From assembly GCA_907163075.1 (NCBI GenBank), contig CAJQTY010000001.1, forward strand, positions 1,984,001 through 2,048,000: a DNA stretch of 64,000 nucleotides. The letters run 5' to 3'. The translations under genes and the position numbers were made by a program. The notes beneath the pieces are model-generated. The model had not been told where the DNA came from and ran no database searches. It worked only from the letters and a program-made list of their open reading frames with translations. This document shows, piece by piece, positions 1-64,000 of this stretch; position 1 is the stretch's first letter; each line of letters starts with the position of its first letter. Source of the DNA: an uncultured Rhodocyclaceae bacterium (GTDB lineage: Bacteria > Pseudomonadota > Gammaproteobacteria > Burkholderiales > Rhodocyclaceae).

Positions 1-1
1 C

Positions 2-658
2 CTGTCCGAGCTGACCGGCTGCACGTTCATCCTCGGCGGCGACCTGATCGAAGCCACCTCCGACACCGGCGCCTACGTGCTGCTCTCCGGCGTGCTGAAG
101 CGGACGTCGACCAAGCTGACCAAGATCTGCAACGACATCCGCCTGCTCTCCTCGGGCCCGCGCTGCGGTTTCAACGAGATCAACCTGCCGCAGATGCAAC
201 CGGGCAGCTCGATCATGCCGGGCAAGGTCAACCCGGTGATCCCGGAGGTCGTCAACCAGACCAGCTTCCTCGTCATCGGCCTCGACCTGACGGTGACGCT
301 CGCCGCGTCGGCCGGACAGTTGCAGCTGAACGTGATGGAGCCGGTGATCACCTTCGCGCTGTTTACCTCGATTTCGACGATGGAGAACGCCGTCAACAGC
401 CTGCGCGTGAACTGCATCCAGGGCATCACGGCCAATGTCGAGCACTCGCGCGACGTGGTGCTCAACTCGCTCGGCATCATCACCGTGCTCAAGCCCTCGC
501 TCGGTTACAAGCAGTGCGCGGAGATCGCCCGCGAGGGTCACGAAACCGGCAAATCGCTGCACGACATCGTGGTCAAGGAGCGCAAGCTGATGTCGCAGGA
601 ACACTGGGATACGGTGTTTTCCTTCGAAAACCTGATCAGCCCGAAATTCGAGCAATGA
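2..658 (+). CDS. aspA: Aspartate ammonia-lyase, C-terminal part (gene runs off the window's left edge)
   Basis: Catalyses L-aspartate to fumarate plus ammonia in the cytoplasm, a fumarase/aspartase superfamily enzyme acting as a homotetramer. The visible 218 codons stay open from the first base of the window. They contain the superfamily signature GSSIMPGKVNPV near visible codon 68, whose flexible SS loop carries the catalytic serine. The flanking residues (PEVVNQ, LQLNVMEPV, NGITAN-like IQGITAN, ETGKS) fit aspartase better than class II fumarase. A hairpin follows the stop at 687-723. Family assignment is firm; aspartase over fumarase is likely but rests on the C-terminal half only. Confidence 0.85.
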   Translation: MSELTGCTFILGGDLIEATSDTGAYVLLSGVLKRTSTKLTKICNDIRLLSSGPRCGFNEINLPQMQPGSSIMPGKVNPVIPEVVNQTSFLVIGLDLTVTLAASAGQLQLNVMEPVITFALFTSISTMENAVNSLRVNCIQGITANVEHSRDVVLNSLGIITVLKPSLGYKQCAEIAREGHETGKSLHDIVVKERKLMSQEHWDTVFSFENLISPKFEQ

Positions 659-686
659 GCGTTTGACAGGGTAATCCAACCACGGC

Positions 687-723
687 GCCACGGCGGGTAT
701 GCGCGCCGTGGCCAACCGTTTTT
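687..723 (+). terminator. Probable intrinsic terminator after aspA
   Basis: A perfect 9-bp stem (GCCACGGCG / CGCCGTGGC, 687-695 with 704-712) has an 8-nt loop and is followed after six bases by a run of five T. It lies 29 bases after the aspA stop and just before the 3' end of the convergent cobU. The T tract is short and offset, so termination may be incomplete. Confidence 0.5.
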
Positions 724-729
724 CGTCGT

Positions 730-1281
730 TCACACCTGTTTGAGCAGCAGCGGCAAACCCGCTGCGACCAGCGTGACATTGTCGCAGACCACCGCCACCC
801 GCTGATTGAGGCGCCCCTGCTCGTCGGCAAACAGGCGCGCGACGGCGACGACCGGCACGACACCCCAGCCGACCTCGTTGGAGACGATGATCGTGCGCCC
901 TGGCAACTGCGGCAGGACGTCGACCAGCGCCTGCACCTCGCGCGCCAGCAGCGGGCAGTCGACCGCCACGCCGGCCTCGGCCTGCCTGGCGGCCGCACCG
1001 GCAAAAAGCAGGTTGCTCAGCCACAGCGTCAGGCAATCGACGAGCAGGCAGACTCCGGGCGCCGCATGGCGCCGCAGGCTCGCCGCCAGATCGAGCGGCG
1101 ACTCGACGAGGCCCCACGTCCGCGGGCGGCGCGCCCGATGGTGCGCGATGCGGCGCGTCATTTCGCCGTCCAGCGCCTGCGCGGTGGCTACGTAGATGAC
1201 CTGCAGGCCGCTTTCGACGGCACGTTTTTCCGCCAGGGCACTCTTGCCCGAGCGGGCTCCACCAAGGATCAACTCTCTCAT
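730..1281 (-). CDS. cobU: Adenosylcobinamide kinase / adenosylcobinamide-phosphate guanylyltransferase
   Basis: Bifunctional CobU/CobP enzyme of late cobalamin synthesis. It phosphorylates adenosylcobinamide and transfers GMP to give AdoCbi-GDP, the substrate of CobS. The 183-residue length is normal for the family. The N-terminal P-loop GGARSGKS (residues 7-14) and the histidine pair at 47-48 (the usual GMP-accepting histidine region, HHRARRP) are both present. The ATG at 1281 is preceded by a G-rich stretch. The gene is divergent from cobT, with 73 bases between the two starts, and belongs functionally with cobT, cobS and cobC. Confidence 0.93.
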   Translation of the reverse strand: MRELILGGARSGKSALAEKRAVESGLQVIYVATAQALDGEMTRRIAHHRARRPRTWGLVESPLDLAASLRRHAAPGVCLLVDCLTLWLSNLLFAGAAARQAEAGVAVDCPLLAREVQALVDVLPQLPGRTIIVSNEVGWGVVPVVAVARLFADEQGRLNQRVAVVCDNVTLVAAGLPLLLKQV

Positions 1282-1310
1282 GCCCCCAGCTTAGCATGCG
1301 AACCCGGGCG

Positions 1311-1316
1311 TATAAT
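1311..1316 (+). promoter_or_regulatory. Candidate -10 element for cobT
   Basis: A perfect TATAAT lies 39 bases before the cobT start in the short cobU-cobT divergent region. No good -35 hexamer is found at 16-18 bp spacing. It is therefore only a candidate, perhaps dependent on an activator. No cobalamin riboswitch could be recognised in this 73-base gap, which is too short for one. Confidence 0.3.
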
Positions 1317-1354
1317 CGCCGCATTTTCCGACACATTCACTGAAATCGCCGACC

Positions 1355-2395
1355 ATGACCTTCTCCGTTCCCCCGCTCGCCGGCACCCTCGATGCGGCGC
1401 TGCGACAAAAGATCGACGGCAAGACCAAACCGCTCGGGGCGCTCGGCCAGCTTGAACAGCTGGCGCTGCAGGTCGGCCGTATCCAGCAGTCGCTGACGCC
1501 GAAGTTTTCGGCGCCGCACATCCTCGTCTTTGCCGGCGATCACGGTGCGGCCAGGGCCGGCGTCTCGGCTTTCCCGCAGGATGTGACCTGGCAGATGGTG
1601 GAGAACTTTCTCGCCGGCGGCGCGGCGATCAACGTCTTCGCCCGGCAGAACGGACTGACGCTGAAGATCATCGATGCGGGCGTGGCGCATGACTTCGGCG
1701 CGCGCGACGGATTGATCGACGCCAGGATCGCTGCCGGCACCCGCAACTACCTGGACGAAGCGGCGATGAGCGCCTCCGAATGCGCCGCTGCGCTGGCCAG
1801 AGGCGCGGAGATCGCCGGCGCCCTGGCCGACGCCGGCTGCAACGTCGTCGGTTTCGGTGAGATGGGCATCGGCAATACGGCTGCCGCGTCGCTAATCACC
1901 CACGTGCTGACTGGCACGCCGCTCGCCGACTGCGTCGGGCGCGGTACCGGCCTCGACGACGCCGGCCTGGCGCGCAAGCGCGAACTGCTGGCGCGGGCGG
2001 TTAGCCGCGCCGCCCTTGCGGCTGACTGCGACGTCATGACGGTGCTCGCCGAATTCGGCGGCTTCGAGATCGTCATGATGACTGGCGCCATGCTCGGCGC
2101 CGCGCAGCGCGGCATGACGCTGCTCATCGACGGCTTCATCGTCACCTCGGCGTTGCTCGCCGCAGCGCGCATCGCGCCGGCCATCGTCGACTACTGCCTG
2201 TTCTGCCACCGCTCGTCCGAGCCTGGACACCTGGCGCAACTGAACGACCTGCGCGCCGAGCCGCTGATCGACCTCGGCCTGCGCCTCGGCGAGGGCACCG
2301 GCGCCGCCCTGGCCTGGCCGCTGGTGCAGGCCGCCGTTGCCTTCCTCAACGAAATGGCCAGCTTCGCATCGGCCGGCGTCAGTGAAAAAAGTTAA
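1355..2395 (+). CDS. cobT: Nicotinate-nucleotide--dimethylbenzimidazole phosphoribosyltransferase
   Basis: Makes alpha-ribazole 5'-phosphate from dimethylbenzimidazole and nicotinate mononucleotide, activating the lower ligand of cobalamin. The 346-residue length is typical. Recognisable family blocks include [10 protein letters not shown] near the N-terminus, [18 protein letters not shown], and the LGEGTGA block whose glutamate (about residue 313) is the catalytic base. It is followed by cobS and cobC on the same strand, so the three likely form one transcript for nucleotide-loop assembly. Confidence 0.95.
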
Positions 2396-2443
2396 CGCAG
2401 AATTGGGCACCGCGAAAGACACTGTCACCGCTTTTCTCTGCGT
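2395..2443. repeat. Short intergenic inverted repeat (ACGCAGA ... TCTGCGT)
   Basis: The gap between cobT and cobS holds ACGCAGA at 2395-2401 and its exact complement TCTGCGT at 2437-2443. The CTCTGCGT core recurs in the intergenic repeats near 3850 and 38550, so this looks like a degraded member of the same dispersed family. Confidence 0.4.
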
Positions 2444-2462
2444 CGAAAGAGCTTGAATTTAC

Positions 2463-3221
2463 GTGAAAGCCATCCGCAACGAACTCGATTATTTCTTCGG
2501 CGCCGTCCGCTTCTTCACGCGCCTGCCCGTCCCGGCCTGGGTCGGGCACAGCAGCGAGGCGCTTGAGCGCTCCTCGCGCTACTTTCCGGCGATCGGGCTG
2601 ATCGTCGGCGGCATCGCGGCGCTGGTCCTTGTCCTGGCCTCCGTCATCTGGCCAAAGACGCTGGCCGTGCTGGCGTCGATGGCGACCACCCTCTACCTCA
2701 CCGGCGCCTTCCATGAAGACGGCTGGAGCGACATGGTCGACGGCTTCGGCGGCGGCTGGGAGAAGCCGCAGATCCTGGCGATCATGAAGGACTCGCGGAT
2801 CGGCAGTTTTGGCGCAGTGGCGCTGGTTATCCTGCTGCTCGCCAAGTTCTGCGCGCTGGTCGAGATCGAGCTTTGGCTGCTCCCGCTGGCGCTGATTACC
2901 GGACATTCGTTCTCGCGGCTGTGCGCGACGGCGGTGCTCGGCGGCCTCGACTATGTGCGCGACGAAGGCAAGTCGAAACCGCTCGCCACCCACATCGGAC
3001 GCGGCGAACTGGCGTTTGCCGCGCTCACCGCGCTGCTGCCGCTGCTCCTTCTGCCGCCGTACCAGGCCGTCGCCGGAGTCGTTTTTGCCACGCTCGCCAC
3101 GCTGTGGCTGGCGCGCATGTTCAAGCGGCAGATCGGCGGCTATACCGGCGATTGTCTCGGCGCGACGCAGCAGCTTTCGGAAGTCGCGTTCTACTGCGGA
3201 CTGCTGTGCAGGTTTTCCTGA
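2463..3221 (+). CDS. cobS: Adenosylcobinamide-GDP ribazoletransferase (cobalamin synthase)
   Basis: Integral membrane enzyme joining AdoCbi-GDP and alpha-ribazole(-phosphate) to give adenosylcobalamin(-phosphate). The 252 residues are largely hydrophobic, with about six membrane segments. The family signature is seen at HEDGWSDMVDGFGGG followed by IMKDSRIGSFG; its acidic residues bind metal and the pyrophosphate. The start is GTG at 2463. The 3' end overlaps the next gene by 16 bases, which argues for translational coupling to the phosphatase that removes the remaining phosphate. Confidence 0.93.
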   Translation: MKAIRNELDYFFGAVRFFTRLPVPAWVGHSSEALERSSRYFPAIGLIVGGIAALVLVLASVIWPKTLAVLASMATTLYLTGAFHEDGWSDMVDGFGGGWEKPQILAIMKDSRIGSFGAVALVILLLAKFCALVEIELWLLPLALITGHSFSRLCATAVLGGLDYVRDEGKSKPLATHIGRGELAFAALTALLPLLLLPPYQAVAGVVFATLATLWLARMFKRQIGGYTGDCLGATQQLSEVAFYCGLLCRFS

Positions 3222-3736
3222 TCCGCCACCCGCGCCCGCTGATCGGCGCCGGTATCTGCTACGGCCGGCTCGACGTCGACTGCGAAAACCCGCTGCCCGT
3301 CGCCACGCGCCTGAGGGCACGGCTGCCGGAAGGCACGCCGGTGGTTTCCAGCCCGCTGCGCCGCGCCCGCCGCTTGGCCGAAGCGCTCGACCCCGGGGCG
3401 CGCATCGACGAGCGGCTGAGCGAAATCGACTTCGGGGCGTGGGAAGGCCAGCCATGGAACGACATTGAGCGCGACGCGCTCGACGCCTGGGCGGCCGACG
3501 TCCTCGATTTCACCCCGCCCGGGGGCGAATCGGTCGCCCACCTGCGCGGCCGCGCACTGGCCTTTGCCGCCTCGCTGCGTGGTCCGCATGTCGCGCTGGT
3601 GACGCACGCGGGTATCCTGCGCGCCCTGCTTGGCCACTGGCGGCAACTGCCGCTCGCCGAATGGACGCAACTGAAATTCGACTTTGGCAGCCTCACCGAA
3701 GTCGAGATTGCGCTTGACCCGGGAAACCGCATTTAA
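3206..3736 (+). CDS. cobC: Histidine phosphatase, probable alpha-ribazole / adenosylcobalamin-5'-phosphate phosphatase
   Basis: Phosphoglycerate-mutase-type phosphatase of about 176 residues. The phosphohistidine motif is LIRHPRP rather than the classical RHG. The second catalytic histidine lies in THAGILR, with SSPLRRARRLAEAL and the acid-base region SEIDFGAWEG between them. The start is taken as GTG at 3206, inside the end of cobS, because homology begins there (VQVFLIRH); the reading frame stays open far upstream only because it shadows cobS. Position next to cobTS supports dephosphorylation of alpha-ribazole phosphate or adenosylcobalamin phosphate. The P in place of G after RH is a mild oddity. 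Confidence 0.85.
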   Translation: MQVFLIRHPRPLIGAGICYGRLDVDCENPLPVATRLRARLPEGTPVVSSPLRRARRLAEALDPGARIDERLSEIDFGAWEGQPWNDIERDALDAWAADVLDFTPPGGESVAHLRGRALAFAASLRGPHVALVTHAGILRALLGHWRQLPLAEWTQLKFDFGSLTEVEIALDPGNRI

Positions 3737-3738
3737 CA

Positions 3739-3892
3739 CAGAGAAATGCCAAGAGAACGCAAATGCCTATGGGAACGGGACGACTCACCCGGAAGGTGAG
3801 TATCGGTTTTCTTTGCGCCCTTTGCGCCCTTTGCGCCCTTTGGGCCCTCTGCGTCTCCGCGATCTCTGCGTTGAAGGAGGTTTCAACTGATG
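3739..3892. repeat. Intergenic repeat: four 9-bp tandem units plus a dispersed motif
   Basis: The 182-base gap between cobC and the next gene holds four head-to-tail copies of TTTGCGCCC (3812-3847, the last with one change). These are followed by CTCTGCGTCTCC and then TCTCTGCGTTGAAGGAGGT at 3863-3881. The latter recurs with one mismatch at 38552-38570. The left side (ACAGAGAAATGCCAAGAGAACGCAAA) is an imperfect complement of the right side, so the whole can fold back. The GAAGGAGG is not placed as a ribosome site, being 39 bases before the next ATG. Confidence 0.6.
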
Positions 3893-3918
3893 TTTTTTGA
3901 TAACTGGGCTGATGATCA

Positions 3919-5076
3919 ATGAAACTACCGCTACCCGACCCCGCGGCGCAGGCCAGCAGCGACGCGCTGAAGCGCCGCATCGCCAATGAAATCGACGCGG
4001 CTGGCGGCTGGATCGGCTTCGACCGTTTCATGGAACTGGCGCTCTACGCGCCGGGCATCGGTTACTACTCGGGCGGCGCGCACAAGTTCGGCGCGGCCGG
4101 CGACTTTGTCACAGCGCCCGAGATTTCATCGCTCTTCAGCCGCACGCTGGCCGCGCAGGCCGCGCAGATCCTCGCGTTAAGCGCGCCGCAGATGATCGAG
4201 GTTGGCGCTGGCTCCGGACGTCTGGCCGCCGACCTGCTGCTCGAACTCGAACAGCGCGGCGTACTTCCCGAGCGTTACGGCATCCTTGATCTTTCCGGCG
4301 AATTGCGCGAACGCCAGCGCGCGACGATTGCGCAACGCGCACCGCACCTGCTGGCCCGCGTCGATTGGCTCGATCGCCTGCCCGAGCACTTTGACGGACT
4401 GGTGCTGGCCAACGAACTGCTCGACGCCATGCCGGTGCATCTTCTGCTGTGGGGGGAAGAAGCGATTTTCGAGCGCGGCGTCACCTGGGAAGGCGATGAA
4501 TTCGCCTGGTGCGACCGTCCTGCCGCCGGGCGTGTCCTTGAACGGGCGCTGGCGCTGGCCGCCGAGCACCCGCTGCCGCCCGGCTTCCTGAGCGAGATCT
4601 GCCTGGCCGCGACGGACTGGATGGCGGCCTGGGCCGGCATCCTCGGCAGCGGCGCGCTGCTGCTCATCGACTACGGCTTCCCGCGCCACGAGTATTACCA
4701 TGAGCAGCGCGACACGGGCACGCTGATGTGCCATTACCGCCATCACGCGCATAGCGAGCCGTTTTTCGTCCCCGGCTTGCAGGACATCACGGCGCACGTC
4801 GATTTCACGGCGATCGTCGAGGCCGGCTTCGCGGGCGGGCTGGATCTCCTCGGCTACACGACGCAAGCCAGCTTCCTGCTCAACTGCGGCCTAACCGATA
4901 TCCTCGCCCGCACGCCGGCCGACGACCTCAAGCGCTACCTGCCGCAAGCGCAGGCCGCGCAGAAACTACTCTCTCCGGCCGAGATGGGCGATCTGTTCAA
5001 GGTCATCGTGCTCGGCAAGGGCATTGACGAAACGCTGATCGGCTTCGCCCAGGGCGACCGCAGCGCGACGCTGTAG
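3919..5076 (+). CDS. Class I SAM-dependent methyltransferase, MidA/NDUFAF7 (DUF185) family
   Basis: A 385-residue soluble protein of the family whose mitochondrial member NDUFAF7/MidA methylates an arginine of a complex I subunit. The bacterial role is not settled. The N-terminal family block FDRFMELALYAPGIGYYS and FVTAPEISSLFS (residues about 35-80) and the SAM site EVGAGSGRLAADLL (about 94-107) are clear. LVLANELLDAMPVHL and the LLIDYGFPRHEYYH block complete the fold. The ATG at 3919 has only a weak ribosome site. The neighbours give no functional hint. Confidence 0.85.
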   Translation: MKLPLPDPAAQASSDALKRRIANEIDAAGGWIGFDRFMELALYAPGIGYYSGGAHKFGAAGDFVTAPEISSLFSRTLAAQAAQILALSAPQMIEVGAGSGRLAADLLLELEQRGVLPERYGILDLSGELRERQRATIAQRAPHLLARVDWLDRLPEHFDGLVLANELLDAMPVHLLLWGEEAIFERGVTWEGDEFAWCDRPAAGRVLERALALAAEHPLPPGFLSEICLAATDWMAAWAGILGSGALLLIDYGFPRHEYYHEQRDTGTLMCHYRHHAHSEPFFVPGLQDITAHVDFTAIVEAGFAGGLDLLGYTTQASFLLNCGLTDILARTPADDLKRYLPQAQAAQKLLSPAEMGDLFKVIVLGKGIDETLIGFAQGDRSATL

Positions 5077-5100
5077 CGACCAAGCCTGAATTGCGTCGCC

Positions 5101-5313
5101 TTATTCCCGCCCGGCGTAAAGGCTGGCCATCAGGCCGACAACGTGACCACTGCCCGGCGCCTTGCCTGCCGGGGCAACGGTGGCGAGCCCGGCTTCAACG
5201 TGAGGCGCCTCGGCCCATGAGGAGTACAGTACCTCGTCACGATAGACGTCGTTATAATGGTTGCACGCTTCATCCAGGATTTTTCCCGAGCTTGTTTCCA
5301 TGATGATCACCAT
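5101..5313 (-). CDS. Small conserved-looking protein of unknown function
   Basis: A 70-residue acidic protein with no signal peptide or membrane segment. The start at 5313 is chosen because GGAGG lies eight bases upstream of this ATG. A longer frame reaching 5424 has an arginine- and serine-rich leader typical of non-coding translation. The gene is convergent with the methyltransferase gene, ending 24 bases from its stop. I do not recognise the family. Confidence 0.5.
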   Translation of the reverse strand: MVIIMETSSGKILDEACNHYNDVYRDEVLYSSWAEAPHVEAGLATVAPAGKAPGSGHVVGLMASLYAGRE

Positions 5314-5501
5314 TTTTCTGGCCTCCGGCCGATTGAGGGTACGACAAGGAGAGTAACGGCCAGGCGCGGAATCGGTTGATCGCTTGCGGCCAATCCTTGA
5401 AAAATAACTTGCCCGAATCACCAACAGGTACTAGCCTGTTCTTCTGCCTTAGTTCTTCGTGATCCGGCCGTTGTCCGGAAGGCAGGTACAGGGAATTGAT
5501 C

Positions 5502-5699
5502 ATGGACATCAGCCGTCTCGGAAACGTTTCTACAGCCGCGGTGAACCAGGCCTCCAGCGGCGACGCGGTGGCCATCGCGGTCTTGCGCAAAACGCTCGAT
5601 ATCCAGGCCCAGGTCGCCCTGCAACTGATTCAGGAGCTGCCGCAGCCGGCAAGCAACAGCCCGTCCAACCTGGGCAACAGCGTCAATACCTTCGCCTGA
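5502..5699 (+). CDS. YjfB-family putative motility protein
   Basis: A 65-residue protein matching the YjfB pattern: MDIxxL start, a Q/A/S-rich stretch, then VAIAVLRKTLDIQAQVALQLIQELP and an N/S-rich tail ending in NTFA. Bacillus YjfB is linked to the SigD motility regulon; the molecular role is unknown. The ATG at 5502 is chosen over an in-frame TTG six bases earlier because AGGGA lies seven bases upstream and homologues begin MDI. It stands alone between two small minus-strand genes. No sigma-28 promoter could be identified. Confidence 0.75.
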   Translation: MDISRLGNVSTAAVNQASSGDAVAIAVLRKTLDIQAQVALQLIQELPQPASNSPSNLGNSVNTFA

Positions 5700-5860
5700 T
5701 TTTAATAATCCGTACCGGGCCGCGGAATCACTTCCGTTTATTGAAAACCATCGCTCGATAGGCGGTCGGCAGGTCGGCCATGCCGGTAACTGGGCCTTGT
5801 AACAGGGCACCACACGCCCCGCTTTCATTGACTTCCATGCTTCGGCAACGCGCGCAGTCA

Positions 5861-6103
5861 TTACTGCGCAACAAGGTTTCCGAAGCCAGCGTGGTCGGAT
5901 TCATCGCGCTCGGCTTCTGTATTCAACCAGGCGAAGATGAACATTGATATCGGCCAGACGAGAACGAGCAGACCGCTGGTGTTCAATACCGAGTTAGCGC
6001 CGCCTTTAATGGCGGTCATGCACAGCATCGTGAGCAGCAGGAACAGTACGAAGTGTTTGGCCATGGCCGGTTTCGGTGAGGTATGGGCGGTAATCGAATT
6101 CAT
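5861..6103 (-). CDS. Small membrane protein of unknown function
   Basis: An 80-residue protein with two hydrophobic segments: about residues 15-33 (KHFVLFLLLTMLCMTAIKGG) and 42-60 (SGLLVLVWPISMFIFAW). A charged, acidic C-terminal tail follows. The ATG at 6103 is preceded by AAAGGA at eight bases, a good ribosome site. The layout suggests a hairpin-type inner-membrane protein. No family was recognised and the neighbours do not suggest a role. Confidence 0.55.
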   Translation of the reverse strand: MNSITAHTSPKPAMAKHFVLFLLLTMLCMTAIKGGANSVLNTSGLLVLVWPISMFIFAWLNTEAERDESDHAGFGNLVAQ

Positions 6104-6264
6104 CTTTGTTTCCTTTCAGTAAGCCTAAATTGCCGTGATGTGAAACGACATTTCATACAACGGAATTCATCCTACCGACAAGCCCCTGGCAAGTCTGTTG
6201 CGCCTTTGGTCCGGTTTTGTAACCGGCTGTGACGCGACGGCGTACAACCGGTACTCCGCTTTGT

Positions 6265-6281
6265 TTGATCATGATGATCAA
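6265..6281. promoter_or_regulatory. Perfect 17-bp palindrome, possible operator
   Basis: TTGATCATGATGATCAA consists of two perfect 8-bp arms around one central base. It sits 42 bases before the start of the truncated lipoprotein gene at 6323. The outer halves resemble FNR/CRP-family half sites (TTGAT / ATCAA), but the spacing is seven rather than four. The regulator is therefore unknown. Confidence 0.4.
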
Positions 6282-6322
6282 TCTGGGGAGCGCGAACTGC
6301 TTTTTGTGTCGCAGGTGGTCAA

Positions 6323-6664
6323 ATGAGCCGAGATATTTTTCGCGCTGTAAATCTTGCCGTGGCGCTTACGTTATCTCTGGCGGGATATGCCTTTACCTAC
6401 AGCATCAAACCGGAGTTGCTGCCAGCCCCCGAAGCTTCTGCCATGGTTCAACAATGGCCTCTCAGCGTCGGGCTGTACATTGGTCCGCAGGTGCGGTTAC
6501 GGGAATTTTCGCGAGGTGCCGCGCATGTAGTGATCCGCGATTTTGTAAAAAAAACGGCACAACACGCTGGCATTGGCAAACCTTCGTTTCGAATAATCCA
6601 TGAAAAGCCGCGTCGTTACTGGCGCTGGGTCGTTTACGATCAGGGACTATTTAGCCCCGTAAAA
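6323..6664 (+). pseudogene. Truncated lipoprotein-like gene with a lost lipobox cysteine
   Basis: The frame opens at an ATG with AGGTGG six bases upstream. It encodes a signal-peptide-like segment (residues 7-24) ending LSLAGYAFTYS, which has exactly the shape of a lipobox (LAGC-A) but with tyrosine where the lipidated cysteine should be. The next 90 residues (PLSVGLYIGPQVRL...) look like a secreted domain. The frame then has no stop of its own and runs to 6940 as antisense of pssA, so the natural 3' end appears lost. Base composition is lower in G+C than the surroundings. A real but unusual short protein is possible. Confidence 0.4.
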
Positions 6665-8131
6665 CTACAGCACCTGATTGACCAGGCGATCGGCGCGTAC
6701 GCGCGCCAAGCGCTTGATCAGTCGTTGCACGGGCAGCGGATAGGTATCGACCGCCTCCAGCGCCTGGTGGTTGTCCAGCTGCTGCGTGTGCGTCATGATT
6801 CTTTCCAGCTCGGCCATGTGCTGCGCGAGCAGCAATTTTTGCGGGTCGTGGATCAGCAAGCCATTCTCCAGGTCGAGGCGCCAGGCGCGTGGATTGATGT
6901 TGTTGCCCGTGAGCAGGGCGTAGTCGTCGTCAACCAGTAGCCCCTTGAGGTGAAAGGTGTTGTCGTCGTGGCGCCAGAGGTGCACGTTGAGCAAGCCGGC
7001 GTCGATCGCCCTCTGGTGGGCCTTGCAGAAGCGGCGCAGGTTGGCTTCGTAGAGGTAGGGCAAGGCGCCGATGGTCTTGAAGGGCTCGTCGGGCGGGATG
7101 TAGAAATCGTTGGCCGTTTTGTCGCCGAGCACGATGCTGACCCGGCACCCGGCCTTGATCTGCACGTCGACCGCCCGGCGGATCGGACCGGGGAGATTGA
7201 AGTAGGGCGTGAACAGCACCAGGCGCTGGCGCGCGCGGAGAATGAGTTGAAGGATCGTGGCGTTCAGCTCGTTGTCGCGGGCGCCAATGCCGAGTAGGGG
7301 AGTGACGCCAACCTCGCCGGCCTTGATCGCGCCTTCGGCGAAATGGTAACGGGCCTTGGCCAGCGCCCGCCGGAAGCGGACGATGGCGTTGCGGATGTCC
7401 AGTGTCGTCGGCGCCTTGCCGGTATCCAGGGGATGCACGGCGGCGCTGCCGCGGAATAGCCCGGTGAGCAGGCTGGCCATGCTGTCGGCGAGCGGCCGGC
7501 TGTGCAGCAAATGGTAGCGGTCGAGGCGATAGCGCTGATGCCGTTGCAGGTAGACGTCGTTGAGGCTGGCGCCGCTGTAGAGGACCTTGTCGTCCAGGAC
7601 GAAGCCCTTGAGGTGCATCACCCCCATGAACTCCCGCCGCTGCACCGGAACGCCGTAGATATCGACGCCCGGTCCGAGACGCCGCGCCATGTCCAGGTAA
7701 AGTGCCGCATTGCCGGCCGACTTGGCCTTGCCGATCAGGCCGCGCTGGGCGCGATGCCAATCGACAAAGACCGCGATCTCCAGTTGCGGCCGCACCTTCT
7801 TGGCCGCGTAGAGCGCCGACAGTACTTCCCGGCCGGCATCGTCATCCTGCAGATAGAGCGCGGGCAGGAGAATACGTTGCTGCGCCTCCCTGATCAGCGC
7901 CAGGAGAGTCTCGCGGAAGTCCTCGGGACCGCTCAGCGTCGTGAAATTCTGCGCCGCCACCGGGAGGCACGACCGGCCGGTCAGCGCGTGGCCGTCCTGA
8001 ACGCGACCACGCCAACGCTGCCACGCCGAGGCGAAGCGGGAAGTTCGGGGAAGGTGTGCTTGGCTGTACTCCACGGGTGAGATTATACCGGTTGGCCCGC
8101 CGGAACCAAGGTGTCGCTTTGCGGCCAGCAT
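6665..8131 (-). CDS. pssA: CDP-diacylglycerol--serine O-phosphatidyltransferase (phospholipase D family)
   Basis: Makes phosphatidylserine, the precursor of phosphatidylethanolamine, at the inner face of the cytoplasmic membrane. It is the enterobacterial-type PssA, with two HKD repeats: HLKGFVLDDKVLYSGASLND and HLKGLLVDDDYALLTGNNIN. Long blocks match E. coli PssA closely (VDWHRAQRGLIG, LGDKTANDFYIP, NPRAWRLDLENGLLIHDP, and the basic C-terminus). The ATG at 8131 gives 488 residues against about 451 in E. coli and has no ribosome site. A GTG at 8074 would give 469 residues and sits just after a promoter-like sequence, so the shorter form may be the true one. Confidence 0.92.
   Translation of the reverse strand: MLAAKRHLGSGGPTGIISPVEYSQAHLPRTSRFASAWQRWRGRVQDGHALTGRSCLPVAAQNFTTLSGPEDFRETLLALIREAQQRILLPALYLQDDDAGREVLSALYAAKKVRPQLEIAVFVDWHRAQRGLIGKAKSAGNAALYLDMARRLGPGVDIYGVPVQRREFMGVMHLKGFVLDDKVLYSGASLNDVYLQRHQRYRLDRYHLLHSRPLADSMASLLTGLFRGSAAVHPLDTGKAPTTLDIRNAIVRFRRALAKARYHFAEGAIKAGEVGVTPLLGIGARDNELNATILQLILRARQRLVLFTPYFNLPGPIRRAVDVQIKAGCRVSIVLGDKTANDFYIPPDEPFKTIGALPYLYEANLRRFCKAHQRAIDAGLLNVHLWRHDDNTFHLKGLLVDDDYALLTGNNINPRAWRLDLENGLLIHDPQKLLLAQHMAELERIMTHTQQLDNHQALEAVDTYPLPVQRLIKRLARVRADRLVNQVL
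8082..8109 (-). promoter_or_regulatory. Candidate sigma-70 promoter within the annotated 5' end of pssA
   Basis: On the minus strand TTGGTT (8104-8109) is followed after 16 bases by a perfect TATAAT (8082-8087). The expected transcription start is near 8075. The GTG codon at 8072-8074 lies at or next to it, so a transcript from here would be almost leaderless. Confidence 0.4.
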
Positions 8132-8287
8132 CGCATCGTTGATCCGGCCGGAAAATCACCCGGCGATCGACGCCGCTGAAAATCTTTGGCGCATATTCCG
8201 ATTCCCTTCGGCGGCAAACAATGTCATATTATCGAGCTACGGAGTTTGCCATTTTCCGGGAACGACTGACCATGGGAGTTTGCCAGA

Positions 8288-9085
8288 ATGCCTCGCCAAC
8301 TAAACATTCTTGATCGCCCTGCACACGAGGACCGGGGCTATCCGCCACTGCTCTTCGTGCATGGCGGCTACACCCATTCCGGGTGCTGGGACGTAAATTT
8401 TCTCGCGTTCTTCCAGGAGCGCGGTTACAACTGCTTCGCCGTCGACCTCTCCGGGCATGGCGAAAGCGACGGTTTTGACGAACTGAACAGCTTCGGGCTG
8501 GACGACTACGCCAGCGATGTCAGACGGATCGTCGCCAGCCTGGACAGCGAGCCAGTGCTGATCGGGCACTCGATGGGCGCGCTGGTGGTACAGCGCTATC
8601 TCGAAAAGTCGCCGGCCAAGGCCGTGGTGATGATGGCCCCGGTGCCGCCGACCGGACTCGCCGCTTCGGGTATCCAACTGGCGCTGCGGCTTCCGGACTA
8701 TGTCTTCGAAGCAACCCGCGCCGTACGCGGCGAATACACCGAGAATACGATGCGCGTGATGCGCCAGGCCTATTTCTCGCCGGATGCGAGCGAGGAGGAC
8801 GCTGCCGTTTTCCAGCCGATGGTGCAAGAGGAGTCGCAGCGGGCGCTGACCGAAATGATGGCCTTGGCCATGCGCCTGCCCGTGCCGCGGCCGCGCATCC
8901 CGGCGCTGGTCATCGGCGGGCAGCTCGACGCGCTGTTCGCCGCCAACCGCCTGCACCACACGGCGGCTGGCTGGAACGCGGATACCTGCGTGATTCCGCG
9001 AGCCGGCCACATGCTGATGCTTGATCCGCAGTGGCCCACCGTCGCCGCGAAAATCGACCACTGGATCAGCACCCGGGTCAATTGA
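8288..9085 (+). CDS. Alpha/beta-fold hydrolase
   Basis: A 265-residue cytoplasmic hydrolase. It has the oxyanion-hole block LLFVHGGYTHSG (about residues 20-32), the nucleophile elbow GHSMG with serine 95, an acid within LVIGGQLDALFAA, and the catalytic histidine in PRAGHMLMLDPQW. The sequence VDLSGHGESDG is typical of esterases, haloperoxidase-like and lactonase-like members. The substrate cannot be deduced. GGGAG lies upstream of the ATG. It is divergent from pssA and convergent with the BenE gene, with no operon partner. Confidence 0.85.
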   Translation: MPRQLNILDRPAHEDRGYPPLLFVHGGYTHSGCWDVNFLAFFQERGYNCFAVDLSGHGESDGFDELNSFGLDDYASDVRRIVASLDSEPVLIGHSMGALVVQRYLEKSPAKAVVMMAPVPPTGLAASGIQLALRLPDYVFEATRAVRGEYTENTMRVMRQAYFSPDASEEDAAVFQPMVQEESQRALTEMMALAMRLPVPRPRIPALVIGGQLDALFAANRLHHTAAGWNADTCVIPRAGHMLMLDPQWPTVAAKIDHWISTRVN

Positions 9086-9104
9086 AGGCGGGCCCCGCGC
9101 TCCT

Positions 9105-10256
9105 TCAGCGCGGGTTGATCTTCAGCACGGCCAGCCCGAACAGCAGCCCCCAGAAGGCGCTGCCGATGCCGAGCAGGGCCAGGCCCGAGGCGGTAACCAG
9201 GAAGGTAATCAGCGCCCCGTCGCGTTCCCGCTCGTCGAGCAAGGCGGCGCTCAGGCTGTTGGCTATGGTTCCGAGCAGGGCAATCCCGGCGATGGCGGCC
9301 ACCAGCTCCTTCGGCAGCGCGCTAAAGACGCTGGCGACGGTGGCGCCGAGCAGGCCGGTGATCAGGTAGAAAATGCCGGCGCAGACCGCCGCCAGATACC
9401 GTCGCTCGGGATTCTGGTCGGCCTCCGGGCTCATGCAGATCGCCGCCGTGATCGCCGCGAGGTTGAACTGGTAGCCGCCGAAGGGCGCCAACAGCAAGCC
9501 GGTGAAACCGGTCCAGCCGATCAGCGGCGAGACCGGCGTGCGGTAGCCGTTGGCCCGCAATACGGCCATTCCCGGAACGTTCTGCGAGGCCATGGTGACG
9601 ATGAAGAGCGGCAGGCCGACGCCGATCGCCGCCGACAGCGAGAAGGTCGGGGCAGTGAAGAGCGGCTGTGCCAGGCTCAGGCTGACGGCCTCGAAATGAA
9701 TCAATCCGCCCTGCGTCGCCCAGATCAACCCGCCGAGGAAAGTCAGCGGAATCGTGTAGCGCGAATTCAACCGGCGGCCGGCCAGGTAAATCACCAGCAT
9801 CAGCGCCACCAGGCCGGGCTGGGTACGCAGCGACACGAACACCTCCATCCCGAAACGCAGCAGCACCCCCGCCAGCATGGCTGCGGCCAGAGGCTTGGGC
9901 ACATGCTTCATGATCGTTTCGAACCAGCCGGTGACCCCGCACAGGGTGATCAGCGCCGAAGCGACGAGGAAGGCGCCAATCGCCTCGCTCATCGGCAGGC
10001 CGGACAGCCCGGTGGCGAGCAGCGCCGCACCCGGCGTGGACCAGGCGGTGAGTACCGGGCTGCGATAATAGAGCGAGAGGCCGATGCAGGTGACGCCCAT
10101 GCCCAGCCCAAGCGCCAGCAGCCAGGAACTGATGTGCGCCGGGCCGGCGCCCGCCGCCGTCGCCGCCTGGAAAACGATGGCCGCCGAACTCGTGTAGCCG
10201 ACCAGTACCGCGATGAAGCCGGCGGAAAGATGCGAAAGCCCGAAAAACCTGCCCAT
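9105..10256 (-). CDS. benE: BenE-family benzoate/H+ symporter
   Basis: Inner-membrane secondary transporter of about 383 residues with some 12 membrane segments, related to Acinetobacter BenE. The N-terminal block LSAGFIAVLVGYTSSAAIVFQAA and the later PVLTAWSTPGAALL and FGGYQFNLAAITAAICMSPEA are family hallmarks. The start is placed at the ATG at 10256 because AGAGG precedes it by seven bases and the family begins there; a longer frame adds an unsupported 18-residue leader. No aromatic degradation genes lie nearby, so benzoate as substrate is only inferred from the family. Confidence 0.88.
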   Translation of the reverse strand: MGRFFGLSHLSAGFIAVLVGYTSSAAIVFQAATAAGAGPAHISSWLLALGLGMGVTCIGLSLYYRSPVLTAWSTPGAALLATGLSGLPMSEAIGAFLVASALITLCGVTGWFETIMKHVPKPLAAAMLAGVLLRFGMEVFVSLRTQPGLVALMLVIYLAGRRLNSRYTIPLTFLGGLIWATQGGLIHFEAVSLSLAQPLFTAPTFSLSAAIGVGLPLFIVTMASQNVPGMAVLRANGYRTPVSPLIGWTGFTGLLLAPFGGYQFNLAAITAAICMSPEADQNPERRYLAAVCAGIFYLITGLLGATVASVFSALPKELVAAIAGIALLGTIANSLSAALLDERERDGALITFLVTASGLALLGIGSAFWGLLFGLAVLKINPR

Positions 10257-10685
10257 GCCTGCCTCTGCGCGGTGTAATTCAGAAATGTGCGTTAAAGCGC
10301 ACGGAGGCATCGTAGCACTGGTGCGTTAAACCGCGCAAGCTGGAATGCCGGTGCAGCCGCATGGTTATCTTGTTGTCTTGGTAGCGATCTCGTGAAGGTC
10401 ATGAGCGAGTCGCTCACCGGCGCCGACCCCTCGTGTTCCCAAATCACGAGAGCGGACCCATTTCACCCGGGCTTGCAAGCCCGCGTCATAACTACGTGAT
10501 CGCGAACGGCTTTTCATGCTCCAGCCCTTCTTAAGCTTGTTGAAACACGACGCCAACATCCAAAAAGCCGCCGACTCGCAATCGAAACTGAAATTCCGTT
10601 CGCGTATAAACTGATCACAAGCACAGCAAATTAATTCATAATCGGCATATGTTCTGATCATTACGTCAAGAACGTGGGGACACCG
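10257..10685. other. 429-base intergenic region with several small palindromes
   Basis: No convincing gene was found. A 98-codon minus-strand frame (10365-10661) is serine/arginine-rich and has no ribosome site. The region holds three compact hairpins: GAGCGA-G-TCGCTC near 10404-10416, CTCGTG/CACGAG at 10430-10450, and the perfect 16-bp palindrome CGGGCTTGCAAGCCCG at 10468-10483. None has a T tract on either side. The right part, next to the porin-like gene, is A+T-rich and probably holds its promoter. Confidence 0.4.
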
Positions 10686-11891
10686 ATGACTTGTGCAGAC
10701 CTACTCATAAGACTACTGGCGTGGGTCCTGTTGACCACTCCCCTTGTCAGTTCCGGCGAAGAGGGCGCCGCACTGTCGTTCCCGGGCGTCAGCCTGAAAG
10801 GTTTCGGAACGATCGGCGTGGCGCGTTCCGATGACGACGGTGTCCAGTTCGTCCGCGATCTCACCCAGCCTGATGGGATCGGATCGGGCTGGTCCATGAA
10901 GACTGACTCCGTCCTCGGCCTCCAGCTCAATGCCAGCTTCACGACGCAGACCGAGGCGGTCATTCAGGCCATGAGTCGCTATCGTTACGATGGCAGTTTC
11001 ACGCCGGAATTGAGCTGGGCGTTCCTGCGCCACGACTTTTCGCCTGCCTTCACCACTCGCCTGGGACGGATGGGAACGGAATTCTACATGCTGTCCGACT
11101 CCCGCCTGGTCGGTTATTCCAATCTGATGGCGCGACCTCCCCCGGATTATTACGGACAGCTGGTCATTTCCTATTTCGACGGATTTGATGTCACCGCCAC
11201 GACGAAGCTGGAATCGGCTCCGTGGCTTGGCCTGCTGAGCGGCAAATTTTATGCCGGCTATGCGGCCGAACGGACGCCATTTGAAGACAACCTTTTCTGG
11301 GAGATGAAAGGGTCCCTGCTTCTCGGCGCTTACGTCGATGTCCTCTCCGGCCCCTGGCAAGTCCGCCTGAGCCATGCGCGCCTGCGCTTGAAGAACGAAC
11401 AGCCGTTTGACAAGCTGATGGGCATCGACATCATCGGACTCGCCCCCGAATTGTCGGTGGTGGACAAATGGGCGCGCTTCGATTCGCTAGGTGTTGTTTA
11501 TGACAACGGACAGCTACAGATTCAGAGCATGCTCAGCCGCATCAACCAGGAATCGCACGCGTTCGAAGACTCGCGAGCGGCATATTTCATCGCCGCCTAT
11601 CGCTTGCAACAGAGCACCCCGTATCTTGGCTATTCGTGGGTGAAATCGACGGCGTCCAGGCCGGACCCGCAGCGTCCCCGAATCATCTCGGAGATCATGA
11701 CCCAATTGCACAGCGACCAGCACACGACGTCGCTTGGCATACGCTGGGACTTTGCGACCAATCTGGACGTCAAGGCGCAAGTCGATTTCATCCGCGGAGC
11801 ACCGCAGTCCATTTTTCCGTTCCGCGGCAAAGCCGGCCGCTGGGATGGTCACATGAACGTATTCAGCCTGACGCTGGATTTCGTGTTCTAG
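10686..11891 (+). CDS. Predicted outer-membrane porin-like protein
   Basis: A 401-residue secreted protein with a signal peptide (hydrophobic residues about 6-20, cleavage probably after VSSG or nearby). Short alternating strands follow, rich in aromatic ends (FYMLSDSRLVGYSNLM, YGQLVISYFDGFDVTATTKL), and the C-terminus ends in VFSLTLDFVF with a terminal phenylalanine, a beta-barrel signal. The ATG at 10686 has GGGGA six bases upstream, better than a GTG 12 bases earlier. It is the first of three closely spaced genes ending in a c-di-GMP protein. The substrate is unknown. Confidence 0.7.
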   Translation: MTCADLLIRLLAWVLLTTPLVSSGEEGAALSFPGVSLKGFGTIGVARSDDDGVQFVRDLTQPDGIGSGWSMKTDSVLGLQLNASFTTQTEAVIQAMSRYRYDGSFTPELSWAFLRHDFSPAFTTRLGRMGTEFYMLSDSRLVGYSNLMARPPPDYYGQLVISYFDGFDVTATTKLESAPWLGLLSGKFYAGYAAERTPFEDNLFWEMKGSLLLGAYVDVLSGPWQVRLSHARLRLKNEQPFDKLMGIDIIGLAPELSVVDKWARFDSLGVVYDNGQLQIQSMLSRINQESHAFEDSRAAYFIAAYRLQQSTPYLGYSWVKSTASRPDPQRPRIISEIMTQLHSDQHTTSLGIRWDFATNLDVKAQVDFIRGAPQSIFPFRGKAGRWDGHMNVFSLTLDFVF

Positions 11892-11898
11892 GCCAGCG

Positions 11899-12333
11899 AT
11901 GAACCTCGCCAGCACCTTCATTGTCGCCACCCTGATCAGCGCCACCAACGCCGTGGACGTAGCGCGCGCCGACGTGGTCGTCGTGATGAACGCGCAGAGC
12001 GGGGTCGAGCGACTCAGCGCGGATGACGTGACAAACATTTTTCTCGGACGCTATCGGAGGCTTCCCTCCGGCGCCAATGCCATCGCCATCGATCAGCCAA
12101 CTGAAAGCGGCCTCAAGGCAGAGTTTTACCGCCAGCTGGTTAACAAGGATCTCGCCGAAATCAACTCCTATTGGGCGCGCCTGTATTTCTCCGGAAAGAC
12201 GTCGCCTCCGAATCAGGCGGCGACTCAATCCGAGGTCCTCAACCTGCTCGCCAGAACGCCGGGCGGCGTCGCCTATATGGAACGCAAACAAGTCGACGCG
12301 CGTTTCAAAATCGTCCTTGATTTTTCACCATAG
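11899..12333 (+). CDS. Small periplasmic substrate-binding-like protein (PBP-like, PstS-related domain)
   Basis: A 144-residue protein with a signal peptide, the mature part probably beginning after VARA. The sequence SGVERLSADDVTNIFLGRYRRLPSG is the hallmark of the short PBP-like domains often labelled phosphate ABC transporter substrate-binding. ARTPGGVAYMER is the usual glycine-rich turn. It is half the size of a true PstS and no ABC permease lies nearby. It starts eight bases after the porin-like gene and ends 12 bases before the EAL gene, so it may act as the periplasmic sensor component for that protein. Confidence 0.75.
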   Translation: MNLASTFIVATLISATNAVDVARADVVVVMNAQSGVERLSADDVTNIFLGRYRRLPSGANAIAIDQPTESGLKAEFYRQLVNKDLAEINSYWARLYFSGKTSPPNQAATQSEVLNLLARTPGGVAYMERKQVDARFKIVLDFSP

Positions 12334-12345
12334 GAAACGGCGAAG

Positions 12346-14766
12346 ATGCCGACCGATCCGAAAAAGCGGCCCCTTGTGCGAGATGGAATTCTCGTCAGGT
12401 CGATCATCGCCACGGTGCTGGTTTTCTTCCTCGTCGGCGTCGCTACCGTTACTTTCACGGCGTACGCCACCAGGGAGCGGGCGCTGCAGGAATCAGACCG
12501 GCGCCTGGCGCAGTTGCTCGACACGGTCGAAAGCACCTTGCGCATCGCCTGTTTTGTCAGGGACGACGGACTGGCCAAGGAAGTGGCGCGCGGCCTGCTG
12601 AGCAACACCGAGCTGCTGCGCGTGACGATCGACGACGGCTATGAGTCCCTGGCCGACATGCAGCGCGGCGAATCCGGCGCACCCGACGATACTGCATCGG
12701 CCGCCGCGGGCCACAACGTCATTGAGCGCGACATTCTTTCCCCGTTCATGGCTGATCAGGTTATCGGACACATCCGGCTAACCCCTGACCCGGCCGTCAT
12801 TGCCCAGCGGATTCATGATGACGTAAAGCTAGCCGCGATACAGCTGGGTTGGCAACTGGCTCTCATTGCCGGCACCGTCGTCATCGCCTTACTGTTCGTC
12901 GTCGTCCGCCCGATCAGCGACATGTCAAATCACCTGCACGGGATGGATCCGACCGCGGGTGATCGCCTGCCGATACCGAGCGGACACGCCAACAGTGAAA
13001 TCGGACGCCTGGCCAACGACGTCAACGTGCTCGCCAGTCGACTGGTGCGCGCCCTCGAGGACGAACATGCGCTCCGGATACGACGCGAAGTAGACGAGAA
13101 AAAATACCGTGCCATCTTCGACAAGGCCGAAAGCGGAATTTTCATCGTTGCCCGTAACGGCCTGCTCTCGGAATGGAACCCGGCGTTTGCCCGGATGATG
13201 GAAATCTCGTCGGCGGAAACCTACCGTGGCACCCTTTTCATGGGCGAACTGCCGTGGGAGGCACCGGCCGAGATCGCGGAATTGCTGGACAACATTCTTG
13301 CGGACCGCTGTGCGGCAAACCATGACGTCCTGATCAAGCGTCGCGACGATTCCCGGCGCTGGCTCAACATCACGCTCAGCCCGGTTGGCGACAACCTGTT
13401 GCAAGGCGTGGTGCACGACGTCTCGGTACTCAAGGCCGCGGAAGCCCAGGCGCTCCTCCAGGCCGTCACCGACCCGGTCACCGGGCTGGACAACCGGACC
13501 GGGCTGGAATCGCATCTGCAGAGCCATATCAAGGATCAGCTGCTGAACGACCAAAAGGGCTTTACGCTGCTGATCGTCAACCTCGACAAGTTCAGGCAGG
13601 TCATCGAAGGCATAGGCGTACCCGCGGGTGACGAAATTCTTCGCGTCGTCGCCAGCCGTTTATCCGCCGTGGTCAAGTCCGACGACACCTTGGCCAGATT
13701 GAACGCCGACGTTTTTTGCGTCATTCTGCGGAGCCTGCGCGATAGCGTGACGATCGAGAATATCGTCGGTCGCATCATGCAGTCCCTGCACCAGCCCTAT
13801 ATTGTCGACGGTTCGCCGATTCAGCTCACGGCCAGCATTGGCATCGCCATTTTTCCGAACGACGGCACCGATGCTCCAACGCTGTTGCGTCACAGCGAGC
13901 TGGCCGTCGACAAAGCCAAGGGAGCAGGCGGCAACAGTTCCGTCTTCTTCGCCCCGACGCTGGCCGAGTCGGCCGAACAACGACGTCATATGGAAAACGA
14001 CCTGCGGCTGGCGATTCGCGACAAGCATTTCGCCCTATTCCTCCAGCCGATCGTCGACATACAAAATAATCGACTGTCCGGGGCGGAAGCCCTGATCCGC
14101 TGGCGGCATCCGAGCATCGGCCTGATCTCGCCCGAAAAATTCATTCCGATTGCCGAAAAATCGGGGCTGATCATCGATATCGGGCGGTGGGTGCTCGAGA
14201 GCGCATGTCAACAATTGCTCGCCTGGCAACGCACGGGCCACGACTACTCGCTTTCGTTCAACGTATCCGGAATGCAGATTCCCAAGGGTCTGCCTCCGGA
14301 GTCCGTGGCCGAAGCGATCGGGCGCTACGGGATCGCCCCGCACAGGCTGGCGCTCGAAATCACAGAGGGCATCCTGCTCAGTGACGTCGACGAAGCGCTG
14401 GCGTGGCTGTACGGCATTCATGCGCTCGGCCTGAACGTCTCGCTCGATGATTTCGGTACCGGCTATTCGTCGCTCTCCTATCTCAAGCGTTTCCCGGTCC
14501 AGACCCTCAAGATCGACCAGTCTTTTGTCCAGGGCATGGAGAACGACGGCAACGAACGTTCGCTGGTTCAGGCCATTATTGCCATCGCGCGCAGCCTCGG
14601 CCTGAACGTTGTCGCCGAGGGCGTGGAAACGGCGGATCACCTGCGGCTATTGCGCGCCATGGGCTGCCACTATGCCCAGGGCTACTACTTCTCACACCCC
14701 CTGCCGGCGGAGGAATTCGCCATTGCCGAGGAACGGATCGCCGCGTTGCTCGACGCACCCGCTTAG
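12346..14766 (+). CDS. Membrane c-di-GMP phosphodiesterase with periplasmic sensor, HAMP, PAS, degenerate GGDEF and EAL
   Basis: 806 residues. TM1 (about 18-40), a periplasmic region of about 125 residues and TM2 (about 168-188) are followed by HAMP (190-240), PAS (250-365), GGDEF (370-530) and EAL (545-795) domains. The GGDEF active site reads LARLNADVF near residue 449, so the glycines and the DEF acids needed for cyclase activity are gone. The EAL site is intact (SGAEALIRW near 581, DDFGTGYSSL, KIDQSFV, EGVE). It should therefore hydrolyse c-di-GMP, with the GGDEF remnant structural or regulatory. AGGAAA precedes the ATG. It is the third gene of the porin-like / PBP-like operon. Confidence 0.88.
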   Translation: MPTDPKKRPLVRDGILVRSIIATVLVFFLVGVATVTFTAYATRERALQESDRRLAQLLDTVESTLRIACFVRDDGLAKEVARGLLSNTELLRVTIDDGYESLADMQRGESGAPDDTASAAAGHNVIERDILSPFMADQVIGHIRLTPDPAVIAQRIHDDVKLAAIQLGWQLALIAGTVVIALLFVVVRPISDMSNHLHGMDPTAGDRLPIPSGHANSEIGRLANDVNVLASRLVRALEDEHALRIRREVDEKKYRAIFDKAESGIFIVARNGLLSEWNPAFARMMEISSAETYRGTLFMGELPWEAPAEIAELLDNILADRCAANHDVLIKRRDDSRRWLNITLSPVGDNLLQGVVHDVSVLKAAEAQALLQAVTDPVTGLDNRTGLESHLQSHIKDQLLNDQKGFTLLIVNLDKFRQVIEGIGVPAGDEILRVVASRLSAVVKSDDTLARLNADVFCVILRSLRDSVTIENIVGRIMQSLHQPYIVDGSPIQLTASIGIAIFPNDGTDAPTLLRHSELAVDKAKGAGGNSSVFFAPTLAESAEQRRHMENDLRLAIRDKHFALFLQPIVDIQNNRLSGAEALIRWRHPSIGLISPEKFIPIAEKSGLIIDIGRWVLESACQQLLAWQRTGHDYSLSFNVSGMQIPKGLPPESVAEAIGRYGIAPHRLALEITEGILLSDVDEALAWLYGIHALGLNVSLDDFGTGYSSLSYLKRFPVQTLKIDQSFVQGMENDGNERSLVQAIIAIARSLGLNVVAEGVETADHLRLLRAMGCHYAQGYYFSHPLPAEEFAIAEERIAALLDAPA

Positions 14767-14792
14767 GGGTTGGCGCGGTAAAATCGCGCCTC

Positions 14793-15197
14793 ATGAAAAC
14801 AATGAAGCGATTTGCCCTGACCCTTGCGCTAGGCTTGCTGAGCGGTCCTGTGCCGGCCGAATGGGTCGAGATCCAGAAGTTCGAAGACGGCATGCGCGTG
14901 TTTGTCGACAAGGCAACGGCACGCCGCAGCGGCGATATGGCCCAGGTTCTGCATCTCGTGCGCTGGAGCGAACCGCAGCTGGAAGAAGGTTTTCCGCCCT
15001 ACCTGTCGACCATCGTGCGAACAACCTACGACTGCCTCGGCAAGCGCGAAAGATACCAGGCGTCGACGTCCTACACCGGGCCAATGGGCAACGGCGCCAC
15101 GGTGATCGCGGATGAGGACGCGGTGGACGGGTGGTACTCGATATCCGAGTCGTCGATGGAAGACAAGCTCTGGAAGATCGCCTGCGCGGCAAAGTAG
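14793..15197 (+). CDS. Secreted protein, surface-adhesin E-like domain
   Basis: A 134-residue protein with a cleavable signal peptide (MKTMKRFALTLALGLLSGPVPA). The compact domain resembles the Haemophilus adhesin-E fold family: WVEIQKFEDGMRVFVDKATARRSGD, then a VRTTYDCLGKRERYQAS core containing one of its two cysteines, and IACAAK at the end. In environmental bacteria the fold is common and does not by itself imply adhesion. It starts 26 bases after the EAL gene and may be its last co-transcribed neighbour. Confidence 0.65.
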   Translation: MKTMKRFALTLALGLLSGPVPAEWVEIQKFEDGMRVFVDKATARRSGDMAQVLHLVRWSEPQLEEGFPPYLSTIVRTTYDCLGKRERYQASTSYTGPMGNGATVIADEDAVDGWYSISESSMEDKLWKIACAAK

Positions 15198-15204
15198 GCA
15201 GACA

Positions 15205-15231
15205 GAAAAAAGGCCATCCCGAAGGATGGCC
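15205..15231 (-). terminator. Intrinsic terminator of pfp
   Basis: Read on the minus strand, an 8-bp perfect stem (GGCCATCC / GGATGGCC) with a 4-base loop is followed directly by six T. It lies 27 bases after the pfp stop codon. This is a textbook intrinsic terminator. Confidence 0.85.
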
Positions 15232-15257
15232 CCTGACATTGACGCCAATCCGCCGGA

Positions 15258-16964
15258 TCAGCCGATCTTGAAGGCCAGCGATTCGGACGCCGAATTGAGC
15301 GCCACGCTGATCGGCTGCTGATAAGCCGACGTGCCCCACAACTGACGCGGTCCAGGCGAAGCGAAGAGGTCGTCGGCCGACCAATCGGCACGGCGCGCGA
15401 CGAAATACGCCATCGCTGCGGAATCCATCTTGACCAGCGCCTTCTCGATCACGAACTCGTCCTGTCCATGGCGGCGCTCGATGTTGAGCAGGCCGGTAAG
15501 CGGGATCGCCTGCGGCGAACCGCCGACGGTCAGGCCGGTCACAGTGGCCATGTAACCGGTACGGCCGTCGAGGATCAGCGAGCCGGCGGTCAGGCCGAGG
15601 TTGTACGTGTAGGCGGCATCGAACAGGGTCGGCGCACCGCAACGGCCTTCATAGCCAAGGAAATGGCAGTGGGCGCCGAACGGTATCTTGGCGTCGATCT
15701 GCTTGACGCGGGCCTTGACCATATCGACCAGCAACTGCTCGGTCGGGATCAGCGAAACCTGCAGGTTACCGTGCGAGTCACGGTCGGCGAGCAGCATCTT
15801 GACGACATACGCCGGCAGCGAAGCGAGCAGCTTGCCGTTTTCGGCCGAAAGCTTGCCCTGAATGTAGGCCGCCTTGGCGTCGTCGGCCTGTGCGGCAAAT
15901 TCGTCGCCATGGTGCGCCAGCGCGTCGTTGAGCTCGGCGATCAGGGTATTCATTTCAGGAATGAATTCGATCAGACCTTCGGGAATCAGCACCACGCCGT
16001 GGTTCATGCCCTTGCCGGAGCGCAGCACCACGGTCTGGGCGATCTGCTCGACGATGGAAGCCAGCGACTGCTTCTTCTCGGCCACTTCTTCCGAAATGAT
16101 GGTCACCGCCGGCTTGGTCTGCAGCGCCACTTCGATCGTCACATGCGACGCGGAGCGGCCCATCAGTTTGATGAAGTGCCAGTATTTGAGCGACGAGCGA
16201 GTGTCCTGCAGAATGTTGCCGACCATTTCGCTGTAGATCTTGGTGGCGGTATCGAAGCCGAAGGAAATCGGCAACAGCTCGCCGATCTGCAGATCGCCGT
16301 CGATGGTCTTCGGCACGCCGATCACCTGCACGCCGGAGCCATCCGCCTTGACGCCCTTGAACAGGAATTCGGCGAGCACGGCGGCGTTGGTGTTGGAATC
16401 GTCACCGCCGATAACGACGATGGCATCCAGATTGTGCTTGACGCAGGTCGTCTTGACGTCGGCGAACTGCGAATCGGACTTGATCTTGGTGCGGTCGGTG
16501 CCGAGGAAGTCGAAGCCGCCGGTGTTGATGATGCTGTCGACGTCGGCATCGGTGATCTCGAACAGGTTGCCGAGCAGCAGACCCTTCGGGCCGGGCTTGA
16601 CGCCGAACAGGGTGTTGCCCTGGCCGAGCACGCGCTTGATGCCGCACACGACATTATGACCGCCGGACGCCGGGCCGCCGGAGAACAGGACGGCAACGCG
16701 CTTACCCTGGGCGACCTTGGCATTGCTGCCGGACGAGGACAGAACGACGTTGCCCGAGGCCTGCACCGAATTGGGGAAGCTCTTGGCGACGCTGTCGCTA
16801 TCCTTGGTGCTTAGCACCCGGGCGCTGTTCGCGAAGCTGACCGCTTGCGGCTGGGCAGCGGAACCGAACGCGGCGCAGACGGGTAGCGGCAGCTGACGCA
16901 CGGCCGATTCAAAAATCGAACTGTGCGCTTCCATTTTCTGTAACTGTTCTGCCAGAGTGCTCAT
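15258..16964 (-). CDS. pfp: Pyrophosphate-dependent 6-phosphofructokinase
   Basis: Interconverts fructose 6-phosphate + PPi and fructose 1,6-bisphosphate + Pi, a reversible glycolytic/gluconeogenic step. The 568-residue length matches the long plant-beta-like class. GGDDSNTNAA carries the aspartate that favours PPi over ATP. PKTIDGDL is the catalytic block (ATP enzymes have TIDND), and MGRSASH binds the sugar phosphate. The ATG at 16964 is chosen because AAGGA lies eight bases upstream; an open frame extends 39 codons further without support. It is monocistronic, ending at the terminator at 15205-15231. Confidence 0.93.
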   Translation of the reverse strand: MSTLAEQLQKMEAHSSIFESAVRQLPLPVCAAFGSAAQPQAVSFANSARVLSTKDSDSVAKSFPNSVQASGNVVLSSSGSNAKVAQGKRVAVLFSGGPASGGHNVVCGIKRVLGQGNTLFGVKPGPKGLLLGNLFEITDADVDSIINTGGFDFLGTDRTKIKSDSQFADVKTTCVKHNLDAIVVIGGDDSNTNAAVLAEFLFKGVKADGSGVQVIGVPKTIDGDLQIGELLPISFGFDTATKIYSEMVGNILQDTRSSLKYWHFIKLMGRSASHVTIEVALQTKPAVTIISEEVAEKKQSLASIVEQIAQTVVLRSGKGMNHGVVLIPEGLIEFIPEMNTLIAELNDALAHHGDEFAAQADDAKAAYIQGKLSAENGKLLASLPAYVVKMLLADRDSHGNLQVSLIPTEQLLVDMVKARVKQIDAKIPFGAHCHFLGYEGRCGAPTLFDAAYTYNLGLTAGSLILDGRTGYMATVTGLTVGGSPQAIPLTGLLNIERRHGQDEFVIEKALVKMDSAAMAYFVARRADWSADDLFASPGPRQLWGTSAYQQPISVALNSASESLAFKIG

Positions 16965-17511
16965 GGTTTGTTCCTTCATAGAAAAAAAGAGGTGCAAGAC
17001 TGCGGCTTCGCCGATCAGGGCAGGCGCTGATACCGGCCTGGAGGTCAAACAGGCGCTATTGTCCGGAATCACACCGGGCATCGAAAAACCGCCTGATTCT
17101 ACCGCAATTGCAGGTGCGTCGCAGCAGTCAGTCAGGCCCGCCCGGAGCGATCGCGCGAATGACGTTATCTTAAATGTTCAAGCCAGCGGCGCCATACCGA
17201 AAGCCGGACCGGAGAGGCAAACGGCGTGAGCGACATTCAAGCGCCGCGACACGAGCCGTGTACAAGGGAATTCCCGCGATCCCTCCGTATTTTCCACAAT
17301 GGTCGCGCCCGTGTTTCGGGAGTAACATTATCACCGGCAGGGTAATGACCGCCTGCGCAAGATCGATTGTAATAAGGGACCAATGGATTCGCGGTCAGGC
17401 CCGGTATCACCAAAGTCGACGCGGCGCTGGACGGATAGGTTTTCGTCGATTAAACCCTGTTTGATAAATCGTTGTCGAACCCATGAACTGCCGAATGAAG
17501 GATGATTTGTA
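16965..17511. other. 547-base intergenic region, no gene recognised
   Basis: Divergent promoter region between pfp and the hemerythrin kinase. The short frames here lack ribosome sites and family resemblance. No clear -35/-10 pair, riboswitch or repeat could be assigned. The bases nearest the kinase (17430-17511) are relatively A+T-rich and likely carry its promoter. Confidence 0.35.
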
Positions 17512-19035
17512 ATGGCGCTGATGATCTGGAGCAAGCATTTCGTTACGGGAATTGATGTGATCGACACCCAGCACAAGGGTCTGGTTGATCTGATCAATGC
17601 CGCCGCGCCGCAACTTGCCGCCATCGGTGACGCACCCGCGCGCGGTGTGCGCCCCTTGCTCGATCGCCTGGCAGACTACGCCTTGACGCACTTCCATTAT
17701 GAGGAAGCGCTGATGCTGGCGAGCGAAGTCGATCCGCGCTACGTGACGCAGCACCAGCGTTCGCACACCTCGTTCGCCCAGGAAGTCCTGCAGATGATTC
17801 GCGACGCGAGTGCGGACAACAACGTCAGCGGTGCAAATCTGCTGCGTTTTCTGACCAGCTGGCTGACCTTCCACATCCTTTCCGAAGACCAGCACCTGGC
17901 TTGCCAATTGCGCGCCATCCAGGCCGGCGCATCGCCTGCCGAGGCTCTGGCGACCGTGCCCACCAGCGACCCCTCCGCTACCGCGGTGCTGGTCGGCGCG
18001 CTGACCGATCTGTTCAGCCTCGTTACACTGCGCAACCGGTCCCTGAAAGCGCTCAATGAGCAATTGCGCCTGGCCAAGAACGAACAGGCGCGCGCCAACG
18101 AAGAGCTCGAAGCGCGGGTGGCCGAGAGAACCACTGCGCTGAAGCTCGCGAATATGGAGCTTGAGCGGGAACGCGGCGGGCTGCTGGCGTCGCTGACGCA
18201 GATTCAACAGGCGCAGGCGCAACTTCTGCAGTCGGAAAAAATGGCCACCGTCGGCCAGCTGGCAGCTGGCGTGGCGCACGAAATCAGCAATCCGATCGAT
18301 CTTGCAAGCGCCAACGTCAGTGCCCTGAACACTTATTCCGAACGACTTATCGCACTCATCGACGCCTACCAAGAAATGGAGAGCGCACTCCCGTCCGACC
18401 ACCCGGTTCGCCGGGGCGTGGCCAGGGAGCGCGAGGGGATCGAGCTCGACTATCTGCGCCAGAATATTCCCGACCTGTTCCGCGAATCGAGCGAGGGGCT
18501 GGCCCGGGTCAAGCGCATCGTCAGCGATCTACGCGATTTTTCGCGCGCCGACGAAGGTGAATGGCAGGACGTGGATATCAATTACGGGCTCCAGAGCGCA
18601 CTCAACGTGGCCTGGAGCGAGCTCAAGCACAAAGCTGTAATCGTCACGGAGTTCGGCGAACTGCCGCCGGTTCGCTGCATCCCGGCACAGATCAACCAGG
18701 TGTTCATGAACCTGCTGGTCAATGCGGCGCAGGCCATCGAGACTTCGGGTGTCCTCACGCTGCGCACGAGCGTTGCCGATGGCAAAGTGCGGATCGAGAT
18801 CAGTGACACCGGGAAAGGTATTCCGGACGATTTGCAGAAGCGGATTTTCGAACCTTTCGTTACGACCAAGGCGGTCGGCCAGGGGCCCGGGCTGGGGCTG
18901 GCGATTTCCTGGGACATCATCAAGCGCCATGATGGCGCCATCGAAGTCAAGAGTGCCGCCGGTGCCGGAAGCACATTCACCGTCACGCTGCCCATCGCTG
19001 CCCGCGCCACGGCAGCCATGACCGAGGCGGCGTAA
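17512..19035 (+). CDS. Hemerythrin-domain sensor histidine kinase
   Basis: A soluble 507-residue fusion. Residues 1-135 are a bacteriohemerythrin domain with the di-iron ligands in order: H in IDTQHKGL, H and E in HFHYEEALM, HQRSH, then HILSEDQHL. A coiled coil follows (about 165-245, rich in E, A, R, Q). The kinase then has H-box GVAHEISNPID, N-box NQVFMNLLVNAAQA, G1 DTGKGI and G2 GPGLGLAIS. No membrane segment is present, so it probably senses oxygen, NO or redox state in the cytoplasm. No cognate response regulator is adjacent. AGGA lies upstream of the ATG. Confidence 0.9.
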   Translation: MALMIWSKHFVTGIDVIDTQHKGLVDLINAAAPQLAAIGDAPARGVRPLLDRLADYALTHFHYEEALMLASEVDPRYVTQHQRSHTSFAQEVLQMIRDASADNNVSGANLLRFLTSWLTFHILSEDQHLACQLRAIQAGASPAEALATVPTSDPSATAVLVGALTDLFSLVTLRNRSLKALNEQLRLAKNEQARANEELEARVAERTTALKLANMELERERGGLLASLTQIQQAQAQLLQSEKMATVGQLAAGVAHEISNPIDLASANVSALNTYSERLIALIDAYQEMESALPSDHPVRRGVAREREGIELDYLRQNIPDLFRESSEGLARVKRIVSDLRDFSRADEGEWQDVDINYGLQSALNVAWSELKHKAVIVTEFGELPPVRCIPAQINQVFMNLLVNAAQAIETSGVLTLRTSVADGKVRIEISDTGKGIPDDLQKRIFEPFVTTKAVGQGPGLGLAISWDIIKRHDGAIEVKSAAGAGSTFTVTLPIAARATAAMTEAA

Positions 19036-19111
19036 GTCACGACATCGGGGAAGCCGGCTGTTACGAACGCCCTCCTCTGCCTGGTGGCCCGCTTCGCTTC
19101 CGGCACCGGCC

Positions 19112-21049
19112 TCAGGTCGACGGCGCGTTCGATAGCGTCGTGCAGTTCAGCCATTGAACGAGGCAGGCGCTCAGCTTGTCGATGGCGACCGGCTTGGTCA
19201 GGTAGTCGTTCATGCCGGCGGCCAGGCACTTTTCCCGATCGCCGCTCATGGCATGCGCGGTCATGGCGACGATCGGCGTTTTGACGCCCAGTTCGCGCAG
19301 GCGCCGCGTCGCGGCATAGCCGTCCATTTTCGGCATCTGGCAGTCCATCAGGATCAGGTCGTACGGCCCGGCTGTCGCCATGTCGACAGCCTCCAGCCCG
19401 TCCCGCGCCTTGGCCACGGCCCGCTGCCCGAGCTTGGCCAGAATGCCCTGCATGACCATCATGTTGACGGCATTATCCTCGACGACCAGCAGGCGGGCTT
19501 CGCGTACTTTCCCGGCGCCTGGCAAATTCCGGCCCGAGGTCGCGTCCGTCGACGGAGGCCCCGCTTCCATGCCGGGCCGTGACGCCTGCTCAAGTGCAAT
19601 GTCCAGGCTGAAGGTAGTTCCCCGGTTTTCCTGGCTGACCACCGTGATGCAGCCTCCCATCAATTCGACGAGCTGTTTGCTGATTGCCAGGCCAAGTCCG
19701 GTGCCGCCGTATTTGCGGGTGGTCGATGGATCGGCCTGTTCGAACGGGGAAAAAATCTTGTCGAGGTTTTCGCCGGCGATGCCGATTCCCGTATCCTGCA
19801 CCTCGACGTGCAGGACGATACGATCGCCGCGGTCGGGCCGCCGGGACGCGCGCAAGGAAACCTTTCCCGCCGGGGTGAACTTGAGCGCATTGCCGACAAG
19901 GTTGTTGAGGATCTGGCGGATCCGCCCCGGATCGCCGCGCAGGCGCAGCGGTACGGCCGGATCGAGCTGCCACTCGAAGGCGATACCCTTCTCGGCCGCC
20001 CGCAAGCCATTGAAATCGGCGAATTCCTGGAGCAGCGTCAGCAGGTTGAAATCGATCGTTTCCAGCGCCAGCTTCCGCGCCTCGATTTTCGAGAAATCGA
20101 GAATATCGTTGATGATCGACAGCAGCGCCTCCGAACTCGAACGGATGATGCCCAGGTAGCGCTTCTGCTCGGCGTCGAGCGGGGAATCGAGCAGCAGCGT
20201 GGTCATGCCCATGACGCCGTTCATCGGCGTGCGGATTTCGTGCGACATCATGGCCAGGAAATCGGCCTTGGCCTGATTGGCCGATTCCGCCTTTTCGCGC
20301 GCCGCGATCAGATCCTGCTCGATGCGAATGCGTTCGCTGATGTCGTTGAAGCCGAACACGCGGCCGATGATGCGTTCATCGAGGTACTGCGGCAGCGACT
20401 TGCACTGGAACACCCGGCCGTCCTTGAGCTGGAGCAGGTCTTCGCTGGCCTTGCTGGCGACGATCTCGCGCAGCCGCTGCCCGATGATCCCGGAATCGAC
20501 AACCTGGCCGGAAATGAACTCGAGGATCGCGGCATCATCGTGACTGAGCAGCAGTTCCTCAGGAAGCTGCCACATCGAACTGAACAGGCGGTTCATGTTG
20601 GCGATCCGGCCCTGCCAGTCGATAACCAGGATGCCGTTGCCCGTCGATTCCAGCGTCGCCCTGAGCTGTGAAGCGGTGCGCGCCAGGTCGTCGGCGAGGT
20701 GCAGCTCATCCCGGATTTCCCTGGCCTGGACCAGCAGCCAGCGCCTGCCGTCCAGTTCCACCGCCGTAACCGACTTGTTCGCCATGCGCATCGAACCATC
20801 GGCGCACAGGTACAGCCCTTCCTGCGAGGTGATGTTGGCGTACTGCCCGCTACGCACTTCCTCCCAGTAGAAGACATCTTGCAGGGCGCTTTCCACGTCG
20901 AGAATGCTCTTTTCGAGCAGTTCGTCCTCGCTGTACCCGAGGCTTTTCTGAGCGACGCGGTTGGCCAGCACGATGCGCAGACTTTCCGGTTCGACCAGGA
21001 GGATCATCTGCTCGGCGTGGTCGAGCAACAGGCGTTCGAGGCCACTCAC
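19112..21049 (-). CDS. Hybrid histidine kinase (PAS-PAS-HisKA-HATPase-REC)
   Basis: 645 residues, soluble. Two PAS-like regions (about 5-120 and 130-250) come before HisKA ([15 protein letters not shown]), HATPase (N-box [32 protein letters not shown]) and a C-terminal receiver ([10 protein letters not shown], phospho-acceptor in [14 protein letters not shown], lysine in DYLTKPV). The start is GTG at 21049, overlapping the stop of the upstream HD-GYP gene by four bases (GTGA). A longer frame exists only because it shadows that gene. Co-translation with an HD-GYP protein suggests control of c-di-GMP breakdown. Confidence 0.88.
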
Positions 21050-22365
21050 TGTTTCGCCGCCTTCTTGCTCGGCGTACCGGCATCGAAGTAATAGCTCACC
21101 CGCTTGCGCGGGCTGAGGTAGTTGTAGATCTCGCGCGGCAGCTGTAGCGGCCGGATGGCCTTGGTGATATTGACGTCGAGCTCGGTTTCCAAGTCCACCA
21201 GGATGGCTTCTTCCTTGGGAATGTCGGCGTCGTAGGTGACGATCATCGGCTTCATCGGTCGCGCGGTGTTGATGGTGGCGACCATCCCGAAGACGCCGTT
21301 GGACAACTGGACGATGGTTCCCGGCGGGTAGACGCCGAGGCAGCGGACGAAAACCTGCAGCAGCTTGGGATCGAACTTGCTGCGCAGCTTGGCGAACATG
21401 GTCGCCAGCGCCTCGTGCGGCGTCACCGCGTTGGCGACGTTCAGCGGGTTGCACAGCTCGTCGTAGCCGTTGGTGATCGCCACGATGCGCGCCAGCAGCG
21501 TGACCGCTTCACCCTTGAGTTTCCGCGGATAGCCGGTGCCGTCGAAAAGCTCGTGGTGCTCGCCGATGATCGCCAGCGTCAGCGGCGAAAACTTCAGCTC
21601 CTGCCCGATAGTCACGCCGTACTCGCAATGCAGCTCGTAGTAGTTGCGTTCGGAGGCCGTCAGCGGTTCCATCTTCATCAGGATCTTGTTCGGGATTTGG
21701 CGCCGCCCGACATCGTGAAACAGCGCCCCCATGCCCAGCGACCGGGCCGCTTCGCTCGGCAGCTTGATGTCGCGCGCAATCATCAGCGACAGCATGGTGA
21801 CGTTCAGCGAATGGAAATACAGTTCCTCGCCGCCGGCCTTGTCGCCCATGACGTGGATCGCCAGTTCCGGGGCGCTGAGAATGGAATCGGCGATCTGCCC
21901 GACCAGCTTGCTCGCCTGCTCGACGGTTTCGGCCGGATTGGCCAGCAGGTTTTTCTCAACGTTGTGGATCGTCCTGGCCGTATCGATAAAGGCATGCTCG
22001 ATGCGCGCGGCGGCCTCGCGCTGCGCCTTGATCTTTTCGACCAGCGCCCGTTTGGCGGCAAGTGCCGGATGCTCGCGCGGCATCGGCACCGGCGTCGCTT
22101 CCTCGGCCCCTTTCTCAGCCCTTTCGTGGACGGCTTCCCCGGCGACTATTTCCGCCCGCGCCGCCGGCGGCTCCCGATCGCCGCGCGCCGGATCGTAGCG
22201 AACCTTTTTGAGCCCAAGGCCGCGAATGATGGCGATCTGCTCGTCGTCCTTGATCTTGAAGTTGTTAAAGGCGAACGGGTGCTCGAACCATTTCAGGTCA
22301 AGGTGGACGTACAACCCGATCGCCAGCTGATCCATCGAAATGTACAGATCTTCCGCTTCCTGCAT
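21046..22365 (-). CDS. HD-GYP c-di-GMP phosphodiesterase with N-terminal DUF3391
   Basis: 439 residues. The N-terminal DUF3391-type domain (about 1-70; [16 protein letters not shown]) and a charged linker lead to the HD-GYP domain. It shows [22 protein letters not shown], the defining [16 protein letters not shown], and [16 protein letters not shown]. These metal ligands suggest a functional c-di-GMP hydrolase. The domain ends with [18 protein letters not shown]. It is the first gene of a two-gene operon with the overlapping hybrid kinase downstream. Confidence 0.9.
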
Positions 22366-22439
22366 GGATGAAGCGCTCCCTGAATCCGTTCAAGCCTGCC
22401 ATGCACCATCCTAAGAGGTTTGCCGGGACTAGCCAAGAC

Positions 22440-22464
22440 AAAAAAACGCTGCCCGCGGGCAGCG
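22440..22464 (-). terminator. Intrinsic terminator of the TRAP transporter operon
   Basis: On the minus strand an 8-bp G+C-rich stem (CGCTGCCC / GGGCAGCG with small loop, 22446-22464) is followed by a run of T (A tract 22440-22446 on the plus strand). It lies about 30 bases beyond the stop of the TRAP permease gene. Confidence 0.8.
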
Positions 22465-22496
22465 TCCTGGAGACCGGAAAAACCCTCCGCGGCGAA

Positions 22497-25082
22497 TCAG
22501 ACGGGAGCCGCCGCCACCCGCCGGCGCTGCGCGAAGACCACCAGCATCAGCACGGCAAGCGTCGGCAGGAACATCCACTCAGGCGCCGGGCGCCTGTTCG
22601 CGACTTCGAGATCGGTCACCTTCTGCCCCTGCTGGAAGCCGGCCTTCTCGGCCTTGCTGCGGAACTTGACCGACATGACGTCGATCTGCCCGCCCATCGG
22701 GATCAGGCGCAGGCCGAATTTCTCCAGCCGCTGCGCCGGCTCGCCTGCCTCGCCGAGCGGAATCAGCATGCCTTTCTTGACCGGTTTGCCATTCTGGTCC
22801 TCGCCCTCGATCCAGACGCGCAGTTGCTCGTTAGCCGGGGCTTTGGCGATGACCTGCATGAGATCGGTCGCGGCGATCGTGTTGTAGGGCGGATAAACCA
22901 TGTCCATCCAGAAGTTCGGGCGGAACAGGCTGAACGCCACCAGCAGCAGGATGACCGTCTCGTACCATTTGCTGCGCGTGATGAACCAGTTCTGCGACGC
23001 GGCGACGAAGACCAGGCTGGCGACAATGGCGGAAACAACAGTCAGCATGAATTCCGGAATACTCTCGACACCGATCAGCAGCAGCTGCGTGTTGTAGATG
23101 AACATGAACGGCAGGACGCTGGTGCGAATGCTGTACCAGAACGCGGTGAAGCCGGTCAGCATTGGGTCGGCCTTGGCGATGCCCGCCGCCGCGTAGGCCG
23201 CCAGACCGACCGGCGGCGTCACGTCGGCCATGATGCCGAAATAGAAGACGAACATGTGGATGGCGATCAGCGGCACGATCAGCCCGCTCTGCGCTCCAAG
23301 CTCGACGACCACCGGCGCCATCAGCGTGGACACGATGATGTAGTTGGCCGTCGTCGGCACGCCCATGCCGAGGATCAGCGAGGCTACGGCGACCATCACC
23401 AGCATCAGCAGCAGATTGCCGGCGGAGATCATCTCGACCACCTCGGCGAGCACCAGCCCGATGCCGGTCAGCGTGACGGTGCCGACGATGATGCCGGCCG
23501 TCGAGGTGGCGATGGCGACGCCAACCATGTTGCGCGCTCCCGCGATGAGGCCGGTTTTCAGATCATGGAAGCCCTGCCGGAAGCCGTCCTGCACGCCGCC
23601 CGCGCCACGGAACCAGGCGCTGAGCGGACGCTGCGTGACCAGGATGAAGATGAGGAACATGGTGGCCCAGAAGGCCGAAAGCGCCGGCGAAAGCTCCTCG
23701 ATCATCAGGTTCCAGATGAGGGCTGCGACGGGCAGCAGGAAGTGCAGGCCGCTCTTGATCGTCGGGCCGACCGCGGGACACTTGAGGATCGGCGAGTTCG
23801 GATCCTCCATGTGCAGTTCGGGGTAGCCCGCCTCGTACTTGAGCAGGCCGATGTACGCCCCGAGCATGAGCAGGGCGATGATGACGATCGACCCGTCGCC
23901 GGCGACGTCCTTGATCCAGCCGAGGCCGAAATACACGATGTTGGCGAGCAGGATGACGCCGCTCACCGAGAGCAGAAAGCTGATCACGCGGTTCAGCGGG
24001 GGCGGCAGGTCGTCGCGCGGAATGCCACGGATATCCGATTTGCATGCTTCGAGGTGCACGATGTAGAAGAGCGCGATGTAGGACATCAGCGCCGGCAGCG
24101 CCGCGTGCTTGATGATCTGCGTGTAGGGGATGCCGACGTACTCGACCATCAGGAAGGCCGCGGCGCCCATCACCGGCGGCATGATCTGGCCATCGACCGA
24201 GGCCGCGGTCTCGACCGCGCCGGCGACGTGCGGCTTGTAGCCGACGCGCTTCATGAGCGGAATGGTGAAGGTGCCAACGGTTACCACGTTGGCGATCGAG
24301 CTGCCCGAGATGAGGCCGGTCAGGCCCGACGATACGACCGCCGCCTTGGCCGGGCCGCCGCGCATGTGGCCGAGGAAGGACAGCGCCGACTTGATGAAGT
24401 AGTTGCCGGCGCCGCCCGTATCGAGCAGGGCGCCGAAGAGAACGAAGAGAAAGACGAAACCCGACGACACACCAAGCGCGACGCCGAAAACGCCTTCGGT
24501 GGACAGCCACAGGTGGGTCATGCCCTTGTTGAACGACGCCCCCTTGTGCGCGATCATGTCCGGCATGTAGGAGCCGAAGAAGATGTAGCCGATGAAGAGG
24601 ATGGCCATCAGCGCCATCGGCAGGCCGACAACGCGGCGCGTCACTTCGAGCAGGAGGACGAGGCCGGTGAGTGCGACCGCCAGATCGAGAATGGTCGGCT
24701 GGCCGGGACGCGCGGCAAGCTGCGCGTAGAACAGGTAAAGGTAGGCGGCGCAAAACGCGCCGACCAGCCCGAGCACCCAGTCCTGCACCGGGATGCGGGT
24801 ACGTGGCGAGCTCTTGAGCGGCGGGAACAGCATGTAGCCCAGGAACATCGCGAAGGCCAGGTGGATCGACCGTGACTGGGTATCGTTGAGCACGAAAACA
24901 CCCAGCGAGAAAGGCAGCGGCGAGGCGATCCACAACTGGAACATCGACCACGCCAGCGCCGTATACATGACTATCTTGGCCGACAGGCCGCTCGGCCGGC
25001 GCCCGCCGGTATCGGATTCGGCGACCATCTGCCGGATTTCCTCGTCGGACATCTCCGACTTCTTGACTTCATCTTGACTCAC
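22497..25082 (-). CDS. TRAP transporter permease, fused small and large subunits (4TM/12TM)
   Basis: An inner-membrane protein of 861 residues fusing DctQ-like and DctM-like parts, as is normal for TAXI-type TRAP systems. Many membrane segments are seen, with the large-subunit motifs SGLTGLISGSSIANVVTVGTF, SVDGQIMPPVMGAAAFLM and LGMGVPTTANYIIVSTL. A C-terminal soluble tail with a PDZ-like stretch (KAEKAGFQQGQKVTDLEV) lies before a last membrane segment. The start is GTG at 25082 because GGGAG lies seven bases upstream. The binding-protein gene is just upstream on the same strand. Confidence 0.93.
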   Translation of the reverse strand: MSQDEVKKSEMSDEEIRQMVAESDTGGRRPSGLSAKIVMYTALAWSMFQLWIASPLPFSLGVFVLNDTQSRSIHLAFAMFLGYMLFPPLKSSPRTRIPVQDWVLGLVGAFCAAYLYLFYAQLAARPGQPTILDLAVALTGLVLLLEVTRRVVGLPMALMAILFIGYIFFGSYMPDMIAHKGASFNKGMTHLWLSTEGVFGVALGVSSGFVFLFVLFGALLDTGGAGNYFIKSALSFLGHMRGGPAKAAVVSSGLTGLISGSSIANVVTVGTFTIPLMKRVGYKPHVAGAVETAASVDGQIMPPVMGAAAFLMVEYVGIPYTQIIKHAALPALMSYIALFYIVHLEACKSDIRGIPRDDLPPPLNRVISFLLSVSGVILLANIVYFGLGWIKDVAGDGSIVIIALLMLGAYIGLLKYEAGYPELHMEDPNSPILKCPAVGPTIKSGLHFLLPVAALIWNLMIEELSPALSAFWATMFLIFILVTQRPLSAWFRGAGGVQDGFRQGFHDLKTGLIAGARNMVGVAIATSTAGIIVGTVTLTGIGLVLAEVVEMISAGNLLLMLVMVAVASLILGMGVPTTANYIIVSTLMAPVVVELGAQSGLIVPLIAIHMFVFYFGIMADVTPPVGLAAYAAAGIAKADPMLTGFTAFWYSIRTSVLPFMFIYNTQLLLIGVESIPEFMLTVVSAIVASLVFVAASQNWFITRSKWYETVILLLVAFSLFRPNFWMDMVYPPYNTIAATDLMQVIAKAPANEQLRVWIEGEDQNGKPVKKGMLIPLGEAGEPAQRLEKFGLRLIPMGGQIDVMSVKFRSKAEKAGFQQGQKVTDLEVANRRPAPEWMFLPTLAVLMLVVFAQRRRVAAAPV

Positions 25083-25128
25083 TGGGGGCTCCCTGTTCTT
25101 GATTTCATCCTGAACGCCACAAACCAAG

Positions 25129-25151
25129 ACGGCTCCTCTGCGGAGCCGTCC
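25129..25151 (-). terminator. Intercistronic hairpin, probable attenuator between binding protein and permease
   Basis: A perfect 9-bp stem (GACGGCTCC / GGAGCCGTC) with a 5-base loop lies between the TAXI binding-protein stop and the permease start. Only a weak T-rich stretch (TTGGTTTG) follows on the minus strand. Partial termination or 3'-end protection would give more binding protein than permease, as such transporters need. Confidence 0.55.
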
Positions 25152-25190
25152 GGCGAGCAACGGGCGAGTATCGTTTCGCCAGCCGGGCTC

Positions 25191-26162
25191 TTACATCCAG
25201 CCCTTTTCCTTGTAGTACTTGACGGCACCCGGATGCAGCGGGGCCGACATGCCGTTCTTGATCATGTCCTTCGGATCGAGGTTGGCGAGCGCCGGATGCA
25301 GCTTCTTGAACTCTTCGAAGTTGTCGAAGACCGCCGAAACCATGGCATAGACGACGTTATCCGGCACCTTGGCCGAAGTCACGAAGCTGGCCACGACGCC
25401 GAAGGTCTTGGTCGCCTCCGGGTTGCCCGGATACATGCCACCCGGAATCGTGGCATAGGCGAAGTACGGGTAATCCTTGACCAACTTGTCGACGGCCGGG
25501 CCGCTGATCGGCACCAGCTTGGCGCCGCAGGTGGTGGTCGGATCCTGGATGTTGGCCGCCGGGCTGGCGACGACGAAGCCAAAGCCGTCGATCTTGTTGT
25601 CGCACAGCGCGGCACCGTGCTCGTCAGGCTTCAGCTCCGAGGTCAGCGTGAAATCGCTGGTCTTCATGCCCGCATTGGCCATCAGCATGTCGATCGTGGC
25701 GCGCGTGCCGGAACCGGGATTGCCCACGTTGAAGCGCTTGCCCTTGAAGTCCTCGAATTTCTTGACGTTCGCTTCCTTGCGCGAAAGCACCATCAGCGCT
25801 TCCGGAAATACCGAGAACACTGCGCGCAGATCGCTGTGCGCGCCGCCTTCCTTGAACTGCGCCAGCCCCTTGACGGCGTTGTACTCGACGTCGGACTGGG
25901 CAACGCCGAAATCAAGTTCGCCGGCCTTGATGGTGTTGATGTTGTAGACCGAGGCGGCGGTGCTCTCCACCGAGCAGCGGATGCCATGCTTGGCGCGTTC
26001 CTTGTTCATCAGGCGGCAGATCGCGCCGCCCGCCACGTAGTACACCCCGGTCACGCCACCAGTGCCGATGGTGACGAACTTCTGCTCGGCGGCCATGGCG
26101 ACGGGGCTGGTCAGCGTTGCGGCAAACGACAAAGCGGCAGCGATAAGAGTCAGTTTTTTCAT
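25191..26162 (-). CDS. TAXI-family TRAP transporter solute-binding protein
   Basis: A periplasmic protein of 323 residues with a signal peptide ([19 protein letters not shown], cleavage after AMA). The TAXI fold is indicated by [20 protein letters not shown], the [20 protein letters not shown] block and [19 protein letters not shown]. The start at 26162 is chosen because AGGAG lies ten bases upstream and the signal peptide begins there. It works with the fused permease downstream. Characterised TAXI proteins bind glutamate/glutamine or dicarboxylates; the ligand here is not known. Confidence 0.92.
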
Positions 26163-26458
26163 GCGTGATATCTCCTGAAAGGATTGAATACTCTGAAAAT
26201 CAATAAGGAGCCGACAAGTGCCCAGCCTTCGTTTGTTCGACAACTCGCCGACTTGTTTTCTTGGCCAAGCCCATGCAGGGAGTGTGCCATATAGGAAGCA
26301 TTTCGCACAGTACGCCGTAACTTTTTGTTTTCCTGTTCACCCGCGCAAAGGTCCGGTGCAAGCGGGCTGATCGCCGGAAAACTTACGCCCTGCGCTGGTG
26401 CCCGAAAGGCTCGCCGTGCCCCGCTTCGGCTCACCAGGAACCGACGCCCGCGCGTGAA

Positions 26459-27859
26459 CTAGCGCCCGAGCGCTTCGCCGAGAAAGCGTTCAAGCCGGGG
26501 GTCGAGCGCGTAGGCGACATTGAAGCGCATCCAGGGCGAGGGCTGCATCTGGGGCCGGAAGATGTTGCCCGGCGCCAGCAGGATGCCGGACTGGGCCGCC
26601 TGCGTCGCCAGATGCACGGAGTCGGCGATGCCCGGCGCCTGCGCCCAGACGAACATTCCGCCCTGCGGCTCGGCGTAGATTTTCAGGCCCGATCTTTCGA
26701 GCAGCCTGAGCGTGCCGGTGATGGCGTCGGCCAGCCGCCCCTGGGTGCGTTCGGTGAATTTTCGGTAATGCCCTTCGGTAAGCATCAGGTAAACCAGGCG
26801 CTCGGCGAATTCGGAGGTCGACAGGCAACTGACGATCTTGACGTCGGTGAGCGCGGCGGCGAGATCCGGGCTGGCCGCCAGAAAGCCGACGCGCAGGTTG
26901 GCCGACAGCGTCTTGGAGAAACTGCCGACATAGATGACGCGGCGCAACTGGTCGAGCTGCGCGACGCGCGTCGTCGGGACGGGGTAGAGGTCGGCATTGA
27001 TGTCGTCTTCGACAATCAGGAAGTCGTGCTTTTCGGCCAGTTGCAGGATGCGAAAAGCCACTGCCGCGGAGATGTTGCCGGCCGTCGGGTTGTGCAACAC
27101 CGAGTGGGTAAAGAAGGCCTTCGGCCGGTGCTCGGCGAGCAGGCTCTCAAGCGCCGGCACGTCCGGCCCATCCATCGTGCGCGGTACGCCGACGAGATTG
27201 ACGCCGTACAGGCGCAAGTTGGCGAACAGGTTCCAGTAACCGGGGTCGTCGACGAACACGCAGTCGCCGGCCTTGAGCAGATAGCGGGCGATCATGTCGA
27301 GCGCCTGCGTGGCGCCGACCGTCAGGACGATCTGGCCAGCCGGGGCGGCGATGCCGATTTCTCCAAGCTTGATCTGGATCTGCTCGCGCAGCGGGCGATA
27401 GCCCTGTGCCGTGCCGTAGCTGACCACCTTGGTGTCGGCGCGGCGCGCCAGTGTGCGGATGTTGCGCTGCACGCCAACCTCGTCCATCCACTCCGGCGGC
27501 AGCCAGCCGACGCCAACTTTCAACCGGCCGCTCTCCGTTTCCAGGCTCTGGTGCATGACGCCGGCGTTATCGAAGGCGCGTTCGATCTCGCCGCTGCGCT
27601 GCATCAGGGCGGGCGTTTCCTGGCGCGCGGCAACGTAGAATCCGGCGCCCCGACGCGATTGCAGATAGCCGAGTGCGACCAGCCGGTCGTAGGCCTCGAC
27701 GACGGTAAAGCGGCTAACGCCATGCTCGCTGGCCATCGTGCGGATCGGCGGCAGGCGCATGCCGGGGCGCAGTACGCGATCGTCGATCAGGTTGCGCGCG
27801 CCGATGACGATCTGGTCGACGAGGGGCAGGCTGGATTGGCTGTTCAGGCTGAGTTGCAT
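26459..27859 (-). CDS. MocR-type regulator: GntR winged helix fused to aminotransferase domain
   Basis: 466 residues. An N-terminal GntR-type winged helix (about 1-75; LPLVDQIVIGARNLIDDRVL, MASEHGVSRFTVVEAYDRL, RRGAGFYV) is followed by a fold-type I PLP domain. The PLP lysine is expected in VGSFSKTLSANLRVGFL, and the cofactor-contacting aspartate in VDDPGYWN or VEDDINADL. The ATG at 27859 is chosen because MocR proteins begin just before this helix; the longer frame reads through the operator region. It lies between the TRAP genes and the glutamate-cyclase-like genes and probably controls neighbours in response to an amino compound. Confidence 0.9.
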   Translation of the reverse strand: MQLSLNSQSSLPLVDQIVIGARNLIDDRVLRPGMRLPPIRTMASEHGVSRFTVVEAYDRLVALGYLQSRRGAGFYVAARQETPALMQRSGEIERAFDNAGVMHQSLETESGRLKVGVGWLPPEWMDEVGVQRNIRTLARRADTKVVSYGTAQGYRPLREQIQIKLGEIGIAAPAGQIVLTVGATQALDMIARYLLKAGDCVFVDDPGYWNLFANLRLYGVNLVGVPRTMDGPDVPALESLLAEHRPKAFFTHSVLHNPTAGNISAAVAFRILQLAEKHDFLIVEDDINADLYPVPTTRVAQLDQLRRVIYVGSFSKTLSANLRVGFLAASPDLAAALTDVKIVSCLSTSEFAERLVYLMLTEGHYRKFTERTQGRLADAITGTLRLLERSGLKIYAEPQGGMFVWAQAPGIADSVHLATQAAQSGILLAPGNIFRPQMQPSPWMRFNVAYALDPRLERFLGEALGR

Positions 27860-27894
27860 GGTTGTCGCTATTCCGCTACATAGTTCAGGGTCGG

Positions 27895-27924
27895 CACTGT
27901 ACTGGTGAGATTCCCGGTACAGTG
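27895..27924. promoter_or_regulatory. Dyad operator, probably for the MocR regulator
   Basis: CACTGTAC (27895-27902) and its exact complement GTACAGTG (27917-27924) have centres 22 bp apart, two helical turns. They lie 36 bases upstream of the mocR-like start, in the region shared with the divergent lipoprotein gene. Two spaced half-sites on one DNA face are typical of MocR operators. The assignment to this regulator is an inference from position. Confidence 0.55.
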
Positions 27925-28013
27925 TCTTTACATGAATACACAATTGTATCTGTGCTCTGTATAAATTGTCCGGTATTGTCTGTTCTCCGTCAATTGTTTT
28001 GTTGGAGGGCATC

Positions 28014-28490
28014 ATGACCCGACGCCGTGCAAGCCAGTTCTCGCTACTTGTTTTTCTTTTGCTGACGCTGACCGCCTGTCTTCCGGCCGGCGAAATGAGT
28101 GCGCGTCAGTTCGTGGTCGAGTGGCCGGAGCAGAATCTGGTGTTCATCGCCGACACGCGGATTGGCCACGTGCAGTCATTCCGCATGGCGAACGCCGGCG
28201 CGCCGGTCATGTTCGCCCAGACGCGCGGCGCACAGCGCGCCAGCGTGCGCGATATCCAGATCGACAGGCAACGCGGACAACTCTGGGTGTTGGGTGACGA
28301 CGGCGTCTATGTGCACAAGGCGCGCGGCCTGACCCTGCAGAAACGCATCCCGCTCGATACGCACCAGGCCCTGAGCATGCGCATCGAAGCCGATCGCGTC
28401 GTCCTGCTCTCGGATACGGGCGAGCCGATCGGGCAGATCGACCGCGGGTCGCTGGTGGCCAGTTGGACCCTTCCGCTACGTCGCGGATAG
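28014..28490 (+). CDS. Predicted lipoprotein of unknown function
   Basis: 158 residues with a lipoprotein signal (SLLVFLLLTLTAC, lipobox LTAC at about residue 22). The mature part has short beta-type segments (NLVFIADTRIGHVQSFRM, QLWVLGDDGVYVHKA, DRVVLLSDTGEPIGQI) resembling fragments of a beta-propeller, though too short for a full one. The ATG at 28014 has GGAGGG five to seven bases upstream. It is divergent from the mocR-like gene and could share its operator. Confidence 0.65.
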   Translation: MTRRRASQFSLLVFLLLTLTACLPAGEMSARQFVVEWPEQNLVFIADTRIGHVQSFRMANAGAPVMFAQTRGAQRASVRDIQIDRQRGQLWVLGDDGVYVHKARGLTLQKRIPLDTHQALSMRIEADRVVLLSDTGEPIGQIDRGSLVASWTLPLRRG

Positions 28491-28521
28491 CGCCGGGCTG
28501 GTTTTAGCCGCCTTCCCGGAA

Positions 28522-29418
28522 CTATTCGCCGTCCAGCGTTCTCCTGGTTTCTGCGTAAATATCGGCGAGTGTGCTGGCGTAGTCTTCCCAGGCCAGTCCG
28601 TCGACTGAAAGCTCAGGCTTCCCGGTACAGCCATCGACAGCGCCCGCTTTGAGCAGGGCTTGCAGCACCGCGAGCTCGTGCTCTGGCGGGCGGATCAACA
28701 GCCTGCCGGAGAGGAGAGACAGTGCCGCAGCGAGCGCGAAGGCGCCCCAGTTGGAGACACCCGAGGGAATCAGGTAGTCCGCTGGCGTCGCGCAGAAGAT
28801 GAGATCACCATGTGCCACCCGTCCCTTCAGGTTTTCGCGCAAACTGCCGAAACCCAGCTCGTTACCGCCATCGCCGATGGCGATCGTCCGGAATGAACGT
28901 TGCCCGGGCGGCTGCATGAGGCGATCAACTGCCGGCACGAGGTCATCCAGGACTTCGCCGCGCATTGAATAGCGATGCCCGTCCGCGGCGCTGCCAGGGC
29001 GTTCGACGGCCACCACCTGAGTCGGCGAAAAGGAGGCGAGCAGGGCATTGATGGCGCCGTCCGCCTCGTCCTGCGCCACGCTCAAGGCAATAGTCGGGAA
29101 GTCTGTGCCGAAAACCGCGGCGCCGGCGGAGAGCAGGCCGCTACTATGCTCGTCGCTCACCAGCACGACCTCCTTGCCGAGCTGGCGCAAGGCGTCGGCG
29201 AGCGCGAGGGTTCCCGACGGCCCATCGGTTTCCCCGATCATCGCGCTGCGAATGCAGAAGCCGGTAACCAGGATGACGCGCTGGCCGGCGAGCAGATCGC
29301 GAGCGGCCGGGAGGAGATCGAAAGATTCGGCGAAGACCGCCAGGCCGCGGCTCCCCGGATCCCGGCGCGCCAGCAGTTCGATGCGACGGATGGCTGCCGT
29401 CCGGTGCGCTGACGTCAC
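28522..29418 (-). CDS. DUF4392 protein, D-glutamate cyclase-like domain
   Basis: 298 residues, cytoplasmic. It corresponds to the C-terminal DUF4392 domain of the mitochondrial protein DGLUCY, which converts D-glutamate to 5-oxo-D-proline. Family features are [33 protein letters not shown] and the [16 protein letters not shown] block. The start is GTG at 29418, overlapping the end of the DUF1445 gene by four bases (GTGA), so the two are translationally coupled. The pair recreates the two-domain animal enzyme. D-glutamate cyclase activity in this organism is an inference. Confidence 0.85.
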
Positions 29419-30197
29419 GGTACGGTCAGTTCCTCATTCCGGATGTCGGTGATGAACATGTAGCCCGGCGCGTGGGTGATAACCAGCTCTGGTCGCGCGC
29501 GCTGCAGAGCCATCTGAGGTGTGACGCCGCAGGCCCAGAAGACCGGGATCTCGCCTGGCCGGATTTCCGGAGCATCGCCGAAGTCAACCTTCTGCAGGTC
29601 AGTGATACCGAGCGCTTCAGGGTTGCCGATCTGGATCGGCGCGCCATGCGCCTTGCGGTACTTGGCGGTGATCGCCGCCGCCTTGCCGGCGAGTGCTTCC
29701 GGGATCGGGCGCATGCTGACGACCATGGGCCCGGAAAATATCCCGGCCGGGCGGCATTCGCGGTTGGTGATGTACATCGGTACGTTGCGCTCCAGTTCGA
29801 TGTGGCGGACCGGGATGCCGTTGTCCAGAAGCTCCTGTTCGAAGCTGAAACTGCAGCCGAGCAGGAAGCTCACCATGTCGTCCGTGAAATGCTCGCGTAT
29901 ATGCTCGACCTCCTGCTCGAGCACCCCGTGACGGTAAATGCGGTAACGGGGAATCTGGGTGCGGATGTCGGCCTCGGGGCCGGCTATCGGCGGCGCGATG
30001 ACGCCACTCTCGCAGACGTCGACGACAGGACAGGGCTTCTCGTTTCGTCCGCAGAAAAGGAGAAAATCGAACGCGTATTTTTTGGGCAGGATTACCACAT
30101 TGGCCTGGGTAAAACCTGGCGCCAGACCGGAAGTGGGTTTCCTCCATTCACCGCGCTCGATCGCGGCGCGAATCTCTTCTACTGAACTGTCACCCAT
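29415..30197 (-). CDS. DUF1445 family putative hydro-lyase
   Basis: 260 residues, cytoplasmic, of the YcsI/DUF1445 family. Hallmarks are [21 protein letters not shown] followed by [11 protein letters not shown], and [15 protein letters not shown]. The cysteines in the first and last motifs are conserved in the family. AGGAG precedes the ATG by seven bases. The domain is the N-terminal half of mammalian DGLUCY, and here it sits directly upstream of, and overlaps, the DUF4392 gene that matches the other half. The family name hydro-lyase is a database label without a proven reaction. Confidence 0.88.
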
Positions 30198-30264
30198 GGC
30201 GACTCCTGCTTCATGGCTAAGTGTAGTGTCCGTATGTAAAGTATCCGGGACAAAGCGCTCTGAC

Positions 30265-33791
<3,527 letters not shown>

Positions 33792-33795
<4 letters not shown>

Positions 33796-34931
33796 GGTGT
33801 AGCGGGCGGCGAAACGGACGCTTTGATTGCCCCGTCCACTTCGACGTCGAGATGGCGATTGGCGATGGCAACAAAATCATCAAAGCCGGCAAGAAAGGCA
33901 TCGATCACGTCCGGATCGAAATGCTTTCCGCGCCCCTCCACAATGATGCGGCGTGCTTCGCTGTAGGGCAGCGCGGGCTTATACACGCGAACCGAGATCA
34001 GCGCATCGAAGACGTCGGCAACCGCCATCAGGCGCGCGGAAACGGGGATGGCGTCGCCGACCAGTTGATCGGGATAACCGCTGCCATCCCATTTTTCGTG
34101 ATGCCAGCGGGCGATCTCTTTGGCCAGCGACAAAAACGGCAGCGGCATCTCGATGTCGCTCTCGGCCTGCTCGATGGCGTCGCTGCCGAGCTTGGCATGC
34201 GTCTGCATGATCGTCCACTCGTCGGGCGTGAGCTTGCCGGGCTTGAGCAGGATATGGTCGGGGATGCCGACCTTGCCGATGTCGTGCAACGGCGCCGAAC
34301 GGCTCAACAGGTCAATGTAGCGCTCGCTCAGGGTGGCGGCAAAGCGCGGGTGCTGGCGTAGCCCGTTGGCCAGCCGCTGGACGTAGCCCTGGGTACGCAA
34401 AATGTGATTGCCGGTCTCCGGATCGCGGGTCTCGGCCAGGTGCGCCAGCGCCCGGATGCTGGCCCGCTGCGTCAGGTTGTTTTCCGCCATGCGGTGCGCG
34501 ACCTCGGCTTCGAGCGTGGCGTTCTGGTCTTTCAGCCAGTCGCGCGCCATTTTTGCCTCGAGTTGGGTGTGCGCCCGCGCCAGCACGACGGCCGGCGTGA
34601 TCGGCTTGGTAATGTAGTCGACTGCCCCCAGTTTCAAGCCGCGCTCTTCATCCCCGGCATCGGCCATGGCGGTGAGGAAGACTACCGGGATATCGCGAGT
34701 GGCCGGGTTTTCGAGCAAGCGGGCCAGGACCTGGTAGCCGTCCATGCCGGGCATCATCACGTCAAGCAGAATGAGGTCGGGCTTTTCCCGGCCGTTCGCC
34801 ACGCGCAAGCAACCTTCGCCCGAATTCGCCGCCAGTACACGATACTGCGGCCGCAGTAATTCGCTTAGCACGTGCAGGTTTTCGGCCGAGTCGTCAACGA
34901 TCAGAATGATATGTTTGCTTGAAGTGTACAT
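33792..34931 (-). CDS. RpfG-like response regulator: receiver plus HD-GYP phosphodiesterase
   Basis: 379 residues. The receiver (about 1-125) has IVDDSAENL, phospho-acceptor D in [14 protein letters not shown], and KPI. The HD-GYP domain (about 150-350) is complete: [45 protein letters not shown] and ADVFDALIS. It should hydrolyse c-di-GMP when phosphorylated. The ATG at 34931 is preferred to upstream GTG/TTG codons because homology begins [14 protein letters not shown]-like; no strong ribosome site is seen. Its stop overlaps the start of the hybrid kinase gene (ATGA). Confidence 0.9.
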
Positions 34932-35129
34932 GGCCACTGCCAATTTGATCGATGTCGGAGTCTAAACCCATTTCACTGCTGAATGCATCAGAAATGCAAT
35001 TTTTGGATCGCGACGGGCGACGGAGAGGCCGGTGGACAAACTGCTGAGCCACCGCGTTCCCGGGATCGAACCGCACCGTCCAAATGAGGAAACTGAGGAA
35101 ACGCCGCAGACACCTCCCCGACCCGTTTA

Positions 35130-36791
35130 CTATAATAGACCGGCGGCGTCCCCGCCCACCAAAACCTTGATGTTCTGGGTCAGCGCCTGCGCCACGAAGG
35201 CGCGCAGCACGTCCGGCAGCTTGTCTTCCTCGACATAAGCGATGGTGATGTGATTGCTCTGGTGACCGGCCATCAGGTCGTCACGGCCGACACCATCGAG
35301 AATGCAGTTGAGCAGCGGCCACTCGTAGGTCGTGGCGCGACGTCGGCGTTCGAATTCGGCGGCCGGAAGTTCGACGGCGCGGCCGGTTCCGATGTGCAGG
35401 AAGACCTGCGTGCCCTCATAGTGGGCGCGCGCCCAGATCAGACACCCGGCCTTGCCCTGGCCGGCGATGGTCGAGCCACCCTTGGGAAAATACATGGCTG
35501 GCTGGCGATAGCCGGTAGCGCCGGCAATGCCGCCCTTGATGAACTCGAAGGGCACCGAGCCGGAAATTTCGAAATCCCAGTAGAAGCTGCCCTCGAACTC
35601 GCTGCCCCAGCGGATATCGTGCAGCGTTGTTTCCGCCGGCAGGCCGAGTGAATCGAGCAGACGCCAGAGCATCGTTTGCGGGATGGCGGTACCCATGTCG
35701 ACTTCGTTGACGCAGGGAATCGGTTTGCCGGGGCGGATGATATTGCCGGCTTCGTCCGGAATCGGGAAGCGGTCGGTCGAACCGATGGCGCCTTCGGCAA
35801 AATCGGATGCCGCGCAGGATTGCGCCAGGCCCTGCTGATATTGCACACCGACGGCGGAGAGGCCGAAGCGCTGGGTAAAGCGCGCCATGGCGATGAGCAT
35901 GGCGCACTGTTCGAGCACCTGGTCGCGCGTCAACTCCCTGGCCGGGTCGCTGCCGAACTGGAATTTCATGCCTTTCGCTTCGTACCACGCCAGGCATTCT
36001 TCGCGCAGGGATTGCGGAACCTTGGCCATTTCCACCAGCAGCGCGGATTGCGACAGGCTTTCCAGCGGCATGCCGATATCGACCAGTGCCTTTTGCGGGA
36101 AGACGCCGTTCATCATGCCCATGCAGAAGCTGTCGAAGAGGCCGATGATTTCCTTGTTCTGCAGGATGTATTCGCCAACCTTCCGACCGATGGCCCAGGC
36201 CGGCGTGGCCGCCGCCGGATGGCTGGCGTCGACCGGGTGCAGATAAGAGACGTCGTGCTTGATCTCGCCGGTCTTCAGCCAGGACTCAAGGCCCCTGAAG
36301 AAGAAGTCGTCGTCGAAAGCAGAGGACCACAGGCGGGAATACGGTTTGCCCAGGCTGGTCAGCGTTCCGGCCATGCACAGCATGCCGACGAGTCCGGGCC
36401 AGGTGCCGTCGAAGTTGGCGAGCAGCAGCACCGGCCCGCGATGCCTGGCCAGGCTGGGCGCCAGGTGGTGCGAATACTGCCAGGCGGTAAGCAGGACGAT
36501 GACCGGCGCGGCGGGGTCGATGCTGGCAAACAGATCACTGCCTTCGCGCTGGCTGCTAATGAATCCGTGTCCCTTGTCGCCCTTGTAGAGGTGCGCGCGC
36601 TTGATCCGGTAGCCGAGACGGCCGGAAACGGCCTCTTCCAGTTTGGCTTCGAACTTGTTCTGTACCGGCCAGCATTCGACATTTGCTGATTCACGCAGGT
36701 CGGCGTTGGTTACCAGGAGAACCTCGCCGGCCCCGGCGGTAATCATGGGCCTGGGTTCGGGAAGCGTTAGCGTGAGCTTTTCGCTGAGCAT
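35130..36791 (-). CDS. L-fucose isomerase-like sugar isomerase family protein
   Basis: A 553-residue cytoplasmic protein of the fucose/arabinose isomerase superfamily, which uses a divalent metal to interconvert aldoses and ketoses. The N-terminal part has LLTAWQYSHHLAPSLARHRGPVLLLANFDGTWPG. The C-terminal part has NEVDMGTAIPQTML, LHDIRWGSEFEG and MYFPKGGSTIAGQGKAG. GAGG precedes the ATG by eight bases. It is the last gene of the minus-strand arm of a large catabolic divergon, 45 bases after the FGGY kinase. Isomerase then kinase fits a sugar entering as an aldose; the exact substrate is unknown. Confidence 0.8.
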   Translation of the reverse strand: MLSEKLTLTLPEPRPMITAGAGEVLLVTNADLRESANVECWPVQNKFEAKLEEAVSGRLGYRIKRAHLYKGDKGHGFISSQREGSDLFASIDPAAPVIVLLTAWQYSHHLAPSLARHRGPVLLLANFDGTWPGLVGMLCMAGTLTSLGKPYSRLWSSAFDDDFFFRGLESWLKTGEIKHDVSYLHPVDASHPAAATPAWAIGRKVGEYILQNKEIIGLFDSFCMGMMNGVFPQKALVDIGMPLESLSQSALLVEMAKVPQSLREECLAWYEAKGMKFQFGSDPARELTRDQVLEQCAMLIAMARFTQRFGLSAVGVQYQQGLAQSCAASDFAEGAIGSTDRFPIPDEAGNIIRPGKPIPCVNEVDMGTAIPQTMLWRLLDSLGLPAETTLHDIRWGSEFEGSFYWDFEISGSVPFEFIKGGIAGATGYRQPAMYFPKGGSTIAGQGKAGCLIWARAHYEGTQVFLHIGTGRAVELPAAEFERRRRATTYEWPLLNCILDGVGRDDLMAGHQSNHITIAYVEEDKLPDVLRAFVAQALTQNIKVLVGGDAAGLL

Positions 36792-36836
36792 TTCAATTAC
36801 CTCGCAGCACTGTGGTCGGAAAAACGCATGCCTTGA

Positions 36837-38426
36837 TTACTGCCATGCGCTCATGGCGGAACGGCAACGTTCCATGTCGTGGTACAGCTGTAGATAAACG
36901 GCGTATTTGGCATCGTGGAAGGCCTTGGCCTGCGGCCGCGCGGCGACGCTGCCGCCCGGCCGAACCATCCGCGCCGCGGCGGCGGGCAGCGAACCGAAGG
37001 CGCCACAGGCGACCGCGCCGAGCAGGGCGGCGCCAAGCGTGACGGCGTCTTCCTCGCCGACGAGCTGAATCGCGCAGCCGGTGGCATCGGCATTTTCGCG
37101 CAGCCAGTAGGGGTTCTTGGTCACGCCGCCACACATCACGATGCGTTCAATCTTGTGCCCGGCGGCATTCATGCTTTCGATGATGTGGCGCGTGCCGTAG
37201 GCCAGCGCTTGCAGCGTCGCCAGGTAGAGCCGCGCCAGCGCGTCCTTGCCCTGCTCCAGCGTCAAACCCGCGACCACTCCGCGGGCGGCGGGATTGGCCC
37301 GCGGCGAACGGTTGCCGTGATGGTCGGCGAGCACGTGCAGATCGCGCGTCGGCCACGCTTCGCGCTCTTCCAGATCAGCCAGCCAGTCGTTGAGCACGGC
37401 GTACAGGTTGCGCCCCTCGGCGCGGGCGGCGGCTTCCAGCACGGGCCAGGCATCGCTCTTGCGCAGGGTCCAGTCGAGCAGGGCGCCGGCGGCGCTCTGC
37501 CCGCCTTCGTTCAGCCAGTAGTCCGGGAGCATGGCGCCGAAATACGGCCCCCACACACCGGGCACCATGATCGGCCCGGGACTCACCGCCATGTGGCAGT
37601 TGGAGGTGCCGCAGATGACCGCCAGACTGCCCTGCGGCGCCGTGCTGACCAGCGCCAGGCCACCGGCGTGGGCGTCGATGATGCCGGTGGCGACGACGAT
37701 GCCGGCCGGCAAACCGAGCTCGGCGGCGGCTCGCGGGCTGAGCTGCCCGGCTGCCGAACCGAGCGGCAGCACGCGTGGCGGAATCTTGCCGGGGAGGTCG
37801 TCGAGACCGACCGCGTGCAGCAGGCTTTCGCTGAAGCGGTTTTCATGTGCCAGGTAATTCCATTTGCAGGTCAGCGTGCACACGCTGGCGATATCGGCGT
37901 CGCTGGCGCGCCAGACGAGATAGTCCGCCAGGTCGAAAAAGCGCCACACTGCAGCATAGCGCCCGGGGAAATGCTGCTTGAGCCAGAGCACCTTGGGCAA
38001 CTCCATCTCGATACCGACTTCGCCGCCGACGTAGGCCAGGGCCTCGTCGCCGGTGGCGTTGATCGCCGCCGTCTGCTCGGCGGCCCGGTGATCCATCCAC
38101 ATGATGATGTCGCGCCCGGCATCACCGTTTTCCGCAAGCGACAGCGGCTGCCCGCCGGCCCCCACGGCAACCAGCGAACACGTGGCATCGACGCCGATAG
38201 CAGCGACCGTCGCTGGATCGACCCCGGCACTGTCCAGCGCATCGCGCACGGCCTTGCCGGTTTGCGCCCAGATGTCGGCCGATGATTGCTCGACAAACAA
38301 AGGCCGGGGATGAAACTGCTGAATCGGATGTACGGCAAAAGCCAGGCGATTGCCGGCGGCATCGAAAATTCCGGCACGGACACTGGCCGAGCCAACATCA
38401 ATACCGACGAACGTCTGATTGCTCAT
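36837..38426 (-). CDS. FGGY-family carbohydrate kinase, D-ribulokinase-like
   Basis: 529 residues, two actin-like ATPase domains. It has GIDVGSASVRAGIFD at the N-terminus, AIGVDATCSLVAVG, WMDHRAAEQT, DLADYLVWRAS, TGIIDAHAGGLAL, ICGTSNCHMAVS and the C-terminal CGGVTKNPYWLRENAD. The pattern matches the ribulokinase / YDR109C-type subgroup (FGGY with a DHRA block) rather than glycerol or xylulose kinases. It is predicted to phosphorylate the ketose made by the isomerase encoded downstream. A purine-rich AGGGA precedes the ATG. Confidence 0.85.
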   Translation of the reverse strand: MSNQTFVGIDVGSASVRAGIFDAAGNRLAFAVHPIQQFHPRPLFVEQSSADIWAQTGKAVRDALDSAGVDPATVAAIGVDATCSLVAVGAGGQPLSLAENGDAGRDIIMWMDHRAAEQTAAINATGDEALAYVGGEVGIEMELPKVLWLKQHFPGRYAAVWRFFDLADYLVWRASDADIASVCTLTCKWNYLAHENRFSESLLHAVGLDDLPGKIPPRVLPLGSAAGQLSPRAAAELGLPAGIVVATGIIDAHAGGLALVSTAPQGSLAVICGTSNCHMAVSPGPIMVPGVWGPYFGAMLPDYWLNEGGQSAAGALLDWTLRKSDAWPVLEAAARAEGRNLYAVLNDWLADLEEREAWPTRDLHVLADHHGNRSPRANPAARGVVAGLTLEQGKDALARLYLATLQALAYGTRHIIESMNAAGHKIERIVMCGGVTKNPYWLRENADATGCAIQLVGEEDAVTLGAALLGAVACGAFGSLPAAAARMVRPGGSVAARPQAKAFHDAKYAVYLQLYHDMERCRSAMSAWQ

Positions 38427-38551
38427 GGCGGTCCCTACCCGGAAAGCTAATTCGACTTAGCAATATAGTCAAGGCGAAAACCAAATACAAGCGCCGGGGT
38501 GAAATTTTGTTCGACTTCCGCCACGCAGCCCAAACCGCGCGTCCTCGGCGT

Positions 38552-38570
38552 TCTCTGCGCTGAAGGAGGT
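38552..38570. repeat. Second copy of the dispersed intergenic motif
   Basis: TCTCTGCGCTGAAGGAGGT matches 3863-3881 at 18 of 19 positions. In both places it is in a gap between genes, preceded by a C/G-rich ...CGTCCTCGGCG- or ...CGTCTCCGCG-like segment. Here it falls in the 156-base break between the YhcH gene and the FGGY kinase gene. It can pair with CCTCC just after it. Confidence 0.55.
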
Positions 38571-38582
38571 GCCTCCGGGGTC

Positions 38583-39059
38583 TTACAGCCCCAGCAAGCT
38601 GGCGTGCACCTTGATCACTGCCTTGCGGATACGGCCTTTTCCCTTGACGGCAAGACAGGGTCGATGCAGCTCCCCGGGCAGAAAGACGACAAATGAACCG
38701 GGATGGATGTCCACGAAAGACTCATCGGTCGGCGAGGGATAGAAGGCAACGTCGTTGGCCTCGAGCCGGTCTTCGCTGGCCACCAGGTCGGCCTGCGGCA
38801 TCGAGAAGCCAAAACGTTCCGCGACGCTAAGCGGAATCTGCACGTCGGCGAAACGGTGGTGGACCTCGGTTCGGCTTTCCTCGAAGCTGCGCAATTGAAT
38901 CTCCTGAATCATGAAGAACAGCTTGTCGCCTTCCAGCTCATAGCGGCCGACTGGCAGGATGTCCAGATCCAGTTTCTGCAGCGCCTCGATGGCGCGCACG
39001 ATGGCCTCCGGCAGCACGGTTCTTTGCCGGCTGACTTCCGACATCTGGGCAACGATCAT
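38583..39059 (-). CDS. YhcH/YjgK/YiaL family (DUF386) protein, possible sugar-acid anomerase
   Basis: 158 residues with the cupin-like family pattern: VGRYELEGDKLFFMIQEI, EVHHRFADVQIPL, DVAFYPSPTDESFVDIHPGSFVVFLPGELHRPCLAV and the lysine-containing end RKAVIKV. A family member, E. coli YhcH (NanQ), is associated with N-acetylneuraminate anomer interconversion. The ATG at 39059 has AAGGAG at suitable distance. It lies directly downstream of tctA and upstream of the kinase and isomerase genes, so it probably handles the imported sugar acid or its lactol form. Confidence 0.85.
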   Translation of the reverse strand: MIVAQMSEVSRQRTVLPEAIVRAIEALQKLDLDILPVGRYELEGDKLFFMIQEIQLRSFEESRTEVHHRFADVQIPLSVAERFGFSMPQADLVASEDRLEANDVAFYPSPTDESFVDIHPGSFVVFLPGELHRPCLAVKGKGRIRKAVIKVHASLLGL

Positions 39060-39091
39060 CACGCACTCCTTGGCAAGGGTAAATGGGACGG

Positions 39092-40600
39092 TCAGACTTC
39101 TTCGACGAAAACTTGCTGGCGTTTCTTGCTGATCGCCGGCAGGGCGATCACCACCATCAGGATGACGGAAACCGCGATGATCGTCGCCGAAATCGGGCGC
39201 GTGACGAACACGCTCCAGTCGCCGCGGGCCATCAGCAAGGCGCGGCGCAGATTCTCTTCCATCAGCGGGCCGAGAACGAAGCCGAGAATCAGCGGCGCCG
39301 GCTCAAACCCGAACTTGTGGAAGAGATAGCCAATCACCGCGAACAGTGCTGCGCAATACACGTCGAAATTGTTGTTCGAGAGCGTATACACGCCGATCGC
39401 GCAGAAGGCCATGATCGCCGGAAACAGGAAGCGATACGGCACGGTGAGCAGCTTGATCCAGATGCCGATCAGCGGCAGGTTGAGGATCACCAGCATCAGG
39501 TTGCCGACCCACATCGAGGTGATCAGGCCCCAGAACAGTTGCGGATTGTTGGTCATGACCTGCGGACCGGGCTGGATGCCCATGATGGTCATGGCGCCGA
39601 TCATCAGGGCCATGACCGCGCTGGTCGGTATCCCCAGGGTCAGCATCGGGATAAAGGAGGTCTGGGCACCGGCGTTGTTGGCCGCTTCAGGCGCGGAAAC
39701 GCCCTGAATCGCGCCTTTGCCGAATTCCTCGGGATGCTTCGAGAGCTTCTTCTCGACCGAATAGGAGGTGAAGGACGCCAGCAACGGCCCGGCGCCAGGC
39801 AGCACGCCAAGAATGCAGCCAAGCGTGGTACCGCGCAGGGCGGCCGGCGCCGCCTCCTTGAAATCCTGTTTGGTCGGCCACAGACCGGTGACCTTCTTGA
39901 CCAGCACGTCGCGGTGTTCGGGCGACTTGCCGAGGTTGGCGATGATTTCGCCGAAGCTGAACACGCCCATGGCGATGACGACGAAATTGATTCCGTCCAT
40001 CAGTTCCGGGATGCCGAAGCTGAAGCGCGGAACGGCGGTGATGACATCGGTGTTGATCTGGCCGAGCAGCAGGCCGAGCACGACCATGGCCAGCGCCTTG
40101 GCCAGCGATCCGGAGGCGAGCACGACGGCGCCGACCAGACCGAGGAACATCAGCGCGCAGTATTCGGTGGCGCCGAATTCAAAGGCCAGCTGCGTCAGCG
40201 GCGGGGCGAACGCGGCGACGATCAGCGTACCGACCGTGCCGGCGAAAAACGAGCTGAGCGCCGCCGTCGCCAGCGCCGCGCCGGCGCGGCCCTTGCGCGC
40301 CATCTGGTGGCCGTCGAGGGCCGTCACCACCGACGAGGCTTCGCCCGGCACGTTGATCAGGATAGCCGTGGTCGAACCGCCGTATTGCGCGCCGTAGTAG
40401 ATTCCCGCCAGCATGATCAGCGCCGAAGTGGGCTCGAGCGAATACATCGAGGGCAACAGCATGGCGATGGTGGCGATCGGTCCAAGGCCGGGCAGGACGC
40501 CGATCAGCGTTCCCAGCATGGCACCGAGAAAGGCGTACCACAGGTTGTAAAGCGACAGCGACGTTTGAAACCCGATGTACAGGTTGTTCAGCAGATCCAT
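39092..40600 (-). CDS. tctA: Tripartite tricarboxylate transporter large permease TctA
   Basis: 502 residues, about 12 membrane segments. The two inverted signature repeats are PGLGPIATIAMLLPSMY near the N-terminus and PGAGPLLASFTSYSVEKKL in the middle, each followed by glycine- and asparagine-rich helices (GVSAPEAANNAGAQTSFIP). It forms the secondary-transport channel with TctB and receives solute from the periplasmic TctC. An AAAGG ribosome site is present. It is third in the order tctC-tctB-tctA. Confidence 0.95.
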   Translation of the reverse strand: MDLLNNLYIGFQTSLSLYNLWYAFLGAMLGTLIGVLPGLGPIATIAMLLPSMYSLEPTSALIMLAGIYYGAQYGGSTTAILINVPGEASSVVTALDGHQMARKGRAGAALATAALSSFFAGTVGTLIVAAFAPPLTQLAFEFGATEYCALMFLGLVGAVVLASGSLAKALAMVVLGLLLGQINTDVITAVPRFSFGIPELMDGINFVVIAMGVFSFGEIIANLGKSPEHRDVLVKKVTGLWPTKQDFKEAAPAALRGTTLGCILGVLPGAGPLLASFTSYSVEKKLSKHPEEFGKGAIQGVSAPEAANNAGAQTSFIPMLTLGIPTSAVMALMIGAMTIMGIQPGPQVMTNNPQLFWGLITSMWVGNLMLVILNLPLIGIWIKLLTVPYRFLFPAIMAFCAIGVYTLSNNNFDVYCAALFAVIGYLFHKFGFEPAPLILGFVLGPLMEENLRRALLMARGDWSVFVTRPISATIIAVSVILMVVIALPAISKKRQQVFVEEV

Positions 40601-40639
40601 GGCTTACCTTTCGAGAATTTCGACCCACGGCCGTTCATG

Positions 40640-41092
40640 TCAGGCAGGCCACACCGGGATGTTGAGCTGCAATCCGGATATGAAAATCAGATAGGACATG
40701 GTGGTCAGGACCGCCGCGTTGAGTAGCGCGTCTTTCCAGTGGAACTCGGCACCGCCGGCCGAGGTGATCACGATCATGATCGGGAAAGTGATCACGAAGC
40801 CGAGCCGGGGCAGGAAAAATCCGAAAAACAGGATGGCGCCGACGACGCAGATCAGCGGCCGCCAGGGAATGGTGCCGATCGGATCGCCGCCTTCACAGTG
40901 TTTCACCAGCGAGGTGACGAAGACGACCAGCCCGAGCAGCGCCAGGATGATTCCCAGGCCGAAGGGAAAATAGCCCGGACCGGGGCGTACCGCCACGCCG
41001 AAGTTGTAGTTCGTGGCGCCGATGGCAAAGGCCGTGCCGACGGCGATGAGCGCCAAGCCTGAAACGAAGTCTCGCTGACTTTTGATTTTCAT
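40640..41092 (-). CDS. tctB: Tripartite tricarboxylate transporter small subunit TctB
   Basis: 150 residues with four predicted membrane helices and the family start SGLALIAVGTAFAIGATNYNFG followed by GPGYFPFGLGIILALLG. TctB sequences are poorly conserved, but the size and position between tctC and tctA make the call secure. It is likely co-transcribed with both. Confidence 0.9.
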   Translation of the reverse strand: MKIKSQRDFVSGLALIAVGTAFAIGATNYNFGVAVRPGPGYFPFGLGIILALLGLVVFVTSLVKHCEGGDPIGTIPWRPLICVVGAILFFGFFLPRLGFVITFPIMIVITSAGGAEFHWKDALLNAAVLTTMSYLIFISGLQLNIPVWPA

Positions 41093-41175
41093 GTGAAAGC
41101 CCTGGTGTATTACCGCGCCATTGCGAAATCGCCCGTACTCCGCGCGAGACGCACGGGCGATCGGCTAGCGTTGGA

Positions 41176-42180
41176 TCAGTCAGCCCTGATGTGGGCATCC
41201 TTGATCAGTTTGACGTACTTCAGGTACTCGGCCGGGCCGTACTTCGTCAGTTCCTGCGGGTCGCCCGTTCCTGGTGTTACACCGACGCCGCGCAGCTTTT
41301 CGATCACGTCGGGCATCTTCAGCACTTTCTGCAACTCGGTGCTCAGACGAGCGGTAATGGCGGCTGGCGTCTTCGCCGGCGCATACAGGGCATACCAGCC
41401 ATTGACCGCAAAATCGGGGTAGCCGGACTCGGTGAAGGTCGGAACATCGGGGAAGTCCGGCAGGCGAGTTTTCGAAGACACGGCGATCGGACGGACCTTG
41501 CCGCCCTTGATCAAGGGGGTCGAATTGGTCGAGGTGTCGAAGATCACATCCAAGCGACCGCCGATCAGATCCAGGATGTGCGCACTGCCGCCCTTGTACG
41601 GAACGTGGGTCATTTTCACCCCAGACTGCAGGACAAACATTTCACCCGACATGTGCAGCGGAGACCCGTTGCCCGAGGAGCCGTACATCACTTCACCCGG
41701 CTTCTTCTTGGCGGCCTCGACGACATCCTTGATGGATTTGTACGGCGAATTCGGGTAGGTGATCAGAACCGTCGGTGCCGTTCCGAACATGCCGATCGGC
41801 TCAAAGGCGGTGAGCGGGTCGTAGTCGGCCTTGAACAATACCGGGCTGACGGCATTCGAGGCAAAACCGCCTACCAGCAGCGTGTAACCGTCGGGCGTGG
41901 CCTTGGCCACGGCGGTGGCGCCGATCAGCGTGCCGGCGCCCGGCCTGTTGTCGATGATGACCTGCTGGCCGAGGCCTTCCGCAAGCTTCTGTCCGATCAG
42001 ACGACCCAGCATGTCGTTGGCGCCGCCAGCCGGGTAAGGCACAACCAGCGTGATCGGCTTGCTCGGGTAAGTCTGGGCGCTCGCCACGCCGACGCAGCCG
42101 ATGCTGGCAAGCACAGTCAAGGCGATCAGTTTGGTGATTTTGCGGCGTTGGAAAAACGGACTGGATGATTTCGTGTTCAT
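41176..42180 (-). CDS. tctC: Tripartite tricarboxylate transporter substrate-binding protein (Bug family)
   Basis: A 334-residue periplasmic protein with a signal peptide (hydrophobic 18-35, cleavage after SAQ or VASA). Bug-family motifs are YPSKPITLVVPYPAGGANDMLGRLIG, IIDNRPGAGTLIGATAVAKA-type sequence, and YGSSGNGSPLHMSGEMF. Such proteins bind carboxylates by two water-mediated contacts to the carboxyl group, so the ligand probably carries a carboxylate. AAGGAGG precedes the ATG. It is the first gene of the minus arm, divergent from the DeoR regulator. Confidence 0.94.
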   Translation of the reverse strand: MNTKSSSPFFQRRKITKLIALTVLASIGCVGVASAQTYPSKPITLVVPYPAGGANDMLGRLIGQKLAEGLGQQVIIDNRPGAGTLIGATAVAKATPDGYTLLVGGFASNAVSPVLFKADYDPLTAFEPIGMFGTAPTVLITYPNSPYKSIKDVVEAAKKKPGEVMYGSSGNGSPLHMSGEMFVLQSGVKMTHVPYKGGSAHILDLIGGRLDVIFDTSTNSTPLIKGGKVRPIAVSSKTRLPDFPDVPTFTESGYPDFAVNGWYALYAPAKTPAAITARLSTELQKVLKMPDVIEKLRGVGVTPGTGDPQELTKYGPAEYLKYVKLIKDAHIRAD

Positions 42181-42260
42181 GGTAGGCCTCCTTGGTTATG
42201 TTCTGGATTCCAGCAGTCAGGCGATGACTGTCTCGGCACTCGTAGATTGATACAAGCTTC

Positions 42261-42291
42261 AATATCTGTCAATACCTTTCATAAAATATCT
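42261..42291. promoter_or_regulatory. Candidate tctC -35 element overlapped by tandem repeats, possible DeoR operator
   Basis: On the minus strand a perfect TTGACA -35 (42267-42272) lies upstream of tctC; the -10 is not clear. It is overlapped by direct repeats on the plus strand: AATATCTGTC (42261), AATACCTTTC (42271) and AATATCT (42285). Tandem repeats at about one helical turn are usual DeoR-family operators. The whole 42181-42539 region is A+T-rich and holds the divergent promoters of both arms; no further elements could be fixed. Confidence 0.4.
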
Positions 42292-42539
42292 TAGAAAAAT
42301 TGAGAACAAATTATGGATCGCCCATTCACTGCTATGATTTTCTGGTTTTTTGGGTGCACCAAATAAATCAATTGCTCATTGTGGTGATAGAAAATGGTTG
42401 CAGTTTGTTCTGGAAAGTGTCACGATCTACCACAGCAATAGTTTTTGGTGGTCAAGTTCGGTTTGTAGCGAGAACGGTTGCATGTTTCGGACAACGATCG
42501 GGGTGACTTGGTATGGCATCTATTTCTAGCGAGGAGACG

Positions 42540-43352
42540 ATGGGCGATTTCGGAGATTTCGGAAATGTGCCGCTGCTTCCTGCCCAGCGACGGCAGCACA
42601 TTATTGATTTTCTGCATCGCCACGGCGCGGTGACGCTGCAGCAACTGGCCAGCGCCTTGCGCGTATCGCTGTCGACCCTGCGCCGGGATCTTGACAGCCT
42701 GTCCGAAGAAGGCATCGTCGATCGCACGCATGGCGGAGCCTTGCTGCGCCATCAGCAATACAGCACCTTTGAACCCGACTTTGCGGCCGCCCTGGAACTG
42801 TCACCGCAGGAGAAGAGCCTGATCGGCCTGGCCGCCGCCGAGTCGCTGGTGCCGGGGCAGAGCGTGATCTTCGACAGCGGCAGTACCGTGCTCGAGTGCG
42901 CCAGGGCGGTTGTCGTGCGCAAGATCGAGATCCTTGCCGTCACCAACGACATCCAGATCGCGCAGATTCTCGGCACCAGTCCGTATGCCCGCGTCCATCT
43001 CTTTGGCGGGCAGTTAAGGCCTGGCAGTAACACGCTGATCGGTGAGGAAGTGCTGGCCGGTGCGCGTGCGATTCGCGCCGACGTGCTGTTGTTCGGCGCG
43101 CATGCCGTGACCGACGGCGTCGTTTCCGAAACCTCCTCCGACGTCGCCGCCGTCAAGCGCGCCCTGATGCAGTCGGCCACGTCGCGCCGCCTGCTGGTCG
43201 ATTCTTCCAAGTTCCGCCCGCGCGTATTCATGAGCGTCTGCAAGGTGTCCGAGCTTGATGAAATCATCACCGACGACGGCGCGCCGACGGACGAGATCGA
43301 GCGAATCCGCGGTGCGGGCGTCAAGCTGAGCATTGCCAGGGTCCCAACATGA
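42540..43352 (+). CDS. DeoR/GlpR-family transcriptional regulator
   Basis: 270 residues. The N-terminal helix-turn-helix has RRQHIIDFLHRHGAVTLQQLASAL followed by STLRRDLDSLSEEGIVDRTHGGALL. The C-terminal sugar-phosphate-binding domain has IFDSGSTVLECA and VLLFGAHAVTDGVV. The start is set at the ATG at 42540 with AGGAG close upstream; an in-frame ATG 27 bases earlier is possible. Its stop overlaps the next gene by four bases. DeoR proteins usually repress catabolic operons until a phosphorylated sugar intermediate appears, which fits both arms here. Confidence 0.9.
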   Translation: MGDFGDFGNVPLLPAQRRQHIIDFLHRHGAVTLQQLASALRVSLSTLRRDLDSLSEEGIVDRTHGGALLRHQQYSTFEPDFAAALELSPQEKSLIGLAAAESLVPGQSVIFDSGSTVLECARAVVVRKIEILAVTNDIQIAQILGTSPYARVHLFGGQLRPGSNTLIGEEVLAGARAIRADVLLFGAHAVTDGVVSETSSDVAAVKRALMQSATSRRLLVDSSKFRPRVFMSVCKVSELDEIITDDGAPTDEIERIRGAGVKLSIARVPT

Positions 43353-44500
43353 ACACCATACGCGTTCTTGCCGACGACCTGACCGGGGCACTCGATACCG
43401 CCGCCGCCTTTGCCGGCGAAGTGCCGGTGTTCATCGACCGGCCGCCGGTGCAGACCAGTACCGGCAACGACGCGCCGGTGTCGGTGGTGGCGACGCCGAC
43501 GCGCGACGTAGCCGCCGACGGGCTTCCCGCTTTTCTGCAGCCCGTCCTCGACTGGTTCAAGTCCGGCGAACTCGCCTTCAAGAAAGTCGACAGCCTTTTG
43601 CGTGGCAACTCCTTCGCCGAGGTGGCCTGGCTCGCCCGCGCCGGCGGCTTCGAGCAGACCGTTTTTGCGCCGGCCTTTCCGGCGCAGGGGCGACTTACCA
43701 TCGACGGCCGGCAATGGGTTGTCGAGCCCGGCAGCACAGCGGACTCGCGCCAGCCAGCCGGGCCTTCGTTCAGCGAGGCGTTCGGCACCTTCGGCCTGAG
43801 CGCCGGCTCGGCCCGGTCATCGAATGCGGGCGCGGTCGACGTATGGATGCCGGACATCGGATCGGATCACGATCTGGATGCCGTCGCGGCGGCGGCCGCG
43901 CAGGGCGACCCGGGCTTGCGCCTGTGGTGCGGCAGCGCCGGGCTAGCCCATGCGCTGGCGCGCAGCCGCGGCATCGCCGCCGGCCGAACGAAGGTCTCGC
44001 CGCTGGCCGCCGGCCAGGGCGCCAGCGTACTGATCAGCGCCAGCCACCACCCGGTGCTGCGCGAGCAATGGCGACTGCTGCGCGCCTCCCTGCAGGTGCT
44101 GGCGCTGGCCGAAAACGCCCGTGTGGCGGATCTGCTCAAGGCCGTCGAGCAGGTCCGCCACGGTGCCGGCAGCGCCTGGTTCGACCTCTCGCCGGCGGAC
44201 GACATCAGCCCCGCGCTGGCGGCGCAATTGCTTGCCGCCCAGACCAAACAACTGCTGGCCGGCCTGCCGAAGCCGGCGCAACTGATTGTGGTTGGCGGCG
44301 ACACGCTGCTCGGACTGTGCCGCGCGGCCGGCGTCGAGGCGCTGCTGGCCCAGCCTTCCGTACGCAGCGGCTGGGGCTGCGCCCGGCTCAAGGGTGGCGC
44401 CTGGGATGGCGTCCCCTGTTACTCGCGTTCCGGCGCTTTCGGCGGCGCCGACGATTTATTGTCCATGATTCGCTTGCTCAAGGGCAGCGATAACCGTTGA
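43349..44500 (+). CDS. Four-carbon acid sugar kinase family protein (DUF1537, DtnK/OtnK-like)
   Basis: 383 residues. The N-terminal domain has the family block LADDLTGALDTAAAF and KKVDSLLRGN. The C-terminal nucleotide domain has LIVVGGDTLLGLCRAAG and the glycine-rich end GAFGGADDLLSMI. Characterised members phosphorylate D-threonate, L-threonate or D-erythronate at O4, and the product is used by a PdxA2-type dehydrogenase, encoded next. It is slightly shorter than the usual 410-430 residues. It overlaps the regulator gene (ATGA). Confidence 0.88.
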   Translation: MNTIRVLADDLTGALDTAAAFAGEVPVFIDRPPVQTSTGNDAPVSVVATPTRDVAADGLPAFLQPVLDWFKSGELAFKKVDSLLRGNSFAEVAWLARAGGFEQTVFAPAFPAQGRLTIDGRQWVVEPGSTADSRQPAGPSFSEAFGTFGLSAGSARSSNAGAVDVWMPDIGSDHDLDAVAAAAAQGDPGLRLWCGSAGLAHALARSRGIAAGRTKVSPLAAGQGASVLISASHHPVLREQWRLLRASLQVLALAENARVADLLKAVEQVRHGAGSAWFDLSPADDISPALAAQLLAAQTKQLLAGLPKPAQLIVVGGDTLLGLCRAAGVEALLAQPSVRSGWGCARLKGGAWDGVPCYSRSGAFGGADDLLSMIRLLKGSDNR

Positions 44501-44514
44501 AAAGGAAACAAGAA

Positions 44515-45528
44515 ATGAACAAGGCAATCCGTCTGGCCGTGACCATGGGTGACCCCGCCGGCATTGGTCCCGAAATCATCGCAAAGGCGGCATTCCAGAT
44601 GCGCGAGGAAGTTGCGGCCGGGCGCATCGAATTCATCGTGATCGGGAGCGCCAAGGCGCTCGACAAGGCCTGCGTGCAGGTCGGACTGGCGCGCGATAGC
44701 CTGCTCTTGCGCATGATCGACGTCGGGCCGGTGGACGGCGAGATCGTGACCGGAAAGATAGCGGCGGTCGGCGGGGAATGGGCCTACCGGGCAGTGAAAC
44801 GCGCCGCTGAAATGGTACAGACCGACGAAGCCGATGCGATCGTTACCGCGCCCCTGTCGAAGGAAGCGCTGCACATGGCCGGACACCATTTCGAAGGCCA
44901 CACCGAACTGCTGGCGCACCTGACCGGCATGCGCGACGCCGTCATGATGCTGGCCCACGGCCCGATGCGGGTCAGTCATGTGACGACGCATTGCCCGCTT
45001 GGTGAAGTGCCGTCACGCGTGACGCCGCTTCGTCTGCGTCGCGTTTTCGACGTCACGCTCGATGCGCTGGAATGCCTGGGTATCGAGAAGCCGCGTCTGG
45101 CCGTGGCCGCGCTCAATCCGCATGCCGGCGAAGGCGGCATCCTCGGCAAGGAAGACGATGTAATCATTGCGCCGATCATCAAGGAGTATGTGGCGAAAGG
45201 CTACGACGTCACCGGGCCGGTGCCGGGCGATACGGTATTCATCAAGCTGCGCGCCCGGCAATTTGACGCGGTTGTCGCCATGTTCCACGATCAGGGACAC
45301 ATCCCGGTCAAGCTGCTCGGTTTCAACGTCGATCCGGCCACCGGCGTCTGGCAGGCGATCAGCGGCGTCAATGTCACACTCGGCCTGCCGATTCTGCGCA
45401 CCTCGGTTGATCACGGAACGGCTTTCGACATCGCCGGCACCGGCGTGGCCAATGCCGACAGCCTGGTCGACGCCGTCGACTACGCCATGAAACTGCTCGA
45501 AGGCCGTCGCAAGCGGGGCGCGCAATAG
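44515..45528 (+). CDS. pdxA2: PdxA2-type 4-phospho-D-threonate / D-erythronate dehydrogenase family protein
   Basis: 337 residues of the PdxA family: MGDPAGIGPEII at the start, VTAPLSKEALHMAGHHFEGHTELLAHL with a metal-binding histidine, and MFHDQGHIPVKLLGF and TSVDHGTAFDIAG with further ligands. Next to a DUF1537 kinase, family members oxidise the 4-phospho acid sugar and decarboxylate it to dihydroxyacetone phosphate, rather than make vitamin B6. The start is the ATG at 44515 with AAGGA eight bases upstream; a TTG 18 bases earlier is not supported. Confidence 0.9.
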   Translation: MNKAIRLAVTMGDPAGIGPEIIAKAAFQMREEVAAGRIEFIVIGSAKALDKACVQVGLARDSLLLRMIDVGPVDGEIVTGKIAAVGGEWAYRAVKRAAEMVQTDEADAIVTAPLSKEALHMAGHHFEGHTELLAHLTGMRDAVMMLAHGPMRVSHVTTHCPLGEVPSRVTPLRLRRVFDVTLDALECLGIEKPRLAVAALNPHAGEGGILGKEDDVIIAPIIKEYVAKGYDVTGPVPGDTVFIKLRARQFDAVVAMFHDQGHIPVKLLGFNVDPATGVWQAISGVNVTLGLPILRTSVDHGTAFDIAGTGVANADSLVDAVDYAMKLLEGRRKRGAQ

Positions 45529-45554
45529 GCACGAAAACAAGCAAGGAGACACTT

Positions 45555-46736
45555 ATGAATACCCATGACGAGTCGCCTGCCGGCGGCCTGCGCGCAGTTC
45601 CCGGCGATGCTCGGCGCCTGGAAGCCGATATCCCCACGGTGTGTGTGCAGAGCCACGCCGCCAACCTGATGCCCTTGCCCAATGGCGATCTGGCCTGCGT
45701 CTGGTTCGGCGGTTCGCAGGAAGGCGTAGCCGATATTTCGATTTACTTCTCACGCCTGGCCAGGGATTCGTCATGCTGGACCACCCCGGTAAAACTCTCG
45801 GACGATCCGACCCGTTCCGAACAGAACCCGATCCTGTTTCCGGCGCCCGATGGCCGGCTGTGGCTGCTCTACACGGCGCAAAAGTCGGGCAACCAGGACA
45901 CGGCGATCGTTCGCTACCGCATTTCAGACGACAACGGCCAGACCTGGGGCGAGATAGGAACGCTGTTCGACAAGGCGGGAACCTTCGTGCGCCAGCCGGT
46001 GGTCGTTCTCGACAACGGCGACTGGCTGGTTCCTGTCTTCTACTGCCGTACCCAGCCCGGCGAAAAATGGGTTGGCAACAACGACATCAGCGCCGTCCGC
46101 ATTTCCACCGATCAGGGCAAGACGTGGAGCGAACACGAGGTGCCGGGCAGCGTTGGCTGTGTCCACATGAACGTCGAAAAGATGCCGGATGGCTCTTTGC
46201 TGGCGCTTTACCGCAGCCGCTGGGCCGATAACGTTTATATGAGCCGTTCGAGCGACAACGGCCGTACTTGGACCGAACCGGTGCCGACCGAACTGCCCAA
46301 CAACAATTCGTCGATCCAGTACACGTGCCTGGCCAACGGGCACCTGGCCATCGTCTTCAACGACATCAGCGCGGCGCAGGCGACCGAGCGGCGAGTGTCG
46401 CTGTACGACGAGATCGAGGATGAGGCGGAAGAGGGAGCGCCCCCTGCTGTTGAACCCGTGGCATCGCCGTCCGGCAAGACAGCGTTCTGGGGCACGCCGC
46501 GGGCACCGATGACGCTCGCCACCTCCGAGGATGGCGGCAGGACCTGGCCGTACAAACGTAACCTTGAAGTCGGCGACGGCTACTGCATGACCAACAATTC
46601 CCAGCTGCAGTTGAACCGGGAATACTCTTACCCGTCGATCAAGCAGACGGCCGACGGCACCCTGCACATCGCCTACACGTATTTCCGCCAGAAGATCAAA
46701 TACGTGCGCGTCACGGAAGACTGGGTCAAAGGCTGA
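45555..46736 (+). CDS. Sialidase-fold (BNR/Asp-box) protein, cytoplasmic
   Basis: 393 residues with at least four Asp-box turns: SDDNGQTW, STDQGKTW, SSDNGRTW and SEDGGRTW. The six-bladed propeller fold is evident, with HAANLMPLPNGDLACVWFGG at the start and QPVVVLDNGDWLVPVFY. No signal peptide is present, so it acts inside the cell, unlike classical secreted sialidases. An acidic insert (DEIEDEAEEGA, about residues 281-295) is unusual. It follows pdxA2 with AAGGAG before the ATG. The substrate is likely the imported sugar acid or a glycoside of it; the true reaction is unknown. Confidence 0.82.
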   Translation: MNTHDESPAGGLRAVPGDARRLEADIPTVCVQSHAANLMPLPNGDLACVWFGGSQEGVADISIYFSRLARDSSCWTTPVKLSDDPTRSEQNPILFPAPDGRLWLLYTAQKSGNQDTAIVRYRISDDNGQTWGEIGTLFDKAGTFVRQPVVVLDNGDWLVPVFYCRTQPGEKWVGNNDISAVRISTDQGKTWSEHEVPGSVGCVHMNVEKMPDGSLLALYRSRWADNVYMSRSSDNGRTWTEPVPTELPNNNSSIQYTCLANGHLAIVFNDISAAQATERRVSLYDEIEDEAEEGAPPAVEPVASPSGKTAFWGTPRAPMTLATSEDGGRTWPYKRNLEVGDGYCMTNNSQLQLNREYSYPSIKQTADGTLHIAYTYFRQKIKYVRVTEDWVKG

Positions 46737-46759
46737 GCTGTGCCGACAAATAATTTCCC

Positions 46760-46777
46760 GGGCGCGCGATCGCGCCC
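46760..46777 (+). repeat. Intercistronic hairpin before the alcohol dehydrogenase gene
   Basis: GGGCGCG-CGAT-CGCGCCC, a perfect 7-bp stem with a 4-base loop, lies 24 bases after the sialidase-like stop and 24 bases before the next start. No T tract follows, so it is more likely an RNA-stability or processing element than a terminator. Confidence 0.4.
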
Positions 46778-46801
46778 ATTTGCTGCAGGAGTTGAACGCG
46801 C

Positions 46802-47956
46802 ATGACGACCTATTCCCTTCTGAACGCCGGCCGCATCGTCGCCGGGCCGGACAGCATCGAGAGCATCACCGGCGTCGCCGCCGATTTTGGCGCCAGCAAG
46901 GTGCTGATCATCAGCGACCAGGGCGTTTCCCGCGCCGGGTTGATCGATCGCCCGAAAGCCCTGCTCGAAGCCGCCGGCGTGACGGTTACCGTGCTTGACG
47001 AGACGCCGCCTGAACCCGAGGTCGGCCAGGTCGAGGTGATTTTTGCCGCCGCCCGGCAACAGCAGTACCAGCTGGTGGTCGGCATCGGCGGCGGCAGCGC
47101 CATGGACGTAGCCAAGATCGTCGCCGTGCTGCTCAACAACGACGTTTCCCTGCGCGAGCTGCTCGACAAGGCGCCGATCGCCCGCCGCGGCACCCCCACG
47201 CTGATGGTGCCGACGACGGCGGGCACCGGCTCGGAAGTGACGCCGAACAGCATCGTGCTGGTACCCGAGGACGAACTCAAGGTCGGCATCGTCAGCCCCA
47301 TGCTGATGCCCGATTGCGTCATCCTCGATCCGAAGCTGAGCGTCGGCCTGCCGCCGGCGATCACCGCCTCGACGGGCATGGATGCCCTGACGCATGCCAT
47401 TGAGTGCTACATGTCCAAGAAGGGCAACCCGTTCAGCGAAATGCTGGCGCTCAAGGCGATCACCCTGATCGCGCGCAGCATCCGCCGCGCCTTTACCACC
47501 GGCGGCGACCTCGACGCGCGCCACGACATGCTGCTCGGCGCGATGTACGGTGGCATGTGCATCGCCACCTCGAGCACGACGGCCGTGCATGCCCTGGCCT
47601 ACCCGCTCGGCGGCAAGTACCGGATCGCGCACGGGGTTTCGAACGCGATCCTGCTGCCCTTCGTCATGCGCTTCAACAGCGTCGGCAACGAAGAGAAATT
47701 CCGCGACGTGGCGCTGGCCATGGGGCTTGACGTCGCCACACTGAGCGCCGGGCAGGCGGCAGACGCGATGATCGACAGCCTGTTCGGGCTCAACCGCGAC
47801 CTGGAAATCCCGGCCGACCTCAAACGCTGGAACATTACCGCCGCCGACCTGGAAACGCTGGTTGAAGGCGCGGCGAAAGTTACCCGCCTGCTCGACAACA
47901 ACCCGCGCCCGATGAGCAAGACCGACATCCGCGCCATCTACAGCCAACTGCTCTGA
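46802..47956 (+). CDS. Iron-containing alcohol dehydrogenase
   Basis: 384 residues, type III alcohol dehydrogenase. The NAD(P) site has VVGIGGGSAMDVAKIVAVLL and TLMVPTTAGTGSEVTPN. The metal site has GMDALTHAIECYMSKKGNP (D and H) and the later histidines in AVHALAYPLGGKYRIAHGVSNAILLP. AGGAG lies ten bases before the ATG. In this operon it would reduce an aldehyde or oxidise a hydroxy-acid intermediate produced by the aldolase encoded next or by PdxA2. The exact substrate cannot be read from the sequence. Confidence 0.92.
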   Translation: MTTYSLLNAGRIVAGPDSIESITGVAADFGASKVLIISDQGVSRAGLIDRPKALLEAAGVTVTVLDETPPEPEVGQVEVIFAAARQQQYQLVVGIGGGSAMDVAKIVAVLLNNDVSLRELLDKAPIARRGTPTLMVPTTAGTGSEVTPNSIVLVPEDELKVGIVSPMLMPDCVILDPKLSVGLPPAITASTGMDALTHAIECYMSKKGNPFSEMLALKAITLIARSIRRAFTTGGDLDARHDMLLGAMYGGMCIATSSTTAVHALAYPLGGKYRIAHGVSNAILLPFVMRFNSVGNEEKFRDVALAMGLDVATLSAGQAADAMIDSLFGLNRDLEIPADLKRWNITAADLETLVEGAAKVTRLLDNNPRPMSKTDIRAIYSQLL

Positions 47957-47973
47957 ACGAACTGGAGATATCC

Positions 47974-48870
47974 GTGAACAAATCCATTAAAGGCGTCCTC
48001 ACCGCCATCGTCACCCCGTTCGACGCGAATGGCGCGGTTTGCCCGCAGCGCCTGCGTGCCCAGGTCCGGCGCCAGATTCGGTACGGCAACGGCGTGTTCT
48101 GCAACGGCACGAACGGCGAATTCTTCGTTTTGAACACGGCCGAGAAACTCCTGGTTACCGAGACGTGCATGGACGAAGTCGCCGGCCGGGTGCCGCTGGT
48201 CGCGCACATCGGCGAGATTTCCACCGCGGCAACGATCAGACTGGGCAAGGACGTGGCCGCCATGGGCGTCGATGCGGTCTCGGTCATCACGCCGTTCTTC
48301 GTGCCGTTGAAACAGAGCGAACTGATCTACCATTACACGGCGATCGCCGAGGCGGTGCCCGTGCCGGTCTTCCTCTACAACATTCCGGGTCGAACCGGAA
48401 ATACCATCGAACCTGCTACCGCGCGCGCCCTCGCCGAACACCCGAATATCATCGGCATCAAGGACAGCGCGGGCAGTTATGAAAGCCTGAAAGGGTTTAT
48501 CGACGCGCTGCGCGGCGTGCCCGGCTTCGACGTATTGAGCGGCCCGGATCACCTGGCGCACCAGGGCTTTCTTGATGGCTGTTCGGCATGCATTTCCGGC
48601 CTCGCCAATTTCTCGCCGGAAGGCGTCAGCCTGATCTGGGAACACTTCCGCGACGGCAATATCGAAAAATCGAAGGCCGCCCAGGACTTCATCGGCGCCC
48701 TGCGCAAGGACTTGTACGCCATCGCCTTCGCCCCGGCGGCGGTCAAGAAGGCGGCTGTTCTGCTCGGCGAAGACGTCGGCGAAAGCCGCTATCCGATCGT
48801 CTTCTCGGAACAGGATATCGCCGCGCTCAAGGCGGTAGTGGCGAAATACGGCGTAACTCCGGCGCTCTGA
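47974..48870 (+). CDS. Dihydrodipicolinate synthase (DapA) / N-acetylneuraminate lyase family protein
   Basis: A 298-residue TIM-barrel class I aldolase. The family start GVLTAIVTPFDANGAV and FCNGTNGEFFVLN are followed by the tyrosine in VFLYNIPGRTGNTI and the Schiff-base lysine in IIGIKDSAGSYESL. It ends in the usual helical region. The start is GTG at 47974 with TGGAG upstream. It is the last gene of the plus arm. The context favours a sugar-acid aldolase or dehydratase (2-keto-3-deoxy acid or sialate-like) rather than lysine biosynthesis. Confidence 0.9.
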   Translation: MNKSIKGVLTAIVTPFDANGAVCPQRLRAQVRRQIRYGNGVFCNGTNGEFFVLNTAEKLLVTETCMDEVAGRVPLVAHIGEISTAATIRLGKDVAAMGVDAVSVITPFFVPLKQSELIYHYTAIAEAVPVPVFLYNIPGRTGNTIEPATARALAEHPNIIGIKDSAGSYESLKGFIDALRGVPGFDVLSGPDHLAHQGFLDGCSACISGLANFSPEGVSLIWEHFRDGNIEKSKAAQDFIGALRKDLYAIAFAPAAVKKAAVLLGEDVGESRYPIVFSEQDIAALKAVVAKYGVTPAL

Positions 48871-48882
48871 TAAGCGTGTGCT

Positions 48883-48902
48883 CCGGCAGATTGCCCTGCC
48901 GG
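48883..48902. terminator. Hairpin between convergent genes
   Basis: CCGGCAG / CTGCCGG with a 6-base loop lies in the 58-base gap between the convergent dapA-like and coiled-coil genes. No T tract is present on either side. It may act as a weak bidirectional barrier. Confidence 0.35.
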
Positions 48903-48928
48903 GAATCGTGTGCGGTGCAGGCGGTGCC

Positions 48929-49531
48929 CTACTTCGGCAGCGCCGCTGTGCTGGCCGCACCCTTGGCCGCCTTCCTGGCGGCCTCGTCAGCCTTCTTCGC
49001 CGCGCGCGCGGCGTCGTCCTTTGCCCGCTGCTCCTGTTTCGCCTGTCGCCGCGCCTGTTCCGCCGCCGTCTTCTGGCGCCCCTCGGCCGCTTTCCGGGCC
49101 TTGGCGGCGATCTTCTTTTCGCGTTCGGCCGCCTTCGCCGCCTCCTCGGCGCGATAAATTTCGCCCTGCGCCTGCTGCTCGGCCGCGCGCAGCGGACGGT
49201 CGGCGGCGCGTTGCGCCTCCTTGGCTTCAACGTCGGCGCGCTTCGCTTCACGCTGGAAATCGCGTGCCGGGATATCCAGGTTGCGGGCGTCGATCAGCGC
49301 CTGGGTATGACGCTTCCTGGCCTCGTCCAGACAACTGTTGACCAGGAACTTCTTGTAGCAGGCTTCCTGTTCGGTGGCATAACGCGCATCCGCTTCGGCG
49401 ACCATCTGCTTGGCGCGGGCGCGCTGGCTGGCGGCCTCTTCAAGGGTCTGTGGAATGTCCACGTCCGGCCCCTGTGCCCAAACGGGACAAGCGATCAAGA
49501 GCGCTATCAATAGAACACTGCGAATAGGCAT
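48929..49531 (-). CDS. Secreted alanine- and lysine-rich coiled-coil protein
   Basis: 200 residues. A signal peptide (MPIRSVLLIALLIACPVWAQ) leads to a short region with two cysteines (CYKKF and SCLDEA). A long uninterrupted charged helix (about 60-195) follows, full of A, E, K, R, Q in heptad-like order. No globular domain is seen. The start at 49531 has GGAGG eight bases upstream; the preceding TTG is not needed. The function is unknown, perhaps a periplasmic spacer or scaffold. Confidence 0.7.
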   Translation of the reverse strand: MPIRSVLLIALLIACPVWAQGPDVDIPQTLEEAASQRARAKQMVAEADARYATEQEACYKKFLVNSCLDEARKRHTQALIDARNLDIPARDFQREAKRADVEAKEAQRAADRPLRAAEQQAQGEIYRAEEAAKAAEREKKIAAKARKAAEGRQKTAAEQARRQAKQEQRAKDDAARAAKKADEAARKAAKGAASTAALPK

Positions 49532-49662
49532 CAAGGTTTCCTCCGAGGCCGTAAACTAGTCGGTTTTTCGCCCTGACGCCAGTACCGGCAGCGACCGGGC
49601 CGGAAATCTGGCGCCGCGAAGCGAGCGCATTTTGGTAGAATGGCGGGCTTGATCTGACAACA

Positions 49663-49691
49663 GAATTCAACCCGAATTCGACACTGAATTC
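49663..49691 (+). repeat. Three phased GAATTC direct repeats in the thrH leader
   Basis: GAATTC occurs at 49663, 49674 and 49686, about one helical turn apart, and ends 25 bases before the thrH start. Each copy is preceded by C or T and A/C-rich sequence. Possibly an operator array for an unknown regulator, or chance; a TAGAAT -10-like sequence lies just upstream (49636-49641). Confidence 0.35.
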
Positions 49692-49715
49692 GGTACCGAT
49701 ACCAGGGAGCTTTTC

Positions 49716-50330
49716 GTGAAAATCGTTTGCCTCGACCTTGAGGGTGTGCTCGTTCCCGAAATCTGGATCACCTTCTCGGAACGCACCGGAATTCCGGAGT
49801 TGCGCCGGACGACGCGCGACGAGCCAAACTACGATACGCTGATGAAGTACCGCCTCGGCATTCTTTCGGAACACGGACTCGGCTTGCCGGACATCCAGAA
49901 AGTAATTTGCGAGATGGGGCCGATGCCCGGCGCACGCGCCTTCCTCGACAAGCTGCGCGAGGATTACGAGGTCATCATTCTGTCCGACACCTTCTACGAA
50001 TTCGCCCACCCGCTGATGCGTCAGCTGGCCTGGCCGACGCTGTTCTGCCACAGCCTGGAAACCGACGTCAATGGCGTGCTGGTCAATTATCACCTGCGCA
50101 TGCCCGAGCAGAAGCGCGAGGCCGTCAAACGCTTCAAGGAGATGAATTTCACGGTGGTTGCCGCCGGCGATTCCTACAATGATACGGCGATGCTCGGTGA
50201 AGCCGATGCCGGCATTCTCTTTCACCCTCCCGAGAACGTGGTCCGCCAGTTTCCGCAATACCCGGTAACGCTCAACTATGACGAACTGCGCGCGGAAATC
50301 GACAAGGCCTTTGCCCGCGTTCAGGGTTAA
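49716..50330 (+). CDS. thrH: Bifunctional phosphoserine phosphatase / homoserine phosphotransferase
   Basis: 204 residues of the HAD superfamily, close to Pseudomonas ThrH: CLDLEGVLVPEIWI with catalytic aspartate 7, the SDTFYEFAHPLMRQL block, and GDSYNDTAML with metal ligands. ThrH removes phosphate from phosphoserine and can pass it to homoserine, linking serine and threonine synthesis. Starts with ATG (a codon reading GTG just before is not used). It is followed nine bases later by purU, which fits a one-carbon / serine grouping. Confidence 0.92.
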   Translation: MKIVCLDLEGVLVPEIWITFSERTGIPELRRTTRDEPNYDTLMKYRLGILSEHGLGLPDIQKVICEMGPMPGARAFLDKLREDYEVIILSDTFYEFAHPLMRQLAWPTLFCHSLETDVNGVLVNYHLRMPEQKREAVKRFKEMNFTVVAAGDSYNDTAMLGEADAGILFHPPENVVRQFPQYPVTLNYDELRAEIDKAFARVQG

Positions 50331-50339
50331 GCGAAAAAC

Positions 50340-51215
50340 ATGCACGCCAAACGCTATTTCACGCTGTCCGCCTCCTGCCCTGACCGGGTCGGCATCATCG
50401 CCCGCGTCTCCGGTTTTGTCGCCGAACACAAGGGCTGGATTCTCGAGTCGAGCTATCATTCCGACGACGATAACGACAGCAACGGCGCCAGCCGCTATTT
50501 CATGCGCCTTGAGGTAAAGGCCGATTCGCTGCCGTTCCACCTGGCCGAGTTCCGCGAGCGCTTCCGCCCGATTGCCGAAGAAATGCAGATGACGTGGAAG
50601 ATCAGCGATTCGGCGGTGAAAAAGCGCGTGGTCATTTTCGTCAGCAAGCAGGAACACTGCCTCTACGACCTGCTGGCGCGCTGGCAGTCAAAGGAACTCG
50701 ACATCGAGATTCCGTGCATCATTTCCAATCACGACACCTTCAAGGGCTTCGTCGAGTGGCACGGCATTCCCTTCCACCACGTGCCGGTCAATCCGGACAA
50801 CAAGGAAGCGGCCTACGCCGAAATGCACCGCCTGTTCGAGGAGGTCAAGGGCGACACGATGGTCCTGGCGCGCTACATGCAGATCATCCCGCCGGCGATG
50901 TGCGCTGCCTACCCTGGCCAGATCATCAACATCCACCACTCCTTCCTGCCCAGCTTCGTCGGCGCCAAGCCCTACCACCAGGCCTACCAACGCGGCGTCA
51001 AGCTGATCGGCGCGACCTGCCACTACGTCACCAGCGAACTCGACCAAGGTCCGATCATCGAGCAGGACGTGATCCGCATCGATCACTCCGATTCGGTCGA
51101 GGACATGGTGCGCTACGGCAAGGACATCGAAAAAGCCGTTCTCGCCCGCGGCCTGCGCTACCACCTGGAAGACCGGGTGCTGGCGCACGGCAACAAGACG
51201 GTCGTTTTCCGTTAG
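50340..51215 (+). CDS. purU: Formyltetrahydrofolate deformylase
   Basis: Hydrolyses 10-formyl-THF to formate and THF, balancing one-carbon pools. The 291 residues comprise an N-terminal ACT domain (about 5-85; SCPDRVGIIARVSGFVAEHKGWI) and a C-terminal formyltransferase-like domain. The latter has IPCIISNHDTF, the catalytic NIHHSFLPSFVGAKPYHQA (N, H) and GATCHYVTSELDQGPIIEQD with the catalytic aspartate. The end is ARGLRYHLEDRVL. Directly downstream of thrH and probably co-transcribed. Confidence 0.95.
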   Translation: MHAKRYFTLSASCPDRVGIIARVSGFVAEHKGWILESSYHSDDDNDSNGASRYFMRLEVKADSLPFHLAEFRERFRPIAEEMQMTWKISDSAVKKRVVIFVSKQEHCLYDLLARWQSKELDIEIPCIISNHDTFKGFVEWHGIPFHHVPVNPDNKEAAYAEMHRLFEEVKGDTMVLARYMQIIPPAMCAAYPGQIINIHHSFLPSFVGAKPYHQAYQRGVKLIGATCHYVTSELDQGPIIEQDVIRIDHSDSVEDMVRYGKDIEKAVLARGLRYHLEDRVLAHGNKTVVFR

Positions 51216-51236
51216 CTTGCGGGCGTTTGATATAAA

Positions 51237-51329
51237 GCGAACCACCAAAGCAGCAAGGACACAAAGTTGCACCAAGAGCGAATCTTGAATTTCTTGCCTC
51301 TTGGTGAACCTGGTGTCTTGGTGGTTCGC
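51237..51329. repeat. 93-bp nested inverted repeat between purU and the ABC-F gene
   Basis: The outer arms GCGAACCACCAA (51237-51248) and TTGGTGGTTCGC (51318-51329) are perfect 12-bp complements. Within them CACCAAGAG and CTCTTGGTG (51298-51306) form a second perfect 9-bp pair. The core is A+T-rich. Similar CACCAAGA/CTTGGTGTC elements are common between genes in proteobacteria. It could form a long hairpin ending the purU transcript, since TTTTCC follows. Confidence 0.65.
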
Positions 51330-51379
51330 GGTTTTCCTTCTCCAAACCCACACACGGCAATCGACTGGAGTTTTCGCGC

Positions 51380-53317
<1,938 letters not shown>

Positions 53318-53408
53318 TTTTTTCGCATCGGCATGGTGTGCCTGCCAAGAACCGTCTTTACCGTGGAAGAATGGCACCGTGTCCACGCCCGAAATCAAAA
53401 CGTGGCGC

Positions 53409-54431
53409 TCAAGGTATCGCAGGCAGGCTCAGAATCTCGACGCAAACCGGGTTGTCACCCGTGACATGACTGTGGCCGGCGGTCGGCAGACCGGTGGACG
53501 GATTCAGCGAGTAAACGGTCAACCGGCCGGAGAGTTCGCCGGCAGCGACCAGCCAGCGCCCGGAAGGATCAATGCCCATGCCACGCGGCTGCGTTTCGGT
53601 CGGGTAGTGACCGAACAGCGATAGCTGGCCGCTCGGCAGATCAACCGCAAACACGGCAATGACACTCGCCGTGCGCTCCGTGGCATACAGGAAGCGGCCG
53701 TCGGGCGTGACGCGCAACTCGGCCGCCCACGGCTTGCCGGTAAAGCCGTGCGGCAGCATGCTGATCGACTGCTTCAGCGCCAGGCTGCCGGCGCCGGCGT
53801 CAAAAGCGAAAACATCGATACTGCCGTCGAGTTCGTTCAGGCAATGCACATGCCGGTTATCCGGAGAAAAGACCAGATGGCGCGGGCCGCTGCCCTGGCG
53901 CACCGGAGTCATGGCCGGCGCGTTCGCCGTCAGGCGGCCATCGTCGCCCAGGCGGTAGGAGCGGATCGCGTCGGCGCCGAGCATCGGCACCAGCAGCCAG
54001 CGGTTGCTGGCGTCCGTCAGCGCCGCATGGCAGCGCGGCAAATCCGTTTCCACCTGGCTAGCGGCGAGCGGTGCGCCACGTGCGTCAAGCGGGAAGACGG
54101 CCAGGCTGTTGTCGCCGTAGGACGCGGAAAAGACGAAGCGCATGGCCTGATCGCAGGCGACATAAGTGGGGCCGGCCGGAGCCGGCGCGCTGCCCAGCGG
54201 AGCCAGTTCGCCGCTGCCGGAATCAATGCCAAGTGCCAGGATGGCGTTTTCCGCGCGCAAGCCGGCATAAAGCCTGCGCCCGTCCGGGCTCAACTTCAGC
54301 GGCGACGGCGCGCCGGACGTGGCGAGGCGCTGGCGCAACCGGACTTCGCCGGAGTTCGTATCGAGGGCAAAAACATCTATTTCCCGGCTTTCGGCGCAGG
54401 AAACGTAAACAATGGCTTGAGTCATGATCAT
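53409..54431 (-). CDS. Lactonase family protein (6-phosphogluconolactonase-type beta-propeller)
   Basis: 340 residues of the seven-bladed Lactonase (Pgl/YbhE) fold. It has repeated blades of the type PLKLSPDGRRLYAGL, GPRHLVFSPDNRHVHCLNELDGSI, ELRVTPDGRFLYATERTASVI and PRGMGIDPSGRWLVAAGE. YbhE hydrolyses 6-phosphogluconolactone; others act on other lactones. No signal peptide. The start could be the ATG at 54431 or that at 54425. It is convergent with yheS and divergent from the arginase gene. Confidence 0.82.
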   Translation of the reverse strand: MIMTQAIVYVSCAESREIDVFALDTNSGEVRLRQRLATSGAPSPLKLSPDGRRLYAGLRAENAILALGIDSGSGELAPLGSAPAPAGPTYVACDQAMRFVFSASYGDNSLAVFPLDARGAPLAASQVETDLPRCHAALTDASNRWLLVPMLGADAIRSYRLGDDGRLTANAPAMTPVRQGSGPRHLVFSPDNRHVHCLNELDGSIDVFAFDAGAGSLALKQSISMLPHGFTGKPWAAELRVTPDGRFLYATERTASVIAVFAVDLPSGQLSLFGHYPTETQPRGMGIDPSGRWLVAAGELSGRLTVYSLNPSTGLPTAGHSHVTGDNPVCVEILSLPAIP

Positions 54432-54548
54432 TTGGCCTTGAAAGAGTTGGGAACGAAGACCGCCGGCGCTTCAGTCGACAGTGTGTACGAGAAATGGATA
54501 CACTCGCCAGCATTTCTTATCCTCTTTTCAAGGCAGGAATCCGAACAC

Positions 54549-55502
54549 ATGGTCAAGCACGGGGTAAGCCTCATTGGCGCGCCAACCGACATCGGCGCCG
54601 GCATGCTGGGCGCCCGCATGGGGCCCGAAGCCCTGCGCGTGGCGGGCATTTCCAACGCCATCGCGCAGTTCGGCTTCGACGTCAGGGATTGCGGCAATCT
54701 CAGCGGGCCGCCCAATCCGTGGCAAGCCGCCGTGAACGGTTTCCGGCATCTGCCCGAAGTCGTGCGCTGGAATCAATTGCTGCACGCGGCGGTATACCAG
54801 GAACTCCAGGACGACCGTCTGCCGCTGCTACTCGGCGGTGATCACTGCCTGGGCATCGGTTCGATCAGCGCCGTCGCCCGCCATTGCCGCGAACGTGGCC
54901 GCAAACTGCGCGTGCTGTGGTTCGACGCCCATGCCGACTTCAACACGGCGACGCTGACGCCGAGCGGTAATCTCCACGGCATGCCGGTCGCCTGCCTTTG
55001 TGGCCATGGCCCGCAGGCGCTGATCGAACTGGGCGGACAGGTGCCGGCGCTCAATCCGAAGGATATTCGCCAGATCGGCATCCGCAGCGTCGACGAAGGC
55101 GAAAAGCGCGTGGTGCACGACATCGGCATCGAGGTCTTCGACATGCGCTACATCGACGAGATGGGCATGCGCCACGCCATGGAACTGGCGCTCGCCCTGA
55201 TCGGCGCGGATACCCATCTGCACGTCAGCCTGGACGTCGACTTTCTCGACCCGGACATCGCGCCGGGCGTCGGCACCGCGGTGCGCGGCGGCCCGACCTA
55301 CCGCGAAGCCCAGTTGTGCATGGAAATGATCGCCGACACCGGGCGGCTGGCTTCACTCGACGTGGTTGAACTCAATCCCGCCCTCGACGTGCGCAACCAG
55401 ACGGCGGAACTGGCCGTCGACCTGATCGAGAGCCTGTTCGGCAAAAGCACACTGATGCGCAAGCCGGCAGCGACGCCACCGCCGCGCCACAACAGTCGAT
55501 AG
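54549..55502 (+). CDS. rocF: Arginase family protein, probable arginase
   Basis: 317 residues of the ureohydrolase fold. The manganese ligands are in GGDHCLG, FDAHADFNT and SLDVDFLDPDIAPG; the GNLHGMPVA and ELNPALD blocks are arginase-like. The usual serine after GGDH is cysteine here, though the metal-binding histidine is kept. The start at 54549 is chosen from the family alignment; the reading frame stays open upstream only as the antisense of the lactonase gene. Expected reaction: arginine to ornithine plus urea. No urease or arginine operon lies nearby. Confidence 0.85.
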   Translation: MVKHGVSLIGAPTDIGAGMLGARMGPEALRVAGISNAIAQFGFDVRDCGNLSGPPNPWQAAVNGFRHLPEVVRWNQLLHAAVYQELQDDRLPLLLGGDHCLGIGSISAVARHCRERGRKLRVLWFDAHADFNTATLTPSGNLHGMPVACLCGHGPQALIELGGQVPALNPKDIRQIGIRSVDEGEKRVVHDIGIEVFDMRYIDEMGMRHAMELALALIGADTHLHVSLDVDFLDPDIAPGVGTAVRGGPTYREAQLCMEMIADTGRLASLDVVELNPALDVRNQTAELAVDLIESLFGKSTLMRKPAATPPPRHNSR

Positions 55503-55658
55503 GCGACGGTGCCGCGACCGGCAGCTAGGCCGGAAAGATCTCATGTACCGGGGGCGACAACAACGCCCGAGCCTCGGCACCAGCCCGGATGACATGCAAG
55601 AACACGCGCCACGGAGGCGACCAGGCGCCGCACCAGCCAAGGACGACGGCTACCCTCG

Positions 55659-56393
55659 TCAAACGGGAACAGCAGCGGACGTGTAGTAATCGCCACTGCT
55701 TTGCTGGCCCCAGGACAGTTTCTCGGTCGGCGGACTGGTAAAGCGGTCCAGATTCTGATGCAGGAGAACCGCCGGCGCGTCGACGCGCGGGCACTGCCTG
55801 ACGCCGCCAAGCTGTTTGAAGTCCAGAAAACGCTTGTAGTAGCCCGCGTGGCGCGGATTGACTTCGATCACCGCATCGCTGGCGCCAAAGACATTCATGG
55901 CGTACTGGTAGGCCGAATGGATCAGTGACGTCAGCAAGTCTTTGGAGCTGAAATCCGGGTCCACCGCCAGCCTCGACACCTCGCAGACGACCCGACCCGG
56001 GCGGCGCAGGGTCGCGATCTCCGGGGAATAAAGCTCATCGGCCAGGAGGCCTGAAGTGGAGTCCCGACCGACCGTCAGGGTAGCCACCACCTCGTCAAAC
56101 TGCCAGGCGGCCAGGATCACCCGGTTCGGGTCGTCCATCAACTGCTTGGGGCTCTCGGTCTTGATGTTGTAGCCGCGCCAGGAGTACATCCGGCGCACCA
56201 GCATGCTGGCATGGCCATAGTCATGCTGGGTTTGCACTGGACGAATGTTGATTCCGCGCTGGCGCGGCAGGTGGCCCCAGATCGGCCTGAGCGGCGGGAG
56301 CAGCCGATCCTCCACCTTGGCCTGGGGGATGATTTTTTCGTCGATGGATCGACGTGTTGCCGGAAGCCAACCGGCGTTTGTGGCGGTCTGCAT
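55659..56393 (-). CDS. FeeM-like N-acyltransferase (GNAT fold)
   Basis: 244 residues with the core of N-acyl amino acid synthases and exosortase-associated acyltransferases: MLVRRMYSWRGYN, LAAWQFDEVVATLTVGRDS, VCEVSRLAVDPDFSSKDLLTSLIHSAYQYA and IEVNPRHAGYYKRFL. FeeM joins fatty acyl groups from acyl carrier protein to an amino acid such as tyrosine. No membrane segment. It starts 26 bases downstream of the bactofilin gene on the same strand and so lies in the sigma-54 transcript. The product is unknown. Confidence 0.8.
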   Translation of the reverse strand: MQTATNAGWLPATRRSIDEKIIPQAKVEDRLLPPLRPIWGHLPRQRGINIRPVQTQHDYGHASMLVRRMYSWRGYNIKTESPKQLMDDPNRVILAAWQFDEVVATLTVGRDSTSGLLADELYSPEIATLRRPGRVVCEVSRLAVDPDFSSKDLLTSLIHSAYQYAMNVFGASDAVIEVNPRHAGYYKRFLDFKQLGGVRQCPRVDAPAVLLHQNLDRFTSPPTEKLSWGQQSSGDYYTSAAVPV

Positions 56394-56419
56394 AATTGTG
56401 TCCAGTGTGTGTGGAAGTA

Positions 56420-57031
56420 CTACCCGACAGCGGCGCTCAGTTCGACGAACGGCTGTTCAACGAGCGGCTTGGTCTGTGCATTGGTCTTCGCGGAAATTAC
56501 GTTGATTTCCCCGCACAGTTCGCCGCCCTCGTCAATCACCAGTTTACCGTAATGGATTTTACCGCTAACTCGCCCGGTTGCATGAATAATTAACTGGGAA
56601 CGCGCGGTCAACTCGCCCTCGAACGAGCCGTGGATCTCGGCGATATCGATACTGACCTTTCCGGCGAAAGAGCCCTTCTCTGTAATCCGAATGACCCGGC
56701 TGTCCATCGTCGCCTCGACCCGGCCTTCGACTACCAGGGTGTCGCAGTCGAGTATTTCGGCGCCCTTGAGCTTGACATCGGGACCGACAATCAGGCGCGC
56801 GCCGATCACGTTTTCGTTGGTGGGAACGTCCTTGCCGGCGTTCGTCGGAGCGGGTGCCGGAGCATTTGATGCAGTTGCGGAGTTTGCTGGATTCATGGGT
56901 ATCTCTTTGGCGACTGTTACGCCCTTGTCCACAGTGGAGGAGTAGGACTTGGGCGCGGAACCGAGGACGGGCGGTGTATCGCGGGAAGCATTGGGCTCGT
57001 TGCGACCAAAAACGCCGGGTTTATTGAACAT
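56420..57031 (-). CDS. Bactofilin family cytoskeletal protein
   Basis: 203 residues. A disordered N-terminal part (1-80, rich in S, P, A, N) precedes the polymerising beta-helix (about 85-190) with repeating LIVGPDVKLKGAEILDCDTLVVEGRVEA-like turns (VSIDIAEIHGSFEGEL, KIHYGKLVIDEGGELCGEI). The ATG at 57031 has AAGGA eight bases upstream. Bactofilins form filaments at the membrane and place partners such as cell-wall or stalk enzymes. It is first in an operon with the FeeM-like gene, behind the sigma-54 promoter at 57078-57093. Confidence 0.9.
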   Translation of the reverse strand: MFNKPGVFGRNEPNASRDTPPVLGSAPKSYSSTVDKGVTVAKEIPMNPANSATASNAPAPAPTNAGKDVPTNENVIGARLIVGPDVKLKGAEILDCDTLVVEGRVEATMDSRVIRITEKGSFAGKVSIDIAEIHGSFEGELTARSQLIIHATGRVSGKIHYGKLVIDEGGELCGEINVISAKTNAQTKPLVEQPFVELSAAVG

Positions 57032-57077
57032 GCATTTTCCTTCTCGGTGGGCTAAAAACTGACATGGCAGCGATGAA

Positions 57078-57093
57078 AGCCAAATTCGTGCCA
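57078..57093 (-). promoter_or_regulatory. Near-consensus sigma-54 promoter for the bactofilin operon
   Basis: Read on the minus strand, TGGCACGAATTTGGCT matches the consensus TGGCACG-N4-TTGCW at all defined positions but one. GG and GC are separated by exactly ten bases. The predicted transcription start is about 57067, leaving a 36-base leader before the bactofilin ATG. Two TGTC-N10-GACA-type activator sites lie about 75-170 bp upstream, the usual enhancer distance. Confidence 0.75.
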
Positions 57094-57166
57094 AGATAAA
57101 ACTTAGATAAAAAACAAAACACTAAACGAAAATAGTTGATCATTATAAAAGATTTGCACCTAAAGT

Positions 57167-57184
57167 TGTCGGGAAAAAGCGACG
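57167..57184. promoter_or_regulatory. GlrR-like activator site 2
   Basis: TGTCGGGAAAAAGCGACG fits the GlrR motif TGTC-N10-GACA with one mismatch at the last base. It is 66 bp (centre to centre) from the perfect site at 57233 and about 75 bp upstream of the sigma-54 -24 element. Confidence 0.55.
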
Positions 57185-57232
57185 GTCTTGACGAACTATT
57201 TTTAAAAACCGTTCAGGCACAGCGTCTTGCCC

Positions 57233-57250
57233 TGTCGCTAAATGGCGACA
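57233..57250. promoter_or_regulatory. GlrR-like activator site 1 (perfect TGTC-N10-GACA)
   Basis: TGTCGCTAAATGGCGACA has perfect 6-bp arms and matches the E. coli GlrR consensus TGTC-N10-GACA exactly. It lies about 140 bp upstream of the sigma-54 promoter of the bactofilin gene and 250 bp before glrK, whose product controls GlrR. The rest of 57032-57499 is A+T-rich and contains no gene. Confidence 0.65.
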
Positions 57251-57499
57251 TGAAAATAAGTCATTGTTATAGCTGATTTTTTATTTTCTGATCGAGTGCA
57301 TTTTAGGCCTTAAGGGCGACAATTTCCTGTGCAAGACAGCGTGCTGGTGGACTAAACTTGCAGCACCAAAAAAAGTACCGGATCGCCAAGCCGCTAATAA
57401 CACAAGTTCAGACTCGGAAATCCACGGCGGATTTTCTGCCTGCTCTTGTCCCCTTGGAACGCGGGTAATGATTCCTGACCTTCCCGACGACGGACCCAG

Positions 57500-58912
57500 A
57501 TGATTCGAATATCCTTCCGCCAGAGCATGCTGGCAGGATTCCTGCTGATCGCGTTGCTACTGAGCTGGGCAGCGGTGCGCAGCTGGCTGGTGCTCGAACA
57601 GTTTGTCGAGCAAAGCCGACGCGGCAGCGAACAGGCACTGCAGCTGACAGCGTCAATCCAGGAACTCGCCGAACGAACCGTCGACCTCGAACGCAGCACG
57701 CGTCAGTTCATGGTACTCAGCGATCCCGCCCTGCTCGAGCGCTTCGATGCGAACGTGGGCCATTCCCTGGAGGCGATACAACGCCTGGAGGCAATCCCCG
57801 GTGAATCGCTGGGAACACTGCCCGGCGACTGGCGTCAGGCGATCGAGCAACTCAGTCATGGCCTTCACCGCTCGGCGCCGCGCGCCGACTTGCTGCCATT
57901 CTTGAGCCGCCTGACCGAAGTCAATAGCGAACTGGGCAATAGCGGCCAGCGCTGGGTCGACGAACAGCACGCCACGATGATGACCGAACTTGAGCAAGGC
58001 CGCCTGCGCCTGACACGCTTGGTAGCGGCAGCCGTCGGCGGCGCCTTCCTGGTCGCACTGGCCATGAGCTGGTGGCTGTCGCGACCGATCGAAAGCATCG
58101 AGCGCTCGATCGAGCACCTTGGCGAGAGCCGCTTCGACGCGCCGGTAATGGTTCGCGGCCCAGCCGACCTGCGCCGGGTGGGGCGCCGCCTGGACTGGCT
58201 GCGCCGCCGCCTGGGCGAACTGGAAGCAGATCGCGAGCGGACCTTGCGCCACGTTTCGCATGAGCTGAAGACGCCGCTGACGGCCCTGCGCGAAGGCATC
58301 GCCCTGCTCCAGGAGGGAGTGGTCGGATCGCTTGAAGGCTCGCAGCAGGAAGTGGTGGACATTCTGCAGCACAACGTGATGACGCTGCAGGGCCATATCG
58401 AAAGCCTGCTGCGGCTCAATGCCACGTCGCTCGACGCCCGCCAGCTCAGCTACCGGCCGCTGCTGCTGAAGAAGCTGCTGGCCGACGTCGTCCATGGTCG
58501 AGAGCTGCAGATTCAGGCGCGCCGCCTCACTGTACAGCGCGACGCCCCGGCGATTACGCGCCTGCTGGACGGCGAGAAATTGCAGGTGGCGCTCGACAAT
58601 CTGCTCTCCAACGCCATTGATTTCAGCCCCGAAGGCGGGCTGATCCGCCTGGAAGCAACGGTCACCAACGACACATTGTGCATCGCCTGCATCGACCAGG
58701 GGCCCGGAATTGCGAACGAGGATGCGCGGCGCATCTTCGAACCATTTGTCCAGGGCAGCCGCCCCGCGCCGACACCGCGCCAGGGTAGCGGCGTCGGCCT
58801 GTCGATCGTGCGTGAACTGACAGCCGCCATGGGCGGACGGGTACTGCTGGTGCCCAGCTCGGAGAAGGCGCCCGGAGCAAATTTCCGGATTGAGGTACCC
58901 TGTGAACGATAG
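57500..58912 (+). CDS. glrK: Sensor histidine kinase, GlrK (QseE) type
   Basis: 470 residues. TM1 (about 8-26), a periplasmic helical region of about 145 residues, and TM2 (about 172-190) are followed by HAMP. HisKA has RHVSHELKTPLTALREGIALLQEGVVG, matching E. coli GlrK closely. The ATPase has N-box LQVALDNLLSNAIDF, DQGPGI and GSGVGLSIV. It should phosphorylate GlrR, encoded two genes downstream. The order kinase-lipoprotein-regulator is the same as glrK-qseG-glrR. Divergent from the bactofilin operon. Confidence 0.88.
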   Translation: MIRISFRQSMLAGFLLIALLLSWAAVRSWLVLEQFVEQSRRGSEQALQLTASIQELAERTVDLERSTRQFMVLSDPALLERFDANVGHSLEAIQRLEAIPGESLGTLPGDWRQAIEQLSHGLHRSAPRADLLPFLSRLTEVNSELGNSGQRWVDEQHATMMTELEQGRLRLTRLVAAAVGGAFLVALAMSWWLSRPIESIERSIEHLGESRFDAPVMVRGPADLRRVGRRLDWLRRRLGELEADRERTLRHVSHELKTPLTALREGIALLQEGVVGSLEGSQQEVVDILQHNVMTLQGHIESLLRLNATSLDARQLSYRPLLLKKLLADVVHGRELQIQARRLTVQRDAPAITRLLDGEKLQVALDNLLSNAIDFSPEGGLIRLEATVTNDTLCIACIDQGPGIANEDARRIFEPFVQGSRPAPTPRQGSGVGLSIVRELTAAMGGRVLLVPSSEKAPGANFRIEVPCER

Positions 58913-58935
58913 TTTCCACAGGACAGGATAGATAG

Positions 58936-59520
58936 ATGATGGCGTTTCAATTGCGCGGCAACGTGCTCGGCCTGCTTGCCGCTTCCCTGCTTGCCGGATG
59001 CGCGGCGTCGCCGGAAGCAGGGCAGCAGACCGCGCCAATCACGGTGCAGGAAGCCGAGCCGGAGGTAAAAAAAACGGCCAGTGTCGACGAAACGGCGATG
59101 CTGCCGCTGCTCGGCTACATGCAATTGCTGTTGCGCATGTCACCGCCGGAGTTGCTGCGCGAGCGCTCGATGCTGGGGAGCATTCCGCAAACCCCGGCGA
59201 CACAGCTGCGCATGGCGATGCTCCTGGGACAGGCGCGCGGCCCCACGGATCTCGGCAGGGCGCTGGCCTTGCTCGACGGGGTGCTGAAATCGGGCGAGCG
59301 GGCGGCGTCCAGCCTGCACCCCCTGGCCCGGACACTGTCCAGTCAATACAGCGAGCGTCTGAGACTACAGACGCAGAACGAAAAACTGATCCAGCAATTG
59401 AATGAAAGCCTGCGCAAAGGTCTCGAATTACAGGAGAAGCTCGACGCCCTGACCAATATCGAACGCACCCTTCCTGTGGGGCCGAAATCAGGCGAGAACT
59501 CAACCGGAAGCCCGCGATGA
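58936..59520 (+). CDS. qseG: QseG-like outer-membrane lipoprotein
   Basis: 194 residues with a lipoprotein signal (NVLGLLAASLLAGC, lipobox LAGC near residue 22). The mature part is helical, ending in a coiled coil (RLRLQTQNEKLIQQLNESLRKGLELQEKLDAL). In E. coli QseG/YfhG lies between glrK and glrR and interacts with the kinase; the position and general features here are the same although sequence similarity is weak. AGGA precedes the ATG pair. It overlaps glrR by four bases. Confidence 0.75.
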   Translation: MMAFQLRGNVLGLLAASLLAGCAASPEAGQQTAPITVQEAEPEVKKTASVDETAMLPLLGYMQLLLRMSPPELLRERSMLGSIPQTPATQLRMAMLLGQARGPTDLGRALALLDGVLKSGERAASSLHPLARTLSSQYSERLRLQTQNEKLIQQLNESLRKGLELQEKLDALTNIERTLPVGPKSGENSTGSPR

Positions 59521-60917
59521 ACCGTGCACTCAAGTCTGATTCAAGCACCAGTTCGGCCCATATCCTGGTCATCGATGACGACCTCGATTTGCTGCGCCTC
59601 CTGTCCATGCGCCTGCACGCCTGGGGCTACCGGGTATCGACGGCGGCCTCGGCCGAGGAAGGCCTGGCGCGCATCGCCGTCGAACCGCCGCAACTGGTGC
59701 TCAGCGACATCCGCCTGCCGGGCAAGGACGGGCTGGCGCTGTTCGAAGAAGTGCGCTCGACGCTGCCGACGCTGCCGGTGATCCTGCTCACCGCCCACGG
59801 AACCATTCCCGACGCGGTACAGGCCATGTCGCGGGGCGTCTTCGGCTATCTGACCAAGCCTTTCGACAGCAAGGTTCTGCTCGCGAAGATCAAACAGGCC
59901 CTGCAACTCGCCCCGGCCAGCGCCGGGCAGGAAACCGGCACGGGCGAAACCTGGCGCGAGGGCATCGTCTTCCGCAGCAGCCTCATGGCTGAGCTGATGG
60001 AGGAAGCGCGGGTCGTCGCCGCCTCGGACGCCAGCGTCCTCATCCGCGGTGAAAGCGGAACCGGGAAAGAGGTTCTGGCGCGCGCCATTCACCGCGCCAG
60101 TCCTCGCTCCAAAGCACCGTTCGTGGCCATCAACTGCGGCGCGATTCCCGAACAGCTGCTCGAGTCGGAACTGTTCGGCCACGTCCGCGGCGCCTTCACC
60201 GGCGCCGCCAGCGCCCATGTCGGCCTGTTTCAGACGGCCGACGGCGGTACGCTGTTCCTCGACGAAATAGGCGACATGCCGCTGGCGCTGCAGGTCAAGC
60301 TGTTGCGCGTGCTGCAGGACCGGGCCGTGCGGCCGGTAGGGGCGACGCGCGCCGAGCCGGTCGATGTCCGCGTGCTGTCCGCCACGCACCGCGACCTGGA
60401 GGCGGCGATGGCCGAAGGCCTTTTCCGCGAGGACCTCTATTACCGACTGGACGTCGTCACCATGGCGCTGCCGCGCCTGGAAGACCGGCGCGAGGATATT
60501 CCGCTGCTGGCCGCCTATTTCGTGCAACAGCTGGTCAAAAAGTACAACAAGGGAATCGTCGGCATCGCGCCCGAAGCCGTTGAAGCACTGGCCAGCGCGG
60601 CGTGGCCGGGCAACGTCCGGCAGCTCTACAACGTGGTCGAGCAATCCTGCGCCCTGGCCACCACGCCGCTCATCTCGCTCACCCTGATCCAGCGCGCCCT
60701 GCGCGTGCCAACCATGGAGGCCTTGTCCTACGCCGAGGCCAAGCAGCGCTTCGAACGCAACTACCTGGTGCAACTGCTCAAACTCACCGACGGCAGCGTC
60801 GCCGATGCCGCGCGCATCGCCGACCGCAACCGAACCGAGTTTTATCGGCTGTTGCAGAAGCACGAGCTGACGCCGGACATGTTCCGCACGGCGCCGGGCA
60901 ACAACGCCGGTTGCTGA
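59517..60917 (+). CDS. glrR: Sigma-54-dependent response regulator GlrR
   Basis: 466 residues. The receiver (about 14-128) has [14 protein letters not shown], phospho-acceptor D in [29 protein letters not shown] and LTKPFD. The AAA+ domain (about 150-380) has Walker A GESGTGKE, the sigma-54 contact loop GAFTGA, and Walker [12 protein letters not shown]. The C-terminal helix-turn-helix has [22 protein letters not shown], nearly identical to E. coli GlrR. The DNA-binding helix identity supports recognition of TGTC-N10-GACA. It starts inside the stop of qseG (ATGA). Confidence 0.92.
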
Positions 60918-60941
60918 GCGGCGAACGGCGCGGCGGTGCGG

Positions 60942-61508
60942 CTAGGGCGCCCTGCGATCCCTGAAGCGGATGGCGCCGGCATTTTCCGGGTAGTGCCCGG
61001 TCTTGTCGGCGTAGTAGTCACGGAATAACGCGAGATCCCGTGCCTCGTCCCCGGAAAGCCTTACCCAGCGTTCGATGCCGATGCGCTTGCGGCCATAGTC
61101 GATGAAGCCGAGCCCGAGCGGCGCGTCAACGGCCAGCGCCAACTGGTAGAAACCGGTTTTCCAGTGATCGACATGCGCGCGCGTCCCTTCGGGCGTGATG
61201 CACATGCAGACGCTTTCGCTGCGGCCAAAAGCGTCGACCAGTTGACGGATTGTCCCCGAGCGCTCGCGGCGATTGATCGGAACGCCGCCCAGCCACAGGA
61301 GCAATCCTTTTAGCGGCCAGCGGAAGAGCGTGTCCTTGCCGGCCCAGTTGATGCTCACCCGGTGTTTGGCCTTGAACAGCACGCCGAGCGGAAAATCCCA
61401 GTTGGACGTGTGCGGATAGACCAGCACCACGGACTTCGGCCCCGGCGGCGGGGTATAGACCGACTGCCAGCCGAGCAGGCGGAGGACGAGAGCGGCCAGC
61501 CGGTGCAT
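60942..61508 (-). CDS. Lysophospholipid / 1-acyl-glycerol-3-phosphate acyltransferase family protein
   Basis: 188 residues. The acyltransferase motifs are YPHTSNWDFPLGV (H-x4-D), GGVPINRRERSGTI and the phosphate-binding CITPEGTRAHVDHW. A short hydrophobic N-terminus may anchor it to the membrane. Smaller than PlsC (about 245 residues) and of the subgroup that is often annotated as acyltransferase without a defined lipid. It is convergent with glrR and lies 25 bases downstream of ybiT on the same strand. Confidence 0.82.
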   Translation of the reverse strand: MHRLAALVLRLLGWQSVYTPPPGPKSVVLVYPHTSNWDFPLGVLFKAKHRVSINWAGKDTLFRWPLKGLLLWLGGVPINRRERSGTIRQLVDAFGRSESVCMCITPEGTRAHVDHWKTGFYQLALAVDAPLGLGFIDYGRKRIGIERWVRLSGDEARDLALFRDYYADKTGHYPENAGAIRFRDRRAP

Positions 61509-61533
61509 GGCGTGCTTCGCGGCCTGGCCGGGC

Positions 61534-63156
61534 TTACTCGATACCCTGGCTGGACAGGTATTCTTCGTAGTTACCGAGATAATTGACTACCGTGCCATCC
61601 ATGCGGATTTCGAGAATTCGCGTCGCCAGCGAGGAAACAAACTCGCGGTCGTGCGAAACGAAGACCAGGGTGCCTTTGAATTTCTCCAGCGCCGTGTTGA
61701 GCGATTCGATCGACTCCATGTCCAGGTGGTTGGTCGGCTCGTCCATGACCAGCACGTTGGGCTTCATCAGCATCAGCTTGCCGAAGATCATGCGCCCCTG
61801 TTCGCCACCGGAAATGACTTTCACCGCCTTGCGCACTTCGTCACCCGAGAACAGCAGGCGGCCGAGCGTGCCGCGGATCAGCGTTTCCAGGTCCTCACCG
61901 TCGGCGGCATTGGCGCGTGCGTACTCCGCCACCCAGTCGGTGAGGTTGGTGTCGCTCTTGAAATCGTCGGCGTGATCCTGCGCGTAATAGCCGCGCCGCG
62001 CCTTCTCGGTCCATTTGACGCTGCCGTACTGCGGCTGCAGGTCGCCCATGAGCAACTTCAGGAAGGTCGATTTGCCGACCCCGTTCTCGCCGATCACCGC
62101 CACCCGGTCGCCGGCGTTGAGCGTGAAATCGAGGTTGCTGAATATCTTGCGCTCGCTGCCGGGGTAGGCAAACGTCAGCTTTTCGACCTCTACCGCCTGG
62201 CGGTGCAGCTTTTCCTTCTCGTCGTATTCGAAGCGAATCCACGGGTACTGGCGCGACGACGGTTTGACGTCTTCCGGACGCAGTTTCTCGATCAGCTTGA
62301 CCCGTGACGTGGCCTGCTTGGCCTTGGACTTGTTGGCCGAAAAACGGCGCACGAAATCCTGCAGTTCCGAGATGCGTTCCTTGGCGCGCGCGTTGGCGTT
62401 CTGCTGCTGCTGGCGGGCCTGCGACGAGGCTTCCATGAAGTCGTCGTAGTTGCCCGGATAGACGGTGATCCTGCCGTAGTCCAGATCGGCCATGTGCGTG
62501 CACACCTGGTTCAGGAAGTGGCGGTCGTGGGAGATGATGATCATCGTGCTATTGCGCTCATTGAGCACATTTTCAAGCCAGCGGATGGTGGCGATGTCGA
62601 GGTTGTTGGTCGGTTCGTCGAGCAGCAATATGTCGGGATTCGAAAACAGCGCCTGCGTCAGCAGCACGCGCAGCTTCCAGCCCGGCGCCACTTCGCTCAT
62701 CGGGCCGAAGTGCTGTTCGGAGGGAATGCCGACGCCGAGCAGCAGCTCGCCGGCACGCGCTTCGGCGGTATATCCGCCATACTCGGCAAAATGGCTTTCC
62801 AGCTCTGCGGCGTGCAGGTAATCCTCCTCGCTGGCTTCCGGATTGGCGTAGATCGCATCCTTCTCCTGCATGCAGGCCCACATCTGCTCGTGCCCCATCA
62901 TCACCACGTCGATCACGCGCTGATCTTCGAAGGCGAACTGATCCTGGCGCAGGTAGGCCATGCGCTCGTGAGCGTCCTTCGAGACGTTGCCGGCGCTGGG
63001 CTCGAGTTCGCCATCAAGAATCTTCATGAAGGTCGACTTGCCGGAGCCATTGGCGCCGATCAGGCCATAGCGATAGCCCTCGCCGAACTTGACGGAAACG
63101 TTTTCAAAAAGGGGCTTGGCCCCGAACTGCATGGTGATGTTGGAGACGACGAGCAC
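61534..63156 (-). CDS. ybiT: ABC-F family ATPase, YbiT type
   Basis: 540 residues matching E. coli YbiT almost end to end. NBD1 has [17 protein letters not shown] and the degenerate signature [14 protein letters not shown] typical of this subfamily, with [11 protein letters not shown]. The linker is [25 protein letters not shown]2 has [25 protein letters not shown] and [14 protein letters not shown]. Start is GTG at 63156 with GAGG upstream. ABC-F proteins bind the ribosome and resolve stalls. It is the second ABC-F gene in the window. Confidence 0.93.
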
Positions 63157-63291
63157 TCAGGAACCTCGGCAAAGTCATTGATTTGAAAGGCCGCTATTGT
63201 ACCCGAGGAGGCCTTGCGCAAGGGTGTTGCACACGAACTTAAGGCCGGCGAAGAGAAAAGCAGTCGCGGCGATCGGACGTCGTCGCAATAA

Positions 63292-63328
63292 ATAGCTTTT
63301 GACTATTTATTGTATCGTTACAATCAAT
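63292..63328 (+). promoter_or_regulatory. OxyR-type binding site upstream of ahpC
   Basis: ATAG-N7-CTAT-N7-ATCG-N7-CAAT matches the four-part OxyR motif (ATAG-N7-CTAT repeated) at 14 of 16 positions with exact spacing. The first half is part of a longer perfect inverted repeat, AATAAATAG / CTATTTATT. It ends immediately before the -35 hexamer at 63329, the usual place for activation. Confidence 0.7.
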
Positions 63329-63357
63329 TTGTTAAATAGGTGCCGCGCTCCTATCAT
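63329..63357 (+). promoter_or_regulatory. Sigma-70 promoter of ahpC
   Basis: TTGTTA (63329-63334) is followed after exactly 17 bases by TATCAT (63352-63357). The start of transcription would be near 63364, giving a leader of about 45 bases to the ahpC ATG. The OxyR-type site abuts the -35. Confidence 0.65.
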
Positions 63358-63408
63358 TCCCCCGTCGCACCACTTTATCAACCCGTCACACCAAAAGGAG
63401 CAATCACC

Positions 63409-63975
63409 ATGCAATCGTTGATCAATACCGAAATCGTCCCGTTCAAGGCTACCGCCTACCACAATGGCAAGTTTGTTCCCGTCTCCGATGCCGACCTGCG
63501 CGGCAAGTGGTCCGTCGTCTTTTTCTACCCGGCCGATTTCACCTTCGTCTGCCCGACCGAACTGGGCGACCTCGCCGATGAATATGCCGACTACCAGAAG
63601 ATGGGCGTCGAGGTGTATTCGGTGTCGACCGACACCCACTTCACGCACAAGGCCTGGCATGACGCATCGGACACGATCAAGAAGATCCGCTACCCGATGA
63701 TCGGCGACCCGACCGGCACCATCACCCGCAATTTCGGCGTGATGATCGAAGAAGAAGGCCTGGCGCTGCGCGGCACCTTCGTCATCAATCCGGAAGGCGT
63801 GATCAAGGTTTGCGAGATTCACGACCTGGGTATCGGACGCGACGCCAAGGAACTGAAGCGCAAGATCCAGGCTGCCCAGTACGTCGCCTCGCATCCGGGT
63901 GAAGTGTGCCCGGCCAAGTGGACGCCGGGTGACGCGACGCTCGCTCCGTCGCTCGACCTGGTCGGAAAAATCTAG
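63409..63975 (+). CDS. ahpC: Peroxiredoxin, alkyl hydroperoxide reductase subunit C
   Basis: 188 residues, typical 2-Cys peroxiredoxin of the AhpC/Prx1 group. The peroxidatic cysteine is in [17 protein letters not shown] and the resolving cysteine in [13 protein letters not shown]. It reduces hydrogen peroxide, organic peroxides and peroxynitrite in the cytoplasm with electrons from AhpF or thioredoxin-type donors, which are not in view. The ATG at 63409 has AAGGAG eight bases upstream; the frame extends further upstream without support. It sits behind an OxyR-type site and promoter. Confidence 0.96.
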
Positions 63976-64000
63976 GACGGCAAGGCCCGGCCACAACGCG

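Follow-up and report, generated by a model that had tools for sequence, protein, structure and literature searches.

In the window, the 64,000-nucleotide stretch of DNA that was analysed, a bactofilin gene (56420..57031, minus strand) and a histidine kinase gene, glrK (57500..58912, plus strand), point away from each other across a 468-bp intergenic region in which GC content falls to 36%. The bactofilin gene, the predicted target of the regulation discussed here, was assigned by Pfam (PF04519, E value 5.3e-18, 65.5 bits against a cut-off of 27.9). Downstream of it, after a gap of 26 bp, lies an N-acyltransferase gene (55659..56393, minus strand) whose product matches PF21926 (E value 2e-51, 174 bits against a Pfam cut-off of 27) and, over residues 60-210, the N-acyl amino acid synthase FeeM (PDB 2g0b, E value 1.1e-9). 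The window protein is distant from FeeM and is encoded behind bactofilin. From its position, the acyltransferase gene is probably co-transcribed with bactofilin in this genome and is a probable co-target; across 79 evaluable loci it follows bactofilin in 52, which makes it a frequent, not constant, partner. A second gene of the FeeM family is present elsewhere in the same genome.

On the other side of the intergenic region, glrK (35% identity to Escherichia coli GlrK over 423 amino acids, with HisKA and HATPase_c domains) is followed by a gene for a QseG-like lipoprotein (58936..59520, plus strand) and by the response regulator gene glrR (59517..60917, plus strand). The order is that of glrK-qseG-glrR in E. 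coli, where the system is also called QseE-QseG-QseF and serves glmY and rpoE, and a sigma-54 promoter is likewise common to both. The lipoprotein is called QseG-like mainly from its position, together with a lipobox-like LLAGC read by eye; its similarity to E. coli QseG is weak (E value 0.023 over 27 amino acids). GlrR shares 56% identity with its E. coli counterpart over 449 amino acids, and Pfam and alignment showed a receiver domain, a sigma-54 AAA+ domain and an E. coli-like DNA-binding helix. Its top profile is the GlrR model PRK15115, at 593 bits, under the curated cut-off of 763. The first-pass annotation had described a bactofilin gene, a FeeM-like acyltransferase gene and a GlrR with a GAFTGA loop and an E. 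coli-like DNA-binding helix; Pfam upheld the first two, the GAFTGA was present in the translation, and the helix was recovered in the alignment.

Predicted promoter elements and their conservation

The intergenic region contains a predicted sigma-54 -24/-12 box, TGGCACGAATTTGGCT (57078..57093, minus strand), which reads toward bactofilin and has one mismatch to TGGCACN5TTGCW. Upstream of this box are two predicted GlrR operators 66 bp apart: a distal one, TGTCGCTAAATGGCGACA (57233..57250), which is a perfect match to TGTC-N10-GACA, the form that we take GlrR operators to have, and a proximal one, TGTCGGGAAAAAGCGACG (57167..57184), with one mismatch. Direct reading of the sequence agreed with the first-pass annotation on all three elements, which it had described as a near-perfect box, a perfect site and a one-mismatch site. 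From the spacing of the box, bactofilin transcription is predicted to start near 57068, which would put the operator centres at about -108 and -174, at enhancer distance from the predicted promoter. A weak IHF-like element, TAGTGTTTTGTTT (57112..57124, minus strand), was read by eye and may be an IHF element of this promoter; it has one mismatch to the IHF consensus YAAN4TTGWTW. A simple scan of 55400-61600 found no sigma-70 promoters.

A bactofilin query was run against the GTDB genome collection, and among the best 80 of 239 relatives glrK lies divergently upstream of bactofilin at 76 of the 80 loci. (One of the other four, L049, ends at a contig edge.) Dechloromonas denitrificans (L011), a culturable species, is among the relatives in which the locus is kept. 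The promoter set was defined separately, as 76 upstream regions drawn from the window and 75 of the 80 loci, five loci being omitted because the match did not start at residue 1. At least two sites, each with at most one mismatch, are present in 72 of these 76 bactofilin upstream regions, and a perfect site is present in 70; the regions with fewer than two sites are those of L016, L080 and L082, with one each, and L079, with none. The sigma-54 box is found with at most two mismatches in 72 of the 76 regions and with at most one mismatch in 60. The first-pass annotation had proposed conservation in relatives with the same gene order as a check on its reading, and both sites and box, at 72 of 76 each, passed it.

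The geometry of the region is conserved as well. An aligned set of 71 regions was obtained from the 76 by omitting four without an anchor and one that was too short, and in this set the distance between the operators is 65-67 bp in 67 regions and 64 bp in three, the remaining one having a single operator. In 38 regions the distances from the operators to the box are exactly 158 and 92 bp. Within a 40-member class of this spacing, in which median pairwise identity is 49%, the two operators carry 1.4 and 1.5 bits per column and the box 1.6, against 0.5-0.6 in the other segments. Both window operators fall in conserved column blocks.

The gene probably served by the sites

The sites lie between both genes and GlrR is encoded alongside, and they might on that account mediate autoregulation of the glrK operon, the box toward bactofilin being incidental. 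We regard this as very improbable, since the box is oriented to bactofilin and since loci in which the two genes are separated speak against it. The sites remain at bactofilin in three of the four cases in which that gene is apart from glrK: L065 and L073 retain them there and have a GlrR ortholog elsewhere in each genome, and in L352, where bactofilin is 1.7 kb from glrK, both sites match perfectly and the box carries two mismatches. The fourth, L079, is a counter-example, with bactofilin, an unlinked GlrR ortholog and no sites. Forty further glrR loci were also compared, 20 of them from genomes that have GlrR and lack the strict layout (two sites plus box at the given spacing) and the other 20 mostly from genomes that have it. 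Among the 25 of these loci that have glrK but no adjoining bactofilin, a strict site pair ahead of glrK was found in none. The sites are tied to the target gene rather than to glrK.

In 14 of the same 25 loci a site pair is found close behind glrR, a number that is to be expected because many of the loci were picked for that feature. Thirteen of the 40 loci have bactofilin next to or close to glrK or to where glrK would stand; at least one site is present in all 13 and at least two in 10, and a box with at most two mismatches at a fitting place in only five, 11 of the 13 coming from genomes picked for lacking the strict layout. A second arrangement linking GlrR with bactofilin is seen in L360, where glrR is followed by a site pair and a box, and these by a glycine-zipper gene and then bactofilin. 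Among 11 genomes of the genus, GlrR and bactofilin are jointly present in five and jointly absent in six, although their joint loss may be a single event because the genes are neighbours.

GlrR as the probable reader of the sites

QseF, together with IHF, is described as binding sites of the form TGTN12ACA ahead of glmY and as activating glmY and rpoE (PMC6075780). The E. coli K-12 glmY promoter carries TGTC-N10-GACA at three positions; one pair of these sites is spaced by 63 bp and flanks an IHF-like element. The 12-residue DNA-reading helix of the window GlrR is near-identical to AGRNRTEFYKLL in E. coli GlrR. The operator dyads are alike in the two systems, the pair being 63 bp apart in E. 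coli and 66 bp here, and the assistance that IHF gives at the glmY promoter (PMC6075780) has a possible counterpart in the weak IHF-like element of the window. The systems differ in that E. coli has three operators and the window two, and in that the adjoining output is the GlmY RNA in E. coli and here a bactofilin gene on the strand opposite to the operon. A GlmY-like RNA in the bactofilin-glrK intergenic region was considered and rejected: no Rfam match up to an E value of 5 was found in 54000-63000, and no GlmY was found in the organism's own genome. Among 61 family genomes there was one borderline GlmY match, the E. coli control being positive; this match, in G024, scores 33 bits, at the family's cut-off, and is on a different contig from that genome's glrR.

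Regulation of the PrsK-PrsR type was likewise set aside. The PrsK-PrsR PEP-CTERM system shares with this locus an NtrC-type regulator, sigma-54 promoters and upstream operators (PMC1569441), and PrsR motif 1 there is 17 nucleotides long and ends in TTTACA. The operators here are TGTC-N10-GACA, not TTTACA-ending, and the window GlrR scores 375.5 bits with the PrsR model, under its cut-off of 502.6, as against 593 bits with the GlrR model.

Association across genomes also points to GlrR. In 297 genomes of the family, the layout was found in 107, at 140 places against a single control place, and a GlrR ortholog in 151; both are present in 103 genomes, the layout only in 4, GlrR only in 48 and neither in 142, and the Fisher value for this association is too small because of kinship among the genomes. 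Three of the layout-only genomes (G001, G467 and G512) carry, in front of ABC binding-protein genes, a sister motif in which TGTC is followed by G/A at the next pair; the fourth is G030.

A sigma-54 activator other than GlrR might nevertheless read the sites. The organism's own genome encodes 12 further GlrR-like activators, and the related dyads before ABC binding-protein genes (TGTCTG...CAGACA) are apparently read by another activator. Against this, the helix is near-identical to that of E. coli GlrR and the operators are the same, the layout co-occurs with a GlrR ortholog, and in many genomes it lies immediately behind glrR; a different reader is therefore highly unlikely. In a crude pattern test, NRTEFY occurred only in GlrR among the 13 GlrR-like activators of the genome.

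The genes that follow the layout extend beyond bactofilin. In a first clustering, bactofilin was the next gene at 55 of 163 layout places, a set that includes wrong-frame open reading frames. A cleaner clustering of 172 places, counted without the second layout places of G382, G436 and G457, gave bactofilin at 63, BON-domain genes at 21, glycine-zipper genes at 24 (two families of 17 and 14, with 7 in common), ABC binding proteins with the sister motif at 11 and a small membrane-protein family without a Pfam match at 5; nine of the 172 places came from loci fetched via bactofilin similarity, and all nine are bactofilin. Pfam confirmed BON, Rick_17kDa_Anti and Gly-zipper_Omp on single representatives. 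An order-wide sample contained 62 layout places in 42 of 250 genomes and a class-wide sample 18 places in 14 of 369, with none in either control. At 7 of 17 new class-wide loci glrR adjoins the layout, and the following genes, judged by eye, include those for EF-hand, EF-hand-BON and small membrane proteins. The best reading of these data is that in relatives the layout also serves envelope genes of the BON-domain and glycine-zipper types.

The bactofilin places of this collection bear on IHF. Of 63 bactofilin places, 11 have a relaxed IHF element between the proximal operator and the box, where 0.26 would be expected; these 11 elements, without mismatch, sit 31-33 bp before the box. Between the two operators, the IHF consensus is enriched in several target sets, yet it is present at only 1 of the 63 bactofilin places.

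Singly, the elements do not stand out in 64 kb. The window contains 2 perfect TGTC-N10-GACA matches against 0.8 expected by chance, and 2.25 boxes with one mismatch are expected in it, so that a single perfect site or a single box proves little; genome-wide, single operators are not enriched (72, against 101 in the reversed control). Site pairs without a box were rejected as a marker, since such pairs turn up in 59 of 121 family genomes and, with the reversed control, in many genomes too. The signal is the combination of elements with its spacing: the layout was reproduced by 0 of 200,000 random sequences from a first-order Markov model built on the 468-bp intergenic region, and in the 5.2-Mb own genome two sites plus a box occur at 2 places, and one site plus a box at 3, with none in the controls. 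(The third one-site place has the sister motif, about 95 bp behind a matched stretch of another activator gene.) A chance origin of the arrangement, for which it could be said that every element by itself is expected about one to two times per window, is already contradicted by the Markov sequences, by the 140-to-1 excess over control in the 297 genomes and by the islands of conservation at operators and box, and has next to no probability.

A probable GlrR-controlled promoter and its possible meaning

Taken together, the bactofilin-glrK intergenic region is very probably a GlrR-controlled sigma-54 promoter reading toward bactofilin, and as a cis-regulatory claim this is well supported by comparison. 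By analogy with E. coli, an envelope signal would feed the system, GlrK would phosphorylate GlrR and QseG would act as an activator; phosphorylated GlrR would then bind the two TGTC-N10-GACA operators 66 bp apart and, probably helped by IHF-induced DNA bending, activate sigma-54 polymerase at the -24/-12 box. The output would be bactofilin, to which this genome probably adds the FeeM-like acyltransferase. Among openly licensed PMC papers, we found none that treats bactofilin together with GlrR or QseF.

More tentatively, GlrR may have governed envelope structure from early on, its DNA code being retained and its output exchanged from lineage to lineage, and the bactofilin scaffold would here be made on demand; we consider this a possibility that falls somewhat short of being probable. 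The outputs would then be glmY in enterobacteria; in many relatives, envelope proteins of the BON-domain, EF-hand and glycine-zipper types, encoded behind glrR; and, in this family, a bactofilin that is frequently accompanied by an N-acyl amino acid synthase. Here bactofilin and a modified lipid would be produced under envelope stress and bactofilin would not be a constitutive shape element. The fixed operator spacing offers a ready probe for GlrR regulons elsewhere. If the proposal is correct, a known envelope-stress two-component system still uses its DNA code while a cytoskeletal protein has replaced a regulatory RNA as the output encoded next to it, the FeeM-like acyltransferase would gain a testable condition of expression, and the bactofilins of this group would gain a signal input.

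Layouts flanking the glrK-glrR operon in relatives

In loci L346, L351, L225, L282, L285, and L286 from relatives, both flanks of the glrK-glrR operon carry the GlrR-type layout (two TGTC-N10-GACA operators plus a sigma-54 -24/-12 box) or site pairs, one at bactofilin and the other behind glrR, the two being separated by ~3.5 kb. In the double-flank loci that were inspected, the layout or site pair behind glrR adjoins BON-domain genes. A predicted GlrR-type promoter comes directly after glrR in locus L360, where bactofilin is its second gene, following a glycine-zipper gene (L360 6930-8564), and bactofilin also lies behind glrR in L361 and L362.

Related sites in the window's own genome and elsewhere

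The operator-and-box pattern identified a second strict, predicted GlrR-type promoter in the window's own genome, G000 (L098 6261-6426, equivalent to G000:C1:621261-621426). Both of its operators are perfect, with a spacing of 66 bp, and its box is TGGCATCGTTATTGCT. The next ORF, ~200 nt beyond, encodes a protein of 67-73 aa with no Pfam match; by eye, a sodC-like gene follows it, and an IS630-like transposase ORF lies on the opposite side of the promoter. The other perfect TGTC-N10-GACA match of the window (31959-31976) probably reflects chance, because it has no sigma-54 box at the set distance.

A sister layout, whose dyads read TGTCYG...CRGACA and frequently enclose an IHF consensus, lies upstream of ABC binding-protein genes in L263, L264, L266, L195, L198, L218, and other loci, and is probably read by another sigma-54 activator. 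In relative G024, a GlmY-family match (L322; G024:C26:47052-47213) is borderline, scoring 33 bits, at the cut-off, and lies on a different contig from glrR.

Predicted acyl-transfer enzymes beyond the main locus

G000 has a second FeeM-family protein (L099 3678-4976; match at G000:C1:523319-523798), with a longer C-terminal part; ABC-transporter-like genes adjoin its gene. In a single case, L254 (G511:C12), a predicted GlrR-type promoter precedes a gene for a GNAT protein that matches Acetyltransf_5 (5.8e-35) and, weakly, the FeeM and autoinducer-synthase families. This protein would be a second acyl-transfer type enzyme behind a predicted GlrR-type promoter.
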